Shown piece after piece: positions 1 to 64,000 of a DNA stretch of 64,000 nt (positions are counted from its first letter, which is position 1; each line of letters starts with the position of its first letter). A program made the translations under genes and the position numbers. The notes beneath the pieces were generated by a model that was not told where the DNA came from, did no database searches, and saw nothing but the letters and a program-made list of their open reading frames with translations. The DNA is from an uncultured Bacteroidota bacterium (GTDB lineage Bacteria; Bacteroidota; Bacteroidia; Bacteroidales; P3), in assembly GCA_902800395.1 (NCBI GenBank), contig CADCEC010000005.1:105108-169107 (forward strand), read 5' to 3'.

Positions 1-1012
1 AGGTGCTGTCGCTGGTGCGCTTCACCATATATAGGTCGATGCCGCCCATGCCGAGGTGGCCGTCGGAGGCGAAATAAAGTGTCTTGTCGTCGAAATGGAT
101 GTAGGGTGCCGTCTCATTACCTTTGGTGTTCACCGTGGGTCCCATGTTTTTCGGCTTGCTCCAGCGACCCTCCTCGAGGGTGCAGTACCAGATGTCGGTA
201 CCCCCGTAGCCGCCCGGGCGGTTAGAGGCGAAGTATAGCGTATAGCCGTCGATGGAGAGCGAGGGGAACGACTCCCAGTAGGGCGAGTTGACAGGTTCTC
301 CGAGGTTGTGGGGCTTGCTCCAGCGGTCGCCGTGGCGAACACTCATATAGAGGTCGCAGCCGAAGCGCGCAAGGCGGCCGCAGGCGGTGAAGATGACGAT
401 GCGGCCGTCGTGCGAGATGGTCTGAGCCCCCTCGTTGCCGTGACTGTTGAGGGGTTCGGGCATGCGCTCGGCGGGGCCGAAAATGAGTTCCATGGTGTCG
501 TAGAGCGAGATATAGAAGTCTTCTTCTTGCGGCAGGCCGCGCTCGGTGAGGGCGTTGCGAGGACTGCGGCGGGTGAAGACGAGGGTGCGGTAGTCGGCCG
601 TAAGGGCCGGCAGGTACTCGTCGGCCGAGGTGTTGACGTTGGGACCCAGGTTGATGGGGCGGAACGGCACAGGGTGCTCGATGGCATGCTGACGCCATTC
701 GGCGGTGCGGATGCCGTCGCGGGCCTCCTGCTGCCAGCGGGTGCTCTTGGGATTGAGGTTGAGGCAGCGCTGATAGCTGTCGCGGGCAGTCTTGTAATCC
801 AGCAGGGCCATGTGCTGGTTGCCCAGCAGCAGCCACGCTTCAGCGTAGCCGGGGTCGATATCGAGGGCCTTGTGGAGCAGCTTGATGGCCTCCTCATACT
901 GTCCCACGACGCTCTTCTCCACCGCCTGGTTGAAGAGCGGCTCGCTCTTGGCGTTCTGCCCCACCGCCGCCAGCGGCAGCAGGAAAAGGGTGACGATGAC
1001 TATTTTTCTCAT
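1..1012 (-). CDS. TPR/PD40 beta-propeller envelope protein, PorE-like (5' part only)
   Basis: The gene starts at ATG 1012 and runs off the left edge, leaving 337 codons. Residues 1-18 form a signal peptide ending near AAVGQ. Residues about 25-85 read as TPR helices (AEAWLLLGNQHMALLDYKTA). From about residue 105 come PD40/WD40-like propeller blades with the family signature YFASNRPGGYGGTDIW and a second copy (YFASDGHLGMGGIDLY) near the edge. TPR followed by PD40 blades is the N-terminal architecture of Bacteroidota OmpA-family proteins such as PorE of the type IX secretion system, which end in a carboxypeptidase-regulatory-like and an OmpA domain. Those C-terminal parts lie outside the window, so the PorE assignment is an inference; periplasmic/outer-membrane location is likely. 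Confidence 0.75.
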   Translation of the reverse strand, partial: MRKIVIVTLFLLPLAAVGQNAKSEPLFNQAVEKSVVGQYEEAIKLLHKALDIDPGYAEAWLLLGNQHMALLDYKTARDSYQRCLNLNPKSTRWQQEARDGIRTAEWRQHAIEHPVPFRPINLGPNVNTSADEYLPALTADYRTLVFTRRSPRNALTERGLPQEEDFYISLYDTMELIFGPAERMPEPLNSHGNEGAQTISHDGRIVIFTACGRLARFGCDLYMSVRHGDRWSKPHNLGEPVNSPYWESFPSLSIDGYTLYFASNRPGGYGGTDIWYCTLEEGRWSKPKNMGPTVNTKGNETAPYIHFDDKTLYFASDGHLGMGGIDLYMVKRTSDST

Positions 1013-1061
1013 ACCATTTTAGTATCCGTTTCGGCTGCAAAATTGCAGAAGTGGGGAATGG

Positions 1062-1877
1062 TTACACTCGATGATTCTTTATCCAGGTCGGGAAGTCGGG
1101 AAGGCTGTCGGCCTTGAGGTCGGGAGCGATATAGTCTTGCTGCACGGGAAGAGGACGGTTTATCTTCACCTCCTCGTCGTGCTCGCTGACAAACTTCCGG
1201 ACCTCTTCCTCGGAGACATCCATCAGCTGCATATTGATGGCATTGTAGTAACGTATCACTTCGGCCATGTACAGGCAATAGGTGGTGCGCTTGTGGAGTT
1301 CTTCCATCTTATCGCGAAATTCTTTACTTCTCAGCACCTTGGAATAGATGGTCCCGCCCGGGTATGCGTCGGGGTTTTCTTGAATCATGTCGATAATCCC
1401 CGCCCCGCCTTTGATGAAATCCATATACTCGTCGGTGACGAATTTCATCGTGGAGAAGCATTGACCGGCAATATTGATGAACTGGAAATTACCCATGTTT
1501 TTCCACGTCTCGATGGAGTTGGAGAAGATCTGCTCCACCGTCTGGTCATAGGAAATCACAGGGCAAGCCAGCACATTGGGGAGGGCCTGAACCATGTCGG
1601 CGTATTCCGGGGCATCGATAGAATCCACCGGGATTTGGAGGAGCATGGTGGCCAGCGTGTCGCGCCATGTGAGTTCATCGGATATTAGCTCAAGAGTGGA
1701 GGCAAATTTCTCCACGTTGCCCATCACCATCAGGGCGGTGAGCTGACGTTCCTCCTTTTGCTTTTTCAGTGCCAACCACTGGCTGGTGCCGAAGGTGAGG
1801 ACGATGGAGAGCGTAGTGCCAAGGAAGGTGTAGAGGAGGTTCTTCCAGAGTTGGCTCTTCTTTTCGCGGTCTTCCAT
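1062..1877 (-). CDS. Unrecognised protein with one N-terminal membrane helix
   Basis: I do not recognise this 271-residue protein. A charged N-terminus (MEDREKKSQ) is followed by one hydrophobic helix at about residues 12-35 (LLYTFLGTTLSIVLTFG), then a soluble, mostly helical part with many acidic residues. This suggests an inner-membrane anchor with the bulk on one side. Two cysteines (in LACPVIS and AGQCFS) show no metal-site spacing. It lies downstream of ackA but is separated from it by a strong intrinsic terminator, so it is probably a separate unit. Nothing nearby indicates a function. Confidence 0.6.
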   Translation of the reverse strand: MEDREKKSQLWKNLLYTFLGTTLSIVLTFGTSQWLALKKQKEERQLTALMVMGNVEKFASTLELISDELTWRDTLATMLLQIPVDSIDAPEYADMVQALPNVLACPVISYDQTVEQIFSNSIETWKNMGNFQFINIAGQCFSTMKFVTDEYMDFIKGGAGIIDMIQENPDAYPGGTIYSKVLRSKEFRDKMEELHKRTTYCLYMAEVIRYYNAINMQLMDVSEEEVRKFVSEHDEEVKINRPLPVQQDYIAPDLKADSLPDFPTWIKNHRV

Positions 1878-1897
1878 ATGTTTATTTTTTTGTGAAA

Positions 1898-1930
1898 AGT
1901 GGGTAGCATTTGTTCCGAATGCTACCCACT
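1898..1930 (-). terminator. Intrinsic terminator of ackA
   Basis: A perfect 13-bp inverted repeat (arms 1898-1910 and 1918-1930, loop of 7 nt) is followed on the minus strand by TTTTCACAAAAAAA. It lies 24 nt beyond the ackA stop codon, so it ends ackA transcription. Confidence 0.85.
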
Positions 1931-1953
1931 ATTAATCACCCACAAATTGCGAG

Positions 1954-3150
1954 TTACTTGGTAACGAGCTTATAAGTGTCGCTGGCGATGACGTATTCCT
2001 CGTCGGTGGTGACGACGACGGTGGCGACTTTCGAGTCGGGGGTCGAGAGGATGACATCCTCGCCCATCACGTTGTCGTTCTTCGAGAAGTCAATCTTGAT
2101 GCCGAGGCACTCGAGACCCTCGAGGATAGGACGACGCATGAACCAGGCGTTCTCGCCGATGCCGCCGGTGAACAGCAGCAGGTCGCAGCCGCCCATCTCG
2201 GCCATATAGCCACCGATGTAGCGCTTCACGCGGAGGGCGAACATGTCGAAGGCGTAGGTGGCACGCTCGTCTCCGGCATCGCGGCCAGCGCGGATGTCGC
2301 GCATATCCTGCTTGTCGCCGCTGATGCCGATGAGACCGCTCTGCTTGTAGAGCAGTTTGGTCAAGGCCTTGCTGTCGTAGCCCTGATCCATGAGATAGAG
2401 CAGCACACCGGGGTCGACATCGCCGCAACGCGAGCCCATGATGAGGCCCTCGAGGGCGGTCATACCCATGGTGGTGTCGAAACTCTTGCCGTGGTCGATG
2501 GCGGCGATGGAGGCGCCGCTGCCAAGGTGGCAGGAAATAATCTTCAGGTCGTTCCAGTCCTTGCCGATCATCTTGGCGGCCTTCTCGGCAACGAACTTGT
2601 GGCTGGTGCCGTGGAAGCCGTAGCGGCGGATACCATATTTCTCGTACATCTCATAGGGCAGACCATAGAGGAAGGTCTTGGGCGGCAGGGTGCTGTGGAA
2701 AGCGGTGTCGAAGACGACGGCCTGCGGCACGCCGGGCAGCACTTCGCGCATGGCGTAGATACCGGCGAGGTTGCCGGGGGTGTGCAGCGGAGCGAGGTGC
2801 TCGAGGCTCTTAATCTGCTCGATGACCTTGTCGGTCACCAGGGCGCTCTCCTTGAAGATTTCGCCGCCGTGGGCCACGCGGTTGCCGACAGCGCCAATCT
2901 CTTTCAGGTCTTTGATGACGCCGATCTTGTCGTCGGTGAGGGCCTTGAGGACAATCTTGATACCCTCGGTATGGTTGGGGATAGGCAGCTGCTCGTAGTG
3001 CTTCTGACCGTTCCACTTGTGGGTGAACTCACCCATTTCCAGACCGATACGCTCCAGCAGACCCTTGGCCATCACCTGAGCATTGTTTGCCATGTCGACC
3101 AGCTGATACTTGATCGATGAACTTCCGCAGTTTAAAACTAAGATCTTCAT
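1954..3150 (-). CDS. ackA: Acetate kinase
   Basis: This 398-residue protein matches the full family length. AckA converts acetyl phosphate and ADP to acetate and ATP in the fermentative Pta-AckA pathway. Family landmarks are the N-terminal VLNCGSSSIKY phosphate loop, GNRVAHGG, HLGSGAS and GSRCGDVDPG, and the C-terminal FTGGIGEN. The usual partner pta is not adjacent: the upstream neighbour is a SprT-like gene 112 bp away, and the gene has its own promoter (-7 box at 3212-3219) and terminator (1898-1930), so it appears monocistronic. The start is ATG 3150, at the canonical MKILVLNCG. Confidence 0.97.
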   Translation of the reverse strand: MKILVLNCGSSSIKYQLVDMANNAQVMAKGLLERIGLEMGEFTHKWNGQKHYEQLPIPNHTEGIKIVLKALTDDKIGVIKDLKEIGAVGNRVAHGGEIFKESALVTDKVIEQIKSLEHLAPLHTPGNLAGIYAMREVLPGVPQAVVFDTAFHSTLPPKTFLYGLPYEMYEKYGIRRYGFHGTSHKFVAEKAAKMIGKDWNDLKIISCHLGSGASIAAIDHGKSFDTTMGMTALEGLIMGSRCGDVDPGVLLYLMDQGYDSKALTKLLYKQSGLIGISGDKQDMRDIRAGRDAGDERATYAFDMFALRVKRYIGGYMAEMGGCDLLLFTGGIGENAWFMRRPILEGLECLGIKIDFSKNDNVMGEDVILSTPDSKVATVVVTTDEEYVIASDTYKLVTK

Positions 3151-3211
3151 TTTATTGTAACTATTTGATTTGTATTTATATTAATGCTTTATCCGCACTT
3201 ATTTGAAGTGT

Positions 3212-3219
3212 CAAAGATA
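3212..3219 (-). promoter_or_regulatory. Promoter -7 element of ackA
   Basis: On the minus strand this reads TATCTTTG, matching the Bacteroidota -7 consensus TAnnTTTG. It implies a leader of roughly 55 nt before ATG 3150. No clear -33 TTTG is visible. Confidence 0.6.
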
Positions 3220-3262
3220 CAAAATAAAAACGGAACTGCCAAATTTTTTTATTATTTTTTAT

Positions 3263-3889
3263 TCAGTTTTTAATTATTTGGGCAGCACCGTTGACGAGGT
3301 ACTGACGGTGGGTTCTCAGTTCGCGGCAGAGCCAGCGGGTGCGGCGGCGTTCGAGGGCTTCGAATTGCTGCTGAGGCCGATTCTTCAAGGAGAATCGGTC
3401 GCCAGGATGTAGGTCGTCGAGGGTGAGAGGGCGGTCGTCGGGGTTGTAGTCGGCATCGTAGTGATGCAGCAAATTTTCAATCTGCTTGGCGACAGGGTGG
3501 GAGAGGGGGATGCGGCGTGTGTATTTCTTCAGCAGGGGCTGGAGTTCGTAGGGGAAGAGGTCGGCATTGAGGATAAGCAGCTGACGGTACTCCTCTTGCC
3601 ACTCGTGGCCGTGGGGCTGTGCTGTGCGGTATTTGAGGTGGGTTTCGAGATGGGCGGCTTCGTGGAGGAAGACCCAGAGGAAGAAGTAGGGATTGAGGTC
3701 GCCGTTGACGGAAATCTCATGGAAGTTGTGGTCGGGTGTGGGGCGTCGATAATCGCCGAGTTTAGTACGGCGCTCGAGGGTGATGTGGAAGTGAACCTTG
3801 TGGCGGAAGAGGTAGTCGTAGACTCTGTCTACTGCCACAGCAGGCAGATGATTCCCTAGGATAGTCCTATACTTTTCCTCCGCTGTCAT
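3263..3889 (-). CDS. SprT-like zinc metalloprotease-fold protein
   Basis: This 208-residue protein carries the metallopeptidase motif HEAAH at residues 76-80 and a downstream HGHEW at 93-97, the layout of the SprT/SprT-like (SprT-N) family, where the two HEXXH histidines and the later histidine bind zinc. Bacterial SprT proteins are poorly characterised; the eukaryotic Spartan relative cleaves DNA-protein crosslinks. The C-terminus is basic (ERRRTRWLCRELRTHR), which could bind nucleic acid. No signal peptide is visible, so it is cytoplasmic. The gene stands alone on the minus strand between ackA and a small lipoprotein gene. Confidence 0.8.
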   Translation of the reverse strand: MTAEEKYRTILGNHLPAVAVDRVYDYLFRHKVHFHITLERRTKLGDYRRPTPDHNFHEISVNGDLNPYFFLWVFLHEAAHLETHLKYRTAQPHGHEWQEEYRQLLILNADLFPYELQPLLKKYTRRIPLSHPVAKQIENLLHHYDADYNPDDRPLTLDDLHPGDRFSLKNRPQQQFEALERRRTRWLCRELRTHRQYLVNGAAQIIKN

Positions 3890-3906
3890 TCAGCATTAAT
3901 TTGCAT

Positions 3907-3928
3907 AAATTCGTACAATTCGCCGACG
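3907..3928. repeat. Copy of the AATTCG-N3-AATTCGCCGAyGA dispersed repeat
   Basis: Two 9-bp units ending in AATTCG are followed by CCGACGA. The same unit and tail recur at 45542-45576 and 46743-46768. Here it lies between the SprT-like gene and the small lipoprotein gene. Confidence 0.6.
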
Positions 3929-3938
3929 AGAAAAGCCG

Positions 3939-4067
3939 TCAGAAGGTGGGACAGTTGCAGTCGCTGCGGTTGTGTTTGTGCATATTGACACCGCTGCTGC
4001 AGGCCGAGCAGGCCACGCCGGCGAGGAACAGGAGGATGATGAGTCGGAGTAAAACTTTTTTCTTCAT
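3939..4067 (-). CDS. Small cysteine-rich lipoprotein-like peptide (42 aa)
   Basis: ATG 4067 opens a 42-codon frame. A basic start (MKKKVLLR) and hydrophobic stretch (LIILLFLAGVAC) resemble a lipoprotein signal; the lipobox is imperfect, with cysteines at residues 20 and 23 as candidate lipidation sites. The mature part is about 20 residues with two more cysteines (SDCNCPTF) and basic/His residues (MHKHNR). I know no function. It may be co-transcribed with the SprT-like gene 49 bp downstream. Confidence 0.6.
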   Translation of the reverse strand: MKKKVLLRLIILLFLAGVACSACSSGVNMHKHNRSDCNCPTF

Positions 4068-4165
4068 ATCTGAATGAAACGGCGAAAACGTGTTTTTATT
4101 GTTGGTGAATTATTCGAATTAAGCGAAATTTTCGATTTTCGATTTTCATTTTTCAATTTTATTCG

Positions 4166-4173
4166 TATATTTG
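4166..4173 (+). promoter_or_regulatory. Promoter -7 element of the M1-type peptidase gene
   Basis: TATATTTG matches TAnnTTTG. It lies 21 nt before ATG 4194 and inside the longer in-frame extension that begins at 4074, so it supports 4194 as the true start. Confidence 0.7.
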
Positions 4174-4193
4174 CATTTTATTTTGGATTCAAT

Positions 4194-6470
4194 ATGAAGG
4201 GTGTGAAGATACTTTGCGTGGTGATACTCTTGGTGTTGTGTGGCTACAGCGCACAAGGCCAGGTGGCGGATTCTGTCGATGTGCTCGACTACGACATCTT
4301 TGTCGACCTGAGTGCCGGCAAGCCGTTCGTGGGCGAAGCCGTGGTGACAATGAATTTGATGCGTCCTTGCGCGAATATCAGCCTCCAGTTGGCGGGTACC
4401 GCTGATTCTGTGGAGGTCAATGGCACCCGTCTTGCTTCTCCCACCCTCAGCGCGCTGCCAACTTCCGGCATCGCCGTCGGACAGTCGTTCGACGTCCATG
4501 TATGGTACCATTGCAACGGTTATGTGGAGAGTGGTGGCTGGGGCGGCATGCATTTCGACAGCGACATGAGCTACAACCTCGGTGTGGGATTTGACGCCGA
4601 CCCTCACGTCATGGGGCGCGCCTTCTTCCCTTGCCGCGACAATTTCACCGACAAAGCTACCTACACCCTCCGGGTGAAAGCCAAAACGGGCTGGACGGCG
4701 GAATGTGGCGGCATGCTGCAGAGCCGCATCCTCAATGCCGACAGCACCGAGAGTTCCGTCTGGCGCATTGCACAGCAGACACCCACTTACCTGGTCTCTG
4801 TGAGCCAGGCAGCATGGAAACGCATCTACGACAGCATTCCCTCGCTTTACGATACCTATCCCGCCACCTACGGATACCTCCATTACAATAGCACACGTGT
4901 GCGGCAGGCCTTTGCCGAATTGGACTCTGTGGTACCTATGTTCGAGCGCTGCTTCGGTCCCTACCGCTGGGGCCGCATAGGCTATATCGCCACCAACAAA
5001 GGCTCCATGGAGCATGTGAACAACATAGGCCTGGCCAAGCAGGCCATCAGTTTGGCAGAAGCGGGCCAGAGCACCATAGCCCACGAGCTGGGGCATGCGT
5101 GGTTTGGAAACCTGGTGACCTGTGAGACGGAGGAGGACATGTGGATTAACGAGGGCGGCGCCTCCTTTACCAGCGAGGTGGCTATGGAGGCTGTCAAGGG
5201 CCGTGAGGCTTCCGACGACTACTACCAGCGCACCCTCGAAGAGGTGCTGCGCACCACGCATGTCACCGATGCCGGCTACCGTCCACTCTCGCCGATGCCA
5301 CACGACTATACCTACGGTTCCACCGTCTATAAGAAAGGCTGGATGGTGTGGCATTCGCTGCGCGGATACCTCGGCGAGGAGGTTTTCTACTCCGCCCTCC
5401 AGCGCTTAATGAATTCCTGCGCCTTTGGAAACATCGACTCCTACCGTCTGCGTGACTCGTTGAGCCTCTACACCGGCGTAGACCTTACCGACTTCTTCGA
5501 CTTCCATGTCTTCAGCCCGGGATTTGTCGACTACCATGTGGACCTCATTCCTGGCGACCACCCTGCTGTCAACATCCGCCAACAAACGGTAGGCACCACG
5601 GCCACACCTCGCGGAAGCATGGTGCCCGTCACCATCTTCGGCACCGATGGCACCACGATGAAGGGATACTTTCAGGAAGGAACAAGCACACTCGACGTGC
5701 AGTACGATGTGGCCTTCTGCGTGCTCGACTACAATTGCGAGTTCTCCGATGCCGCTACCCTCGGCATCCTCGATCTCACCGACTATGCCGGTCTCCAGAC
5801 GCTGCCGACAGAGCACATGAAGGTGAGGATGGACCATAACATCAGGTCCCAGAAGTTCTATGCAGAGCACCACATGGCCCCTGCTATGGGTGAGATGCCC
5901 GAGGGTGTTGTGCGCCGCGCTAACCGCTACTGGATGCTGCGGGGCACTTGGACCGAGAACGACAGCCTGAAAGGCTATTTCCGCTTCGTGCGAGGAGCCG
6001 CCTCTAGCAGTTCCTATCCGAATCTCGACCGCGGATTCTACACCAAGGCTGCCACTGCCGACTCGCTAGGACTCTTCTACCGTGCGAACGGTAGCGACTC
6101 CTGGCACCTCGTTTCGCGCACACGCGAAGGCGACGCCAACGAAGGATGGATGGTGGCACAGAACATTCTGCCCGGCGAATATACGCTGGCGGTGGTAGAC
6201 TTCGAAAACCTCTCTATCGACACTCCTCACCCCTCGTTTAACACCACCCTCTTCCCCAATCCGCTGAGTAAAGGCCAACCCTTAACCATAGAGGTCGGCA
6301 CCGAGATGCCCTTCACCGTCACCATCGTCGACACCGACGGCCGTACCGTCTGGCACCGCGACGGCTGCCACAACGGACAGAAACTCGACTTGCAACTCCC
6401 CAAGGGCACTTATATTGTGACAATCGAAAACAAACAAATATCCATCCAATCGAAATTGATACAGTTATGA
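4194..6470 (+). CDS. Secreted M1-family (gluzincin) aminopeptidase-like protein with T9SS sorting domain
   Basis: From ATG 4194 the protein is 758 residues with a clear signal peptide (MKGVKILCVVILLVLCGYSA). The zinc site is HELGH at 297-301 with the third ligand Glu 320, exactly HEXXH-X18-E, and GSMEH at 270-274 occupies the position of the M1 exopeptidase GxMEN motif. The last 77 residues (from FNTTLFPNP, about 682) form a type A T9SS C-terminal domain, with the PNP motif and an LPKGTYIV strand. The protein should therefore cross the inner membrane by Sec and the outer membrane by T9SS to act at the surface. An in-frame upstream ATG at 4074 would put 40 unrelated residues before the signal peptide and spans the promoter, so I rejected it. 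It overlaps the next gene by 4 bp. Confidence 0.9.
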   Translation: MKGVKILCVVILLVLCGYSAQGQVADSVDVLDYDIFVDLSAGKPFVGEAVVTMNLMRPCANISLQLAGTADSVEVNGTRLASPTLSALPTSGIAVGQSFDVHVWYHCNGYVESGGWGGMHFDSDMSYNLGVGFDADPHVMGRAFFPCRDNFTDKATYTLRVKAKTGWTAECGGMLQSRILNADSTESSVWRIAQQTPTYLVSVSQAAWKRIYDSIPSLYDTYPATYGYLHYNSTRVRQAFAELDSVVPMFERCFGPYRWGRIGYIATNKGSMEHVNNIGLAKQAISLAEAGQSTIAHELGHAWFGNLVTCETEEDMWINEGGASFTSEVAMEAVKGREASDDYYQRTLEEVLRTTHVTDAGYRPLSPMPHDYTYGSTVYKKGWMVWHSLRGYLGEEVFYSALQRLMNSCAFGNIDSYRLRDSLSLYTGVDLTDFFDFHVFSPGFVDYHVDLIPGDHPAVNIRQQTVGTTATPRGSMVPVTIFGTDGTTMKGYFQEGTSTLDVQYDVAFCVLDYNCEFSDAATLGILDLTDYAGLQTLPTEHMKVRMDHNIRSQKFYAEHHMAPAMGEMPEGVVRRANRYWMLRGTWTENDSLKGYFRFVRGAASSSSYPNLDRGFYTKAATADSLGLFYRANGSDSWHLVSRTREGDANEGWMVAQNILPGEYTLAVVDFENLSIDTPHPSFNTTLFPNPLSKGQPLTIEVGTEMPFTVTIVDTDGRTVWHRDGCHNGQKLDLQLPKGTYIVTIENKQISIQSKLIQL

Positions 6471-7084
6471 TGAAGATAAGAACCCTCTTTTTTGCCGTGC
6501 TGGCGGGTCTCTCGCTCACCGCTACGGCGCAGTACACCCAACAGTTGGGTAGCAATAATGAGTTTATGCTCAAAGTGGAAGCCGGCTATGGCTTCTTCAT
6601 GGGCAATGTAGGCGAAGCCGGGGAGAACGGCTACAACCTCAACAAGTTCCATAGTATGGCCAATGCCAACGTGATGGCCGGCGTGAACATCAGTCAGGAC
6701 TGGTTCCTCGGTGGCGGTGCAGGTTTCAACTATTTCCTCAGCCCCGAACAGCAGACCGCCGAATCCTATATGGGTGCCAATGTCTTCGTCGACATGGACT
6801 TCCGTCCCATCTGGAAAGCCCTCATGGGAGTTGATTACCAGCCTACCTCCATCAAGTTTGCCCCCCTGCTTGGTGTCCGTGCGGGTGGTAGCATGCTCTT
6901 TGCCGATGAGACGCTCATCTCGCCGCTGGCAGAAGTCTATGCCGGATTGAACTGGTACTATTGGTACCACTTCCACGGTATGCGTAACATGGCCCGCAAC
7001 TGGCACAGTTTCTACATCACCCTGGGTGTGGCCTACATGCAGCAGACGGTCTTTTTGCCCATTCGTATCGGCTGGCGCTGGTAA
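6467..7084 (+). CDS. Outer-membrane beta-barrel protein
   Basis: This 205-residue protein has a signal peptide ending near LTATAQ (residue 21) and alternating Gly/aromatic beta-strand sequence up to a C-terminal aromatic residue (IRIGWRW), typical of eight-strand OmpA/OmpW-like barrels. Its ATG overlaps the stop of the peptidase gene in an ATGA, indicating translational coupling, so the two products may work together at the outer membrane. No enzymatic motif is visible and the ligand is unknown. Confidence 0.75.
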   Translation: MMKIRTLFFAVLAGLSLTATAQYTQQLGSNNEFMLKVEAGYGFFMGNVGEAGENGYNLNKFHSMANANVMAGVNISQDWFLGGGAGFNYFLSPEQQTAESYMGANVFVDMDFRPIWKALMGVDYQPTSIKFAPLLGVRAGGSMLFADETLISPLAEVYAGLNWYYWYHFHGMRNMARNWHSFYITLGVAYMQQTVFLPIRIGWRW

Positions 7085-7087
7085 AAA

Positions 7088-7138
7088 ACGGTTAATGGTT
7101 AACGGTTAACGGTTTGCTCCACTTCGGTCGGTTAACAA
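7088..7138. repeat. Tandem array, 7-bp unit CGGTTAA
   Basis: Four degenerate copies (7088-7115) start just after the stop codon of the beta-barrel gene; a further CGGTTAAC follows at 7129 after a TCCACTTCGG spacer. It fills the gap to rbfA. Confidence 0.75.
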
Positions 7139-7151
7139 CTAATTGAAGATT

Positions 7152-7496
7152 ATGCAATCAACTAGACAGAATAAGATTTGCCGGCTGATACAGCAGGACA
7201 TGGGCGACATCTTCCTTCGCGAGATGAAGTCTGTCTTCGGTCCTTCGCTCATCACCGTTACCGGCGTGCGCATCACCCCCGACCTCTCCATTGCCCGTAT
7301 CCATGTCTCCATCATGGTCATCGGCGAAGGAACGCCGGAGGGCATCCTGGCGCTAATCCGCGAGAATACCCCCGATCTGCGTCGCCGACTCGGCTTGCGG
7401 GAAGGCAAGCAATTGCGCATCATCCCACACCTGGAATTCTACCTCGATGACTCGCTCGACTATATTGAGAACATCGAACGGCTACTCAAACAATAA
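7152..7496 (+). CDS. rbfA: Ribosome-binding factor A
   Basis: This 114-residue protein has the RbfA KH-like layout: an N-terminal helix (RQNKICRLIQQDMGDIF), the VTGVRITPDLSIARIHVS strand region, and the closing RRRLGLREGKQLRIIPHLEFYLDDS. RbfA binds the 30S subunit and assists 16S rRNA 5'-end maturation, particularly in the cold. I chose ATG 7152; a TTG at 7143 in the same frame would add only three residues. A permease gene follows after 12 bp, so the two are probably co-transcribed. Confidence 0.93.
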   Translation: MQSTRQNKICRLIQQDMGDIFLREMKSVFGPSLITVTGVRITPDLSIARIHVSIMVIGEGTPEGILALIRENTPDLRRRLGLREGKQLRIIPHLEFYLDDSLDYIENIERLLKQ

Positions 7497-7508
7497 CACA
7501 TTGACGCA

Positions 7509-8729
7509 TTGAGAATCGAAGGGCTCATCGCTGTACGTTATCTTTTCTCCCGCAAGCAGCGGTCGGTGGTCAATGTCATCTCGTGGATATCGCTTGTGGG
7601 ACTGATGGTGAGTACTACGGCTCTCATTGTCGTTCTCTCCGTCTACAACGGTATTGGCGACATTACCAAGAACCTCTTCGGCACTTTCGACCCCGAGCTC
7701 TCCATTGAGCCCTCCCAAGGTAAGACTTTCCATACCTCAGCCCTCGACCTTCAGGAGTTCAGCACCATCGAGGGTATCGATAAGATTTCCTGCCTCACGG
7801 AGGAGATTGCTTGGATTACCCATGGGCAGAACCAGGCCATCATCAAGCTCCGTGGAGTCGACGAGCAGTATGCAGCCGTTACAGGCATAGACACACTTGT
7901 CCTCCGTGGAAACTACACATTGGGCGATTCACAAACCCAAACCCTCATTGTCGGTGGACAAATCTTCCATGACCTTGCAATGACGATTCCTGCCACCATG
8001 CCGGCAGCAATACATATTCCCAAGCGAGGCACCACTGCTATCGGGCACACCACTGACGAAGCTTTCAATATCGGTTATGCCTATCCTGTGGCCAACTTCT
8101 TCATCCAGCAGGACATCGACCGGCAGTATGTCATCACCGACATCGACTTTGTTCGTCAGCTGATGCGCTATGATTCCGACGAGGTGACCTCTTTGGCACT
8201 CAAACTTAAACCCGATGCGGACCTCGACGAGGTGAAGCAAGCCGTTGGCGATTACCTTTCTGGCATACACGGGGGAACACCTCTAGTAGTCAAGGACCGT
8301 TATGACCAGCAACCCCTCTACTTCAAAATTTACCGTACAGAGCGTCTCGGTATCTATCTCATCCTATCCCTCATTATCCTCATCTCCACCCTTAGTCTCG
8401 TGGCCTCGCTCTCGCTGCTCATCCTCAACAAAAATGATGACATTTTCATGCTTCGCAGCATGGGGATGGAACGGCGCAACATACGTCGAGCCTTCCTTCT
8501 TGAGGGTCTCCTCATCTGTGCCATTGCCGTTGTCGCAGGATTGGTATTAGGATTCATCATCTGCTTCCTCCAGCAGCAGTTCGGCATCATCGGCATGGGT
8601 GATGGCAACTTCGTCGTCAGCGCTTTCCCCGTAGCCATGCGGGCAGTAGATTTCCTCACCACCTTCCTCCTCGTGATGGCCATTAGCGCCCTGTCGGTAT
8701 CACTTACCATCAGGCGTGCCCGTATATAA
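7509..8729 (+). CDS. ABC transporter permease, LolC/LolE-MacB (FtsX) family
   Basis: The 406-residue protein has one N-terminal membrane helix (about 22-47), a large periplasmic domain (50-270) and three C-terminal helices (about 275-300, 325-352, 370-398), the four-helix topology of LolC/E-type permeases. The motif near LRSMGMERRNIRRAFLLEGL is the conserved coupling region facing the ATPase. Such proteins extract lipoproteins from the inner membrane. No ATPase gene is adjacent, so a LolD partner must be elsewhere. The only start that keeps the family N-terminus is TTG 7509, as no in-frame ATG or GTG lies between the rbfA stop and this point. Confidence 0.85.
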   Translation: MRIEGLIAVRYLFSRKQRSVVNVISWISLVGLMVSTTALIVVLSVYNGIGDITKNLFGTFDPELSIEPSQGKTFHTSALDLQEFSTIEGIDKISCLTEEIAWITHGQNQAIIKLRGVDEQYAAVTGIDTLVLRGNYTLGDSQTQTLIVGGQIFHDLAMTIPATMPAAIHIPKRGTTAIGHTTDEAFNIGYAYPVANFFIQQDIDRQYVITDIDFVRQLMRYDSDEVTSLALKLKPDADLDEVKQAVGDYLSGIHGGTPLVVKDRYDQQPLYFKIYRTERLGIYLILSLIILISTLSLVASLSLLILNKNDDIFMLRSMGMERRNIRRAFLLEGLLICAIAVVAGLVLGFIICFLQQQFGIIGMGDGNFVVSAFPVAMRAVDFLTTFLLVMAISALSVSLTIRRARI

Positions 8730-8767
8730 ATAACCCAAACAAACAAGCAATCAAACAATCAAGCAAT

Positions 8768-9766
8768 ATGAGCAAAGACATCGTTTGCAGCGGCATTCGC
8801 CCCACTGGCAACCTCCATCTGGGCAACTATTTCGGAGCCCTCCGCAACTTCGTGAAGATGCAGGATGAATACGACTGCTATTTCTTCATTGCCGACTATC
8901 ATTCGCTGACCACGCATCCCACTCCTGGCAGCATCTATGGCGACGCCAGCAAGATTATGGCCGCTTACCTTGCCGCGGGACTTGACCCCGAGAAGGCCAC
9001 CATCTACCTCCAGAGCGACCTTCCCGAGACCATCGAGCTATATCTCTTCTTCAACATGAACGCCTACCTCGGTGAACTGGAGCGCGTCACCTCCTTCAAG
9101 GACAAGGTACGCCAGAATCCCAACAACGTCAATGCCGGACTCCTCACCTATCCCACGCTGATGGCCGCCGACATCCTCATCCATAAGGCTACCAAGGTGC
9201 CCGTGGGCAAAGATCAGGAGCAGCACCTCGAGATGACCCGCACCTTTGCACAGCGCTTCAACAACATGTACGGCAGCGAAGTCTTTCCCCTGCCGCAGGC
9301 CATTGGTTCCGCCACAGGACTTGTGAAGATTCCCGCCCTCAATGGTGCTGGCAAGATGGGCAAGAGTGAGGGCGAAGCCTCTACCATCTTTCTCACCGAC
9401 GAGCCCGCGGTCATCCGCAAGAAGATTATGAAAGCTAAGAGCGACAGCGGCCCCACGGAGATGAACCAGAAGAAGCCCGAAGAGATAGAAAACCTTTTCT
9501 CGCTGTTGAAAGCCGTCTCCACGCCTGATACGGTGGAGTATTTCGACGACCTCTACAATCGCTGCCAGATACGCTACGGCGACCTGAAAAAACAACTCGC
9601 CGAGGATATGGTGAACTTCGTCGAGCCCATGCGTCAGCGCATCCTCGAAATAGGTGCCGACCAAGAGTCTTTGCAGCGCATCTTCGACCGCGGGCGCGAC
9701 AAAGCCCGCGAGAGTGCGCAGAAAACCCTTGCCGAAGTGCGGAGAGTGATTGGTTACAGAAACTAG
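8768..9766 (+). CDS. trpS: Tryptophanyl-tRNA synthetase
   Basis: This class I synthetase of 332 residues attaches Trp to tRNA-Trp. The HIGH-type motif is TGNLHLGN (13-20) and the KMSKS-type loop is KMGKS (196-200). The family sequence VPVGKDQEQHLEMTR is intact. The length is normal for bacterial TrpS. It ends the plus-strand run and is followed by a bidirectional terminator at 9770-9806. Confidence 0.97.
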   Translation: MSKDIVCSGIRPTGNLHLGNYFGALRNFVKMQDEYDCYFFIADYHSLTTHPTPGSIYGDASKIMAAYLAAGLDPEKATIYLQSDLPETIELYLFFNMNAYLGELERVTSFKDKVRQNPNNVNAGLLTYPTLMAADILIHKATKVPVGKDQEQHLEMTRTFAQRFNNMYGSEVFPLPQAIGSATGLVKIPALNGAGKMGKSEGEASTIFLTDEPAVIRKKIMKAKSDSGPTEMNQKKPEEIENLFSLLKAVSTPDTVEYFDDLYNRCQIRYGDLKKQLAEDMVNFVEPMRQRILEIGADQESLQRIFDRGRDKARESAQKTLAEVRRVIGYRN

Positions 9767-9769
9767 ATA

Positions 9770-9806
9770 AACGAAAAAAACCGCTCAATGAGCGGTTTTT
9801 TTCGTT
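9770..9806. terminator. Bidirectional intrinsic terminator between trpS and the Ala/Glu lipoprotein gene
   Basis: Perfect 17-bp arms (9770-9786 and 9790-9806) share a GC core CCGCTC/GAGCGG flanked by A7/T7, with a 3-nt loop. The symmetric A and T runs let it work for both convergent genes. Confidence 0.92.
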
Positions 9807-9825
9807 TAGGATTTTGCTTTCGCTA

Positions 9826-10044
9826 TTATTCAGCAACGGTAGCAGTCTCCTCAGCAGCAGCCTCGACAGCGGTGGTGTCGGCAGCAGCAGCGGCCTCGGC
9901 CTCAGCCTGAGCGGCGGCCTCGACAGCAGCGATGGAGTCGGCCTTAGCGGCGGAGTCGATGGAATCCTGGTTGGTGGTGTTGGTGCTGCAAGCGGCAAAA
10001 CCAAACATGCTAGCGATAGCGAGAGTAAAGATAACTTTCTTCAT
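9826..10044 (-). CDS. Small Ala/Glu-rich lipoprotein (72 aa)
   Basis: ATG 10044 opens a 72-residue protein with a good lipoprotein signal, MKKVIFTLAIASMFGFAAC, with Cys 19 after FAA. The mature part is low-complexity and acidic, built of Ala, Glu, Asp and Thr (AAAQAEAEAAAAADTT), and probably disordered or helical. Similar short Ala-rich lipoproteins are common in Bacteroidales and have no known activity. A -7 box at 10132-10139 implies a leader of about 80 nt. Extending to 10152 would add a basic stretch before the signal peptide, so I rejected that start. Confidence 0.8.
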   Translation of the reverse strand: MKKVIFTLAIASMFGFAACSTNTTNQDSIDSAAKADSIAAVEAAAQAEAEAAAAADTTAVEAAAEETATVAE

Positions 10045-10131
10045 TTTTGATTTAATTTTTAATTGTTTATAATTTTTTAATTGTTTTCTTTTTCGCGTTT
10101 TCAGGAACTGTTTTTTCCTCGAAAACGGGTG

Positions 10132-10139
10132 CAAAAGTA
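10132..10139 (-). promoter_or_regulatory. Promoter -7 element of the Ala/Glu lipoprotein gene
   Basis: On the minus strand this reads TACTTTTG, matching TAnnTTTG. Confidence 0.55.
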
Positions 10140-10418
10140 CAACTAATTCCAAAAGTGTTAAAAAATAAAGTTCAAATAAATGTTAAAATTTATACAATTA
10201 ACTAATAATCAATGTTATAAATTTTCATTTTCAGGCAAATTTTTTCTATTTAGAGTGCGTTTTTCTGTTTTTTGGGGTGCTAAAACGGGTAAAATCGGAC
10301 CTCTTTTTTACTTCTTTTCAACCTACACATCCTTAGTCATTTCGACCTCTGTTCTACCATTGTTCTACCATTTTTATGGTAAAACAATGAAAGAACATTG
10401 TGAAAACAGAATAATAAA

Positions 10419-10440
10419 AGAGGTCCCTGGGGAGACCTCT
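10419..10440 (-). terminator. Intrinsic terminator of rnfA
   Basis: A 7-bp stem (AGAGGTC/GACCTCT) with an 8-nt loop is followed on the minus strand by TTTATTATT. It lies 33 nt beyond the rnfA stop. Confidence 0.75.
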
Positions 10441-10472
10441 ATACTTATTTATTAATAATGTATTCACTTCGC

Positions 10473-11060
10473 TTACGGCAGGGGTACCAGATTGCTGAAG
10501 CCCATGAAGGCCATTGCCAGGATGCCGGCGGTGACGAGGGCGATGGGCACACCTTTCATTCCCTTGGGGGTGCCAGTGAGCTCCAGCTGTTCACGGATGC
10601 CGGCGAAGATGACCAATGCCAGGGTGAAACCCACGGCGATGCTGGCGGCATAGATGATGCTCTGGATGAGACTCATGTCTTTCTGGATGACCAGAATGGC
10701 CACACCGAGGACAGCGCAGTTGGTGGTAATCAGGGGCAGAAAGACGCCCAGCGCCTGATAGAGTGCCGGAGCGATTTTCTTGAGCACAATCTCCACCATC
10801 TGCACCAGGGCGGCAATGACGAGGATGTAGGCAATGGTCTGCATGTACTGCAGATTGAGGGGCACCAGCACATACTGCATGATGAGGTAGGTCACCAAGG
10901 TGGCCAGCAGCATCACGAAGAGTACGGCACCACCCATGCCGACAGAACTTTTCACATCTTTCGACACACCCAGGAAGGGGCAGATGCCGAGGAACTGGGC
11001 CAGCACTACGTTGTTCACGAAGATGGCTCCGATGATAAGGGCGAATATCGAGATACTCAT
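10473..11060 (-). CDS. rnfA: RnfA/RsxA subunit of the ion-pumping ferredoxin:NAD oxidoreductase
   Basis: The 195-residue integral membrane protein has six predicted helices and the RnfA signature NNVVLAQFLGICPFLGVSK at the N-terminus, which distinguishes it from the related NqrE and RnfE. A second conserved half-repeat, TTNCAVLGVA, provides the other cysteine of the 2Fe-2S site shared by the RnfA/RnfE and NqrD/NqrE subunit pairs. RnfA is one of six subunits (B, C, D, G, E, A) that couple ferredoxin oxidation to ion transport. The other five are absent here; this gene has its own promoter and terminator. It may be displaced from its operon or an extra copy. Confidence 0.9.
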   Translation of the reverse strand: MSISIFALIIGAIFVNNVVLAQFLGICPFLGVSKDVKSSVGMGGAVLFVMLLATLVTYLIMQYVLVPLNLQYMQTIAYILVIAALVQMVEIVLKKIAPALYQALGVFLPLITTNCAVLGVAILVIQKDMSLIQSIIYAASIAVGFTLALVIFAGIREQLELTGTPKGMKGVPIALVTAGILAMAFMGFSNLVPLP

Positions 11061-11108
11061 TTTTTAATTCGTTATTTCGTTATTATGTAGTTGCTCTATT
11101 TCGAACTG

Positions 11109-11140
11109 CAAAAGTACGAACTTTTTCTGAACTGACCAAA
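11109..11140 (-). promoter_or_regulatory. Promoter of rnfA (-33 and -7 elements)
   Basis: On the minus strand TTTG (11137-11140) is followed after 20 nt by TACTTTTG (11109-11116), a full match to the Bacteroidota sigma consensus. The leader to ATG 11060 is about 45 nt. Confidence 0.8.
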
Positions 11141-11226
11141 ATTTTTTTCTTTAAGCGTTAAACGTTCTGCCTAGATCCATAGGAAACACGGCCTGCGACC
11201 AACGTTGAGCAAACCAGTAAACGTTA

Positions 11227-12996
11227 CTATTCCACCCATCCCAGGACATCGCCTTTCTTCACCATCTGGCCTTGTTTGGCGCAGGTGTCGATAATCTTTC
11301 CGCCCTTGAGTGCCACGAGGGGCATCAGGGCGTAGGAAGCCTCGATATGGGCGATGGTGTCGCCTTCTTTCACCGTGGTGCCGGGAGCGGGAGCGGTGCT
11401 CTGGTCGTCGAAGTTCACCTCCCACAGCAGGCGGCCCGTAGCGTCAGCCACGATGGGAGTGGCGTTGGGATGTTTGGGAGTGATGTAGTTAAGGGCGATA
11501 CTCTCGGCGGTAGCAGGAGCCTTGGGAGCGTCTTTCTCGGCGCGCAGTTGTGCCACCTCCTTGTTGAAGCGCTCTTTGGCAAGGCCCGACTTGTAGTCGC
11601 GGTACTGACGGTCGTGCATAGCCAGCTCGAAGAGTTCTTCGTCGTCCTCACCGCGGTCCCAGCCGTTCTCCTCCATCTCCTTGATGTATTCGGGCAGTGC
11701 ATCGGGGTAGGCATCCTGCGGGTTGCCGTCATAGAACTCCATGTTGTTCTGCTTGGCGAGCTCGATGATTTCGGGAGCCAAGGGGCCAGGCAGCTTGCCG
11801 GCACGACCGAGAATCATGCTCCAGCTGTCCTTGTCTATCTGACTGAAACGAGGTTTCCCCTGAGCCATAGAGAGAAGGTTCATCACGGCGATATTCTTGG
11901 TGTATTGGCTGAAGGGAGTTACCAAGGGAGGATAACCCAGCATAGGCCAGATGTGCTCCACTTCCTGGAACAGCTGCACCGTCAACTCCTCGAAACTCAC
12001 TTCGGGCTTACCGCTCTTCTTGAGGGCCATGTTGATGGCACCGTGAACACCACGGAGGTCGCTCATCATAGAGCCCATCATGCCACCAGGCAGGCCGCAT
12101 CCCACCAACAGTGAGGTGCTCACGCGGTTGCCAGGATTGATGTAGAGACCCAGGAAGTCGTCGATGAATTCCTGCGTCAGCTTGCGGGCCTCCATATAGG
12201 CGTCCATGTTGATATCCTTCACCAGGAATCCTGCATCCTTGAGCATGGCCTGCACGCTGATGACGTCGGGATGCACCATGCCCCACGAAAGGGGTTCCAT
12301 GGCGCAGTCGATGACGTCGGCACCGGCCTGAGCCACCATGAGGGTGCTGGCCATCGAGAGGCCGGGACCCGTATGGCCGTGGTACTGCACCTTGATGTGG
12401 GGGTACTTGGTCTTGATTTCGTGTACCAGACGGCCGAGGGTGGCTGGACGGCCCACACCGGCCATGTCTTTCAGGCAAATCTCGTCGGCACCGAACTCGA
12501 CGAGATTGTCGACGATACCCATGTAGTACTCCACGGTGTGGACGGGTGAGTGGGTAATGGAGAGGGCGGCCTGCGAAATCATGCCGGCCTCCTTGGCGTA
12601 CTTCACGCTGAGCTCCAAGTTGCGGGGGTCGTTCAATCCGCAGAATGAACGCATGATGTCGACACCCTGGGCTTTCTTCACCTTAGCCATCAGTTGGCGC
12701 ACATCCTTGGGCACGCCGTACATGCGGAGGCCGTTCAAAGCACGCTCCAGCATATGGGTCTGGATGCCGGCCTTGTTGAAAGCTTTCGTCCAGGCACGGA
12801 CAGACTTGTTGGGGTTCTCGCCGTACATCAGGTTTACCTGCTCGAAGGCACCGCCATTGGTCTCGATGCGGTCGAAACAACCCATGTCGACAATCACGGG
12901 AGCGATGCGCTCCAGTTGGTCCACACGGGGCTGGTATTTTCCGCTCGACTGCCACATGTCGCGGTACACCAGACTGAATTTTATCTCTTTGTTCAT
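11227..12996 (-). CDS. Carboxyltransferase of the pyruvate carboxylase B / oxaloacetate decarboxylase alpha family, with a biotinyl domain lacking the acceptor lysine
   Basis: From ATG 12996 the protein is 589 residues. Residues 1 to about 290 form the HMGL-like TIM barrel, with IETNGGAFEQ and the active-site CLKDMAG; GHTGPGLSMAS carries a metal-binding histidine. A conserved PYC/OADA domain follows to about 480, and the last 75 residues have biotinyl-domain spacing (ending VKKGDVLGWVE). The expected EAMKM biotin site is EASYA at 552-556, so Tyr 555 (codon 11332-11334) replaces the biotinylated lysine. The enzyme may depend on a separate carrier protein or have lost carboxyl transfer. No other carboxylase subunit is adjacent. 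A TTG at 13023 would only extend into the leader hairpin. Confidence 0.88.
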   Translation of the reverse strand: MNKEIKFSLVYRDMWQSSGKYQPRVDQLERIAPVIVDMGCFDRIETNGGAFEQVNLMYGENPNKSVRAWTKAFNKAGIQTHMLERALNGLRMYGVPKDVRQLMAKVKKAQGVDIMRSFCGLNDPRNLELSVKYAKEAGMISQAALSITHSPVHTVEYYMGIVDNLVEFGADEICLKDMAGVGRPATLGRLVHEIKTKYPHIKVQYHGHTGPGLSMASTLMVAQAGADVIDCAMEPLSWGMVHPDVISVQAMLKDAGFLVKDINMDAYMEARKLTQEFIDDFLGLYINPGNRVSTSLLVGCGLPGGMMGSMMSDLRGVHGAINMALKKSGKPEVSFEELTVQLFQEVEHIWPMLGYPPLVTPFSQYTKNIAVMNLLSMAQGKPRFSQIDKDSWSMILGRAGKLPGPLAPEIIELAKQNNMEFYDGNPQDAYPDALPEYIKEMEENGWDRGEDDEELFELAMHDRQYRDYKSGLAKERFNKEVAQLRAEKDAPKAPATAESIALNYITPKHPNATPIVADATGRLLWEVNFDDQSTAPAPGTTVKEGDTIAHIEASYALMPLVALKGGKIIDTCAKQGQMVKKGDVLGWVE

Positions 12997-13025
12997 ATTG
13001 TAACCTATTGAATCAAAAAACAATA

Positions 13026-13048
13026 CCCCATTCTATCATAAAATGGGG
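13026..13048 (-). promoter_or_regulatory. Leader hairpin of the carboxyltransferase gene
   Basis: CCCCATT/AATGGGG arms (7 bp, 9-nt loop) lie directly downstream of the predicted transcription start and are followed on the minus strand by TATTGTTTTTT. This could be a stabilising 5' hairpin or an attenuator. Confidence 0.45.
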
Positions 13049-13053
13049 AAGTG

Positions 13054-13061
13054 CAAATATA
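13054..13061 (-). promoter_or_regulatory. Promoter -7 element of the carboxyltransferase gene
   Basis: On the minus strand this reads TATATTTG, matching TAnnTTTG. The leader to ATG 12996 is about 50 nt and contains the 13026-13048 hairpin. Confidence 0.7.
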
Positions 13062-13102
13062 CAAACTTTTTTATAAATACATTGTTCCTTGAAAAAAAAT
13101 CG

Positions 13103-13110
13103 TATTTTTG
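13103..13110 (+). promoter_or_regulatory. Promoter -7 element of the NUDIX gene
   Basis: TATTTTTG lies 21 nt before ATG 13131 and inside the longer frame from TTG 13089, which argues against the longer start. Confidence 0.65.
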
Positions 13111-13130
13111 CATTTCAAAACCGGAGACAG

Positions 13131-13622
13131 ATGGCAACAGAAGGGAAATACATTTATGATTATCCGCGGCCGATGCTGACGGCCGACTGCATGGTGGTAA
13201 ACGACCGCAACGAGGTGCTACTGGTGCGGCGAGGCAACGACCCCTATAAAGGGTGTTGGGCACTTCCGGGCGGTTTTATGGAGATGGACGAGACCCTCGA
13301 GCATTGCGCTGTCCGTGAACTCGAGGAAGAGACGGGTCTGAAGGTCGACGAGCAGGATATCCGCCTGATAGGTGTCTACAGTGCCCCCGACCGCGACCCG
13401 CGAGGCCGAACGGTGACAGCGGCGTATGCTGTAAGTAGAAAGTGGGAATCAGCACCCCGAAGGGGAACTGAACACCTTGGAAAAGAAAAAAAATGTAGTG
13501 AAGAAATCGGAAAACCCGTGGCTGGCGATGATGCTGCCGAAGTTCGTTGGTGGCCTCTTAACGCGCTTCCTAAACTGGCTTTCGACCACGCTCAGATTGT
13601 GTCAGACGGACAGCGATTGTAA
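13131..13622 (+). CDS. NUDIX hydrolase with a probable in-frame insertion
   Basis: The 163-residue protein has a full Nudix box at about 48-70 (GFMEMDE ... RELEEETGL), which binds the metal ions that hydrolyse nucleoside-diphosphate-linked substrates. DRDPRGRT and AGDDAAEVRWWPL resemble the ADP-ribose-pyrophosphatase-like Nudix proteins common in Bacteroidota. Between TAAYAV and GKPVAGDDA about 25 residues (102-127) look foreign to the fold: Lys/Glu/Ser-rich and encoded by low-complexity DNA that includes an AAGTAGAAAGTGGGAA stretch and a CCCCGAAGGGG palindrome. The exact substrate cannot be told. Its 3' end overlaps the convergent phosphatase gene by 21 bp. Confidence 0.85.
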   Translation: MATEGKYIYDYPRPMLTADCMVVNDRNEVLLVRRGNDPYKGCWALPGGFMEMDETLEHCAVRELEEETGLKVDEQDIRLIGVYSAPDRDPRGRTVTAAYAVSRKWESAPRRGTEHLGKEKKCSEEIGKPVAGDDAAEVRWWPLNALPKLAFDHAQIVSDGQRL

Positions 13623-14420
13623 CACATCGCGATAATTAATCTCTTTTAGGTATTCATAGGCGCCTTCGGTGCGCAGCAGGTCTTCGGGAGCGTGGGCGTC
13701 GGTGCTGACGATGACGGGGATGCGGAGGGATTTCATCTCTTGGATGAGCCACTTGCCAGGGTAATAGTCGGCATGACGGCCTTTGTAAATACCACGAGTG
13801 TTAATCTCGCAGATGAGGTCTAAATCTTTGATGAGGTGGATGGTCTCGAGGGCGAGGTCGCGGTACCATTTTTCGTCCTCAGTAAAATAGCGGTCGCGGT
13901 TGTGCATCACAATCTTGTCGGGATGACCGACGATGGTGGGGTGGTTCTTCTCCAGCATGGCGTTTTGTTGGTGGAAATAGGCACGGACAGCGCGGCGGAT
14001 GTCGCCGTTGAAGAGTCGGAAGAGGCCGTCGTCGTAGCGTTCCCAGCGAGGCCCGTCGATGAACCACAAATTCTCGTCCCCCTGCGGCGTATTGCTGGCG
14101 GGGATGAGATGGACGCTGCCAATGGTGTACTCGAGTTGGCCTTGTTCTATCAGTGAGGAAAAATCCTCGAGCATACCGGGAACATAGTCCATTTCAAGGC
14201 CTAGATAGATTTTGATGCGGTCGGCATATTCCGTCTTGAGGGCACGGATTTCGTTGCAGTAACCTTCGTAGTCGGTGATAGAGAAAGTGTTCTCGAAGGG
14301 CAGCGGACAGTGACCAGTGAATCCCAAGGCAGTGAACCCATGGGCGATGGCGAATTCCACCATCTCGCGCGGCGTGGCCTTGCCATCGCAGTAACAGGAG
14401 TGTGTATGATAGTTGGTCAT
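13602..14420 (-). CDS. hisK: Histidinol-phosphatase, PHP family
   Basis: This 272-residue PHP-domain protein starts with the metal-binding motif HTHSCYCDG, followed by GFTGHCPLP, GLEMDY, GSVHLIP, GHPDKI and the closing STDAHAPEDL, all PHP metal-ligand positions. In this family histidinol phosphate is hydrolysed to histidinol, the penultimate stage of histidine synthesis. No other his gene is nearby, so the assignment rests on sequence. Its 3' end overlaps the NUDIX gene by 21 bp in convergent orientation, with no room for a terminator between them. Confidence 0.85.
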   Translation of the reverse strand: MTNYHTHSCYCDGKATPREMVEFAIAHGFTALGFTGHCPLPFENTFSITDYEGYCNEIRALKTEYADRIKIYLGLEMDYVPGMLEDFSSLIEQGQLEYTIGSVHLIPASNTPQGDENLWFIDGPRWERYDDGLFRLFNGDIRRAVRAYFHQQNAMLEKNHPTIVGHPDKIVMHNRDRYFTEDEKWYRDLALETIHLIKDLDLICEINTRGIYKGRHADYYPGKWLIQEMKSLRIPVIVSTDAHAPEDLLRTEGAYEYLKEINYRDVLQSLSV

Positions 14421-14440
14421 CTTAGTTCTTAGCTCTTACT

Positions 14441-15685
14441 TCAAAAGGCATACGTCATGCTGAGTGAGAGGCGCAGGTTCCCGACAGGTTCGTCATATCC
14501 GGCGCGGGTATATTCTGCCTCGCCGGTGAAGGAGAGACCGTTACCGGTCAGATAGGTCAGTCGCGGCTGGATGCGCCAGAGGTACTCTATGTCGTGACCG
14601 CGGCCGAAGCAGTGGACGAAGTTGGCGTTGCCATAGTCGAGGTTTTTGGCAAAGCCAAGGAAGATTCCTGGTCGCCAATGTCCGTTGTTACGCTCGATAT
14701 CGAGCCAGACGGTGTTGAAATGCCAGTCCTTGAAGGTGCTGTCGGCCAGCATCAAGTAGCCGCCAAGGGAGCAGCCTTCGTAGAGGCTGTTGTTGAGAAG
14801 GGTCTGGGCTTTGAAGGTAACGGGACCAATGTTGGCTTTGCCGAAGAGAGACCAAGAGAAGGAGGAGTAGAGGTCGGTGGAGGGTTGCTCGGTGGTGTAA
14901 ACCGTCTGTACTTGAGGCTGGATGGTCTTGAGGTTGACGGCAGCACCGAAGAAGATATCTTCTCCACGGAAACGCAGCTGGGCGTTCAACTCTGGTACAA
15001 GACTGTGGCGGGTGAAGAGGGTGCTGGAGGCGGGAGCGCCATTGAGGAGTCCCTGGCTCATATTGTCGAGCTGCCAGGAGGCAGCAGCCACGAACTCGAT
15101 GCCGAGAAAGTAATACTCATAGCGCACTTGCGGCTGACGGGCATAGCAGTGGAAGGGAGCACCCATGTTCAGCGGGTTGGTCATCGGCATAATCTCATGG
15201 ATGACCATGGGGTACCAGTATTGGCCAGCCAGCAGTCGGTGGCTAGAGATGAGGACATCATATTCGCGGGAGCCTTTTGAGATTTTGCGACGGTTTTCCC
15301 ATAGCATGTCAATGTAAGCATGCCTCAACCGCAGGTCGTTGATGGTGGCGTTGGTCGAGCCGGTGAAGTCGCCCTCGATATAGGCGGAGGTTTTAGCCCC
15401 CAGCATCTCGGGCCCCGTGATGCGGAGTCCCAGGCGGGCGGTGATGGCCAACATATCGGCCTGCCAGCCGTCGTTGATGTCGTTGCCGAGACTGTCGCGC
15501 AGGATGGGCTTGGGGTAGAAGAGCATCATGTCCTCGCGTCCACCTACCACCGAGCGGCTGTCAGCGTAATAGTGGGGATTGACGAAACCGTGCCAATCCA
15601 AGCTGAAGCCCTGAGCACGTATAGTTCCTATGGTACCTATAGTGACTATAGCTACTATAGCCACCATCTTCCCTATCTTTTTCAT
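14441..15685 (-). CDS. Porin-like outer-membrane protein with a repeat-built signal peptide
   Basis: From ATG 15685 the protein is 414 residues: a signal peptide to about residue 24 (ending TIRAQ) and then beta-rich, aromatic sequence to a C-terminal phenylalanine (SLSMTYAF), as in large outer-membrane barrels. GDFTGSTNATINDLRLRHAY resembles plugs and strands of phosphate/sugar-selective porins. The hydrophobic core of the signal peptide is made of three-residue repeats (VAI, VAI, VTI, GTI, GTI) encoded by a 9-bp tandem array at 15619-15663. Its ATG overlaps the stop of the upstream membrane-protein gene, so the two are translationally coupled. Substrate unknown. Confidence 0.75.
   Translation of the reverse strand: MKKIGKMVAIVAIVTIGTIGTIRAQGFSLDWHGFVNPHYYADSRSVVGGREDMMLFYPKPILRDSLGNDINDGWQADMLAITARLGLRITGPEMLGAKTSAYIEGDFTGSTNATINDLRLRHAYIDMLWENRRKISKGSREYDVLISSHRLLAGQYWYPMVIHEIMPMTNPLNMGAPFHCYARQPQVRYEYYFLGIEFVAAASWQLDNMSQGLLNGAPASSTLFTRHSLVPELNAQLRFRGEDIFFGAAVNLKTIQPQVQTVYTTEQPSTDLYSSFSWSLFGKANIGPVTFKAQTLLNNSLYEGCSLGGYLMLADSTFKDWHFNTVWLDIERNNGHWRPGIFLGFAKNLDYGNANFVHCFGRGHDIEYLWRIQPRLTYLTGNGLSFTGEAEYTRAGYDEPVGNLRLSLSMTYAF
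15619..15663. repeat. Tandem array, 9-bp unit CTATAGnnA, in the signal peptide of the porin-like gene
   Basis: Five degenerate 9-bp copies lie in frame. Because 9 is a multiple of 3, copy-number change would lengthen or shorten the signal-peptide core without a frameshift. Confidence 0.8.
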
Positions 15686-16383
15686 TTCTTGCTTCCTCCG
15701 GCCAGTGCGAGAATGAGTCCCAGGGCCACGCCCAACAACGCGGCAAAGAGCACCTGGAAGGTGGCGGGCAGAATGAAGGTGATGGTGTGCATCGGGAACC
15801 AGAAGAGCGGGATGGTCTTCTTGATGACGAGGTTCCACTGCACATCCCAGTTGACCTTCTTGCTGATAATCTCACGCATCTTCATCGGACGCAGCAGTCC
15901 ACGCACAGTGCCGCCGTTGTCGGTGATATGGATGTCGGTGCACTTGTGGAAGGTCATCATCACTGGGGCGAAAATGCTGTTCATCAGCACACTGACAGCG
16001 AAGGCTACACCGAGTTTCGTCAACGTGAAGTCTCCTTTGAGCACACCAGAAAGGTCACAATCAAAAACACCTCCAAGGAAGGCGGGGACGCCGACCTTAA
16101 AGATAGTCATGGACATGGCGATGCACATGCCGAGGAATCCCCACACCATCATGCGAGGCAGCACGCCGAAGCCCTTCTCGTTATAGACACCCTTGCGGAT
16201 GCGCAGGGCGAGGCATTCGCCGAGAGTGGCAAGAATGGCGAACTTAAAAAAGGCCATGATGTAGGGATGTCCGGTAGGACCTGACATCTTCTCAAACCAC
16301 TCAAAGAAGCCCGTAGCGGGAATAAAGAACGGCGTCAACACAACGATGACGCAAAGAATAAGTATCCAGTCTCCTTTTTTCAT
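15682..16383 (-). CDS. Conserved integral membrane protein, possibly Mpv17/PMP22-like
   Basis: This 233-residue protein has four or five hydrophobic helices (about 6-25, 42-60, 80-100, 122-145, 190-230). The segment WDVQWNLVIKKTIPLFWFP followed by ITFILP recalls the Trp/Pro-rich C-terminal signature of Mpv17/PMP22 proteins and of a Bacteroidales family annotated that way, but the match is from memory and loose. It is translationally coupled to the porin-like gene, whose ATG overlaps its stop, which suggests a shared transport or envelope role. Confidence 0.6.
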   Translation of the reverse strand: MKKGDWILILCVIVVLTPFFIPATGFFEWFEKMSGPTGHPYIMAFFKFAILATLGECLALRIRKGVYNEKGFGVLPRMMVWGFLGMCIAMSMTIFKVGVPAFLGGVFDCDLSGVLKGDFTLTKLGVAFAVSVLMNSIFAPVMMTFHKCTDIHITDNGGTVRGLLRPMKMREIISKKVNWDVQWNLVIKKTIPLFWFPMHTITFILPATFQVLFAALLGVALGLILALAGGSKK

Positions 16384-16384
16384 A

Positions 16385-16419
16385 TAACTCTTAACTTTTA
16401 ACTCTTAACTTATAACTGC
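16385..16419. repeat. Tandem array, 7-bp unit TAACTCT/TAACTTT, at the cysS 3' end
   Basis: Four to five copies span the intergenic gap and run into the last codons and stop codon of cysS, so the array supplies part of the cysS end. Confidence 0.75.
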
Positions 16420-17927
16420 CACGTCGCGCCGTCTTTGCCGTCCTTGACGGTGACGCCGGCCTCCTTGAGAGCATCGCGAATCTTGTCGCTGGTGGCCCAG
16501 TCCTTGTTGGCTTTGGCGGTGGCGCGGATATCGAGAATGATATGCATCAGGCCGTCGATGAGGGCGGTGTTGTCGCTTGCAGCTTCGTCTTTCATACCCA
16601 TGATATCGAAGAGGAAGGTATCGAAGATGCCCTTCAGTTCGTCGATGTCGGCCTGCGTGAGTTTTATCTTGCCGTCGTTGGCCTGGTTGATGATGCGGGC
16701 GGCGTCGAAGAGGTGGCTGATAACGATAGGCGTGTTGAAGTCGTCGTTCATAGCCTCGTAGCAATTGCTTCGCAAAGTGGAAAGTTGAGAGTGTAAAGTG
16801 GAAAGTTCTCCGCTTGCGGCAGCTTCGTTTTCCACTTTCAGTTTTCCACTTTCCACTTTCTTGTAGGCTTCCATCAGTTTAGCGAAACCTTTCTCGGAGG
16901 CCTGCAGGGCCTCGTTGCTGAAGTCGACAGTGCTGCGGTAGTGGGCCTGGAGGATGAAGAAGCGGATGGTCATAGGCGAGTAGGGCTGCTCGAGCATCTC
17001 CTTGCCGTCCTTGTCCTTATGGCTGCCGGTGAAGAACTCGTCGAGGGTGATGAAGTTGCCCAGCGACTTGCCCATCTTCTGGCCATTGATGGTAATCATG
17101 TTGTTGTGCATCCAGTAGCGGCAGGGAGCGTGACCTGTGGAGGCTACGCACTGCGCTATCTCGCTCTCATGGTGCGGGAAGACGAGGTCCATGCCGCCAC
17201 CGTGGATGTCGAAGGGCGAACCCAGGTATTTGGCGCCCATCGCCGTGCATTCGGCATGCCAGCCGGGGAATCCGTCGCTCCAGGGCGAAGGCCATCGCAT
17301 GATATGTTCGGGGGCGGCCTTCTTCCACAAGGCGAAGTCGCCACTGAAGCGCTTCTCGTCCTGTCCGTCGAGCTCGCGCGTGGTGGCCAGCATCTCTTCG
17401 ATGACGCGGCCGCTAAGCTGGCCATATTTATGGGTGTCCTCCTGGTATTTGCGCACATCGAAGTAGACGCTGCCATTCGAGACATATGCGTATCCAGCAT
17501 CGAGAATCTGCTGCACGAGGGCTATCTGCTCCATGATGTGGCCGCTGGCGTGAGGCTCAATGCTGGGGGGCAGCACGTTGAGGCGCTCCATGGCGGCATG
17601 GTAGCGGTTGGTGTAGTACTGTGCCACCTCCATGGGTTCCAACTGCTCGAGGCGGGCCTTCTTGGCAATCTTGTCCTCACCCTCGTCGGCGTCATGCTCG
17701 AGGTGTCCCACGTCGGTGATGTTGCGCACATAACGCACCTTGTAGCCGAGGTGGCGCAGGTAGCGGAAGACCACGTCGAAGGTGATGGCGGGACGGGCGT
17801 GACCCAGATGGCCGTCACCATAGACGGTGGGTCCGCAGACATACATGCCCACATGGCCCTCATTAATCGGTCGGAAGAGTTCCTTCTGCCGACTTAAAGT
17901 ATTGTATATTAATAACTGCTGTTCCAT
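16410..17927 (-). CDS. cysS: Cysteinyl-tRNA synthetase with an in-frame repeat insertion
   Basis: This class I synthetase has 505 residues. The HIGH-type motif is GHLGH (39-43), preceded by the zinc-site cysteine in [11 protein letters not shown]; the KMSKS loop is KMGKSLGN. Residues about 356-385, in the C-terminal helical region, are a foreign-looking Ser/Glu/Lys/Leu stretch ([13 protein letters not shown] ... [14 protein letters not shown]) encoded by two inverted arrays of a 7-bp unit. The domain then resumes with [13 protein letters not shown], a conserved CysRS block, so the insertion is in frame and presumably tolerated. The start is ATG 17927 with a -7 box at 17948-17955. Confidence 0.95.
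16773..16862. repeat. Pair of inverted tandem arrays (GGAAAGT / ACTTTCC) inside cysS
   Basis: The left array 16773-16808 has GGAAAGT-type units and the right array 16828-16862 has the reverse-complement type; about 20 nt containing TCCGCTTGCGG separate them. The pair stays in frame in cysS. Confidence 0.85.
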
Positions 17928-17947
17928 AATTCTATTATTGAAAAATG

Positions 17948-17955
17948 CAAAAATA
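17948..17955 (-). promoter_or_regulatory. Promoter -7 element of cysS
   Basis: On the minus strand this reads TATTTTTG, 20 nt upstream of ATG 17927. Confidence 0.65.
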
Positions 17956-18180
17956 CAAAAAAAATATCATTTGCTGTATTCATGAAAAAAAATGTATGTG
18001 AAGCGGATGGATGAAATTGTGAAAAACGTGTTGAAAACGGTCTGTTTTGCAGCGCGGTTTTTGTTGATAAATTGCATTCACATGCAAATTTTTTGTGTTA
18101 AAATAATTTTGTAATATACAGTATATCAGCATCTACAAAATATTTTAAGATTATTTAACGGAAAGTAGAATGTGAGAAGC

Positions 18181-18211
18181 TTGGTGGGGTGAAAAAAAAG
18201 TAGTACTTTTG
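18181..18211 (+). promoter_or_regulatory. Main promoter of the rpsL-rplQ operon
   Basis: TTGG at 18181 and TACTTTTG at 18204-18211 are spaced about 20 nt, fitting the Bacteroidota -33/-7 consensus. The leader to ATG 18288 is about 70 nt. Confidence 0.75.
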
Positions 18212-18287
18212 CAATTCCTTTTTGGGCGAGTTATGCCCGTAAATGACTAGAAAACAATAATAATAAATAAAAAACAAGTAAAAGAAA

Positions 18288-18671
18288 ATGCCAACAATTC
18301 AGCAATTAGTTCGCAAAGGACGTCAGCAGATGGAGTACAAATCCAAGTCTCCCGCTCTCGACAGCTGCCCGCAGCGTCGTGGTGTCTGCACCCGCGTGTA
18401 CACCACCACCCCTAAGAAACCTAACTCGGCCATGCGTAAAGTGGCTCGTGTCCGCTTGACCAATGGTAAGGAAGTCAACGCTTACATCCCGGGTGAGGGT
18501 CACAACCTGCAGGAGCACTCCATCGTGATGATCCGTGGCGGTCGTGTGAAAGACCTTCCCGGTGTGCGTTATCATATCATCCGCGGTGCTCTCGATACCA
18601 GCGGAGTGGACGGTCGTCGCCAGCGTCGTTCGAAATACGGTGCCAAGCGTCCGAAACAGGCCGGTAAATAA
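18288..18671 (+). CDS. rpsL: 30S ribosomal protein S12
   Basis: This 127-residue decoding-centre protein opens the 33-gene operon. KKPNSAMRK and [12 protein letters not shown] are the two conserved loops that hold the lysines linked to streptomycin response and, in many bacteria, the methylthiolated aspartate. The wild-type lysines are present. A 7-bp tandem array begins at the base after the stop codon. Confidence 0.98.
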
Positions 18672-18706
18672 AGTTTAAAGTTTAGAGTTTAAAGTTTAAA
18701 GTTAGA
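18672..18706. repeat. Tandem array, 7-bp unit AGTTTAA, between rpsL and rpsG
   Basis: Five copies start at the first base after the rpsL stop and end 7 bp before ATG 18714, so they form almost the whole spacer and lie where rpsG translation begins. Confidence 0.85.
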
Positions 18707-18713
18707 ACTAGCA

Positions 18714-19181
18714 ATGAGAAAAGCTAAGCCCAAGAAAAGAATCATCCTCCCGGATCCCAAATACAATGACATCCTGGTCACCAAGTTCGTCAACAACCTG
18801 ATGATGGGTGGTAAGAAGACCATCGCCTACAAGATCTTCTACGAGGCTATCGACGTCGTCGCTGACCGTACCAAAGAGGACGGCCTTGAGGTGTGGAAGA
18901 AAGCCCTGGCCAACGTGACCCCGAGCGTCGAGGTGCGCAGCCGCCGTATCGGTGGTGCTACCTTCCAGATTCCTACCGAGATCCGTGCCGAGCGTAAGCA
19001 GAGCATCGGCATGAAGAACCTCATCGGCTTCTCCCGCAAGCGCAGCGAGAAGACCATGGCCCTGAAGTTGGCCGCCGAAATCCAGGCCGCTTACAAGGAA
19101 GAGGGTGCCGCCTTCAAGCGCAAGGAGGATATCCACCGCATGGCCGACGCCAACAAGGCCTTCTCTCACTTCAGAGTGTGA
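18714..19181 (+). CDS. rpsG: 30S ribosomal protein S7
   Basis: The 155-residue protein nucleates the 3' (head) domain of 16S rRNA. Recognisable blocks are [19 protein letters not shown], the [16 protein letters not shown] beta-arm and the [15 protein letters not shown]-type C-terminus (here [19 protein letters not shown]). It lies in the canonical position between S12 and EF-G. Confidence 0.98.
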
Positions 19182-19213
19182 TTATATTAATATAGGATAT
19201 ACATTAATATAAT
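19181..19213. repeat. AT-only inverted repeat between rpsG and fusA
   Basis: Perfect 11-bp arms (19181-19191 and 19203-19213) made only of A and T enclose an 11-nt loop. It begins on the last base of the rpsG stop codon. There is no T tract, so it is not an obvious terminator. Confidence 0.5.
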
Positions 19214-19238
19214 ATAACAAACAGCAACAAGCAACAAT

Positions 19239-21326
19239 ATGTCCGATCTCAGATACACACGCAACATCGGTATTATGGCCCACATCGACGCCGGCAAGAC
19301 GACGACGACGGAGCGTATCCTCTTCTACACCGGCAAGAACTACAAGCTCGGTGAGACGCACGAGGGTAGCGCCACCATGGACTGGATGGTGCAGGAACAG
19401 GAACGCGGCATCACCATTACCTCAGCCGCCACCACCGTGTACTGGGAATGGCATAACAACCGCTACAAGTACAATATCATCGACACTCCGGGTCACGTGG
19501 ACTTCACCGTGGAGGTGGAACGTTCGCTGCGTGTGCTCGACGGTGCCATCGCTATCTTCTGCGCCGTGGGCGGCGTGGAGCCCCAGTCGGAGACTGTGTG
19601 GCGCCAGGCCGACAAATACGAGGTGCCCCGCATCGCTTTCATCAACAAGATGGACCGCGCGGGTGCTGACTTCTTCTCAGTGGTGAACCAAATCAAGGAG
19701 CGCCTGGGTGCCAATCCCATCCCCCTGGAAATTCCCATCGGACAGGAAGACCTCTTCAAAGGCGTGGTGAACCTCATCACCGGCAAGGCCCTCATCTGGG
19801 ACGAAGATTCGAATGGCACCAAGTTCTTCGAGGTGGAGATGCCCGAAGACCTCAAGGATACGGTGGCTGAATACCGCCAGAAACTGGTCGAGGGTGTCGC
19901 CGAGGAGAACGAGGAACTGATGATGAAGTTCTTTGATGACCCCAACTCGATTACCGAGGAGGAGATGATTGCCGAGATTCGCAAGGCTACCTTGGCTCGC
20001 AAGATCGTCCCAGTGATGTGCGGTTCTGCCTTCAAGAATAAGGGCATCCAGTCGTTGCTTGACGCTGTTGCAGCATTCCTGCCCAGCCCGATGGACATGC
20101 CGGAGATTGACGGCATCAACCCCAAGACCGAGAAGGAAGAGAGCCGTCAGGTGGACGTCAAAGCCCCCTTCAGCGCTCTCGCCTTCAAGATTGCCACCGA
20201 TCCCTATGTGGGACGTCTGTGCTTCTTCCGCGTCTACAGCGGCTCGCTGGAGAGCGGCTCGTATGTCTACAACGCCAACACCGGTAAGAAAGAGCGCATC
20301 TCGCGCATTATGCAGATGCACTCCAACAAGCAGAACCCCCTCGACCGCATCGAGGCCGGCGATATCGGAGCCGCTGTCGGATTCAAGGAGATTAAGACGG
20401 GACACACGCTCTGCGACGAGCACCATCCCATCATCCTCGAGTCGATGAAATTCCCCGAGCCCGTCATCAGCATCGCCGTGGAGCCCCACACGCAGGCCGA
20501 CATGGACAAGATGACCAACGCTTTGATGAAGCTGGTGGAGGAAGACCCCACCTTCCGCGTGAAGACCGACGAGGTGAGCGGACAGACCGTCATCAGCGGT
20601 ATGGGCGAGCTCCATCTGGACATCATCATGGACCGTCTGCGTCGCGAGTTCGGCGTCGACGTGAACCAGGGTCGTCCTGAGGTGGCCTACAAGGAGGCTA
20701 TCACCACCACCGTGCAGCACCACGAGATTTACAAGAAGCAGACCGGTGGTAAGGGTAAGTTCGCCGATGTGCTCTTCGAGATCGGCCCCGCCGACGAAGG
20801 CTTCGTGGGTCTGCAGTTCATCAACGAGGTCAAGGGCGGCAACATCCCCAAGGAGTTCATGCCTGCCCTCGAGAAAGGCTTCAGGGAGGCCATGCAGAAC
20901 GGCGTCCTCGCCGGCTACCCCATGGACTCGATGAAGGTGACGGTCATCGATGGCTCGTTCCACCCCGTGGACAGCGACCAGCTGAGTTTCGAGCTCTGCG
21001 CCAAGATAGGCTTCAAAGCCGCCTGCCGCAAAGCCAACCCCGTGCTGCTGGAGCCCATCATGAAACTCGAGGTGCTGACCCCCGATGCCTATGTGGGCGA
21101 CGTGACCGGCGACCTGAACCGCCGCCGTGGTGTGCTGGAGAACATCACCGCTAAGGTGGGTGTGCAGGCCGTCCACGCCAAAGTGCCCCTGGAGCAGATG
21201 TTCGGCTACGTCACTTCGCTGCGTACCATCACCTCCGGCCGCGCCAACTCCACCATGGAGTTCTCGCACTACGCTGAGGTAAGCCGTGACCTGCAGGATG
21301 CTATCCTAAAGAATAAAAATAATTAA
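19239..21326 (+). CDS. fusA: Elongation factor G
   Basis: This 695-residue translational GTPase drives tRNA-mRNA translocation and, with RRF, ribosome recycling. Visible GTPase motifs are [14 protein letters not shown] (G1), RGITITSAA (switch I), DTPGHVDF (G3) and NKMDR (G4). Domains II-V follow at normal length, including [11 protein letters not shown]. The tuf gene that often follows fusA in other phyla is absent; rpsJ comes next after 13 bp, which is usual in Bacteroidota. Confidence 0.98.
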
Positions 21327-21339
21327 AAAATAAATAACA

Positions 21340-21648
21340 ATGAGTCAAAGAATCAGAATCAAGCTCAAATCTTACGACCACAATCTCGTCGACAAATCGG
21401 CTGAGAAGATTGTGAAGACCGTTAAGATGACTGGCGCAGTGGTCAATGGTCCCATACCTCTGCCTACCAACAAAAAGATTTTCACCGTCAACCGCTCGAC
21501 CTTCGTCAACAAGAAGAGCCGTGAGCAGTTCGAACTGAGCACCTACAAGCGCCTGATGGACATCGAGATCAACGATCGTACCAAGACCATCGACGCCCTT
21601 ATGAAGCTCGAGCTCCCCAGCGGTGTGGAAGTCGAAATCAAAGTGTGA
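21340..21648 (+). CDS. rpsJ: 30S ribosomal protein S10
   Basis: This 102-residue protein belongs to the head of the 30S subunit and also acts as NusE in antitermination. [19 protein letters not shown] and [10 protein letters not shown] are diagnostic. Here the str and S10 gene blocks join directly: fusA ends 13 bp upstream and rplC starts 72 bp downstream. Confidence 0.98.
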
Positions 21649-21720
21649 AATTAATCAGCCAATGTCAACGACAGACAAGCTGAAGTGTCTAACAATTATT
21701 AAAAGAATCCAAACTAAGAA

Positions 21721-22350
21721 ATGTCAGGATTAATCGGAAAGAAAATCGGAATGACCAGTCTTTTTGATGCCGACGGAAAGCAGATTCCGTGCACTGTTAT
21801 TGAAGCTGGTCCTTGTGTTGTTACACAAGTGAGAACTATTGAGAAAGATGGCTATGAGGCTATCCAGCTCGCTTTTGGCGAGAAGAAAGAGAGCCACACC
21901 ACGAAGGCTATGAAAGGCCACTTCGCCAAAGCCAACACCACCCCCAAACGCTACCTCGCTGAGTTCAGCCGCTTCGAGGAGGGTCACAAGAAGAAACACG
22001 GTGAGGTCCTCACCGTCGAGGTGTTCCAGGAAGGCGAGTTCGTCGACGTTGTCGGCACTTCGAAAGGTAAAGGCTTCCAGGGCGTCGTCACCCGTCACGG
22101 TTTTGGCGGTGTCGGTGACAAGACCCACGGTCAGCACGACCGTCTGCGCGCCCCCGGTTCGATTGGTGCTTCGTCCTACCCCTCGCGTATCTTCAAGGGT
22201 ATGCGCATGGCCGGTCAGACGGGTAACCACCGCGTGAAGGTCCAGAACCTCCAGGTGATCAAGATCATCGCTGAGAAGAACCTCATGATTGTCAAAGGTT
22301 CTGTCCCCGGTGCCAAAGGTTCTATTGTCAAACTTGAAAGATGGAGTTAA
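21721..22350 (+). CDS. rplC: 50S ribosomal protein L3
   Basis: The 209-residue protein binds near the peptidyl-transferase centre. [14 protein letters not shown] at the N-terminus, [15 protein letters not shown] in the long loop, and [16 protein letters not shown] are family blocks. It is separated from rplD by 6 bp. Confidence 0.98.
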
Positions 22351-22356
22351 TCAGAC

Positions 22357-22989
22357 ATGGAGATTAAAGTTTATAACATCAACGGAAGCGAAACCGGTAG
22401 AACCATCAACCTCGAGGATTCTATTTTCGCCATCGAGCCCAACGACCACGCCATTTATCTGGATGTCAAACAGTATCTGGCCGACAACCGTCAGGGTACC
22501 AGCAAAGCCAAAGAGCGCAGCGAGAATGCCCACAGCACTCGCAAACTGAAACGTCAGAAAGGCACCGGCGGTGCACGTTCGGGCGATTTGAAGAGCCCCG
22601 TGTTTGTCGGTGGCGGTACCATCTTCGGACCCAAGCCCCGCGACTACCGCTTCAAACTCAACATTAAAGTGAAACGTCTCGCCCGCCGCAGCGCCCTCAG
22701 CTACAAGGCTAAGGACAGTGCTATGACCGTCGTCGAGAACTTCACCTTCGAAGGTCCCAAGACCAAGAAGATGATTGAGGTGCTCAACAATTTGAAGTTG
22801 AATGACAAAAAGTCACTTTTTGTGCTTGAGAATCAAAATAATTTCGTATCTTTGTCCGCTAGAAACCTCAAAAACGTGAAGGTTGTAAACGTGTCACAGT
22901 TAAATACTTACGACATTGTTAACGCCTCCAATATTGTCGTTTGCGAGGGTTCATTGAACGAAATTAACCGCGTTTTGGCAACAAAATAA
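22357..22989 (+). CDS. rplD: 50S ribosomal protein L4
   Basis: The 210-residue protein has the extended exit-tunnel loop ([19 protein letters not shown]) and the C-terminal globular part ([23 protein letters not shown]). L4 lines the nascent-peptide tunnel and, in gammaproteobacteria, represses the S10 operon; no such leader is recognisable here. Confidence 0.98.
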
Positions 22990-23025
22990 GGCTTGTGAGT
23001 ATAACGATTTAAGAAAGTTTAACAA

Positions 23026-23379
23026 ATGATGAACATTATAGTAAAACCGCTGATTAGTGAAAAGATGACCCGCCTCTCCGAGGCTGCCGCCAATCCTATT
23101 CAGACCCGCATCCAGCGCAATAAGGGCATTGCCGTTGCTCCCGCTCACAACCGCTATGGTTTCGTTGTTGACAAACGCGCCAACAAGATTGAAATCAAGA
23201 ATGCCGTCGAGCAGTTCTACAATGTGAAAGTCATCGACGTGAACACGATGAACTACTCCGGCAAGGTGAAATCGCGCTATACGAAAGCCGGCTTCCTCAC
23301 CGGTCGCACCAATGCCTTCAAGAAGGCTATCGTGACCTTGGCCGAGGGCGACGCTATCGACTTCTATGCGAGCATCTAA
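23026..23379 (+). CDS. rplW: 50S ribosomal protein L23 with an expanded N-terminal loop
   Basis: The 117-residue protein is longer than the roughly 96-100 residues usual for Bacteroidota L23. The core blocks IIVKPLISEKMT and NRYGFVVDKRANKIEIK are separated by about 25 residues (RLSEAAANPIQTRIQRNKG ...) that I would not expect from other genera; the coding DNA there is not repetitive. L23 forms the docking site for trigger factor and SRP at the tunnel exit. Translation may start at 23026 or at the adjacent ATG 23029. Confidence 0.95.
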   Translation: MMNIIVKPLISEKMTRLSEAAANPIQTRIQRNKGIAVAPAHNRYGFVVDKRANKIEIKNAVEQFYNVKVIDVNTMNYSGKVKSRYTKAGFLTGRTNAFKKAIVTLAEGDAIDFYASI

Positions 23380-23444
23380 ATCAGAAAAAACAAATTAATA
23401 ATAGTTAAGGTCCACTGATAAGAGACCAATAAGAAAACAAAGAA

Positions 23445-24269
23445 ATGGCTTTAAAGAAAATTAAACCTACAACCCCCGGTCAGCGCCACAAACTGGTCGT
23501 CACCAATGACGATATCACCGCTACCAAACCGGAGAAAAGCCTTGTTTACGGTATCCGCAAGAGCGGTGGCCGCAACAATCAGGGTAAGATGACCATGCGC
23601 TACATCGGCGGCGGTCACAAACAGCTTTACCGTTTTGTCGACTTCAAGCGCACCAAGGATGGTATCCCCGCCGTGGTGAAGACCATCGAGTACGACCCCA
23701 ACCGCAGTTCGCGCATCGCTCTCATCTGCTATGCCGACGGCGAGAAGAGCTACATCCTCTGCCCTCAGGGCCTCAAGGTCGGTCAGACCGTGATGTCCGG
23801 TAAAGGCGTCGCCCCCGAAGTGGGCAACACCCTTCTGCTTGCTGAGATTCCTTTCGGCACGCTGATTCACAATATCGAGCTCCGTCCCGGCCAGGGTGCC
23901 AAGATGGTGCGTTCGGCCGGTGCCTATGCCCAGCTGATGTCGCGTGACGACAAGTACGCCATCATCAAAATGCCCAGCGGCGAGATGCGCATGATTCTCC
24001 AGGCCTGCCGCGCTACCGTCGGTATCGTCAGCAACCCCGAGCACAACCTCGAGGTGGGCGGTAAAGCCGGTCGTAGCCGTCACCTCGGCCGTCGTCCGCG
24101 CAACCGTGGCGTTGTCATGAACCCTGTCGACCACCCGATGGGCGGTGGTGAAGGCCGTCAGACCGGCGGACATCCCCGTTCGCGTAAGGGTATCCCGGCC
24201 AAGGGCTACAAGACTCGCGCTCCCAAGAAGCAGTCGAGCAAGTACATCGTCGAAAGAAGAAAGAAGTAA
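23445..24269 (+). CDS. rplB: 50S ribosomal protein L2
   Basis: The 274-residue protein is essential for subunit association and peptidyl transfer. The C-terminal [20 protein letters not shown] block carries the conserved histidine near the catalytic centre, followed by the basic tail [18 protein letters not shown]. Length and blocks are normal. Confidence 0.98.
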
Positions 24270-24289
24270 CTCAGTAAAAAGAAGAAACA

Positions 24290-24568
24290 ATGAGTCGTTC
24301 ATTAAAGAAAGGTCCGTATATTTTCCACAAACTGGAAAAACGTGTAATCGAGGCACAGCAGTCCAACAAGAAGGTTACCATCAAGACATGGTCGAGAGCT
24401 TCGATGATTTCGCCCGACTTCGTGGGTCAGACTATCGCCGTGCATAACGGCAATAAGTTCATCCCCGTGTACGTCACCGAGAACATGGTGGGTCACAAGC
24501 TCGGCGAGTTCGCTCCCACCCGCATCTTCCGCGGCCATGCAGGATCTAAAGATAAAGGTAAAAAGTAA
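24290..24568 (+). CDS. rpsS: 30S ribosomal protein S19
   Basis: The 92-residue protein binds 16S rRNA in the head next to S13. [18 protein letters not shown] and [14 protein letters not shown] are diagnostic. It lies 20 bp after rplB and 13 bp before rplV. Confidence 0.98.
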
Positions 24569-24581
24569 ACATTAAAAGAAA

Positions 24582-25019
24582 ATGGGACGTAGAAAACATA
24601 ATAGTGCAGAAGCACGTAAAGAAGCCAACAAGACCCTTTATGTGGCAAAGTTGATGAACAATCCTACTTCGCCTCAGAAGACCCGTCTCGTCGCTGACCT
24701 CGTCCGTGGTGTCGACGTCGAGAAGGCTCTCGGTATCCTCCAGTACAACCCCCGCGAGTCCGCTCCCAAAATGCGCAAGCTCATCCTCTCGGCTGTCGCC
24801 AACTGGCAGGCCAAGAACGAGGGTGCCCGCATGGAGGACGCTCAGCTGTATGTCAAGCAAATCAAGGTTGACGAAGGCCGCACCATGAAGCGCATGCGCA
24901 CCGCCCCCCAGGGCCGTGGCTACCGCATCCGCAAGCGCAGCAACCACATCACCGTGATTCTCGGCAGCCGCATCGAGGATGCCCCCGTCGCACAGGCTGA
25001 AAAAGAAGAAACTAAATAA
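24582..25019 (+). CDS. rplV: 50S ribosomal protein L22
   Basis: The 145-residue protein lines the exit tunnel with its beta-hairpin (RTMKRMRTAPQGRGYRIRKR). It has a longer N-terminus and an acidic C-terminal tail (EDAPVAQAEKEETK) compared with the 110-residue E. coli protein. Confidence 0.98.
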   Translation: MGRRKHNSAEARKEANKTLYVAKLMNNPTSPQKTRLVADLVRGVDVEKALGILQYNPRESAPKMRKLILSAVANWQAKNEGARMEDAQLYVKQIKVDEGRTMKRMRTAPQGRGYRIRKRSNHITVILGSRIEDAPVAQAEKEETK

Positions 25020-25044
25020 GTAATTAATAAGAAGAAACTCAACA

Positions 25045-25800
25045 ATGGGACAAAAAACTAACCCAATTGGAAACAGATTAGGTATCATCCGCGGATGGGA
25101 TTCTAACTGGTTTGGCGGAAGAAGATTTGAACAGAAGCTCGTTGAGGACGACAAAATCCGTAAGTATCTCAACGCCCGTCTTGCCAAGGCTAGCATCTCC
25201 AAGATTTACATCGAGCGTACCCTCAAACTGCTCACCGTCACCATCAACTCCGCCCGTCCGGGTCTCATCATCGGACGTGCCGGCTCCGAGGTCGACAAAC
25301 TGCGCGAGGAGCTCAAGAAACTCACCGGCAAGGATGTCCAGATCAACATCAGCGAGGTGAAGCGCCCCGAGATGGACGCCGTCCTCGTGGCCCAGAACAT
25401 CGCCAAGCAGATTGAAGGCCGCATCCAGTATCGCCGCGCCATCAAGAACGCCATCACCTCCACCATGCGAACCGGAGCTGAGGGTATCAAGGTCTCCATC
25501 GCCGGCCGTATCGGCGGTGCCGAGATTGCCCGTAGCGAGCACTTCAAAGAGGGCCGCACCCCGCTGCACACCCTCCGTGCCGACATCGACTATGCCAACG
25601 CTGAGGCTCACACCACCTATGGCCGCATCGGTATCAAGGTGTGGATTTGCCGTGGTGTCGTCTATGGCAGACCCGAGCTCGTTCCCTCCACCGTCGGCGG
25701 TCAGCAGAAAGACCACCGCGCAGGTGCTATGGGTGCCGGCCGTCGCCCCGAAGGTGCTCCCCGCCGTCGTCAAGGTAACAGAAATAACAACAGTAAGTAA
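25045..25800 (+). CDS. rpsC: 30S ribosomal protein S3
   Basis: The 251-residue protein contains the N-terminal KH domain ([20 protein letters not shown]) at the mRNA entry channel and the S3-C domain ([13 protein letters not shown]). A basic Gly/Arg/Asn-rich tail extends the C-terminus. The stop codon is immediately followed by a 7-bp tandem array. Confidence 0.98.
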
Positions 25801-25828
25801 AGGTTAAAGGTTAACGGTTAAAGGTTAA
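25801..25828. repeat. Tandem array, 7-bp unit AGGTTAA, after rpsC
   Basis: Four copies begin at the first base after the rpsC stop codon and lie in the 72-bp spacer to rplP. Confidence 0.85.
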
Positions 25829-25872
25829 AGAAACTTCATCGTTAGTCGCCAACCATAAAAGAATAAGAAGAA

Positions 25873-26295
25873 ATGTTACAACCTAAGAAAACAAGATATA
25901 GAAAGCAGCAAAAAGGCAAGATTAAAGGTAATGCCTTCCGTGGCCATGAACTCGCATTCGGTACCTTCGGTATCAAATCGCTCGAAACTTGCTTCATCAC
26001 TGGCCGTCAGATTGAGGCTGCTCGTCAAGCTGTAACGCGTCACATGAAACGTGAAGGTCAGATTTGGATCCGCATCTTCCCGGACAAGCCCATCACCAAG
26101 AAGCCCAATGAGGTCCGTATGGGTAAAGGTAAGGGTGCTCCCGAGTATTTCGTTGCCCGCGTCATGCCCGGCACCATGCTCTTCGAGTGCGAAGGTGTTC
26201 CCATGGATGTGGCTAAAGAGGCTCTGCGTCTCGCCGCACAGAAACTCCCCATCTCGACCAAGTTCGTTGTGAAAAGAGACTATATCGAAGAATAA
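25873..26295 (+). CDS. rplP: 50S ribosomal protein L16
   Basis: The 140-residue protein organises the A-site region of 23S r[19 protein letters not shown] and [17 protein letters not shown] are family signatures, with the arginine-rich loop between them. Followed closely by rpmC (18 bp). Confidence 0.98.
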
Positions 26296-26313
26296 TTAGA
26301 AGCCCCTACAGTC

Positions 26314-26517
26314 ATGAAGAATGAAATCGTTTTAAAAGAGCTCTCGACTGCTGAATTGAAGGAGAAACTCGAGAATGAGCGCGCCCAGTATCAGAAAATG
26401 GTCCTGACCCACGCTGTCTCCCCCCTCGAGAACCCCAACAAAATTAAAGAAAGTAGAAAAAACATTGCCCGCTGCCTTACAGAGCTCCGCGCCCGCGAAA
26501 TCGCTGGTAACAAGTAA
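26314..26517 (+). CDS. rpmC: 50S ribosomal protein L29
   Basis: This 67-residue two-helix protein at the tunnel exit has the L29 pattern [20 protein letters not shown] and the closing [14 protein letters not shown]. Only 2 bp separate it from rpsQ, so the pair is likely translationally coupled. Confidence 0.96.
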
Positions 26518-26519
26518 GC

Positions 26520-26798
26520 ATGGCAATTAAATCCAATTCTAAGATGGAAAGAAATTTAAGAAAAGAAAGAATCGGTGTTGTGGTCAGCAACAAAATGGAC
26601 AAATCCATCGTGATTCTTGTCGAGCGTAAGGTGAAACACCCGAAGTATGGCAAGTTCGTGAAGAAGTCCACCAAATTCATGGCCCACGACGAGAAGAACG
26701 AAGCCAACATGGGCGACACCGTCCGCATCATGGAGACCCGTCCCCTGAGCAAGAACAAATGCTGGCGTCTGGTCGAGATCGTCGAGAAGGCAAAATAA
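26520..26798 (+). CDS. rpsQ: 30S ribosomal protein S17
   Basis: The 92-residue OB-fold protein is a primary 16S rRNA binder. [20 protein letters not shown] and [19 protein letters not shown] are diagnostic. Confidence 0.98.
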
Positions 26799-26831
26799 TA
26801 CAACACCTATCAGAAAAAACAACAAGAAGAA

Positions 26832-27200
26832 ATGATACAGCAAGAAACCAGAATGACAGTTGCCGATAACAGCGGTGCCAAAAGCGCCCTGTGTATCCGC
26901 GTCCTGGGTGGCACCAAGAAGCGTTATGCTTCCATCGGTGATACCATCGTGGTGGCCATCAAAGATGCACTGCCCTCCGGCAACGTGAAGAAAGGTAGCG
27001 TCTCCAAGGCAGTCGTGGTGCGCACCAAGAAAGAGATTCGTCGCAATGATGGCTCCTACATCCGCTTCGACGACAATGCCTGTGTATTGCTCACCGCTGC
27101 CGACGAGCTCCGTGGCACCCGTATCTTCGGCCCCGTGGGTCGTGAACTGCGCGAGAAACAGTTTATGAAGATTGTCTCTCTCGCTCCCGAAGTATTGTAA
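26832..27200 (+). CDS. rplN: 50S ribosomal protein L14
   Basis: The 122-residue protein forms intersubunit bridges and is the docking site for the silencing factor Rsf[19 protein letters not shown] and the closing [15 protein letters not shown] are typical; the length is invariant in bacteria. Confidence 0.98.
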
Positions 27201-27222
27201 ACAATAAAAGAAAAAGAGAACA

Positions 27223-27537
27223 ATGAAACTGCACGTTAAGAAAGGGGATATGGTTCAGGTCATCGCCGGCGACGACAAAGGTAAGATCGCCAAGGTCCTG
27301 AAAGTCTATCCCGAAAAGAACCGCGCCATCGTCGAGGGTGTCAACGTGAATAAGAAACATACCAAACCCAACGCCAAGAACACCCAGGGAGGTATCGTCG
27401 AGCAGGAAGCTCCTATTCACATTTCCAACCTTATGGTTGTGGTCGACAAGACCCCTACCAAGATTGGCCGCCGTGTCGACGAAAAGACTGGCAAAATAGT
27501 CCGTTATTCTAAAAAAACTGGAGAGGAGATTAAGTAA
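27223..27537 (+). CDS. rplX: 50S ribosomal protein L24
   Basis: The 104-residue protein has the KOW motif [20 protein letters not shown], which initiates 50S assembly by binding the 5' end of 23S rRNA. Its stop codon overlaps the rplE start by one base (TAATG). Confidence 0.98.
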
Positions 27538-28097
27538 TGGCATACATTCCCGCATTAAAGACCAAATATAAAGAGGAGATTCTTCCTGCTTTGATGAAAG
27601 AGTACGGCTACAAGACCGTTATGCAGGCTCCCCGTCTGAAGAAAATCACCCTGAACCAGGGTCTTGGCAAGGCTGCCATCGCCGACAAGAAAGTCATCGA
27701 CAAGGGTATCGAGGAGATGACCGCTATCACCGGTCAGAAGGCTGTCGCCACCAAGTCGCGCAAAGATATCTCGAACTTCAAACTGCGTCGCGGCATGCCC
27801 ATCGGCGTCCGTGTGACCCTCCGTGGCGAGCGCATGTATGAGTTCCTGGAGCGCCTCGTGACCGCCTCCATCCCCCGTATCCGTGACTTCCGCGGCATCA
27901 ACGACAAGGGATTCGACGGCAAGGGTAACTACACCTTCGGCATCGCCGAGCAGATTATCTTCCCCGAGATCGACATCGACAAGATCGACCGCATCCAGGG
28001 TATGGACATCACCTTCGTCACCTCGGCTCAGACCGATAAGGAGGCTATGTCGCTGCTCAAAGAGTTCGGTTTACCTTTCAAGAATCAACAAAAATAA
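27537..28097 (+). CDS. rplE: 50S ribosomal protein L5
   Basis: The 186-residue protein binds 5S rRNA and contacts P-site t[22 protein letters not shown] and GITGQK-like [18 protein letters not shown] are recognisable, with the [19 protein letters not shown] block. It overlaps rplX by one base. Confidence 0.98.
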
Positions 28098-28102
28098 GCA
28101 TA

Positions 28103-28402
28103 ATGGCTAAAGAATCGATTAAAGCAAGAGAGCGCAAAAGAGCTAAAATGGTCGCCAAGTACGCCGCCAAACGCGCTGCCCTGAAAGAAATTGTCCGCAC
28201 CGGTGAACCCGAGGACGTGGAGAAGGCCGTCATCGCCCTTCAGAAACTCCCGAAGAATGCTTGCCCCATCCGCCAGCATAACCGCTGCCAGCTGACTGGC
28301 CGCCCCAAAGGCTACATGCGCCAGTTCGGTATCTCGCGCATCAACTTCCGCGAGATGGCAGTCTCCGGCCTCATCCCCGGCGTGAAAAAAGCAAGTTGGT
28401 AA
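28103..28402 (+). CDS. rpsN: 30S ribosomal protein S14, long form
   Basis: The 99-residue length marks the long S14 type rather than the 61-residue four-cysteine zinc form. Only two cysteines remain in [17 protein letters not shown] and the residue before it (ACPIRQ), so a full zinc ribbon is not formed. It matches the zinc-independent L36 form encoded later in the operon. Confidence 0.97.
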
Positions 28403-28475
28403 AAAAATAATTTATTGGTAGCTTTGCAAGTTGGCATAACACCAATACTACAAAACTTAAAATCAAAAAATTAAT

Positions 28476-28877
28476 ATGGTAACAGATCCTATTGCAGATT
28501 ACCTGACCCGCATGAGAAACGCCATTGCCGCCAAGCATCGCGTGGTCGAAATCCCCGGTTCCAAACTGAAGAAGGAAATCACCAAGATTCTCTTCGAGAA
28601 GGGCTATATTCTGAACTACAAGTTCGAGAACGAAGGCGCCCACAACCAGAGCATCAAGATTGCTCTCAAGTATCACCCCGTCACCAAACAGTCCGCCATC
28701 GCCGAGCTGAAGCGCATCTCCAGCCCCGGTCTGCGTAAGTACGTCAGCGTCGACGAGATGCCCCGCGTCCTCAATGGCCTCGGTATCGCCATCGTCTCTA
28801 CGTCCAAAGGCCTGATGACCGACAAGGAAGCCCGCACCCTCAACGTGGGCGGTGAAGTTTTATGTTACATCAGCTAA
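28476..28877 (+). CDS. rpsH: 30S ribosomal protein S8
   Basis: The 133-residue protein binds the central 16S rRNA domain and, in E. coli, represses the spc operon. [20 protein letters not shown] and the C-terminal [20 protein letters not shown] are diagnostic. Confidence 0.98.
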
Positions 28878-28898
28878 TCAAGAGAGGAGAAACAAGAA

Positions 28899-29453
28899 AT
28901 GTCAAGAATAGGTAAAATGCCCATCCACCTTCCCAAAGGTGTCGAAGTGAAGATTTCTGATGACAACGTGCTGACCGTCAAGGGTCCCCTCGGAGAACTC
29001 AGCCAGAAAGTCAACCCCATGATCGAGATGAAAGTCGAAGACGGCGTGCTCCACTTCAACCGTCCCAACGACGAGCGTGAGACCAAAGCCCAGCACGGCC
29101 TCTATCGCGCCCTTGCCGCCAACATGGTGAAAGGTGTCAGCGAAGGTTTCAAGACCGTCCAGGAAGTCATCGGCGTGGGTTACAAAGTCCAGGCCACCGG
29201 CAACGTCATGGAGATGGACCTCGGTTACTCTCACAAGATTTTCTTCGAGCTCGCTCCCGAAATCAAGGTCGAGACCGTCACCGAGAAAGGTAAGAACCCC
29301 ATCATCACCATGACCTGCTGCGACAAGCAGATCCTCGGACTGGCAGCCGCCAAGATTCGTTCGCTCCGTAAGCCCGAACCCTACAAGGGTAAAGGTATCC
29401 GCTTCCAGGGCGAAGAGATTCGTAAGAAAGCTGGTAAAGCTGCTGCTAAATAA
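28899..29453 (+). CDS. rplF: 50S ribosomal protein L6
   Basis: The 184-residue protein sits near the factor-binding site. SRIGKMPIHLPKGVEVKI opens it and KPEPYKGKGIRFQGEEIRKK closes it, with two internal L6 repeats as in the family. Confidence 0.98.
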   Translation: MSRIGKMPIHLPKGVEVKISDDNVLTVKGPLGELSQKVNPMIEMKVEDGVLHFNRPNDERETKAQHGLYRALAANMVKGVSEGFKTVQEVIGVGYKVQATGNVMEMDLGYSHKIFFELAPEIKVETVTEKGKNPIITMTCCDKQILGLAAAKIRSLRKPEPYKGKGIRFQGEEIRKKAGKAAAK

Positions 29454-29499
29454 ATAGTAAGGTAAAAAGATTTGCCAAAAAGCCAAAAGAAAAATTGTT

Positions 29500-29853
29500 A
29501 TGGCAACAAAAAAAGACATAAGAAGAACAAAGATTAAATTCCGCATCCGTCATAAAGTCAGCGGAACCGCTGAGATGCCTCGCCTGTCGGTTTTCAGAAG
29601 CAACAAGGAAATCTATGCCCAGGTGATTGACGATGTAAAAGGTGTGACACTGACCGCAGCCTCTTCCCTCGAGAAAGGCTTTGAAAAGAGTGGCACAAAG
29701 AGCGAAGTGGCCGCCAAGGTAGGCAAAGCCGTTGCCGAGCGCGCCATTGCCGCTGGTATCAATACCGTTGTTTTTGACCGTAATGGTTACCTCTACCACG
29801 GCCGCGTGAAGAGCTTGGCCGACGGTGCCAGAGAAGGTGGTTTAAAATTCTAA
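29500..29853 (+). CDS. rplR: 50S ribosomal protein L18
   Basis: The 117-residue protein binds 5S rRNA with L5. [20 protein letters not shown] and the closing [19 protein letters not shown] are the family ends. It is 6 bp from rpsE. Confidence 0.98.
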
Positions 29854-29859
29854 TAAGTC

Positions 29860-30378
29860 ATGGCAGAAGTAAACATTAAAAGAGTAAAATCGAGCGAGAT
29901 CGAATTCAAAGATCGTCTTGTCGCTATCAATCGCGTCACCAAGGTCACCAAGGGTGGTAGAACTTTCACCTTTGCTGCCATTGTCGTTATTGGAAATGAA
30001 AACGGTGTTGTAGGTTACGGCCTCGGTAAAGCAAAGGAGGTCCAGGCTGCCGTCCAGAAAGGTATCGACGACGCCAAAAAGAACCTCATCCGCGTTCCCG
30101 TGCTGAAGGGTACCATCCCCCACGAGCAGTGTGGTAAGTACAGCGGCGCCAAAGTCTTCCTGAAACCCGCTGCCCCTGGTACCGGTGTCATCGCCGGCGG
30201 TGCTATGCGCGCCGTCCTCGAGAGCGTGGGCGTGAAGGACGTGCTTGCCAAGTGCAAGGGCTCCTCGAACCCCCACAGCGTGGTGAAGGCTACTATCAAC
30301 GCCCTTCTCCAGATGAAGGACCCCTACACGGTGTCCCAGTTGCGTGGTATTTCCCTCGACAAAGTGTTTAACGGTTAA
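29860..30378 (+). CDS. rpsE: 30S ribosomal protein S5
   Basis: The 172-residue protein contributes to accuracy and mRNA unwinding. The double-stranded-RNA-binding-like N-domain ([19 protein letters not shown]) and [16 protein letters not shown] are intact. An unusually good Shine-Dalgarno sequence for the next gene lies right after its stop. Confidence 0.98.
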
Positions 30379-30382
30379 TCAT

Positions 30383-30389
30383 AGGAGGT
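30383..30389 (+). promoter_or_regulatory. Strong Shine-Dalgarno sequence before rpmD
   Basis: AGGAGGT lies 7 nt before ATG 30397. Such a full match is exceptional here, where most genes have A-rich leaders without a Shine-Dalgarno sequence. Confidence 0.7.
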
Positions 30390-30396
30390 CAAGAAA

Positions 30397-30576
30397 ATGA
30401 AGAAACTTAGAATCAAACAGGTCAGAAGTATCATTGGCCGTCCCGCCCGTCAGAAACGCACGATGGAAGCCCTCGGTCTGCGTCGTATCAACCACACCCG
30501 CGAGGTGGAGGCTACCCCTCAGATCATGGGTATGATTGAGCACGTCAAGCACCTCATCACTGTCGAAGAAATTTAA
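30397..30576 (+). CDS. rpmD: 50S ribosomal protein L30
   Basis: A 59-residue frame between rpsE and rplO. MKKLRIKQVRSIIGRPARQK and TMEALGLRRINHTREVE match the L30 family, and the position is the canonical one. Translation probably uses the strong Shine-Dalgarno at 30383-30389. Confidence 0.96.
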   Translation: MKKLRIKQVRSIIGRPARQKRTMEALGLRRINHTREVEATPQIMGMIEHVKHLITVEEI

Positions 30577-30602
30577 TCTGTAAAGAAGAAAGGAAACATA
30601 TA

Positions 30603-31052
30603 ATGAACTTAAGTAATCTCAAACCCGCTGAAGGTTCTATCAAGCACTCCAAACGTATCGGTCGCGGCGCTGGCTCCGGCAAGGGCGGCACTGCTACACG
30701 TGGTAACAAGGGTGCCAAGGCTCGTTCCGGCTACCATCAGAAAGTTGGCTTCGAGGGTGGTCAGATGCCCCTCTATCGCCGTGTTCCGAAATTCGGCTTC
30801 AAGAACATCAACCGTGTTGAGTACGTCGGCATCAACATCGACACCCTCAACGCTCTTGCTGAAGCTAAGAATATCACCGACTTCAACCTTGAGGTGTTCC
30901 AGCAGAATGGTCTCATCTCCGGCAAGGACCGCATCAAGATTCTGGGTCGCGGCGAACTCGCCAAAGCTGTCAACGTCACCGCTCACGCTTTCTCGGCTAC
31001 CGCCAAGAAGGCTATTGAGGAAAAAGGTGGTGTGGCTACCGTAATCGAATAA
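30603..31052 (+). CDS. rplO: 50S ribosomal protein L15
   Basis: The 149-residue protein has the Gly/Lys/Arg-rich extended N-terminus (RIGRGAGSGKGGTATRGNKG) that penetrates 23S rRNA, and a globular C-domain. It precedes secY by 14 bp. Confidence 0.98.
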   Translation: MNLSNLKPAEGSIKHSKRIGRGAGSGKGGTATRGNKGAKARSGYHQKVGFEGGQMPLYRRVPKFGFKNINRVEYVGINIDTLNALAEAKNITDFNLEVFQQNGLISGKDRIKILGRGELAKAVNVTAHAFSATAKKAIEEKGGVATVIE

Positions 31053-31066
31053 AATAAACTATCACA

Positions 31067-32428
31067 ATGAAGCGATTTATACAGACACTTAAAAACATCT
31101 GGTCGATTGAGGACCTGCGGAAACGAATCCTTTACACCATCGGTTTGGTGCTGATTTACCGCATTGGTTGCTACGTCATGCTGCCGGGTGTTGACCCTGA
31201 TCCCGAAAAACTTGCCGCCTTCAGAGATAAAGGTGACAGCGGACTGATGGGCCTTCTCAACATGTTCTCGGGTGGTGCATTCTCCAATGCTTCCATCTTT
31301 GCTCTGGGTATCATGCCTTACATCACGGCTTCGATTGTCATCCAGTTGTTGGTGATGGTGGTCCCCAAGTTCCAGAAGATGCAGAGAGAAGGTGAAAGTG
31401 GCCGTAGAAAGATGAATCAAATCACTCGTTGGCTTACCGTTGCTGTTACTGCTGCCCAGGCTCCCGCCTATATCACCAATATGGCCAGCCAGCTGGGTGC
31501 CAGCCCCGAAGCGTTCCATCCCTTTACCGGCGCGGCTCCCTCTGCCCTGTTCTGGGTCAGCAGCATCATCATCCTCATCAGCGGCACCCTCTTCGTGATG
31601 TGGCTCGGCGAGCGCATCACCGATAAAGGTGTCGGCAATGGTATCTCACTTCTGATTATGATTGGTATTATCGCCCGTCTGCCGTTCGCCCTCTCCGGCG
31701 AATTTGCTACCCGCATGAACCAGAGCGGCAGCCTCGTGATGTTCCTCGTCGAGATTATTGTCCTCCTCGTGGTCATCCTGCTCGTCATCCTGCTGGTGCA
31801 GGGTACCCGCAGAATCCCCGTGCAGTATGCCAAGCGCATCGTGGGCAACAAGCAGTATGGCGGCGTCCGTCAGTACATCCCCATCAAGGTGAATGCTGCC
31901 GGCGTCATGCCCATCATCTTCGCTCAGGCCATCATGTTCCTGCCCATCACTTTCATGGGATTCTCCGACAATACCGATAGCAGTTTCGCAATCGCTTTCT
32001 CCGACTACAACGGCTTCTGGTACAACTTGGTGTTCTTTATCCTCGTTGTCGTCTTCACTTACTTCTACACTGCCATTGCCATCAACCCCAACCAGATGGC
32101 CGACGACATGAAGAAGAACGGTGGCTTTATCCCCGGTGTCAAACCTGGCCGTAAGACCGCTGAGTATCTCGAGAGCATTCTCTCGAAGGTCACCCTCCCG
32201 GGTTCCATCTTCCTCGCCATCGTGGCTATCCTGCCCGCCATCATCCGCCTCTTCGGCGTGACCTCGCAGTTCGCCCAGTTCTACGGCGGCACCTCGCTGC
32301 TCATCCTCGTGGGTGTCATCCTCGACACTCTCCAGCAGATCGAGAGCCACCTCCTGATGCGCCACTACGACGGCCTCACCAAGACCGGACGTATCAAGGG
32401 CCGCACTTCCATGGCTATCCAGGCATAA
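31067..32428 (+). CDS. secY: Protein translocase subunit SecY
   Basis: The 453-residue inner-membrane channel has about ten helices; PDPEKLAAFRDKG, SGGAFSNASIFALGIMPYITAS (plug/TM2 region) and GGTSLLILVGVILDTLQQIE are typical. With SecE/G and SecA it exports the many signal-peptide proteins of this window and supplies substrates for T9SS. It sits between L15 and methionine aminopeptidase. Confidence 0.98.
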   Translation: MKRFIQTLKNIWSIEDLRKRILYTIGLVLIYRIGCYVMLPGVDPDPEKLAAFRDKGDSGLMGLLNMFSGGAFSNASIFALGIMPYITASIVIQLLVMVVPKFQKMQREGESGRRKMNQITRWLTVAVTAAQAPAYITNMASQLGASPEAFHPFTGAAPSALFWVSSIIILISGTLFVMWLGERITDKGVGNGISLLIMIGIIARLPFALSGEFATRMNQSGSLVMFLVEIIVLLVVILLVILLVQGTRRIPVQYAKRIVGNKQYGGVRQYIPIKVNAAGVMPIIFAQAIMFLPITFMGFSDNTDSSFAIAFSDYNGFWYNLVFFILVVVFTYFYTAIAINPNQMADDMKKNGGFIPGVKPGRKTAEYLESILSKVTLPGSIFLAIVAILPAIIRLFGVTSQFAQFYGGTSLLILVGVILDTLQQIESHLLMRHYDGLTKTGRIKGRTSMAIQA

Positions 32429-32446
32429 AACACTTTAGACGAAAGA

Positions 32447-33214
32447 ATGATATTGCTCAAGACAAAAGAAGAAATCGAGCTCATACGTGATGCCGGCCTC
32501 CTCCTCGGGAAAACTCTCGCGGAGGTTGGCCGTCACATCCGTCCGGGTGTCACCACCGCCTTCCTCAACCAGATTGGCGAGCAGTACATCCGTGACAATG
32601 GGGCTAAACCCCTTTGCAAGGGCTACGAGGGCTTCCCGTCGGCATTCTGTATCTCCGTCAACGATGTGGTGGTCCACGGCATCCCCGGCGACCTCTTCAT
32701 CCAGGAGGGCGACAATGTTAGTCTTGACTGTGTCATCGAACTCAACGGCTATGTCGCCGACTCGGCCTACACTTTCGCCGTCGGCGAGGTGAGCCCCGAG
32801 ATGCAGCGTCTGATGAAAGTGACCCGCGAGGCTCTCTATATTGGCCTCGACAAGTGTAAAGCCGGAAACAGGGTAGGGGATATCAGCCATGCCGTGCAGA
32901 TGCATTGCGAGAAGAACGGCTATTCCGTCGTCCGCGAGCTCTGCGGCCACGGCGTGGGCTTCAAGATGCACGAGTCGCCCAACGTCCCCAATTTCGGGGT
33001 CAAAGGCACCGGCCCGCTGCTGAAGGAAGGCATGGTCATCGCCGTCGAACCGATGGTGTGCATGGGTTCCAAGAACGTTAAGTTCTCCAAGGAAGATGGC
33101 TGGACCTGCCGCACCCGTGACGGCAAGCCCGCAGCCCACTACGAGCACACCGTGGCCATCACCGCCAACGGTCCCGACATTCTCACTACCCACGACTTTA
33201 TAGAAAACAAATAA
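32447..33214 (+). CDS. map: Methionine aminopeptidase, type I
   Basis: The 255-residue enzyme removes N-terminal Met from nascent proteins. All five metal-ligand positions are visible: Asp in SLDCVIELNG, Asp in YVADSAYTF, His in CGHGVGF, Glu in VEPMVCMG and Glu in HYEHTVAI. It replaces the adk-map order seen in Firmicutes, as no adk is present. Confidence 0.97.
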   Translation: MILLKTKEEIELIRDAGLLLGKTLAEVGRHIRPGVTTAFLNQIGEQYIRDNGAKPLCKGYEGFPSAFCISVNDVVVHGIPGDLFIQEGDNVSLDCVIELNGYVADSAYTFAVGEVSPEMQRLMKVTREALYIGLDKCKAGNRVGDISHAVQMHCEKNGYSVVRELCGHGVGFKMHESPNVPNFGVKGTGPLLKEGMVIAVEPMVCMGSKNVKFSKEDGWTCRTRDGKPAAHYEHTVAITANGPDILTTHDFIENK

Positions 33215-33239
33215 AATACGGTAAGTAACACACAAACGA

Positions 33240-33458
33240 ATGGCAAAACAAGCATCCATACAACTTGACGGAACCGTCGTCGAATCCCTCGGCAACGCCA
33301 TGTTCCGCGTGGAATTGGAAAATGGACACCAGATCATCGCCCACATCTCCGGGAAGATGCGCATGCACTACATTAAAATCCTCCCCGGCGACAAGGTGCA
33401 GATTGAGATGTCGCCCTACGACCTCTCCAAAGGCCGCATCACTTACCGTCATAAATAA
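33240..33458 (+). CDS. infA: Translation initiation factor IF-1
   Basis: This 72-residue OB-fold protein binds the 30S A site. [20 protein letters not shown] and [16 protein letters not shown] match the family at its standard length. A two-unit TTAACG repeat starts immediately after its stop. Confidence 0.98.
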
Positions 33459-33474
33459 AGGTTAACGTTTAACG
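33459..33474. repeat. Two-unit GGTTAACG/TTTAACG repeat after infA
   Basis: It starts at the first base after the infA stop codon and resembles the arrays after rpsC and after the beta-barrel gene at 7084, but is much shorter. Confidence 0.5.
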
Positions 33475-33534
33475 ATGACCTTCGACAACAAGAAGAAAAC
33501 AAAGAAAGTACAACAAGATTAATAATTACACAAC

Positions 33535-33651
33535 ATGAAAGTAAGAGTCTCAGTCAAGAAAAGATCGCCCGAGTGCAAAGTGGTGCGCCGCCACGGGGTG
33601 GTCTATGTTATCAACAAGAAAAATCCTAAATTCAAACAAAGACAAGGATAA
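33535..33651 (+). CDS. rpmJ: 50S ribosomal protein L36, zinc-independent form
   Basis: A 38-residue frame between infA and rps[10 protein letters not shown] and PKFKQRQG are the family ends. Of the C-C-C-H zinc ligands only Cys 14 remains (Ser 11, Asn 27, Phe 33 at the other positions), so this is the C-minus form that does not need zinc. Confidence 0.96.
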
Positions 33652-33674
33652 TTAAAAAACAATAAAAAGAATCT

Positions 33675-34052
33675 ATGGCACGTATTGCAGGTATTGACTT
33701 ACCCAAGAACAAAAGAGGAGAGATAGGCTTGACCTATATCTACGGAATCGGACGTAGCACCGCCAAAGAGATCCTGGCCAAGGCCGGTATCGACGAGGGC
33801 AAGAAGGTGCAGGACTGGACCGACGACGAGCAGAACGCCCTCCGTAACATCATCAATGATGAGTACAAGGTTGAAGGCGCCCTCCGTTCCGAAGTTCAGA
33901 TGAACATCAAGCGACTGATGGATATCGGCTGCTACCGCGGCATCCGTCACCGTCTCGGTCTTCCTCTCCGTGGACAGAGCACCAAGAATAACGCTCGCAC
34001 TCGCAAGGGTAAGAAGAAAACTATCGCTAACAAGAAGAAAGCTACCAAGTAA
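33675..34052 (+). CDS. rpsM: 30S ribosomal protein S13
   Basis: The 125-residue protein forms the head bridge to the 50S subunit. [20 protein letters not shown] and the tail [16 protein letters not shown] are diagnostic. The 90-bp spacer to rpsK contains a CCAGCCGC/GCGGTTGG stem (34070-34107) with one G-T pair. Confidence 0.98.
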
Positions 34053-34142
34053 GTAATGGTTGTAGCGCCCCAGCCGCGGATTAGAATGTGACCTCAGGAG
34101 CGGTTGGTAGTAAAGAAACAAAGAAAATCAAGCAAAAAAGAA

Positions 34143-34532
34143 ATGGCAAAAACTTCAAAGCCGACTAAAAAAAGAGTCGTAAAAGTTGAACCTCAAGGAA
34201 GAGCATGCATCTTTGCATCCTTCAACAATGTTATCGTCTCGCTGACGAACAACGCCGGTCAAGTGATTTCTTGGTCGTCTGCTGGAAAAATGGGCTTCCG
34301 CGGATCGAAGAAAAACACTCCGTACGCCGCTCAGATGGCTGCGGAAGATTGCGGCAAAGTTGCTTATGATTTGGGCCTAAGAAAAGTCAAGGTCTTCGTT
34401 AAAGGACCTGGTCAAGGACGTGAATCTGCAATCCGCGCAATCAACACCTGCGGTATCGAGGTTATGGAAATCACCGACATCACCCCGCTGCCTCACAATG
34501 GTTGCCGTCCCCCCAAACGTCGTCGTGTGTAA
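34143..34532 (+). CDS. rpsK: 30S ribosomal protein S11
   Basis: From ATG 34143 the protein is 129 residues, the normal length, starting [29 protein letters not shown] and [13 protein letters not shown] are the platform-protein signatures. A GTG at 34104 would add 13 basic residues and is unlikely. Confidence 0.97.
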
Positions 34533-34561
34533 TTATTAATCTTAAAAAGAACAAGTAAACA

Positions 34562-35167
34562 ATGGCAAGATACACAGGTCCGAAGACCAAAATCGCAAGA
34601 AAATTCCACGAGCCTATCTATGGCCCGGATAAAAGCTACGAGAAGAAACCTTATGCTCCCGGCATGCACGGCCAGAATCGTCGTCGCAGCAAGACCTCCG
34701 AGTATGGTATCCAGCTCAACGAGAAGCAGAAAGCCAAATACACCTATGGCATTCTCGAGCGCCAGTTCCGTAAACTCTATGCCGAAGCTTCCCGTCGTGG
34801 TGGCGTTACCGGTGAAGAACTCATGAAACTCATCGAGGCCCGCCTCGACAACGTGGTCTACCGTCTCGGCATCGCCCGCAGCCGCGCTCAGGCCCGCCAG
34901 CTGGTTTCCCATCGTCACATCGCCGTCAACGGCAATGTCGTCAATGTTCCTTCTTATTCTCTGAAAGAGGGTGATGTCGTCTCCGTCCGCGAGCGCAGCA
35001 AATCCCTCGAGGTGATCGTCGACGCCCTCGCCTCCCGCGCCAACAACTATCCTTGGCTCGAGTGGGACGGCAACAGCATGAGCGGCAAGTTCGTCAACTT
35101 CCCCCAGCGCTCCGACATCCCCGAGACCATCAACGAGCAGCTCATCGTTGACCTCTACTCCAAGTAA
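34562..35167 (+). CDS. rpsD: 30S ribosomal protein S4
   Basis: The 201-residue protein initiates 30S assembly at the 16S 5' domain. It has the N-terminal [14 protein letters not shown] block and the S4 RNA-binding domain ([20 protein letters not shown]). No zinc cysteines are present. In E. coli S4 represses the alpha operon; a hairpin (35193-35213) lies right after this gene. Confidence 0.98.
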
Positions 35168-35192
35168 GCAATAGCCTATAGGGCAACAAAAC

Positions 35193-35213
35193 GTTCGGAC
35201 ACGGTGTCCGGAC
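35193..35213 (+). other. Compact hairpin in the rpsD-rpoA spacer
   Basis: Ten-bp arms (GTTCGGACAC/GTGTCCGGAC, one G-U pair) surround a single base. There is no T tract, so it is not a standard terminator; it could set relative rpoA expression, act as a processing site, or be a palindromic repeat copy. Confidence 0.5.
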
Positions 35214-35244
35214 ATAAAACAACAAAAGAAAGAAAGGATAACAA

Positions 35245-36237
35245 ATGGCAATATTATCATTCCAAAAACCCGACAAGGTGGTCATGCTCGAGGCTGACGA
35301 CTTCCGCGGCACTTTCGAATTCCGTCCGCTGGAGCCCGGCTACGGCACAACCATCGGCAACGCTCTGCGTCGCGTCCTTCTCTCTTCGCTCGAAGGCTAT
35401 GCTATCACGTCCGTCCAGATTGATGGCGTCGACCATGAATTCTCTTCGCTCCCCGGAGTGGTCGAGGATATGACCGACATCATTCTGCGCCTCAAGCAGA
35501 TCCGCTTCCGCCAGCAGCTGGAGGACTACGACCACGAGAAGCTCTCCTTCACGGTCAAGAACCAGACAGTCTTCAAAGCCGGCGACCTCAACAGCAACCT
35601 CAACGGATTCCAGGTCCTCAACCCCGACCTCGAAATCTGCCACATGGAGGCTGCTACCGAGCTCCACATCACCCTGTCCATCGACAAGGGCCGTGGCTAC
35701 GTCCCCGCCGACGAGAACAAGAAAGCCACCGACCCCATCGGTGTCATCGCTATCGACTCCATCCACACGCCTATCAAGAAGGTCATGTACGCCGTCGACG
35801 ACTACCGCGTCGAGCAGCGCACCGACTATGAGAAGCTGACGTTCGATATCGAGACCGACGGCTCCATCCACCCCAAGGAGGCTCTCAAAGAGGCTGCCAC
35901 CATCCTCATCCAGCACTTCATGCTCTTCTCCGACGAGCGCATCACCCTCGATGTGGAACCCAAGCCCGTCCAGGAAGAATTCGATGAGTCCACGGCACAC
36001 ACCCGCCAGCTCCTCAAGACCAAGCTTATCGACCTCGACCTCTCGGTCCGCGCACTCAACTGCCTCAAGGCCGCCGAAGTCGAGACACTGGGAGACCTGG
36101 TGGCCTTCAACAAAGCCGATCTGCTCAAGTTCCGCAACTTCGGCAAAAAATCCCTTACCGAGCTCGAAAACCTCGTGGCTTCGAAGAACCTCGAATTCGG
36201 TATGAATATCACAAAGTATAAATTAGATAAAGAATAA
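35245..36237 (+). CDS. rpoA: RNA polymerase alpha subunit
   Basis: The 330-residue protein has the N-terminal assembly domain ([20 protein letters not shown]) and, after a linker near residue 240, the C-terminal DNA/activator-binding domain ([20 protein letters not shown]). Length and order are normal for Bacteroidota. Confidence 0.98.
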
Positions 36238-36246
36238 GAAAAGAAT

Positions 36247-36744
36247 ATGAGACACGGTTGCAAAGTTAATCATCTGTCAAGAACCCACGCCCACCGCGTG
36301 GCTATGCTCTCCAATATGGCCACCTCTCTCATCATGCACAAGCGCATCGAGACCACCCTGGCCAAGGCTAAAGCCCTGAGAGTGTATGTCGAGCCCCTCA
36401 TCAATCGTTCGAAAGAGGACTCCACCCACAACCGCCGTATCGTCTTCAGCTACCTCCACAGCAAAGAGGCCGTCAACGAGCTCTTCCGCGAAGTGTCGCA
36501 GAAGGTCGCCCAGCGCCCCGGTGGTTACACCCGCATCCTGAAGACCGGCATCCGTCACGGTGACAACTCCGAGATGGCCATCATCGAACTCGTCGACTAC
36601 AACGAGAACATGCTCAAAGACACCACTAAGAAGGCTGCTAAGAGCACCCGTCGTAGCCGCTCGAAGAAGGCCGCTGAAGCCCCTGTGGCCGAAGCTCCCG
36701 TCGCCGAGGCTCCCGTGGCCGAAGAGGCCCCCAAGGCTGAGTAA
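36247..36744 (+). CDS. rplQ: 50S ribosomal protein L17 with Ala/Pro/Glu repeat tail
   Basis: The first about 125 residues are L17 ([20 protein letters not shown] ...). The C-terminal 40 residues are a basic stretch followed by three copies of PVAEA and EEAPKAE, encoded by a 15-bp repeat. Similar acidic tails occur in other Bacteroidota L17 proteins, probably disordered at the subunit surface. It ends the operon, followed by a terminator at 36771-36798. Confidence 0.97.
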
Positions 36745-36770
36745 TCCCTATACGGAATATACTCCACATC

Positions 36771-36798
36771 AAAGCCCCTGCCATCCGGCAGGGGCTTT
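36771..36798 (+). terminator. Terminator of the ribosomal operon
   Basis: A perfect 12-bp stem (arms 36771-36782 and 36787-36798) with loop ATCC is followed by TGTCTTTC. The symmetric ends may also stop dtd transcription from the other side. Confidence 0.9.
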
Positions 36799-36823
36799 GT
36801 CTTTCTGTTGTCGGTCCCGAGGA

Positions 36824-37315
36824 TTAGAATCGGTCGCGGAGCTGGGAGTCGAGGAGGATGGTGACGGGACCGTCGTTCACAAGCGCAACCTGCATGTCGG
36901 CACCGAAGGTGCCTGTCTGGACGGGCTTGCCGAAGAGGGCGCTGAGGCGGGCGACGAATTTCTCATACATGGGGATGGCGAAGTCGGGACGCGAGGCATG
37001 GACGTAGCTGGGCCGGTTGCCCTTGCGGGTGGAGGCCATGAGTGTGAACTGGCTGACGACGAGGATGCCAGGGGAAGGAGATAAGGAGTCAGGAGATAAG
37101 GAGGTAAGGAGGTCGGTGATGGATAGGTTCATCACGCCGTCGGCATCGTCGAAGATGCGTAGCTTGACGATTTTCTGGCAGAGATATTCGATGTCTTCGT
37201 CGGTATCTTCGTCGCAGATGCCGACGAGGATGAGCATTCCGCTCCCAATGGCACTCTTGCGGAGGCCTGCAATATCGACGGAGGCGGAGAGGACACGTTG
37301 GATTACTATTCTCAT
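36824..37315 (-). CDS. dtd: D-aminoacyl-tRNA deacylase with an in-frame repeat insertion
   Basis: The 163-residue protein hydrolyses D-amino acids from mischarged tRNA. RIVIQRVLSASVDI, the active-site SQFTLMAST and the NRPSY block are intact, with VNDGPVTILLDS at the end. Family members run about 148-150 residues. The extra part is residues about 67-83 (LLTSLSPDSLSPSPG) between MNLSI and GILVVSQF, encoded by an 8-bp tandem array (37071-37114). The insertion lies on a surface loop before the catalytic strand and keeps the frame. Confidence 0.93.
   Translation of the reverse strand: MRIVIQRVLSASVDIAGLRKSAIGSGMLILVGICDEDTDEDIEYLCQKIVKLRIFDDADGVMNLSITDLLTSLSPDSLSPSPGILVVSQFTLMASTRKGNRPSYVHASRPDFAIPMYEKFVARLSALFGKPVQTGTFGADMQVALVNDGPVTILLDSQLRDRF
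37071..37114. repeat. Tandem array, 8-bp unit AAGGAGAT, inside dtd
   Basis: About five degenerate copies lie in frame. The GGAGATAA core equals the core of the arrays flanking the four-helix-bundle gene at 49.6-50.1 kb. Confidence 0.8.
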
Positions 37316-37331
37316 GGTCTTATATGTTTGT

Positions 37332-37357
37332 GGAGCGCCGGCATCTTGCCGGCATCA
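37332..37357. repeat. GCCGGC palindrome pair between dtd and the CotH gene
   Basis: Two GCCGGC hexamers are separated by ATCTT just upstream of dtd, on the way to the CotH gene stop. The sequence GCGCCGGCATCTTGCCGGC resembles a dispersed repeat known from several bacterial phyla; only one copy is present here. Confidence 0.4.
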
Positions 37358-37365
37358 CCCATGGG

Positions 37366-39312
37366 TTATTCTATTATCCATTTCTGTACGGCACCATTGT
37401 TCGTCTGCTGGACGAAGTAGACGCCACGGGACAGTTTGGGCAACTCGACCGTTTGCTCGCCATCCTGCAGGATGGCCTCGCCCATCTGCCGTCCGCAGAT
37501 GTCGTATACGACGAAGGTCCTGCTTCCCGCTGCGCTTTCGTCGAGGAGGATTTGTCCCGCGACAATGCGGAATCCGCCGCCGGCGGGGTGGCTGAGGCCG
37601 AAGTAGCGGGCGTATTCCTCGACGGTGTTCTGGGGCTCGATGCGCAGGAAATCGTCGATACCTGCGACGGCAACTTCCCAGCTGGCAATGGAGGAGGGCT
37701 TGGCAAAGCGGTCACGCTGGTAGGGCACTTCGGAACGGAGCTGTTCCACGATGTCGTGCAGTAGGGGGGCGGTGTTGTCATAGGAGAAATGGGAGTCGAC
37801 GATTTCTTTCAGACGGCGCAGCGTGCGTTCCAGGAACTGCTGGTTGGCGAGGAGTCGACGGAAAAGGAGTGTGGATTGTAGGGAGGTGCGTGTGGTGCGA
37901 CTGGGCATGTTGTAGGTCATGTGGTCGAGGACGTTGATGCAGCCGGGGAAAGGCACGAGGGTGCCGTCGCCGTCGAAGAATATCCAGCGCCAGGAACGTC
38001 CCGCGGTGGACCAGAATCGCACGTTGTTGACGGGCCAGTCGTCGTTGAGCACGAGCACCTGCAGCAGCATGTAGTCTATGAGCGCGTCGATGTCGACCTG
38101 CGAGGCGAGGTATCGGAAGTCCTTCTCGCGGCTGAGGTCGGCCTGTTGTAGCCAGCGGTAGAGGGAGTCCCAGCGGGCGGCGTGGCCATTCTCGATTTCC
38201 TCCCCCCAACAGGCAATGAGGTCTACTTCTTGGTCGGGGACGCGGTAGTGCTCCTCGATGTAGTGCTCGTCGGCTTTCTCTTCGAGGAAATAGACACCCC
38301 AGTATTCGCCGTTGAGGAAGAGCACGACGGGGCGTGTGGCGAGGTGGTCGCAGCGCAGAGGTTCCGCCAGATGCTGGCAGAGCCAGTCTTCGACGCCAGC
38401 GCCGGTCCACGAGGTGGACCAAGGACGGAGGACCAGACGCCTGAATGCTTGATTCTTTTCATCCGCAAAGAAGGGGTAGCGGAAGCGGTTGTCTCCATAC
38501 TCCTTGCGGGCATAGAGGGAAAGGCCTTTCTGCACCAGCACGCGCTGACTGTTGCCGTGGATGCGGAGACCGCAGTCCTGCTCGAGGTCGCCGCCGGCGG
38601 GGTCGTAGTAGGCGAAGGAGGCGTTGCGCTCCCAGTGACGTCCTTTCTGGAAATAGTTGCCGGAGTTGTAGGGGTTGTCAGGGTCGAAGCAGTAACCTGG
38701 CGAGAAGAGGCCGGTGTCGAAGTCGAAAAGGGAGAGGGAGTCGGTGCAGAGCGACACCACGGGGAGGCTGATACGTCGGCCCAGGAGGCTGTCGATGAGG
38801 TAGGCGTGGGTGGTCACCACAGAGCGGCGCTCGCCGGCGCTGTCGAACACGGCGGCACGCACGACAATGATGCGCTGCACCTCGTCGGGGACGAACCAGC
38901 GGTCGTCGGGGACATCCTGCACGCGGTAGAGGTTGGAAGGGGAATAGAGGACGGGAGTCATGGGCAGCGGCTCGCAGTATTCGGGGTCGCATTCTGTGGG
39001 CTCGGCACCGTTGAAGGTGTAGTGAATTCTGAGTTCTGAGTTCTGAGTCCTGAGTTCTGAGTGAGGGAGGAAGTCGATGCGCATGGAGAGGGAGAAGGTG
39101 TCGGCGTAGAAGCCACCGGGATGGGAGAAAACGACCGCCTGGGCGGAGGAGGTGAAGGGTGAGAGGTGAAAGGTGAAAAGTAAGAGAAGGAGTGAGAAGG
39201 AGTGAGAAGAAGTGAGAGGAAGTGAGAGGACAAATGTGCAAAACGATACTATTGTCCTTTCACTCCCATTCACTCCTTTGTCACTCCCTTTCACTCCTTG
39301 TTTAATTTTCAA
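37366..39312 (-). CDS. CotH-family protein with T9SS sorting domain; start uncertain
   Basis: Residues about 200-530 match CotH kinase-fold proteins: DCGLRIHGNSQR, LYARKEYGD, LFLNGEYWGVYFLEEKAD and the late FFDGDGTLV aspartates. The last 75 residues form a T9SS C-terminal domain (VYDICGRQMGEA, LSRGVYFVQ). A hydrophobic export stretch ends near FTSSAQ. No in-frame ATG exists upstream of it; candidates are TTG 39312, GTG 39294 and GTG 39273, all within an inverted tandem repeat. A second in-frame array at 39027-39061 inserts SELRTQNSELR. If exported, it is a surface protein; its kinase activity is unproven. It overlaps the uvrD 3' end. Confidence 0.8.
   Translation of the reverse strand: MKIKQGVKGSDKGVNGSERTIVSFCTFVLSLPLTSSHSFSLLLLLFTFHLSPFTSSAQAVVFSHPGGFYADTFSLSMRIDFLPHSELRTQNSELRIHYTFNGAEPTECDPEYCEPLPMTPVLYSPSNLYRVQDVPDDRWFVPDEVQRIIVVRAAVFDSAGERRSVVTTHAYLIDSLLGRRISLPVVSLCTDSLSLFDFDTGLFSPGYCFDPDNPYNSGNYFQKGRHWERNASFAYYDPAGGDLEQDCGLRIHGNSQRVLVQKGLSLYARKEYGDNRFRYPFFADEKNQAFRRLVLRPWSTSWTGAGVEDWLCQHLAEPLRCDHLATRPVVLFLNGEYWGVYFLEEKADEHYIEEHYRVPDQEVDLIACWGEEIENGHAARWDSLYRWLQQADLSREKDFRYLASQVDIDALIDYMLLQVLVLNDDWPVNNVRFWSTAGRSWRWIFFDGDGTLVPFPGCINVLDHMTYNMPSRTTRTSLQSTLLFRRLLANQQFLERTLRRLKEIVDSHFSYDNTAPLLHDIVEQLRSEVPYQRDRFAKPSSIASWEVAVAGIDDFLRIEPQNTVEEYARYFGLSHPAGGGFRIVAGQILLDESAAGSRTFVVYDICGRQMGEAILQDGEQTVELPKLSRGVYFVQQTNNGAVQKWIIE
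39027..39061. repeat. Tandem array, 7-bp unit TTCTGAG, inside the CotH gene
   Basis: Five copies (one variant TCCTGAG) lie in frame and encode the SELRTQNSELR stretch near residue 90. Confidence 0.85.
39151..39298. repeat. Inverted arrays at the 5' end of the CotH gene
   Basis: A 7-bp array (GGTGAAA, 4 copies, 39151-39178) and a 10-bp array (GAGAAGGAGT, 4 copies, 39184-39223) face a CACTCC-type array in reverse orientation (39258-39298) across about 35 nt. The arrays encode the export signal and contain all candidate start codons except TTG 39312. Confidence 0.8.
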
Positions 39313-41602
39313 TTATTGAAAGTTTGGCGAATTTGAGCATGAGCTGTTTCTGACCCACACCTTCGAAGAAGACCGTGGCTTTGCGCGAGTCTCCGGAACC
39401 TTCAATGCCCAGCACCTTGCCGGAGCCGAATTTTTCATGATGTACATTCATGCCGGGCATGATGGCACCTATCTGGGCGGGGGTGTTGGGAATGGTGGCG
39501 GTACGTGGTTTGGGTGGCTGGGTGGCCGGGCGGCTGGGTGACTGAGTGGGTTTTCCGGCGTTGAAGAAGGCGCGAGGCAGCGTGCCCGGTTCGGGAGTGC
39601 TGCGCCGCTTCGCGGGTATCTCGATATACTGCGGGTCTATCTCTTCGACGAAACGGCTCACCTCGCCGCCCATGCGCTGTCCGTTGTTGAAGCGCGTCTG
39701 GGCGTAGCTCAGCGTGACCTGCTTCTCGGCACGTGTCACGGCGACATAGAACAAGCGACGTTCCTCCTCGAGTTCCGGACGGCTCATGGCGAGGAACGAC
39801 GGGAAGATCTGCTCTTCCATGCCGACGACGAAGACGTAGGGGAACTCCAGGCCCTTGGCGGCATGGATGGTCATCAGGGAGACCTTGTCGGCGTCCTTGT
39901 CCTTGTCTTTGTCCTCGGAGGTGTAGAGCAGCACCTGCTGGAGGAACTCGTCAAGTGTGCGCATGGGTTTCTCGGAGTTTTCAGATTTTTCGGAGTTTTC
40001 TGAGAATTCTGATTCCTCCTCTTCGCAGAATTCTTGCACGCCGTTGAGGAGCTCGTCGATATTGTCGATGCGCTCGGCACTTTCGGGGTCGTCTTCGTCT
40101 CGGAGGGCTTTGACGATGCCGCTGGCGTAAATGATTTCTTTCGCCAGCGTGAAGGCATCTTTCGTCGGCACCTCGGCCTCGAAACGTTTCATCATGTAGA
40201 CGAACTCGGTGATTTTCGTCACTGCGCCGCTCTGGATGGGTAGGGCAAAATCCTGGATGTTCTCCAGCACCGTCCAGATGCTCACGTCGTTGTCGGCCGC
40301 CGCCACGCGGATTTTATCCATGGTGGTCTGGCCGATGCCGCGGGTGGGATAGTTGATGATGCGCACCAGCGACTCGTCGTCGTGGGGGTTGATGGCCAGG
40401 CGGAGGTAGGCTAGGGCGTCTTTCACCTCGCGACGCCCGTAGAACGAGAGCCCTTGGTAGATGCGGTAGGGGATGTTCATCCGTCGCAGCGAGTCTTCGA
40501 CGGCGCGCGAGAGGGAGTTCTGGCGGTAGAGGATGGCGAAGTCGCGGTAGTCGGCATCCTCGCCGAGGCGGTAGTTCTGTATGGCGTCGGCCACGCGGTT
40601 GCCCTCGTCTTTCTCGTCGACGGCGCGGATGAGGCGTATGCGGCTGCCCACGGTGTTGTCGCTCCACAGCTCTTTCTGTATCTGGTCGCGGTTGCGGCTG
40701 ATGATGCTGTTGGCGGCGTTGACGATGTTCTTCGTCGAGCGGTAGTTCTGCTCGAGCTTGAAGAGCTTCATGTCGGGATAGTCGCGTCGGAAGTTGAAGA
40801 TGTTCTGTATGTTGGCTCCGCGGAAGGCGTAGATGCTCTGAGCGTCGTCGCCTACGACGCAAATGTTCTGGTTGCGTGCGGCGAGTTTCTTGACGATGAG
40901 GTATTGGGCGTAGTTGGTGTCCTGATACTCGTCGACCATGATGTACTGGAAGCGTTGCTGATATTTGAGGAGCACGTCGGGGAAGTCGCGGAGGAGGATG
41001 TTCATATTAAACAGCAGGTCGTCGAAGTCCATAGCATTGCTGTTGTGAAGTCGCTGGTCGTACATCTGGTAGATGGTGCCGATGGCAGGGCGCTTGGAGT
41101 CGATGTCGGTCTGATAGATTTCGGGGTTTTCTTGGTAGTCTTTGGGGCCGAGGAGGTTGCTCTTGGCCATCGAGATGCGGCCGATGACGAAGGAGGGTTT
41201 GTAGGTCTTGGGGTCGAGGTTGAGCTGCTTGACGATTTGCTTGATGGCGGCCTTGGAGTCGTCGGTGTCGTAGATGGTGAAGGAGGAGGTGTAGCCCAGT
41301 TTGGTGGCTTCAGCGCGGAGGACGCGTGCGAAGATGGAGTGGAAGGTGCCCATCCAGAGGTTGCGGCCTTCGCCGCCGACGAGCTTGATGATACGCTCTT
41401 TCATCTCGTTGGCGGCCTTGTTGGTGAAGGTCAGCGCCAGAATATGGAAGGGATCCACACCCAGTTCCATGAGGTGGGCGATGCGGTAGGTGAGGGTGCG
41501 TGTCTTGCCACTGCCGGCGCCGGCGATAATCATCACCGGCCCGACGGTGCATTCCGCCGCCTCGCGCTGGGGTTCGTTCAGTTGGTCAAGTAGTTCGCTC
41601 AT
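39302..41602 (-). CDS. UvrD/PcrA-type superfamily 1 DNA helicase
   Basis: From ATG 41602 the protein is 766 residues with all SF1A motifs: GAGSGKT (28-34), FTNKAA, MGTFHSI, the Walker B VDEYQDT, GDDAQSIYAFRGA, EQNYRST, MTIHAAKGLEF and YVAVTRAEK. Such helicases act in mismatch and excision repair and in removing RecA or stalled polymerase. The C-terminal VHHEKFGSGKVLGIEG is the PcrA/UvrD RNA-polymerase-binding Tudor-like region. Three repeat-encoded linkers are visible: 531-546 (SEFSENSEKSENSEK), 562-570 (DKDKDKDAD) and 684-697 (Thr/Gln/Pro/Ser/Arg-rich). They avoid the catalytic motifs. Confidence 0.93.
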   Translation of the reverse strand: MSELLDQLNEPQREAAECTVGPVMIIAGAGSGKTRTLTYRIAHLMELGVDPFHILALTFTNKAANEMKERIIKLVGGEGRNLWMGTFHSIFARVLRAEATKLGYTSSFTIYDTDDSKAAIKQIVKQLNLDPKTYKPSFVIGRISMAKSNLLGPKDYQENPEIYQTDIDSKRPAIGTIYQMYDQRLHNSNAMDFDDLLFNMNILLRDFPDVLLKYQQRFQYIMVDEYQDTNYAQYLIVKKLAARNQNICVVGDDAQSIYAFRGANIQNIFNFRRDYPDMKLFKLEQNYRSTKNIVNAANSIISRNRDQIQKELWSDNTVGSRIRLIRAVDEKDEGNRVADAIQNYRLGEDADYRDFAILYRQNSLSRAVEDSLRRMNIPYRIYQGLSFYGRREVKDALAYLRLAINPHDDESLVRIINYPTRGIGQTTMDKIRVAAADNDVSIWTVLENIQDFALPIQSGAVTKITEFVYMMKRFEAEVPTKDAFTLAKEIIYASGIVKALRDEDDPESAERIDNIDELLNGVQEFCEEEESEFSENSEKSENSEKPMRTLDEFLQQVLLYTSEDKDKDKDADKVSLMTIHAAKGLEFPYVFVVGMEEQIFPSFLAMSRPELEEERRLFYVAVTRAEKQVTLSYAQTRFNNGQRMGGEVSRFVEEIDPQYIEIPAKRRSTPEPGTLPRAFFNAGKPTQSPSRPATQPPKPRTATIPNTPAQIGAIMPGMNVHHEKFGSGKVLGIEGSGDSRKATVFFEGVGQKQLMLKFAKLSIIEN
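39512..39551. repeat. Tandem array, 8-bp unit GGGTGGCT, in the uvrD linker
   Basis: Five degenerate copies lie in the region that links the helicase core to the C-terminal Tudor-like domain. Confidence 0.8.
39894..40012. repeat. Two further short arrays inside uvrD
   Basis: 39894-39917 is a 6-bp GTCCTT array (four copies) and 39968-40012 is a 9-bp array (five copies of the GTTTTCAGA type). Both have unit lengths divisible by 3, so slippage keeps the frame. Confidence 0.8.
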
Positions 41603-41625
41603 TTCTTTGCTTTCGGAATAATCTG

Positions 41626-41633
41626 CAAAAATA
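41626..41633 (-). promoter_or_regulatory. Promoter -7 element of uvrD with flanking palindrome
   Basis: On the minus strand this reads TATTTTTG. It lies between the arms TTCGGAAT (41612-41619) and ATTCCGAA (41641-41648), which could be a regulator site. Confidence 0.5.
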
Positions 41634-41678
41634 CAAAGAAATTCCGAATAATAGGGGGACAATTATAACTTTATTTCG

Positions 41679-42503
41679 TCAAAGTTTTATCTTGGCGAAG
41701 TGGAGCAGCAGGGCGTCCCACCAGCGGGCGGGGAGCAGGTGGTGGGTCCAGACGGCGAGGGAGGAGAATCGGCCGAGGCGGTAACGTGTGCGGGGCCGGC
41801 GGCTGAGGGCGGCGCGTTCGATGGCGCGGGCAATCTTGGTCGGTTTCGTTAGGATGTTGCCGCTGTAGACTTTGTGGAGGAGGTCGGCCTCGGGCAGGGC
41901 GGCGGCCTCGTAGGCGGTGCCCATGGAGGAGTTCTTCAGGTTGTCGGCGGCGATGAGGCCCCAGTCGGTCTTGATGCCGCCGGGTTCTATCATTGTCACC
42001 TTGATGCCGAAGGGGCGCAACTCCATGCGCAGGGCGTCGCTGAGGGCTTCGACGGAGTATTTGGAGACATGGTACCAGCCGCCGAAGGGCAGCACCACCA
42101 AGCCGGCGATGGACGAGGTGTTGACGATGCGGCCGGAACCCTGCTTCCGCATATGGGGGAGGACGAGGCGGCACATGGCGGCCAACCCAAAGACGTTGAC
42201 CTCCAGCTGGCGGCGGGCTTCTGCGTCGCTGACGTTCTCCACAGCGCCGAAGTAGCCGTAGCCGGCGTTGTTGACGAGCACGTCGATGCGCCCTTCGGCC
42301 TGCAGTATGGTGTCGACGCACTGCTGCATGGATTCCTCGTCGCAGACGTCGAGTCGCATAGGCACGATGCCCTCCTTGCGGAGCGGTTCCATGAGTTCCA
42401 CACGCCGCGCGGCGGCATATACTTTGCATCCGCGTCGGGCTAAACGTTGAGCGGCTTCATAGCCTATGCCACTGCTGGCTCCGGTAATGAGGATTACTTT
42501 CAT
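41679..42503 (-). CDS. Short-chain dehydrogenase/reductase (classical SDR)
   Basis: The 274-residue protein has the Rossmann motif TGASSGIG (7-14), VNNAGYG, the catalytic Ser in NTSSIAG and YHVSK (Tyr-X3-Lys), with EPGG after the sixth strand. It is a cytoplasmic NAD(P)-dependent oxidoreductase; the substrate is not predictable. It has a longer C-terminus ending near LPARWWDALLLHF. The start overlaps the stop of the upstream YigZ gene by 4 bp. Confidence 0.9.
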   Translation of the reverse strand: MKVILITGASSGIGYEAAQRLARRGCKVYAAARRVELMEPLRKEGIVPMRLDVCDEESMQQCVDTILQAEGRIDVLVNNAGYGYFGAVENVSDAEARRQLEVNVFGLAAMCRLVLPHMRKQGSGRIVNTSSIAGLVVLPFGGWYHVSKYSVEALSDALRMELRPFGIKVTMIEPGGIKTDWGLIAADNLKNSSMGTAYEAAALPEADLLHKVYSGNILTKPTKIARAIERAALSRRPRTRYRLGRFSSLAVWTHHLLPARWWDALLLHFAKIKL

Positions 42504-43102
42504 AATACTTCTATTTTGACGGTTCGTAGGTCGGCGATGCGGTCGTAGAGGCGGACTGAGAGGCTCTGGCGGACGGAGACCTCAAGGCTGCAGTCGAGGT
42601 CGAACTGCTGGTTTTCGGGCTTGAGGTCGAACTCCTTGAGGATACGCATGACGTCGTTCATGGCTTCGTAGGCGAAGAGGAAACGGTAGCGGGCGTCGAT
42701 GGTTTTCTCGATGATGGTGGCGTGGTCGATGGCGTCGCGGGCGGCGGTCTTGTAGGCGTTGGCCAGGCCACTGGCGCCGAGGAGGATACCACCGAAATAA
42801 CGGACGACCACTATGAGGGTGTCGGTGAGGTCGGCCGAGAGGAGCTGGCCATGGATGGGACGGCCGCCGGTGCCGCTGGGCTCGCCGTCGTCATTGGCAC
42901 GGAAGGCGTCCTTGCGGGGCCCGAGGATATAGGCGTAGCAGTGGTGGCGGGCGTCGAAGTAGTCTTTCCGCAGCTGCTCCAGGTGTGCTTTGATTTCATC
43001 CAGATTATGCACTGGATAGGCGAAAGCCAGGAACTTGGAGCCTTTCTCCTTGTAGAGTCCTTCCGATGGGGCGGCGAGGGTTTTATAGGTGTCGTCGAAC
43101 AT
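42500..43102 (-). CDS. YigZ/IMPACT family protein
   Basis: The 200-residue protein has the UPF0029 N-terminal domain with YKEKGSKFLAF, ARHHCYAYILG, DGEPSGTGGRPI and VRYFGGILLGASGL, all signature blocks, followed by the C-terminal ferredoxin-like domain. Mammalian IMPACT inhibits GCN2 through ribosome-linked contacts; the bacterial role is unknown. It overlaps both neighbours by one to four bases, so it is part of a compact minus-strand operon from asnS to the SDR gene. Confidence 0.9.
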   Translation of the reverse strand: MFDDTYKTLAAPSEGLYKEKGSKFLAFAYPVHNLDEIKAHLEQLRKDYFDARHHCYAYILGPRKDAFRANDDGEPSGTGGRPIHGQLLSADLTDTLIVVVRYFGGILLGASGLANAYKTAARDAIDHATIIEKTIDARYRFLFAYEAMNDVMRILKEFDLKPENQQFDLDCSLEVSVRQSLSVRLYDRIADLRTVKIEVL

Positions 43103-44088
43103 TAGTCAATAATAGTTAGACGGTTGGGGACGATTTTAGGTACCTTTGGGGCCTTCAGGCCGTTGCCGAGGGTCTGGGGGCTGCGGAGGATGCGTACCTC
43201 GTCGTAGAGGCCGCTCTCGATGAAGGCGTCCAGCACTTTGCGGCCACCCTCGACGATGACGCTCTGCAGCTTGCGCTCATAGAGCTCGTGCAGCACCTCG
43301 GGGATGGTCTGGCAACTGAGGATGAGTGGCTGTAGGCGATTACTTTCCACTTTCCACTTTCCACTTTCCACTCTTCCACGGCGGTCGAGCACCACGGGCT
43401 GCGGTGCGGGACCTAAGTAGTGGCGTGGGGTGAGGGTAGGGGAGTCCTGCAGGTAGGTCTCCGAGCCTACCAGTATGGCGGCCTCCTCCGTGCGCCAGCG
43501 GTGGTTCAGGCGGTTCTGCCGCTGCGTGCTAAGCCAATAGGGACCCGGCGTGACGGGTGCCATGAATCCATCGGCACTTTCGGCCCACTTCAGTATCACA
43601 TACGGCCGCTGCTTCTCCATGAAGGTGAAGAAACGGCGGTTCAGCTCGCGTCCTTCCTCCTCCAGCACATGACGCACCACCTCGATGCCCGCCTCCTCCA
43701 GTTTGCGGAAGCCGCCGCCCGCCACCAGTGGGTTGGGGTCGTCGTTACAGCAGACCACCCGCTTGACACCCTTCTCGATGATAAGGTCCGCGCAAGGCGG
43801 CGTCTTGCCGTAGTGCGAGCAGGGCTCGAGGTTGACGTACAGCGTAGCTCCGATACATACTCCTCCGTCACTGTGTGCCACCTCCCCTAACTTAGGGGAG
43901 GAATTGCTGACGCGCAATAATGCGTTGCGTTCGGCGTGATTGTGACCGTATTCCTGATGGAATCCCTCAGAGATAATATTGCCATCCTGAACGACGACGC
44001 AACCAACTAATGGGTTAGGCCTGACTCGACCTAACCCATTAGCAGCCAATTGCAGGCATCGCTGCATATATTTTTCGTCGTCGTTCAA
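43102..44088 (-). CDS. ribD: Bifunctional riboflavin biosynthesis deaminase/reductase with two in-frame repeat insertions
   Basis: From TTG 44088 the protein is 328 residues, beginning MNDDEKYMQRCLQLA as in other RibD proteins. The zinc deaminase site is HAERNA and PCSHYGKTPPC. The reductase domain follows (ILKWAESADGFMAP, VGSETYLQDSPTLTPR, VIVEGG). It converts the pyrimidine intermediate of riboflavin synthesis. Two insertions are visible: residues about 61-80 (SPKLGEVAHSDGG), containing a 21-bp palindrome, and about 237-249 (VESGKWKVESN), a 7-bp tandem array. The asnS stop lies 5 bp upstream. ATG 44136 or ATG 44067 are weaker starts. Confidence 0.93.
   Translation of the reverse strand: MNDDEKYMQRCLQLAANGLGRVRPNPLVGCVVVQDGNIISEGFHQEYGHNHAERNALLRVSNSSPKLGEVAHSDGGVCIGATLYVNLEPCSHYGKTPPCADLIIEKGVKRVVCCNDDPNPLVAGGGFRKLEEAGIEVVRHVLEEEGRELNRRFFTFMEKQRPYVILKWAESADGFMAPVTPGPYWLSTQRQNRLNHRWRTEEAAILVGSETYLQDSPTLTPRHYLGPAPQPVVLDRRGRVESGKWKVESNRLQPLILSCQTIPEVLHELYERKLQSVIVEGGRKVLDAFIESGLYDEVRILRSPQTLGNGLKAPKVPKIVPNRLTIID
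43344..43379. repeat. Tandem array, 7-bp unit TTTCCAC, inside ribD
   Basis: Four exact copies and one variant lie in frame. The unit is the reverse complement of the GTGGAAA type seen in cysS. Confidence 0.85.
43881..43901. repeat. Palindromic repeat element inside ribD
   Basis: Ten-bp arms CCTCCCCTAA/TTAGGGGAGG flank one C. The surrounding GTGGC ... GACGGAGGAGTA context matches a palindromic repeat I recall as dispersed in Bacteroidales genomes; it encodes SSPKLGEV in frame. Confidence 0.7.
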
Positions 44089-44092
44089 GTGT

Positions 44093-45529
44093 TTAGAATT
44101 CGGCGGTCTTGGGGGTTCTCGGGAAGGGGATGACATCGCGGATGTTGGCCATGCCGGTGACGAAGAGCATCAGGCGCTCGAAGCCCAGGCCGAAGCCGGC
44201 ATGCGGGCAGCTGCCATAGCGGCGCGTGTCGAGGTACCACCACATGTCTTTCATTGGGATGTTGAGCTCGTTGATGCGGGTCATCAGTTTGTCGTAGTTC
44301 TCCTCGCGCACCGAGCCACCGATGATCTCGCCAATCTGCGGGAAGAGCACGTCGGTGCCCTGCACGGTGAGGCCCGAGAAACCCTGCTTCTTGCCAGCCT
44401 CGACTGGCTCGTCGTTCAGCTTCATGTAGAAGGCCTTAATCTCCTTCGGGTAGTCGATCATGATGACGGGTTTCTTGAAGTGCTGCTCCACGAGGTAGCG
44501 CTCGTGCTCCGAGGCCAGGTCGACGCCCCAGCTGACGGGGAACTCGAACTTGTGGCCCTTGGCGACGGCCTCTTCCAGTATCTTGATACCCTCGGTGTAG
44601 GGCAGGCGGACAAAGTCGGTGTCGATGACGCTCTTCAGGCGCTCGATGAGGCCGTTGTCGATCATCTTGTTGAGGAACTCAAGGTCGTCCATGCAGTGGT
44701 CGAGGGCCCAGCGGACGCAGTATTTGATGAACTCCTCTTCGAGGGCGGTGAGGTCGTCGAGCTGGTAGAAGGCCATCTCGGGCTCGATCATCCAGAACTC
44801 TGCCAGGTGGCGCGGAGTGTTGCTATTCTCGGCACGGAAGGTAGGGCCGAAGGTGTAAATCTTTCCTAATGAGGTGGCACCCAGCTCACCCTCGAGCTGG
44901 CCGCTGACGGTGAGGGCGGTGAACTTGCCGAAGAAGTCCTGCTCCCAGTCGATGGTGCCGTCCTCCTTGCGGGGCGGGTTCTCGGGGTCGAGGGTGCTCA
45001 CATGGAACATCTCGCCGGCACCCTCGCAGTCGCTGGCGGTGATGAGCGGCGTGTGGAAGTAGAAGAAGCCACGCTCGTGGAAGAAGGTGTGGATGGCCAT
45101 GGCCATGTTGTGGCGCAGGCGCATGACGGCGCCGAAGGTGTTGGTGCGCAGGCGTAGGTGGCCTATCTCGCGCAGGAACTCCATGCTGTGGCCCTTCTTC
45201 TGGAGGGGGTAGGTGTTGGGGTCGGCTTCGCCGTAGACGACGATACTTTCGGCCTGCACCTCGACGGCCTGGCCCGAGCCCTGGCTCTCGACGAGCTTGC
45301 CCTCCACGCCGATGCAGGCACCGGTGGTGATGCGCTTCAGCTCTTCTTCGAACTTGGCGGGGTCGGCGACGACCTGGATGTTATGGATAATCGAGCCGTC
45401 GTTCAAGGCCAGGAAGGCCACGTTCTTGTTGCCGCGCTTGGTGCGCACCCAGCCTTTGACACAAATCGATGTGCCGATGAGGGCCGACACATCCTCTTTC
45501 AAAAGATACTTAATCTCGTAACGTTTCAT
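44093..45529 (-). CDS. asnS: Asparaginyl-tRNA synthetase
   Basis: The 478-residue class II synthetase has an N-terminal OB-fold anticodon domain ([18 protein letters not shown]) and class II motifs 2 ([16 protein letters not shown]) and 3 (GFGLGFERL). [11 protein letters not shown] and the absence of the AspRS insertion domain support AsnRS. It leads the compact minus-strand operon. The leader holds 9-bp AATTCG units. Confidence 0.97.
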
Positions 45530-45541
45530 TTATGATTGTTT

Positions 45542-45576
45542 TTTAATTCGTTCAATTCGATTAATTCGCCGATGAT
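45542..45576. repeat. Tandem array, 9-bp unit TTnAATTCG, with CCGATGAT tail
   Basis: Three copies are followed by CCGATGAT upstream of asnS. Related copies lie at 3907-3928 and 46743-46768. Confidence 0.75.
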
Positions 45577-45591
45577 AAAAAGTTTTCGCCG

Positions 45592-46677
45592 TTATTTCAC
45601 CTTGGAATACAGCAGTTGTTGCATCTCCACGTCGCTGGCGAACTTGAAGATTTTTTCCTCGTTCTTGCGACGGCAAATCATGAGGGTGTCCTCGTCGGCA
45701 GCCACGATGTAGCCGTCCAGTCCGTCGAGCACCACCGTCTTGTCGGCAGGCACGATGACCACGCAGTTGCGGGTGTCGTAGGTCACCGCCAGGCCGTTGA
45801 CGATGGCGTTGCCAGCCTTGTCGTGATGGAACACATCGTAGAGCGATTCCCACGTCTCCACGTCGCTCCATCCAAAGCGGGCGGCGAGCACATGCACGTT
45901 GGAGGCCTTCTCCATGATGCCGTGGTCCACCGAGATGGCTTCGCATTGCGAGTAGACCTGCTCCAGCGTGGCGTGGTTGGTGTTCAGCGTCAGGTTGAAG
46001 AAGGTGTCGGCGATGGCCGGCAGGAACTGACGGTAGGCCTGTTGCAGCACCGGCAGACGCCACACCAGCAGACCGGTGTTCCAGAAGAACTCGCCGCTGG
46101 CAATCATCTGACGCGCCATCGCCACCGGCGGCTTCTCGGTGAAGGTCACCACTTCATAGAGATTTTCGCAATCCGCCACAGGCTCCTTAAATTGTATGTA
46201 TCCGTAGCTGGTGTCGGGCTTCACGGGCTGTGCGCCGAGGGTGATGATCCAGTCGTTCTCCTGCACGCAGTCGATGGCCTGCTGCATGTTGCTCACGAAG
46301 CGGTCGAGGCCGAAGACGGCATGGTCGGCAGGCGACACGATGACGGTGGCTTCGGGGTCCATCTGTGCGATGACGGCGGCGGCATAGGCGATGCAGGGCG
46401 CCGTGTTCCTCCGCAGCGGCTCTCCCAATACCTGCCAGGGCAGCAGGTTGGGCACCTGCTCGCGCACACGGTCGGCATACTGCTCACCCGTCACCACGAT
46501 GATATGGTCGCGCGGGCAGAGCTTCTCCATGCGCTCGAAGGTGAGCTGCAGCATCGAGCGGCCCACACCCATGGTGTCGACAAACTGCTTCGGGCAGTCC
46601 ACACTGCTCACCGGCCAGAACCGGCTCCCGAGGCCCCCGGCCATGATGATTGTCCAGATATGTTCGTTGTTCTGCAA
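45592..46677 (-). CDS. manC: Mannose-1-phosphate guanylyltransferase
   Basis: The 361-residue nucleotidyltransferase has the GTP-binding MAGGLGSRFWPVSS, the PKQF motif, and RNTAPCIAYAA. It makes GDP-mannose from mannose 1-phosphate and GTP for glycan synthesis. It lacks the C-terminal isomerase domain of bifunctional ManC/AlgA. The only start upstream of the nucleotide-binding strand is TTG 46677. The 95-bp spacer to thyA contains AATTCG-type repeats in both orientations. Confidence 0.93.
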   Translation of the reverse strand: MQNNEHIWTIIMAGGLGSRFWPVSSVDCPKQFVDTMGVGRSMLQLTFERMEKLCPRDHIIVVTGEQYADRVREQVPNLLPWQVLGEPLRRNTAPCIAYAAAVIAQMDPEATVIVSPADHAVFGLDRFVSNMQQAIDCVQENDWIITLGAQPVKPDTSYGYIQFKEPVADCENLYEVVTFTEKPPVAMARQMIASGEFFWNTGLLVWRLPVLQQAYRQFLPAIADTFFNLTLNTNHATLEQVYSQCEAISVDHGIMEKASNVHVLAARFGWSDVETWESLYDVFHHDKAGNAIVNGLAVTYDTRNCVVIVPADKTVVLDGLDGYIVAADEDTLMICRRKNEEKIFKFASDVEMQQLLYSKVK

Positions 46678-46693
46678 ATTGTTTTTATTTTGT

Positions 46694-46768
46694 CGGCGAA
46701 TTTTGCTAATTTGGCGAATTCCTATATGGGTCTGATATTTCGCATAATTCGTTTAATTCGCCGATGAT
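46694..46768. repeat. Inverted GGCGAATT / AATTCGCC repeats between manC and thyA
   Basis: TCGGCGAATT at about 46694-46703 and a second GGCGAATT face two 9-bp AATTCG units and CCGATGAT at 46743-46768. Together they fill the spacer. Confidence 0.65.
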
Positions 46769-46771
46769 TAA

Positions 46772-47566
46772 TTAAACCGAGACTTCGCCGCGGATGTGCG
46801 GGTGCGGGTCGTAGCCTTCGAGGGTGAAGTCTTCGTACTCGAAGTCGAAGATGCTCTTCCGTTCGGGGTTGATGCGCATGGTGGGCAGCGGGCGCGGGTC
46901 GCGCGAGAGCTGCAGGCGCACCTGCTCCAGGTGGTTCTTGTAGATATGTGCGTCGCCGAAGGTGTGGACGAAGTCGCCCGGCTCCAGGCCGCAGACCTGC
47001 GCCATCATCATCGTCAGCAAAGCGTAGCTGGCGATATTGAACGGCACGCCGAGAAAGATGTCGGCCGAACGCTGGTAAAGCTGACAAGAAAGGCGTCCGT
47101 TATCAACATAAAATTGGAACAGGCAGTGACAGGGGGGGAGGGCCATCTCCTCGATTTCGGCGGGATTCCAGGCCGTCACCAGGAGGCGGCGGCTGAAGGG
47201 GTTCGTCTTTATCTGCTCCACCACGTTGGCAATCTGGTCTATCGTGCCGCCTTTGCCGTCGGGCCACGAACGCCACTGCGAGCCGTAGACGGGACCCAGG
47301 TCGCCGTTCTCGTCGGCCCACTCGTCCCAGATGCTCACCTTATGGTCGTGCAGGTATTGTATATTCGTCTCGCCGCGCAGGAACCACAGCAGCTCGTAGA
47401 TGATGCTCCGCAGGTGCAACTTCTTGGTGGTCAGCAGAGGGAATCCCTTCTGGAGGTCGAAGCGCATCTGATAGCCGAACACACCCACGGTGCCTGTACC
47501 CGTGCGGTCCAGACGCTCGGTGCCGTGGTCCAGCACATGTTGCAGTAGGTCTAGATATTGTTTCAT
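46772..47566 (-). CDS. thyA: Thymidylate synthase
   Basis: The 264-residue enzyme methylates dUMP to dTMP with methylenetetrahydrofolate. The catalytic cysteine lies in [11 protein letters not shown], and [20 protein letters not shown] and the [11 protein letters not shown] block are present. The length equals E. coli ThyA. No folA follows. Confidence 0.97.
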
Positions 47567-47644
47567 AATGTATCTTGCTTTAACGCTGTTTTATTTATTT
47601 TGTTGTACAATAATAAAAAAATATATCCCAAGTAGCCCTTTTGC

Positions 47645-47721
47645 TCATTTGTTGTTCGTCTGTTGTTCGTTTGTTGTTCGTTTGTTGTTCGTTTTTTAAT
47701 CGAACAACAAACGAACAACAA
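47645..47721. repeat. 11-bp unit array forming a 21-bp perfect hairpin
   Basis: About four copies of TTGTTCGTTTG lead into a perfect stem, arms 47671-47691 and 47701-47721, with loop TTTTTTAAT. It lies in the divergent thyA/Na-Pi interval (47567-47865), which holds no gene. Confidence 0.85.
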
Positions 47722-47804
47722 TTGAATGTCAATTGTATAAAGGATTAAGTTGACGGGAGGAAAAATGTAACAAAAACTTAACAATTTCGTCGGGGGATTC
47801 TTCG

Positions 47805-47812
47805 TACTTTTG
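47805..47812 (+). promoter_or_regulatory. Promoter -7 element of the Na/Pi cotransporter gene
   Basis: TACTTTTG matches TAnnTTTG. The 47825-47852 AAATTAG array would lie in the leader. Confidence 0.65.
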
Positions 47813-47824
47813 CAGCAGGTTTCA

Positions 47825-47852
47825 AAATTAGAAATTAGAAATTAGAAATTAG
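47825..47852. repeat. Tandem array, 7-bp unit AAATTAG, in the Na/Pi leader
   Basis: Four exact copies end 13 bp before ATG 47866, so they lie in the presumed ribosome-binding region. Confidence 0.85.
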
Positions 47853-47865
47853 AAATCAATATATT

Positions 47866-49569
47866 ATGGAAATTGTACTGGTATGTTTGAAGTTGGCGGG
47901 AGCCCTGGCGGTGTTCCTTTTCGCCATGAAACTCATGAGTGAGGGTCTGCAGAAGTACGCGGGCTCGAAGCTGCGCCACATCCTGACCAAGATCACTGGT
48001 AAGCCGCTCAGCGGCATCCTCGCCGGCACAGGCGTGACGGCCATCATCCAGAGCTCGACGGCCACCACCGTGATGACCGTGGGCTTCGCCGGAGCGGGTC
48101 TGTTGACCCTCGGTGGCGCCATCGCCGTGGTGATGGGCGCCAACATCGGCACCACCGTGACGGCCTGGATCATCACCCTCTTCGGCCTCGGCGGCGGCGA
48201 CAGCGCCGACAAGGTGCCTCTGATGCCGATGATTATCGCCGCCATCAGCCTCTTCTTCATCTTCAGCAAGAAGAATAAGATGCAGTACCTCGGCCAGACC
48301 ATCGTGGGCCTGGCGCTGCTCATCCTCGGCCTCGGCCTCATGGGCGACTCCGTGCCGCCGCTGGACGAGAACGTGGCCCACAGCATCGCCTCCCTGGGAC
48401 AGTGGGGCTACTGGTCCGTGCTGCTCTTCATCGTCGTGGGCGCCATCCTCTGCATCATCCTCCAGACCTCGTCGGCCATGACGGCAGTCATCCTGCTGAT
48501 GGCCAGCCAGGGATGGATAGACTTCCCCACGTCGATGGCACTGGTCATCGGCCAGAACCTCGGCACCACGCTGACGGCACAGGTGGTGGCCATGACCACC
48601 GGCACCACCGGCAAGCGTACCGCCCGCGCACACCTCGTCTTCAACGTCGCCGGTGCCATCATCTTCCTCATCCCCTTCTACCCCATCTGCAACGGCGTCA
48701 TGGCCATCAGCGAGAAGCTCGACGTGCTGCTCCCCAACATACCGCTCATCCCACTGGCTATCACGGTGTTCCATACCCTCTTCAATGTCGTCACCACCGT
48801 CATCCTGGCCTTCTTCATCCCGCAGATTGTCAAGATCGTCACCTGGATGGTGCCCGACAAGAAGGAGGAGGGCGAGGAGGAGTTCCGCCTCACCTACCTC
48901 ACGCCCAACCTGCTCTCCACCGCCGAGCTTAACATCCAGAGCGCCAAGAGCGAAATCGAAGAATTCAGCAAGCGTGTGCTCCGCATGTATACCTTCCTGC
49001 CGGGCCTGCGCACCGCCAAGGAGGACGAGGAGTTCGACGCCATCATGGCACGCATCGCCAAGTACGAGGAGATCACCGACCGCATGGAGATGGAGATCTC
49101 GAAGTTCCTCACCAAGGTGGGGTCGGGCGACATCTCGGAGCACGGCTCCGAGCGCATCAGCACCATGCTGCGCATCATCGACAACCTCGAGTCCATCGGC
49201 GACACCATCTACCAGATCGCCATGACGCGCCAGAGCAAGCGCGAGGACGCCGTCCACTTCGACGCCGGCCTCAACGCCAACCTCGAGGAGATGCGTTCGC
49301 TAGTGCAGAAAGCCCTCGACGTGATGGACAGCAACCTCCACGACTACGACCATGTGGACCTCGACGCCGCCTATGCCGCCGAGCACGCCATCAACGCCTG
49401 CCGCGACCGTCTGCGCAAGCAGCACCTCGACGCCCTCAAGCTCGGCGTCTACGACTACGCCATCGGCAACGCCTACTCCTCCCTCTACGCCCTCTACGAG
49501 AAGCTCGGCGACTACGTGATTAACGTCAGCGAGGCTATCGACGGCAGCCGCAAACATAGCGAAGATTGA
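47866..49569 (+). CDS. Na/Pi cotransporter family protein with C-terminal PhoU-like domain
   Basis: The 567-residue protein contains the two inverted Na_Pi_cotrans repeats with the signatures QSSTATTVM and QTSSAMTAV, about eight membrane helices to residue 325, and a cytoplasmic helical PhoU-like domain (about 360-560, with TPNLLSTAELNIQSAKSEI and NLESIGDTIYQ). It would import phosphate with sodium. It is strongly GC-rich. Right after its stop starts an 11-bp repeat array. Confidence 0.93.
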   Translation: MEIVLVCLKLAGALAVFLFAMKLMSEGLQKYAGSKLRHILTKITGKPLSGILAGTGVTAIIQSSTATTVMTVGFAGAGLLTLGGAIAVVMGANIGTTVTAWIITLFGLGGGDSADKVPLMPMIIAAISLFFIFSKKNKMQYLGQTIVGLALLILGLGLMGDSVPPLDENVAHSIASLGQWGYWSVLLFIVVGAILCIILQTSSAMTAVILLMASQGWIDFPTSMALVIGQNLGTTLTAQVVAMTTGTTGKRTARAHLVFNVAGAIIFLIPFYPICNGVMAISEKLDVLLPNIPLIPLAITVFHTLFNVVTTVILAFFIPQIVKIVTWMVPDKKEEGEEEFRLTYLTPNLLSTAELNIQSAKSEIEEFSKRVLRMYTFLPGLRTAKEDEEFDAIMARIAKYEEITDRMEMEISKFLTKVGSGDISEHGSERISTMLRIIDNLESIGDTIYQIAMTRQSKREDAVHFDAGLNANLEEMRSLVQKALDVMDSNLHDYDHVDLDAAYAAEHAINACRDRLRKQHLDALKLGVYDYAIGNAYSSLYALYEKLGDYVINVSEAIDGSRKHSED

Positions 49570-49570
49570 A

Positions 49571-49625
49571 GGGGAGATAATGGGGAGATAATGGGGAGAT
49601 AAAGAGGAGATAAAGAGGAGATAAA
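49571..49625. repeat. Left array of the four-helix-bundle cassette, 11-bp unit GGGGAGATAAT
   Basis: Five copies begin 2 bp after the Na/Pi stop. The reverse-complement array lies at 50092-50134. Confidence 0.92.
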
Positions 49626-49670
49626 GGGATGATACAATAACTGACAACAATTATAGTGGCGAATCAGCAA

Positions 49671-50054
49671 ATGGAAAAGATGACACGAACATACGAAGAT
49701 TTACTGGCATGGCAGAAAGCGCATCAATTTGTCGTGTTGGCATATAGTACTATAGCGACGTTTCCCTCCTATGAACAATTTGGGTTGTGCTCACAATTTA
49801 GACGTGCTGCCGTTTCCATACCTGCCAATATCGCCGAAGGCTACAAGAAACTTGGTAAAGCAGATAAGCTACGATTCTTTAATATTGCACAAGGCAGTTT
49901 GGAGGAATGCCGTTATTACTGTTTGCTTGCTAAAGACTTAGGTTATATTGATGAGGGAAAATTTACTAATATTGTAGAATCAATCCAAAACACCAGTTAT
50001 TTCCTAAACTCTTATATCAAAGGCGTTGTGAACAAGAACGGTATTAAAGATTAA
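49671..50054 (+). CDS. Four-helix-bundle protein (S23/IVP-like)
   Basis: From ATG 49671 the protein is 127 residues (an alternative ATG lies at 49680). MEKMTRTYEDLLAWQKAHQF, the SQFRRAAVSIPANIAEGYKK block and GSLEECRYYCLLAKDLGYI define the four-helix-bundle family related to proteins encoded in 23S rRNA intervening sequences and to the Avd accessory proteins of diversity-generating retroelements. Members are thought to bind nucleic acid; the role of stand-alone copies is unknown. No reverse transcriptase is nearby. Its codon use is AT-rich, unlike both neighbours, a sign of transfer. Confidence 0.9.
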   Translation: MEKMTRTYEDLLAWQKAHQFVVLAYSTIATFPSYEQFGLCSQFRRAAVSIPANIAEGYKKLGKADKLRFFNIAQGSLEECRYYCLLAKDLGYIDEGKFTNIVESIQNTSYFLNSYIKGVVNKNGIKD

Positions 50055-50091
50055 GAAAATAGAAACAATAGCGACAAACCACATTCGTCCC

Positions 50092-50134
50092 ATTATCTCC
50101 CCGTATCTCCCCTTTATCTCCCCGTATCTTCCCC
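50092..50134. repeat. Right array of the four-helix-bundle cassette, inverted copies
   Basis: Four units of the TTATCTCCCC type (11, 10, 11 and 11 bp) are in reverse orientation to 49571-49625 and end 17 bp before the kinase ATG. Confidence 0.92.
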
Positions 50135-50151
50135 CAAAAAAGAAGAAAATA

Positions 50152-51018
50152 ATGAAACAAATCCTCTTAATCAACGACGTCGTGGGGTATAGCCATGTGG
50201 GCATGGTGGCCATGCTGCCTATCCTCACGCAGATGGGCCACACCACCTATAACCTCCCCACGGCCCTGGTCTCCAACACCCTCGACTACGGCCATTTCAA
50301 CGTCCTCGAGACAACCGACTATATGCGGGGCACCATCCCCGTGTGGCGCCAGCTGGGCTTCCGCTTCGACGCCGTCTGCACAGGTCTGATGTTCAGCGAG
50401 GAGCAGGCCACGCTGGTCTCCTCCTACTGCCGTCAGCTGCAGCGCGAAGGCACCACGGTATTCGTCGACCCCATCATGGGCGACGGCGGCCGCCTTTACA
50501 ACGGCATCAGCGACACGCAGGTGCAGCTGATGAAGGAGATGGTGGGCGTCGCCGACCTCACCTTCCCCAACTACACCGAGGCCTGCTACCTCACCGGCAC
50601 GCCCTACCGCCCCGAGGGGCTCTCGTGGGACGAGGCCTGCGACATGGTCGACGGCCTCCTGGCCCTGGGCGCCAAAGCCGCCGTCGTCACCAGCGCCTGC
50701 CTGAAGGATGAGGCCTCCCCCTCACAGGTGCGCCACTGCGTCATCGGACGCCGCAGCGACTGGCCCCTGGAGGGCTTCCGCCAGCGCGGCAAGGAAGGGC
50801 CTTATTTCTGTATCGACTACGACGAGATCCCCGTGGCCTTCCACGGCACGGGCGACATCTTCTCCGCCGTGCTCATCGGCCACCTGATGAATGGCGAGAC
50901 CCTGCGCGACAGCACCGCCACGGCCATGCAGGTCGTCAGCAGCCTCATCGAGCGCAACCAGGCGCTGCCCGACAAATGCCGCGGCATCCCCATCGAGCAA
51001 TGCCTGGATCTGCTGTAG
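50152..51018 (+). CDS. Pyridoxal/pyridoxamine kinase
   Basis: The 288-residue ribokinase-fold protein has QILLINDVVGYSHVG at the N-terminus, DPIMGDGGRLYNG, and the catalytic FHGTGDIFSAVL (GTGD anion hole). It phosphorylates B6 vitamers to make pyridoxal phosphate by salvage; whether it is PdxK or PdxY type cannot be decided. The cassette's right array lies in its immediate 5' region and may affect its expression. Confidence 0.88.
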   Translation: MKQILLINDVVGYSHVGMVAMLPILTQMGHTTYNLPTALVSNTLDYGHFNVLETTDYMRGTIPVWRQLGFRFDAVCTGLMFSEEQATLVSSYCRQLQREGTTVFVDPIMGDGGRLYNGISDTQVQLMKEMVGVADLTFPNYTEACYLTGTPYRPEGLSWDEACDMVDGLLALGAKAAVVTSACLKDEASPSQVRHCVIGRRSDWPLEGFRQRGKEGPYFCIDYDEIPVAFHGTGDIFSAVLIGHLMNGETLRDSTATAMQVVSSLIERNQALPDKCRGIPIEQCLDLL

Positions 51019-51053
51019 TTCCTATTTCATGCACATCTATCGCAAAAGGAATC

Positions 51054-52133
51054 ATGACAACAACCACATACCTAATCCTATTCTCTGCCAATCTGGCATT
51101 TATCGTCACCCACCTCTACAGCTGGCTGCTCAAATGGTTCTATCGCCCCGAGGCTTACCGCGAACATTTCCACGAGCTCTTCCCCGCCCAGCGCTCGGTG
51201 GGCGTCATCTACCTGCTGCAGATCTTCGAGCTGCCTTACCTGCTGCAGATTGGCGACTGCGACGCCCTGCTCTACGTCAACGCCTTCTCGCTGCTCTTCT
51301 TCTCCATCCAGATGCTCATCATGTGCGAGGACTACTTCTTCCCGGGCCAGCGAAAACGTTACCGCGACCTATGGCTCTTCCTGCCGGCCGTCGTCGTCCT
51401 GCTGCCGCTGTTCCTGCAAGCCGTCAACATCATAGCCATGCCCGACGGCTGGCGCCTGTGGATGGTGGGAGCCGTGAGCCTCCTCTTCCTGCTCTACTTC
51501 CTCCAGTCGGTCCGCATGGCCCTGCGCATCCGCCGTGCCGTGCAGCGCGCCAACGAGGAGCGCTACGCCGACAGCGACGACTTCCCCGTAGCCTTCGCCA
51601 ACATCATCCGCTGGGTGCCCACGCTCATCCTCATCCTTCTGGCCATCAACTTCTATGCCGATAACCCGTGGGTGAAGTTCGGGCGCGACATACTCTTCAT
51701 CTTTGCTAGCGTCTGGTTCTGCGTCCTCACCCTCAATCCATGGCGCAAGGTGTCCGAGACGACGGACCTCTCTGACCCGTCCGACGAGAAGGCCCATCCA
51801 TCCGACGCCCGCTTCGACGACCTCGTGCGCCGCCTAGAACTCCTCCTCTCCGACGAGCAGATCTTCACCGAGCCGCATATCACCAGCGACCTCTTCATCT
51901 CGCGGCTGGGCACCAACAGCAAATACCTCGCCGAAGCCATCCACCGTAGTGGCTATCAGTCGTTCTACGACATGATCTCCCAGCACCGTGTGCGCCACGC
52001 CATCAGTCTCATCCACCAGCACCCCGACAGGCTCCTCGCCGATATCTCCGACCAGTGCGGCTTCTCCTCCCAGGCCTCCATGGCCAAAGCTTTCAAGTCC
52101 CAGGGCAAAGGTACCCCCAGCAGCTACAGGTAG
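51054..52133 (+). CDS. Membrane-tethered AraC-family transcriptional regulator
   Basis: From ATG 51054 the protein is 359 residues. The first about 230 hold six hydrophobic helices (YLILFSANLAFIVTHLY, LWLFLPAVVVLLPLFL and others), and residues about 265-359 are an AraC-type double helix-turn-helix (SDLFISRLGTNSKYLAEAI, LADISDQCGFSSQASMAKAF). Such proteins sense envelope or small-molecule signals at the membrane. A Ser/Asp-rich linker (TDLSDPSDEKAHPSD) from repetitive DNA joins the parts. The next gene encodes a giant surface adhesin, a possible target. ATG 50976 would overlap the kinase gene and is unlikely. Confidence 0.85.
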   Translation: MTTTTYLILFSANLAFIVTHLYSWLLKWFYRPEAYREHFHELFPAQRSVGVIYLLQIFELPYLLQIGDCDALLYVNAFSLLFFSIQMLIMCEDYFFPGQRKRYRDLWLFLPAVVVLLPLFLQAVNIIAMPDGWRLWMVGAVSLLFLLYFLQSVRMALRIRRAVQRANEERYADSDDFPVAFANIIRWVPTLILILLAINFYADNPWVKFGRDILFIFASVWFCVLTLNPWRKVSETTDLSDPSDEKAHPSDARFDDLVRRLELLLSDEQIFTEPHITSDLFISRLGTNSKYLAEAIHRSGYQSFYDMISQHRVRHAISLIHQHPDRLLADISDQCGFSSQASMAKAFKSQGKGTPSSYR

Positions 52134-52146
52134 CGATATATTTGAA

Positions 52147-52194
52147 TTGAAAGTTGAAAGTTGAAAGTAGAAATTTCCACTTTCCGCTTTCCAC
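52147..52194. repeat. Abutting inverted 7-bp arrays (TTGAAAG / TTTCCAC)
   Basis: Three to four TTGAAAG-type units (52147-52173) are followed directly by three TTTCC(A/G)C units (52174-52194) in reverse orientation, like the cassette arrangement without an internal gene. Confidence 0.8.
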
Positions 52195-52247
52195 TTTTCT
52201 TTGGCGGAAATTTCCACTAGAGGAAAGAGGAATATGAAAAAAAATAC

Positions 52248-52255
52248 TATCTTTG
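52248..52255 (+). promoter_or_regulatory. Promoter -7 element of the giant adhesin gene
   Basis: TATCTTTG matches TAnnTTTG and gives a leader of about 40 nt to ATG 52301. Confidence 0.65.
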
Positions 52256-52300
52256 CAATCGTTTTTTTTTAAAGGTGAAATAAAATAAAATATTCATACA

Positions 52301-55300
52301 ATGACACTTAAACTGATTGCTTTGACAGTCCTCGGCGCCGTGGTTCTGACTATCCTCGCCGGGATGATTGTCCGTGCTTGGCGTTACCGCCACAATCACC
52401 ATGACGAGGTCTATTGGCCCTACAACGGACCTTTGCACAAGAAGAAAAAATCAAACCCCGGCATCACAACCACACTGGTGACGATACTCACCCTATCCAC
52501 ATTGATGTGGACGAACGGTTTGATGGCTCAGAGCGTGACTCCGGACGGTACCCGGGAGCACCCTTACCCCATCGGTGACATAAGCACCCTCATCTCTTTT
52601 GCACAATGCATCAACAACAATCAGCCTTTCGCATTCGAAAACGGCAAGTTCGTCTTCGATATAGACGGCAACATCCCGGCGGGCGGCGCGGGCATCTACT
52701 TCGAGCAGACCGCCGACATCGACATGAACAGTGCCAATTGGAACATTCCTATTGGCAAGCAAAACAAAGGATTCGAAGGCACTTACTTAGGCGGTGGACA
52801 CAAGATCATGAATCTGACGCTTACGGCCGACAATCGGGCACTCTTTTGCCACTCCAAAGGCCACATTTCTGACCTTACCATCGAAAACCCCGTGTTCAAC
52901 GGCACTTTTAACGACGGCGGGGCATTAGCCACCTACGTGATGGGCGGCACCATCGACAACTGTCATGTCACGGGCAACGACTTGGTGTTCAGTGGCAAAG
53001 ATTGTGGTGCCCTGATAGGTTGGGTAGGTCAGTTGTCCGATTATTTCAAAGCTGATAGTATCAGGATCTCCAACTGTTCCAACCGTTGTCATATCACCTC
53101 CACATACCAACAATCGAACGCAAACGACCAGAACTCCGTGGCCGGCGTGGTGGCGGTCATCAACGCGCGGTACTACGTGGTGACCCGTTGCTTTAACACC
53201 GGCGACATCACTTCCACCTACAGGCCCAAGTTCCAAAACGACGAACTCTGCTTCGCCGGTGTGGTCGGCAGAGGCCTTTTGCCCAACTATCCGTCTGAGA
53301 TCACCTACTGCTACAACAGGGGCGACATCACCGCCCACTGCGGATACCTTGGCGGCGTGGCCGGCTTTTTCAACGACGAAGCCGGTATCAGCAACAGCAC
53401 ACGATGCGCCATCGACTACTGTTTCAACACCGGCAATATCACCGGCGAGTGCGTGTTGTATTCTGACGATTCGTCCGTACACACCGATGCCGACTCCAGT
53501 CTCAATGTCTTCTCCCTCGGCGGTGTGGTGGCGCCCTGCAAGACCCCGACGCGTTACTGCTTCAACACCGGCAATATCACATTGACGAAGCACCCGCACC
53601 CGAAGTTCAACATCTGGGGCGACCAGGGGGTGGCCGGCGTGGGCAGCAACGCCGAGCACTGCTTCAACGTGGGCGAAATCAACAACTACGAGGAGAGAAA
53701 CGGACGCGCGGCGGGTGTGGCCCGCGACACTGCGGCTTACTGTCTCAATGCCGCCTGCGTCTATGACCGCAACCCCAAATACACTTTCTCCCCGCACAAC
53801 ATCGCCAGAATAATCATCGGAGATTGTTTCTCCGACGCCCAGATGTCTGTCGATGGACAGGACGGCAACCTCTACCCCACCTCGAAAATCATCGGCAAGT
53901 CCTCTTCTGCCAAGTGGACGCTCGGCGACGACTGGATTTACGAGGATGGCCGTTACCCGCGACTCAAGTGGACCGACACCTGCGATTGGGCCCGCGACAT
54001 CGCCAAAGTGGCCTGCACCCCCATCATCCTGGCCGACACCGTCACCGACATCCACCATGTGAAAAACGGCATCCAGCTGACCGGCTGCGACAGCGGCGTG
54101 GTGTGGAAAGCCCCCGAGGGCAACTGTTTGTTCGTTGACCCGACGCTTGCCAACACAGCGTGCTCCAACAACGCCATCCAACCGGCATTGCAGCCCTTGT
54201 GCGGCGATTTCGTCACTGTGGCGGCTACCCTGAACGGCGACACCATCAAGACCGTCACCTTGCTTCGCAGCGTGGCCATGCCCCACGACACCCTCACCGT
54301 TGATAACCTCGGCGACCTGAAGACACTGCGCGACGGTGTCAACACCGGCAAAGCCTTCCCCTACAAAAGCTACGTAGTGCCTCGCTACGCGGATGGGGTC
54401 ACCTTCAAGCTGACCACCGACCTCGACATGCAGAGCGAGAGACCTTGGAAGCCCATCGGCTCAGTCTTCAGCGGCAGCCGCTTCGCGGGTCATTTCCTCG
54501 GCGACGGCCATACCATCGACAATCTCAGTCTCGATGATGCCACTCCTTATATCTACAAGAATGCCAATGTCGGCGGTCTTTTCGGAATGCTGAGCGGTGA
54601 GGTGCGCGACCTGACCTTCACCAACCTTCATGCGGATTCCACCACCATAGTGGCGGGAGCCGTCTGCGCCCTGATGAACGGCGCCACCATCGAAAACTGC
54701 ATTGTCAAGGGGCATATCGAGACCTCCAGATCCAGCAACAACTACGCCATCAGCGGCACCGCCGGCCTGGCAGGCGCGTCGCTGACCACTCGCGATCAAG
54801 ACTTCAACTTCTTTTGTCGCGACACCATCCGCAACTGCGTCAACTATGCGGACATCATCACCCATGTCGGCCGCGGCGCCAACATCGCCTCCCATAGTGT
54901 CGGCGGCATTATCGGTCACGGCGGCGTGGTGATCGACTGCGCCAATGCGGGCGACATCTCCGGCGGCAGCGAATGCGGCTACATCGGCGGCATCGGCGGC
55001 GATATGACCAGTGCCCTGCGCTGCTTCAACACCGGCCGCGTCACCATCGCAGAGGCTCCCCAAGCTATAGACTACTTCGTCGGCGGCGTGGTGGGAAAGA
55101 ACGAATATGACAGCACCATCATGTACTGCTATAATGCCGGAACCGTCGATGGCAGTGACCGCAGTCCAGTCGGTGGCATCGTCGGCTATGGTGCCCCGCG
55201 ATACTGCTACATGACCAACACGGTAACCGGCAGGGGCAAATATCTCGGCAGCATTGCGGGCACTGAAAATCCCAATACCCGACATTGCTATTACGACAAG

Positions 55301-58300
55301 CAGATGTCCCCCCTGGGTGGCGAAAATGGACAAGATGCTTCCGGACGATCCCTTGTTGGTCTTGAAACCACCGGCATGCAGGGCTCTGCCCTTCAAAGTT
55401 CGTTGGGAGACCCCGCAAACTGGATCTTCACCCCGGGACTATATCCCCAGCTTGCAATATCCGCTGATGTGGAGACGCAGCACGCCGCGTCTCCACGGGC
55501 CCAACTATCTCGCGTTTCCGTCATGCCGGTCGTGCTGGGTCCCGGCCAAAACTGGATGTCCGCCCACGACAGTATTCCCCTCCGCGGCTGCGATGAACAT
55601 CACTTTTGGACAAAGCTCCAAGGCTGTGTAACAGTTGACAGTTGCCATGTCACCGCCACTGATCGCGACATGGGGGTGATCGAACTTGCCGCCACCATCG
55701 ACAGCGTCCCCTACCGTTTCGTCACGCTTAAGTTCAACATGGACGAGAAACACGCCCTCGTCATCAAAAACGCCGCGCAGTTCGACACCATGCGGATGGT
55801 CATCAACGAAGGTGGCTACTACCACTACAGCGACAGCACTTTCCATAAAAACATTCCTGCCAATGCCGACTCTACCGACTTCGTCGCCATTGACGACGGC
55901 GGCAACGAACGTTTCTTCAAGCTCATCACCGACATCGACATCAATGATATTAAGGAAGAGGGGCATGTCAGAGGATGGATTTCCGTCGGAGGATTCGCCG
56001 GCGACTGCTGCGCCATTTATAAAGGCAACCCCTTCAAGGGAACTTTCGACGGCGGCGGCTACACCATCAGACATCTGACGTTCCAGCGGTATGACAACTC
56101 TCATCCCACGGATTTCTGCGACCATCACCAAGGCTTGTTCGGCACGGTGGATGGCGGCACGGTGAAGAACCTGCGCATCGCGCAAAGCGACACCACGTTG
56201 GGCAACAGCAGCGCGTTCCTCTGCAGTGTGAACAAAGGCGGCACCCTTTACCATTGCGAAATCGACTCCTGCACCTTGACCATCAAATACGGCGAGGCCT
56301 TTGAAAGACACGACCATGCCTTGCTCTGCGCCAAGAACGAAGGCGGCACCATCGACAGCTGCCAGGTGAAAAACAGTGAGATAGCCCCGGATTCGTCAAG
56401 CGAAGCCCTCTTCTTCAACATCGGTGGTGTCTGCGCACTCAACGACCGTGGCGTTGTCAGCCGCTGTATAGCAGAGCATCTCTCCATAAACGATCCTCGT
56501 CAGGAACAAGGAGCACTGCAGAGTGTGGGTGGCATCTGCGGAAAGAACTTCCATGGACAGCTGCAGTTTGACACCATAAGAAACAGCCAGATCACCCTCA
56601 AAATGAATCTGCCGCACAAGTTTATCGGCGGCATCTGCGGTCTCAGCGGCTACGATCCCGATAAAGACACGGACGAACAAACCTACGCCCATATTCCTTC
56701 TGTCATTAGTGATTGCAACAGCGATTCGACCATAATCAACGCCTACACCCATGGGGACAATGATAGCACCAAAAGCATAATGAATATAGGCGGCATTGTG
56801 GGTTCCTGCCAAGGACGCATCATCCAACTCGAACGATGCTCCACCATGGAAAACAGCCGCATTTTGGCTGTCGCCGACACCGTGGGCGGTATCTGCGGTC
56901 GCTTCTGCGGCGAAGGAGGCGAGAGTTACTGTAATACCTGTGGAAACAACGCTTCGGTGACGGGCAACGACTATGTGGGCGGCATTGTGGGGCTTATGAG
57001 TGGCGCCCAACTGCACGAAGGCAATAATCAGGGCGAGGTACGTTCTCTCATAGACTTCGAATATAACTCGGGCTACTATGCCGGCGGCATAGCGGGTGCC
57101 GTGGTGGGAGAATCCAGCCTCTTCGATTGCGACAACAGTGGCACTGTCGCAGCCGACTCAAGCTATGTGGGCGGCATTGCGGGTGCCTTGATGGGGGAGA
57201 GTAACCTCTTCCTTTGCTCAAACCACGGTGATGTCAGCGGTTTCAACCAAGTGGGTGGTTTGGCCGGCCTTATCCTAAAAGACGCCTGGTTCGAAGAGAG
57301 CACTAACAACGGCCTTGTGAGAGGCATCGCCCAGGTGGGTGGATTGGTAGGCTATTTGAAAAGTTCCACGGGAAACAGATGTAGCAACAGCCACAACTAT
57401 GCAAACACCATACACTTCTCCGCCATGGGCGGTGGTGTCTGCGGCTATGCCGAAGACACCACGATGCTTGAAGGCTGCTCCAGCGTGATGATTCTGCCAT
57501 ACGATACAATAATAAGAATACAGAATGGGGATGATCTCAGACTAATCCGCGACAATGTCAACAATGGCAGCAACAGCTACGAAGGCATAGTCATCGTGCT
57601 GGATTGGGACCTCAACTTGTATAATGGATGGATTCCCATCGGTACACCCGAACATCCTTTCCGCGGTACCTTCGACGGTCAAGACCATACCATCAATTTC
57701 GGTATCTACAACGAATCAAATGACTACCAGGGATTCTTCGGCTATATGCAAGGTACCGTCAAGAACGTCAATTTCACTCAATGCAGCGTCATCGGCCGCA
57801 ACTATGTAGGCGTTATCGCGGGCTACTGCAACGGCACCATCTCGAACTGCTATTCCTATCGCGAGAAGGTGGAAGGTGAGAAATATGTCGGCGGTCTGGT
57901 CGGCATGGCCAGCTATTCGGAAATCCAGGACTGCTTCAACGGCAACAACATCGTTGGCGAGCAATACGTGGGCGGCATTGTGGGCGACTTCGCATCGTGC
58001 AAGAACGACAACTGCTATGACACAATGAAATATGATCTTTATGGCGGCAACGTGAGCCGCTGCTACAACTACGGCATGGTCAGAGCCACGGGCGACACCA
58101 GCCACGTGGGCGGCATTGCCGGCTTCACCTCGGCCGAGGTGAAACATTGCTACAACAGCGGCATCGTCGATGGCAAAGACTTTGTGGGCGGCCTCTGCGG
58201 CCAGCTCGATGGCGACAACCTCCACCACTGCTACAACGCCGGCCATGTGTCCGCCACCGGCAACAACAAAGGAGCCGTATGTGGAAGTATCGATTTACAA

Positions 58301-61300
58301 AACATAATATACAATTGCTTTTACGACCGCCAAATGTGTACGGTGCAGGATGACAATGCCTCCGGCTACAACACGCTCAAGATGACGGGCACCGCCCTCC
58401 GAAATGCCCTCGGCACGGACTACTGGTCGTACCACGACAATGAATATCCCACTCTCAAAACGACTAAAAAAGACAGCACCTATTTCCGTATTTCGGTGAA
58501 GCCGTTGCTGCTCCCGGGCAATATGCCCGTGGACAAGATCGTGCAGCCTTTCTGCGGCGTCACGGGGAATGCTCCTTACAGCCAAGTTGAGTGGTCGCGA
58601 TACGGGACAGCAACAGAAACAGTGGACACTATACATCTGGCCGACAAAGACAGCATTACGCTGCTCGGTTGCGGTGTGGACACGTTGAAAGTGAGCCACC
58701 CCGGCTATGGCTTCGAACGCCTGGTGCCGATTGTGGTAGCCGCAAAAGAGGCCACGGTGGAGACCGTGCACACATGCGGCAGCATCTACAAGTGGAACAA
58801 GAACAATCAGTATTATAACGAAACGGGATTCTACACCTGTGATACTTGCGCTAATAAACAGGCCTTGGACCTTACCATCACTCCTGTCACAATCACCTCA
58901 ACACCTATCAATAGCACTTGCGAGACGATCCCTGACGGCGCAGTGCTTGTATCGGTGACAGGGGGGCCTGGCAACGGATTCCGCTACCGGTGGACAAATT
59001 CCCTCACGGGAGACAGCATCGGCAACACACCTGCCCTCACCGACATACCGGCCGGCTACTATTCAGTGACCGTGACCGATTCGCTTTTCCCGACTTGTGA
59101 ACAAACAAGTCCGCAACAATTGTCCTCATCTAACACGGTAAAATTGACCATCAAGAGTTGTGACACAAGCAAAACCTACGACGGCACAGCGCTCACGGGC
59201 AACCGCTATGTGGTGACCGAGCAGGGCTTCGAACCCGATACCCTTCCCGCCGGCAGCTTCGCCATCCTCGCCAACGGCGACACCCTGCGCGTCACGTTCG
59301 ACAGTAACGCCGTCAATGCCGGAACATACGAGAACAAATTCACCTACAGCATCTCCAACGGCATCGACCACAGCTGTCACTACGATGTCAATACGATTTT
59401 CGGCACTCTCTCCATCACCCCGCGCCCCGCCACCATCATCGTCAATGACACCAGCAAAACCTACGGAGACACCGACCCCGTTTTCTCCGGTACAGTCACT
59501 GGACTTGTCGACGGCGACAGCCTCGGGACAATCCACTACTTCAGGAACGACAACTCGGAGAATGTGGGCAACTACCCCGACATTCTGACAGCCAGCTGTA
59601 CAACGCCAAACCCCAACTATAAGGTCTCTGTCAACGAAGGCGATCTTACTATCAAATGCCGTGATCTTTTGATTAGAACGGACAATTTGCCCGACAACAT
59701 CACAGACCGGGACGAATGCTATTCCCCATCCAATACCGACGCGCTGCCTTCCGCTGACAGCATCAAGAATTTGATACTGGCAAACAACGACACGCTGCAA
59801 TCCACAGACTTCTCGGTGACGACAAATGATTCGACGATATTGGCTGACAACAACGACTGGAAGTGGGCACGCACCTATACCATCTCTATTTCCAACCCTA
59901 ACTATTGCGACCAGGCAAGCAGGGTCATCTATGTGAGCGGTGGCGACCAGTCGGCTCCTGTGCGCTCTATCAACGATCTTTGGAAATATGGCATATTATA
60001 TCAGGATGCCTGCTTGGCCAGTTTCGACATAGACCTGTTTTTCCCCAAAGACCAGGATCTCTTCGACGACTGCAGCCAAATGACCATCACCCACAAGGAC
60101 ACCAACACCGGCGACGACCACTACGGATGGACGATCCGCCGTTCGTATGTGGTGACGGATGCCTGCGGCCATACCATTTACGATACCATCGAGGTCTCCG
60201 GCCGCGACCAGACGCCCCCTGTGGCTAGCAACCCCGAGGTTAAAAACAACACCCTATGGGCCGATTCTGCCCAGTGCCTCTGCGACAGCATCCGTACTAT
60301 CCATGACATAGAGGAATTGACGACTATCTTCGGTATCAGCGACGCTTGTTCCGGCGAGGATGTCAGCTTAGTGAGTTCGTCGAAAACGCTGAAAACCGGC
60401 GAACACTGCGACTACACGGTGATCATCGCCTACGTGGTGGCCGATGCCTACGGCAACTCGACGACCATCTATCATGCGCAGTTCATCCAAGACACGATAG
60501 GGCCTACCTTCGAGATCGTCCCCCATGACACGACCCTGTGCGTTGACCCCGACGGCAACTACGAAAACACCGTCACCCGTGTCGCAGCCGAAATAACGGT
60601 TACGAATCTGCACGACAACTGCACGAAACTGCAGGAGAGTTTCCGTGTCCAAAGCTCGATGGACACTTCCCGCTTTGATTTTGATCATCCTCGGGGGTAT
60701 AGAATAACTCAAGGCGAATCTGACAATGGCGTGCGACACTACAAGCAACTCTGGACCGTGACCGACTCCTGTGGCAACACCACCTACGATTCGATCTCCA
60801 TCCACGTTCGTCCTTTGCCGAAAATCACTCGAATCACCAACCGCGAACAAGACATCATCTACGGCGATGCCATCACGAATGTGCGGATATATCATCAGTA
60901 CTCCGACCTTTCCATAACGGGTTTGTCCGGCATCGGATTGGACTCGCTCGGATGCTCTGTAGAACATAAAAAAGACCAGAATAATAATGAATATGACAGA
61001 GTGTATGGCGATCCTGAATTCGCCGTCAACGCCACGTTTCTCGTTACGGCCAACAGCCACCTGGGATGGGGCTGCAGCTCTGTTGACAGCACCTTTAGCA
61101 TCAATGTGGAACGGAGACCCATCGTCATCACCGCCACCGCCGCCACCAAGAAGTACGACGGCACCCCGCTGACCTCGAACAACTACACCTGTACGACGAA
61201 CGATAACGAACCTGCCCTCGTCCATGAAGACGTTATTTCACGCTTGTTCTTCAGCGGCAGCCAGACCAATGTGGGTTCAAGCACAAACACCATCGGCAAT

Positions 61301-64000
61301 GCGAAAATCACCGCCCCGAACGACACCACCATCGACAAGACCTCCAACTATGATATTGATTTCATTAACGGGAATCTGACGGTAACGGTAAATGACACCC
61401 TCATCAAGGTTATCCCCGGCAGCGCAAGCAAGGTTTACGACGGTTCGCCGCTGACGAAGACAGCGCACGAGGACTTCACGGTGACGGGCGTTCCCGATGG
61501 CCTCACCTGGACGGCCACCGCCGACGGCACGGTGACGAACGTCACGCCGGGCGCAGGCGAAAAGGCGGTGAACGAGGTGACTTCCTTCCACATCTTCGAT
61601 GCGGGAGGCAACGATGTAACCGAATATTTCACCAATATCGATATAACCGCAAAAGGCACGCTGACGATTACGCCGAAACCGCTGACCATCACGGCGGCAT
61701 CGGACACGAATGTGTACGACGGCACAGCGCTGACCAACAGTAGCTATACGCACACCGACCTTGTGGAAGGAGAAACAATAGAAAGTGTGACCGTGGCGGG
61801 CAGCCAGACCATTGCCGGCACCAGCGCCAATGTACCCAGCAACGCCGTTATCAAAACTGCCAACGACCAACTGTCAACTCCCAACTACGACATCACCTAC
61901 GAGAACGGCACCTTAAAGGTGACGCAGAAACCCTTGACTATCACGGCGGGAGATTCTTCCAAAGTCTATGACGGCAGTTTTTTGACCAATAACACCTACA
62001 CGCACACCAACCTTTCCGCTGGCGACTCCCTCTGGAGCGTGACTATTGAGGGCAAAGCGTTGTATTTGGAGAGCAGCAATGTGCCGAGTGATGCGGTCAT
62101 CAAAAATGCCGCGGGCGATATCGTGACGAATAGTTACGACATCACATACGTCAACGGCACCCTGAGGATCATCCCGACAAAACTGTACCTCACGGCGGGC
62201 GATTCCACCAAAGTCTATGACGGCACCGACCTCACCTGCCACACTTACACCTGCACAGGCCTTATCGGGAACGACTCCATCGCCTTTAAGATGGAAAGCG
62301 TGCTGAGGTATGCAGATACGATTCCCAATGTGATCACCGAAATAACGATCTATAATCGCACTGTTGTTCCGGGTAAGGATACTCTTGTGACGAACGGCTA
62401 TGATATCGAACGCCAGAATGGCACATTGGCGGTTACCAAGAAGGATTTGACCATCACAGCGGATAGTGACACCAAAGTGTATGACGGAACCCCCCTGAAA
62501 AAGAAATCTTATACCCACACTGAACTTGTTCCGGGCGATGCTATCAATGCAATAATTATAATGGGCAGTCAAACGGTGGCTGGATCTTCTGATAACGTGC
62601 CAGAGGGTGCACGCATAGATAATAACAATGATCCTGTAACGGGAAGTTACAATATCACTTACCGTAACGGAACTTTGACGGTGACGCCGAAGCCCCTGAC
62701 CATCACGGCGGACGGCGCCACCAAAGAGTATGACGGCACACCCTTGACCAAAAACACGTACACCCACACGGCTCTTGTTGCGGGTGATTCCATCTGGAGT
62801 GTGACATTGACCGGCGACCAGACGTTGGTCGGCAACAGCAACAATGTGCCGAGCGATGCGGTTATCAAGAACGACACCCTCTTGGACATCACGGATTGTT
62901 ACCAGATTATCTACACCAATGGCACTTTGGAGATGACGCCGAACACCAGCGCCATCACGGTGGTGCCCGCCAGCGGCAGCAAGATCTACGACGGTACTTT
63001 GCTCACCAAGACGGCGCACTCTGACTTCACGGTGACGGGCGTTCCCACTGGCTTCACCTGGACTGCCACGGCCGACGGCACAGTGACGAACGTCGTCCCC
63101 GGTACCGGCGAGAAAGCCGTGAACGCGGTGACGGAATTCAAAATTCTCAACGCTGCGAACGAGGATGTGACCGACCAGTTCTCGAACATTACCACGAGTG
63201 CCACAGGCATGCTGACCATCACCCCGAAAGAGGTGACCCTTGCCAGCGGCAGCGCCACCCGTGAGTACAACGGCACTGCGTTGACGAACAATGAGGTGTC
63301 GGGCATCAACGCCCACGGCCTGACGACAGAGACGGGCTGGGTGGACGGCGAAGGCGCCGCCTTCAGCTTCACAGCCAGCCAGCAGTATGTGGGTTCATGC
63401 ACCAACGCCTTCGGCTATACGCTGAACGATAACACCACTGCATCCAACTATACTATTACCAAGAACGAAGGCACACTGGAGGTCACTGCCAGCACGACGG
63501 AGCTGAATGTAACCTCCTCCTCTGGCAGCTGGACCTACGACGGCGATGCCCACACCCAGTATGAATACACGGTGACCTACGGCACGGAGAGTTATCCCGT
63601 GACCATCACCGCACCTGCCACCACCGGCACGGCGACGCTCTCCACCGGCGATGTGGTGACGATTACACCTGCCGTCACGGCGACCATCACCCATGTGGCA
63701 GAGGGCGATGTGACCAACGCCTTCAGTTGGACGGTGGAAAACAGCGACCAGTACAGCAACAAGACGACAACGCAAGGCTCGCTCTCCGTCACGACGGCCA
63801 CCCTGGCCGTGACCACCGGCACAGCCAGCAAGGTCTATGACGGAGATGCGCTGACGGCCACAGGCAGCATCAGCGGTTTTGTTACCCCGACGGGTGGCGC
63901 TCAGGAGACAGCCACCTTCACGGTGACGGGCAGCCAGACCACCGTTGGCTCCAGCGCCAATACCTACACCCTCGTTTGGGACGGCACGGCCGTCGAAAGC
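52301..64000 (+). CDS. Giant repetitive surface adhesin with GLUG and MBG/YDG repeats (3' end outside window)
   Basis: ATG 52301 opens a frame that stays open for 3900 codons to the right edge. Residues 3-25 and about 53-76 are hydrophobic; the second, ending GLMAQS, looks like the signal peptide. Residues about 100-2030 carry dozens of GLUG-type beta-helix repeats (CYNxGxI ... VGGIAG), broken by DKQMS/DRQMC-like blocks. A linker region with Ig-like and DACG-type blocks follows (about 2200-2870), then MBG-type repeats every 85-95 residues, each with a (K/R)xYDGTxLT motif; at least eleven are present from 61.1 kb on. Such proteins are exported adhesins. An in-frame palindrome lies at 55469-55496. 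The C-terminal anchor or T9SS tail is not visible. Confidence 0.9.
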   Translation, partial: MTLKLIALTVLGAVVLTILAGMIVRAWRYRHNHHDEVYWPYNGPLHKKKKSNPGITTTLVTILTLSTLMWTNGLMAQSVTPDGTREHPYPIGDISTLISFAQCINNNQPFAFENGKFVFDIDGNIPAGGAGIYFEQTADIDMNSANWNIPIGKQNKGFEGTYLGGGHKIMNLTLTADNRALFCHSKGHISDLTIENPVFNGTFNDGGALATYVMGGTIDNCHVTGNDLVFSGKDCGALIGWVGQLSDYFKADSIRISNCSNRCHITSTYQQSNANDQNSVAGVVAVINARYYVVTRCFNTGDITSTYRPKFQNDELCFAGVVGRGLLPNYPSEITYCYNRGDITAHCGYLGGVAGFFNDEAGISNSTRCAIDYCFNTGNITGECVLYSDDSSVHTDADSSLNVFSLGGVVAPCKTPTRYCFNTGNITLTKHPHPKFNIWGDQGVAGVGSNAEHCFNVGEINNYEERNGRAAGVARDTAAYCLNAACVYDRNPKYTFSPHNIARIIIGDCFSDAQMSVDGQDGNLYPTSKIIGKSSSAKWTLGDDWIYEDGRYPRLKWTDTCDWARDIAKVACTPIILADTVTDIHHVKNGIQLTGCDSGVVWKAPEGNCLFVDPTLANTACSNNAIQPALQPLCGDFVTVAATLNGDTIKTVTLLRSVAMPHDTLTVDNLGDLKTLRDGVNTGKAFPYKSYVVPRYADGVTFKLTTDLDMQSERPWKPIGSVFSGSRFAGHFLGDGHTIDNLSLDDATPYIYKNANVGGLFGMLSGEVRDLTFTNLHADSTTIVAGAVCALMNGATIENCIVKGHIETSRSSNNYAISGTAGLAGASLTTRDQDFNFFCRDTIRNCVNYADIITHVGRGANIASHSVGGIIGHGGVVIDCANAGDISGGSECGYIGGIGGDMTSALRCFNTGRVTIAEAPQAIDYFVGGVVGKNEYDSTIMYCYNAGTVDGSDRSPVGGIVGYGAPRYCYMTNTVTGRGKYLGSIAGTENPNTRHCYYDKQMSPLGGENGQDASGRSLVGLETTGMQGSALQSSLGDPANWIFTPGLYPQLAISADVETQHAASPRAQLSRVSVMPVVLGPGQNWMSAHDSIPLRGCDEHHFWTKLQGCVTVDSCHVTATDRDMGVIELAATIDSVPYRFVTLKFNMDEKHALVIKNAAQFDTMRMVINEGGYYHYSDSTFHKNIPANADSTDFVAIDDGGNERFFKLITDIDINDIKEEGHVRGWISVGGFAGDCCAIYKGNPFKGTFDGGGYTIRHLTFQRYDNSHPTDFCDHHQGLFGTVDGGTVKNLRIAQSDTTLGNSSAFLCSVNKGGTLYHCEIDSCTLTIKYGEAFERHDHALLCAKNEGGTIDSCQVKNSEIAPDSSSEALFFNIGGVCALNDRGVVSRCIAEHLSINDPRQEQGALQSVGGICGKNFHGQLQFDTIRNSQITLKMNLPHKFIGGICGLSGYDPDKDTDEQTYAHIPSVISDCNSDSTIINAYTHGDNDSTKSIMNIGGIVGSCQGRIIQLERCSTMENSRILAVADTVGGICGRFCGEGGESYCNTCGNNASVTGNDYVGGIVGLMSGAQLHEGNNQGEVRSLIDFEYNSGYYAGGIAGAVVGESSLFDCDNSGTVAADSSYVGGIAGALMGESNLFLCSNHGDVSGFNQVGGLAGLILKDAWFEESTNNGLVRGIAQVGGLVGYLKSSTGNRCSNSHNYANTIHFSAMGGGVCGYAEDTTMLEGCSSVMILPYDTIIRIQNGDDLRLIRDNVNNGSNSYEGIVIVLDWDLNLYNGWIPIGTPEHPFRGTFDGQDHTINFGIYNESNDYQGFFGYMQGTVKNVNFTQCSVIGRNYVGVIAGYCNGTISNCYSYREKVEGEKYVGGLVGMASYSEIQDCFNGNNIVGEQYVGGIVGDFASCKNDNCYDTMKYDLYGGNVSRCYNYGMVRATGDTSHVGGIAGFTSAEVKHCYNSGIVDGKDFVGGLCGQLDGDNLHHCYNAGHVSATGNNKGAVCGSIDLQNIIYNCFYDRQMCTVQDDNASGYNTLKMTGTALRNALGTDYWSYHDNEYPTLKTTKKDSTYFRISVKPLLLPGNMPVDKIVQPFCGVTGNAPYSQVEWSRYGTATETVDTIHLADKDSITLLGCGVDTLKVSHPGYGFERLVPIVVAAKEATVETVHTCGSIYKWNKNNQYYNETGFYTCDTCANKQALDLTITPVTITSTPINSTCETIPDGAVLVSVTGGPGNGFRYRWTNSLTGDSIGNTPALTDIPAGYYSVTVTDSLFPTCEQTSPQQLSSSNTVKLTIKSCDTSKTYDGTALTGNRYVVTEQGFEPDTLPAGSFAILANGDTLRVTFDSNAVNAGTYENKFTYSISNGIDHSCHYDVNTIFGTLSITPRPATIIVNDTSKTYGDTDPVFSGTVTGLVDGDSLGTIHYFRNDNSENVGNYPDILTASCTTPNPNYKVSVNEGDLTIKCRDLLIRTDNLPDNITDRDECYSPSNTDALPSADSIKNLILANNDTLQSTDFSVTTNDSTILADNNDWKWARTYTISISNPNYCDQASRVIYVSGGDQSAPVRSINDLWKYGILYQDACLASFDIDLFFPKDQDLFDDCSQMTITHKDTNTGDDHYGWTIRRSYVVTDACGHTIYDTIEVSGRDQTPPVASNPEVKNNTLWADSAQCLCDSIRTIHDIEELTTIFGISDACSGEDVSLVSSSKTLKTGEHCDYTVIIAYVVADAYGNSTTIYHAQFIQDTIGPTFEIVPHDTTLCVDPDGNYENTVTRVAAEITVTNLHDNCTKLQESFRVQSSMDTSRFDFDHPRGYRITQGESDNGVRHYKQLWTVTDSCGNTTYDSISIHVRPLPKITRITNREQDIIYGDAITNVRIYHQYSDLSITGLSGIGLDSLGCSVEHKKDQNNNEYDRVYGDPEFAVNATFLVTANSHLGWGCSSVDSTFSINVERRPIVITATAATKKYDGTPLTSNNYTCTTNDNEPALVHEDVISRLFFSGSQTNVGSSTNTIGNAKITAPNDTTIDKTSNYDIDFINGNLTVTVNDTLIKVIPGSASKVYDGSPLTKTAHEDFTVTGVPDGLTWTATADGTVTNVTPGAGEKAVNEVTSFHIFDAGGNDVTEYFTNIDITAKGTLTITPKPLTITAASDTNVYDGTALTNSSYTHTDLVEGETIESVTVAGSQTIAGTSANVPSNAVIKTANDQLSTPNYDITYENGTLKVTQKPLTITAGDSSKVYDGSFLTNNTYTHTNLSAGDSLWSVTIEGKALYLESSNVPSDAVIKNAAGDIVTNSYDITYVNGTLRIIPTKLYLTAGDSTKVYDGTDLTCHTYTCTGLIGNDSIAFKMESVLRYADTIPNVITEITIYNRTVVPGKDTLVTNGYDIERQNGTLAVTKKDLTITADSDTKVYDGTPLKKKSYTHTELVPGDAINAIIIMGSQTVAGSSDNVPEGARIDNNNDPVTGSYNITYRNGTLTVTPKPLTITADGATKEYDGTPLTKNTYTHTALVAGDSIWSVTLTGDQTLVGNSNNVPSDAVIKNDTLLDITDCYQIIYTNGTLEMTPNTSAITVVPASGSKIYDGTLLTKTAHSDFTVTGVPTGFTWTATADGTVTNVVPGTGEKAVNAVTEFKILNAANEDVTDQFSNITTSATGMLTITPKEVTLASGSATREYNGTALTNNEVSGINAHGLTTETGWVDGEGAAFSFTASQQYVGSCTNAFGYTLNDNTTASNYTITKNEGTLEVTASTTELNVTSSSGSWTYDGDAHTQYEYTVTYGTESYPVTITAPATTGTATLSTGDVVTITPAVTATITHVAEGDVTNAFSWTVENSDQYSNKTTTQGSLSVTTATLAVTTGTASKVYDGDALTATGSISGFVTPTGGAQETATFTVTGSQTTVGSSANTYTLVWDGTAVES
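55469..55496. repeat. REP-like palindrome inside the adhesin gene
   Basis: Ten-bp arms GTGGAGACGC/GCGTCTCCAC with an 8-nt loop lie in frame between two GLUG segments. The GAGACGC core resembles palindromes dispersed in many bacterial genomes. Confidence 0.65.
61130..63860 (+). repeat. MBG/YDG protein-repeat region of the adhesin
   Basis: Eleven copies of a YDGTxLT-type motif start near 61150, 61435, 61705, 61965, 62215, 62475, 62735, 62985, 63265, 63535 and 63825, about 255-285 bp apart. They are diverged at the DNA level, so recombination between copies is probably limited. Confidence 0.8.

Follow-up and report, generated by a model that had tools for sequence, protein, structure and literature searches.

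An S23-family gene between inverted short-repeat arrays: a probable hairpin cassette related to 23S rRNA intervening sequences

The S23 locus and its arms

The window, that is, the whole stretch of 64,000 nucleotides analysed here from an uncultured member of the Bacteroidota, carries a small S23/IVP four-helix-bundle gene enclosed by two inverted arrays of an 11-nt unit. Gene and arrays together take up the whole interval from a Na/Pi cotransporter gene, whose stop codon ends at 49569, to position 50152, where a phosphomethylpyrimidine-kinase-like gene starts (Table 1).

Table 1. Positions of the S23 cassette and of gene-less array hairpins in the window.
Feature	Position	Strand	Remarks
Gene-less inverted array pair	16774..16860		units AAAGTGG / CCACTTT
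Gene-less hairpin	39184..39299		inverted GGAGTGAGAA-type arms; core GACAAATG..TATTGTC at 39229-39256
Gene-less 11-bp array hairpin	47641..47721		class other than that of 39184-39299; upstream of the cotransporter gene
Left arm	49571..49625	+	five 11-nt units, GGGGAGATAAT to GAGGAGATAAA; begins 1 nt past the stop codon of the upstream gene
S23/IVP four-helix-bundle gene	49656..50054	+	GTG 49656, ATG 49671 or 49680; stop 50052-50054
Right arm	50089..50134	-	left-arm unit inverted; ends 17 nt ahead of the start codon of the downstream gene

Two of the head-to-tail units of the left arm are exact copies of GGGGAGATAAT, one deviates by a single change and two, of the form GAGGAGATAAA, by two changes; the right arm comprises one exact copy, one with one change and two partial copies at a spacing of 10-11 nt. 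An earlier sequence-only reading of this DNA had described five direct repeat copies and inverted copies around an S23/IVP-like gene, which is confirmed, and had called the gene AT-richer and placed it in a gap between two genes, which also holds (GC content 0.388 vs. 0.549 for the window). At up to one mismatch, GGGGAGATAAT has six matches in the window as compared to 0.65 expected, and none of 100 shuffles gave six. The further statement that the same array type recurs across the window was right for other short arrays; for the 11-mer itself, the sole other match lies at 27954 (one mismatch). Folded as RNA, positions 49565-50140 pair through the arms, with the gene looped out between them (z -5.1; none of 100 shuffles folded as well). 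No Rfam match was obtained in the window at gathering scores. In its architecture, the cassette consists of a long stem of two inverted arrays, built from a unit of 7-11 nt, whose loop contains an S23-family gene.

The S23 protein

The cassette reading frame matches the Pfam family 23S_rRNA_IVP (PF05635; E 7e-35) as well as NCBIfam TIGR02436 (E 1e-33). At E ≤0.001, the only Pfam-type matches were 23S_rRNA_IVP and a bAvd match below its cut-off, with no Y1 HUH domain and no catalytic domain recognised, so that an enzyme of the host or of another element would be required. Using an AF2 model of the protein (mean pLDDT 89.2), Foldseek returned 2gsc as the best PDB match (E 2e-7), followed by 2rld (E 1.6e-4); the model also matches the retroelement protein Avd (4dwl; E 4.5e-3, TM 0.76), along with several chains of 8ub7, a retroelement complex. 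The protein of 2gsc is described as a homopentamer in an excerpt of PMC4990558. Across 32 aligned S23 sequences, Q39, S46, N50, E53 and E76 are invariant (numbering from ATG 49680). Values of dN/dS, for which the window protein was likewise counted from ATG 49680, lie between 0.024 and 0.110 in the seven of 12 S23 gene pairs where they were computable; they are rough because dS exceeds 1 in these pairs, and suggest that S23 genes are under purifying selection. The GC content of the gene falls below that of its flanks at 76 of 80 loci. One further locus of the host genome, L009 (G000:C2:55306-55521), encodes a longer S23-like protein with the four-helix-bundle suffix domain TIGR04258 and has no clear inverted arms; it is possibly a separate host gene.

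Inverted arms at S23 genes across the Bacteroidota

The host genome (G000) contains nine PF05635 genes, and such genes occur in 58 of 59 genomes of the genus (0 to 18 genes per genome), 85 of 119 of the order and 157 of 198 sampled from the phylum. For each gene, the upstream 300 nt were scored against the downstream 300 nt in reverse complement. The gene sets consist of best-scoring genes, not of a random sample, and lean to well-conserved genes because the DNA came from best-scoring genes and added fetches; most of the genomes are draft assemblies. In the genus set, 80 unique genes were reduced to 76 by dropping four with short flanks, and the 95% cross-locus level was 27. Here, the median inverted score within a locus was 42, compared to 20 for the direct orientation at the same locus and 18 for inverted comparisons across loci. 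Inverted arms at or above the 95% level were found for 60 of the 76 genes, 33 of them reaching the 99% level, whereas direct scores reached their own 95% level in 18 (17 score at least 27). Sixteen genes fall short of the inverted 95% level, and direct exceeds inverted in 11 of 76 (L007, L008, L019, L036, L038, both genes of L081, one of L089, L093, L098 and L108). The window gene scores 53 inverted and 22 direct. Among the nine host copies, five score at least 27 (L001, L002, L003, L006, and L005 through its identical copy L107) and four lower (L004 26, L007 17, L008 20, L009 21).

The pattern extends outward. Inverted scores reached the 95% level for 20 of 28 genes in the order set (direct 10; one gene dropped) and for 17 of 30 in the phylum set (direct 4). 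For named relatives, chiefly assemblies of Prevotellaceae and further Bacteroidales, 79 genes came from the best 80 of 295, and nine were dropped; 67 of the remaining 70 score at least 27, though only 24 lie above their cross-locus 95% level, which is as high as 57 because relatives share units. A score of at least 27 was far rarer among the controls: two of the 68 window genes reached it, including one of the 31 that are small, as did three of 31 ORFs from the named loci. The prediction that inverted arrays would surround other four-helix-bundle genes is thereby borne out (60/76 and 67/70 vs. 2/68 and 3/31). Chance is rejected as an explanation on the basis of the shuffles, the cross-locus levels and the window-gene controls.

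Left arms with inverted partners fit a period of 7, 8 or 14 in 35 of 60 cases in the genus and of 9-11 in 29 of 67 among the named relatives, with no clear period at 60% self-match in 16 of 60 and 34 of 67, respectively. They are predominantly rich in purines (53/60 in the genus, 15/19 in the order, 9/13 in the phylum, 67/67 in the named set). Between different loci, defined by non-matching flanks, so that a few could be misclassed, arm similarity correlates with protein identity (Spearman 0.20; 0 of 500 permutations), and its median, for the arms alone, is 0.56 for 16 pairs with at least 70% identity vs. 0.17 for 1405 pairs below 40%. That the arrays are merely an insertion target is countered by these similar arms of related genes and by the unit common to gene-less copies at separate sites of one genome.

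Occupied and empty sites

The site of the window cassette was compared in five relatives (G036, G002, G009, G022 and G046). The alignment of the cotransporter gene reaches the stop codon in the first four and breaks 172 nt earlier in G046, where the gene end is still visible; within 330 nt past this gene, none of the five has an S23 gene or such an array. In G009, G022 and G046 (L277, L280, L282) the kinase gene is convergent with the cotransporter gene, whereas both are co-directional in the window. Hence, the window copy sits at a rearranged junction, and its right boundary is not readable as a simple insertion. Because of their different gene order, the kinase orthologues gave no clean two-sided empty site of the kind that the sequence-only reading proposed to look for.

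For 11 further host elements, the flanks were looked up in G036, G002 and G046; nine could be located in each of these genomes, L245 in G046 only and L007 in none. The L004 site is empty in G036 and G046 and holds a different gene-less element in G002. The L005 site is occupied in G036, empty in G046 and again taken by a gene-less element in G002. At the L002 site, none of the three has an S23 gene, and other hairpins are present in G036 and G002. As for gene-less host elements, L243b occurs in G002 with the same core, and in G046, with flanks of 98% identity, it is absent; G002 also has L244, with another unit, and G036 and G046 lack it; and the sites of L242, L243a and L246 lack the element or contain other arrays or inserts instead, including a related element with a longer loop at the L246 site of G002. 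No consistent target-site duplication of the gene-bearing cassette emerged from inspection of the empty sites by eye, where the spacers differ too much for a duplication to be read. Among the closest pairs listed for the 80 genes, only one lies within a single genome, at 70.5% DNA identity, and no recent gene-bearing copy within one genome was found among these genes. Overall, occurrence at many loci, similar arms at different loci and presence that is polymorphic between species sustain the proposal that gene and arrays behave as a single unit without a transposase gene of its own, which may move by transposition or homing; vertical retention at one locus in all relatives, combined with array-free four-helix-bundle genes elsewhere, is not what the genomes display.

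One junction is informative for the arms themselves. The host cassette L001 lies between an M24 peptidase gene and a gene of the PRK/uridine-kinase family as judged by Pfam. Among 30 loci of this junction, eight have an S23 gene, 12 have the peptidase adjacent without S23, and in 10 it is non-adjacent or out of view. In L110, L111 and L125, the aligned parts are only 2 nt apart, short array remnants remain in L115 and L120, and L122 carries a gene-less hairpin of another unit. When arms were exchanged between seven of the eight S23 copies (L116 was left out), the median score was 27.5, compared to 52 for the copies' own arms, and 4 of 5040 permutations reached the observed sum; the own-arm score was the row maximum in only three of the seven. 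L033 at this junction has no clear arms. Left and right arms thus co-vary between species at one orthologous junction. Two side observations concern the same place. L114, with a gap of 677 nt, contains a Y1_Tnp (IS200-like) gene (E 4e-21) between palindromes in a REPtron-like layout. A comparison of L119 (G036) with L109 (G000) gives identities of 98% for the peptidase gene beside the cassette, 67% for S23 and 84% for the neighbour at the opposite end, which looks like an exchange that stopped at the S23 cassette.

Gene-less hairpins

Array hairpins also occur without a gene. The one at 39184-39299 folds strongly (z -10.1), with none expected by chance, and was not seen at the corresponding position of three out of five relatives. 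By eye, its core has the opposite orientation at the same locus in G036 (L268), as if the loop had been flipped. In the gap that corresponds to 47641-47721, five relatives (L270, L277, L279, L280, L282) have different arms that, by eye, are still self-complementary. In one group of cassettes, GACAATA is found upstream of the gene (10 of the 80 genes) and CATTTGTC downstream (12 of 80); for the 7-nt class, CTGACGCA was rejected as a shared inner motif, as it lies upstream of only four of 80. The core GACAAATG-N4-30-TATTGTC without a gene is present in 28 of 59 genomes, with seven copies in G000 and up to 15 per genome, whereas the backwards-pattern control gave 0 in all 59. Of 43 cores, one in the window and 42 read in fetched stretches, 29 are surrounded by arms scoring at least 27, vs. 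2 of 424 window positions. Cores are more common in genomes with a close S23 gene (12/16 vs. 16/43; one-sided Fisher p 0.010, ignoring phylogeny), yet such a gene is missing in 16 of the 28 core-bearing genomes, and cores are missing in four of the 16 genomes with one. In L242-L246, L001 and L023, a small TCGCGCTTCGCGCTAG-like palindrome is found inside one arm, giving a hairpin nested in a hairpin.

A mutational hotspot, at which slippage and hairpin-templated correction build and homogenise arrays at gene junctions while S23 genes persist as passengers, would account for the many arrays and hairpins without an S23 gene and for the unrelated arrays at one junction in different species. The arms at 47641-47721 that change completely yet remain paired and the reversed core in G036 (both by eye) are also in its favour, and the step that matches the arms may well itself be mutational. 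As the origin of the cassettes, a hotspot is nonetheless unlikely, given that S23 genes are bracketed far more often than others, that related S23 genes at different loci share similar arms, and that such arms accompany an S23 gene within an Azospirillum 23S rRNA (see below).

Carriage by ordinary transposons, i.e. array hairpins riding in elements with terminal repeats and target duplications that are mobilised by a DDE transposase in trans, has its footing in a single genome. In G006, a multi-copy gene-less element (L228-L241) carries the array hairpin inside outer terminal repeats, and eight of 13 aligned copies show these imperfect repeats together with 4-bp direct duplications by eye, which makes another transposition route likely in G006. 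This contrasts with G000, where the arrays themselves form the ends of the gene-less copies and inspection by eye showed no outer repeat; even in G006, the shared outer end is missing on the right side of L237 and L240. As a general explanation, such carriage is therefore highly improbable.

S23 genes in other phyla and within rRNA

Protein searches of plasmid records returned 28 and 33 records, mostly from cyanobacteria, from which 19 cyanobacterial loci were fetched and one disrupted copy was excluded. Of the resulting 18 plasmid S23 genes, 10 have inverted arms scoring at least 27 (direct 2), and 15 have tandem arrays nearby, mainly with 7-8 nt units, such as AGTAGGG/CCCTACT in Nostoc edaphicum and GGGAAAA/TTTTCCC in Nostoc ATCC 53789. 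An assembly artefact alone is ruled out by the presence of the pattern in these complete plasmid records. Two Nostoc plasmids (L321, L408) have different S23 genes to either side of the same hypothetical gene, WP_104899637. A Gemmatirosa locus combines a PF05635 gene (E 4e-32) with inverted arrays (inverted 61, direct 52). Phage records gave no S23 match at 1e-5, and a DNA search of E. coli genomes gave no match. As for the literature, four-helix-bundle genes appear in lists of phage regions of Flavobacterium columnare in an excerpt of PMC5524665, and the excerpt of PMC5041132 has nothing on S23 proteins; among the open-access PMC titles and abstract beginnings listed, there was no report of S23 genes flanked by inverted tandem arrays.

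The Azospirillum locus L418 lies inside a 23S rRNA gene (RF02541, 1037 bits) and has an open S23 frame (PF05635, E 5e-33) with inverted arms of readable 7-nt units (inverted 47, direct 17). The proposed link to 23S rRNA intervening sequences is thus upheld by one locus, an S23 gene with inverted heptamer arms. Altogether, cassettes are found in Bacteroidota and Cyanobacteriota, with one locus each in Pseudomonadota and Gemmatimonadota.

In L319, L325 and L407, cyanobacterial S23 genes are located within CRISPR operons in the orders Cas10, S23, Cmr3 and Cas6, S23, Cas4. Such contexts would suit a module that serves the host: within operons, the hairpins would terminate transcription, insulate or offer RNase III processing sites, with S23 domesticated as an RNA-binding partner. 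The intergenic position of the cassettes, with both neighbours co-directional in 40 of 76 cases according to ORF-based gene calls, the strong RNA folding of the hairpins and the apparent purifying selection on S23 genes point in the same direction. However, close species differ in which junctions are occupied, and S23 gene counts range widely among genomes of the genus, which renders a host function distinctly improbable as the general explanation.

A selfish hairpin cassette

The locus is, with somewhat better than even probability, an S23 hairpin cassette, i.e. a selfish intergenic relative of the S23 intervening sequences of 23S rRNA that has given rise to gene-less derivatives. The same design, with repeats specific to each site, recurs in intergenic positions of many Bacteroidota and cyanobacteria as well as within one rRNA gene, which suggests that such tiny mobile elements form a large family that has been overlooked. 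In the likeliest mode of working, the transcript or an exposed single strand would fold into the array stem, which, or the top of which, may then be bound by the S23 protein, in keeping with its pentameric relatives and Avd-like fold. The protein could thus help host enzymes to copy or insert the hairpin at gene junctions, where a loop would be tolerated, and gene-less hairpins may be served in trans. Slippage and hairpin-templated copying by strand switching would keep the arms alike while the unit drifts.

A wider reading, held tentatively and at slightly less than even chances, is that S23 hairpin cassettes constitute a widespread selfish class, of which the rRNA intervening sequences are copies residing in rRNA helices, while their arms, remnants and gene-less derivatives account for the tandem heptamers of bacteria such as Nostoc and Xanthomonas. 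The S23 pentamer would then read the shape of a hairpin over its sequence, so that each insertion can carry its own unit. S23-family genes are of unknown function despite their presence in most of the sampled Bacteroidota genomes, and no source of the heptameric intergenic repeats of cyanobacteria and Xanthomonas is given in the excerpts of PMC4692102 and PMC4679880. The shared anatomy links both to the rRNA intervening sequences and offers a testable origin for all three. If true, the ends of a mobile element would be set by pairing instead of a fixed sequence.

Comparison with known systems

The heptameric repeats of Xanthomonas and Nostoc are tandem arrays of 7 nt, mostly intergenic and sporadically distributed, and generally not associated with mobile elements; convergent pairs number 70 and 75 in two Xanthomonas strains (excerpt of PMC4692102). 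TAACTGA repeats occur in Beggiatoaceae, Cyanobacteria and Bacteroidetes, with no transfer mechanism evident (excerpt of PMC4679880). In these two excerpts, the terms S23 and four-helix-bundle have 0 occurrences. The resemblance to the cassettes lies in the arrays of 7-nt type near the cyanobacterial plasmid S23 genes.

With Avd of diversity-generating retroelements (4dwl, 8ub7), the window protein shares the same predicted fold, but it stays below the cut-off of the Avd family model (33.8 vs. 80 bits). The MITE/DDE features of terminal repeats plus duplication were seen by eye in eight of the 13 gene-less G006 copies described above and not in G000 elements.

Closer parallels are provided by two systems. 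Like the S23 intervening sequences of rRNA, the cassette has an S23 ORF in a loop, complementary ends that form a closing stem and a GC content below that of the host. The intervening sequence of Coxiella comprises a 28-bp stem and an S23 ORF with tandem GACAGAT heptamers directly upstream (excerpt of PMC4990558), to which the inverted heptamer arms in Azospirillum can be compared. Unlike these sequences, the window cassette and the other loci whose neighbours were read lie between protein genes outside 16S and 23S rRNA, their unit varies by locus, and their gene-less relatives are multi-copy. As in the REPtron/REPIN system (tnpA_REP with REP palindromes; excerpt of PMC6006769), a gene flanked by inverted repeats is accompanied by dispersed gene-less hairpins in the same genome, whereas the S23 cassette has no Y1 HUH nuclease and its arms are tandem arrays with a locus-dependent unit. 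Since it is not located in rRNA and lacks a Y1 nuclease, the window cassette is a member of neither class as defined, and its presumed mode of working resembles that of an rRNA intervening sequence joined with that of a REP-type system.
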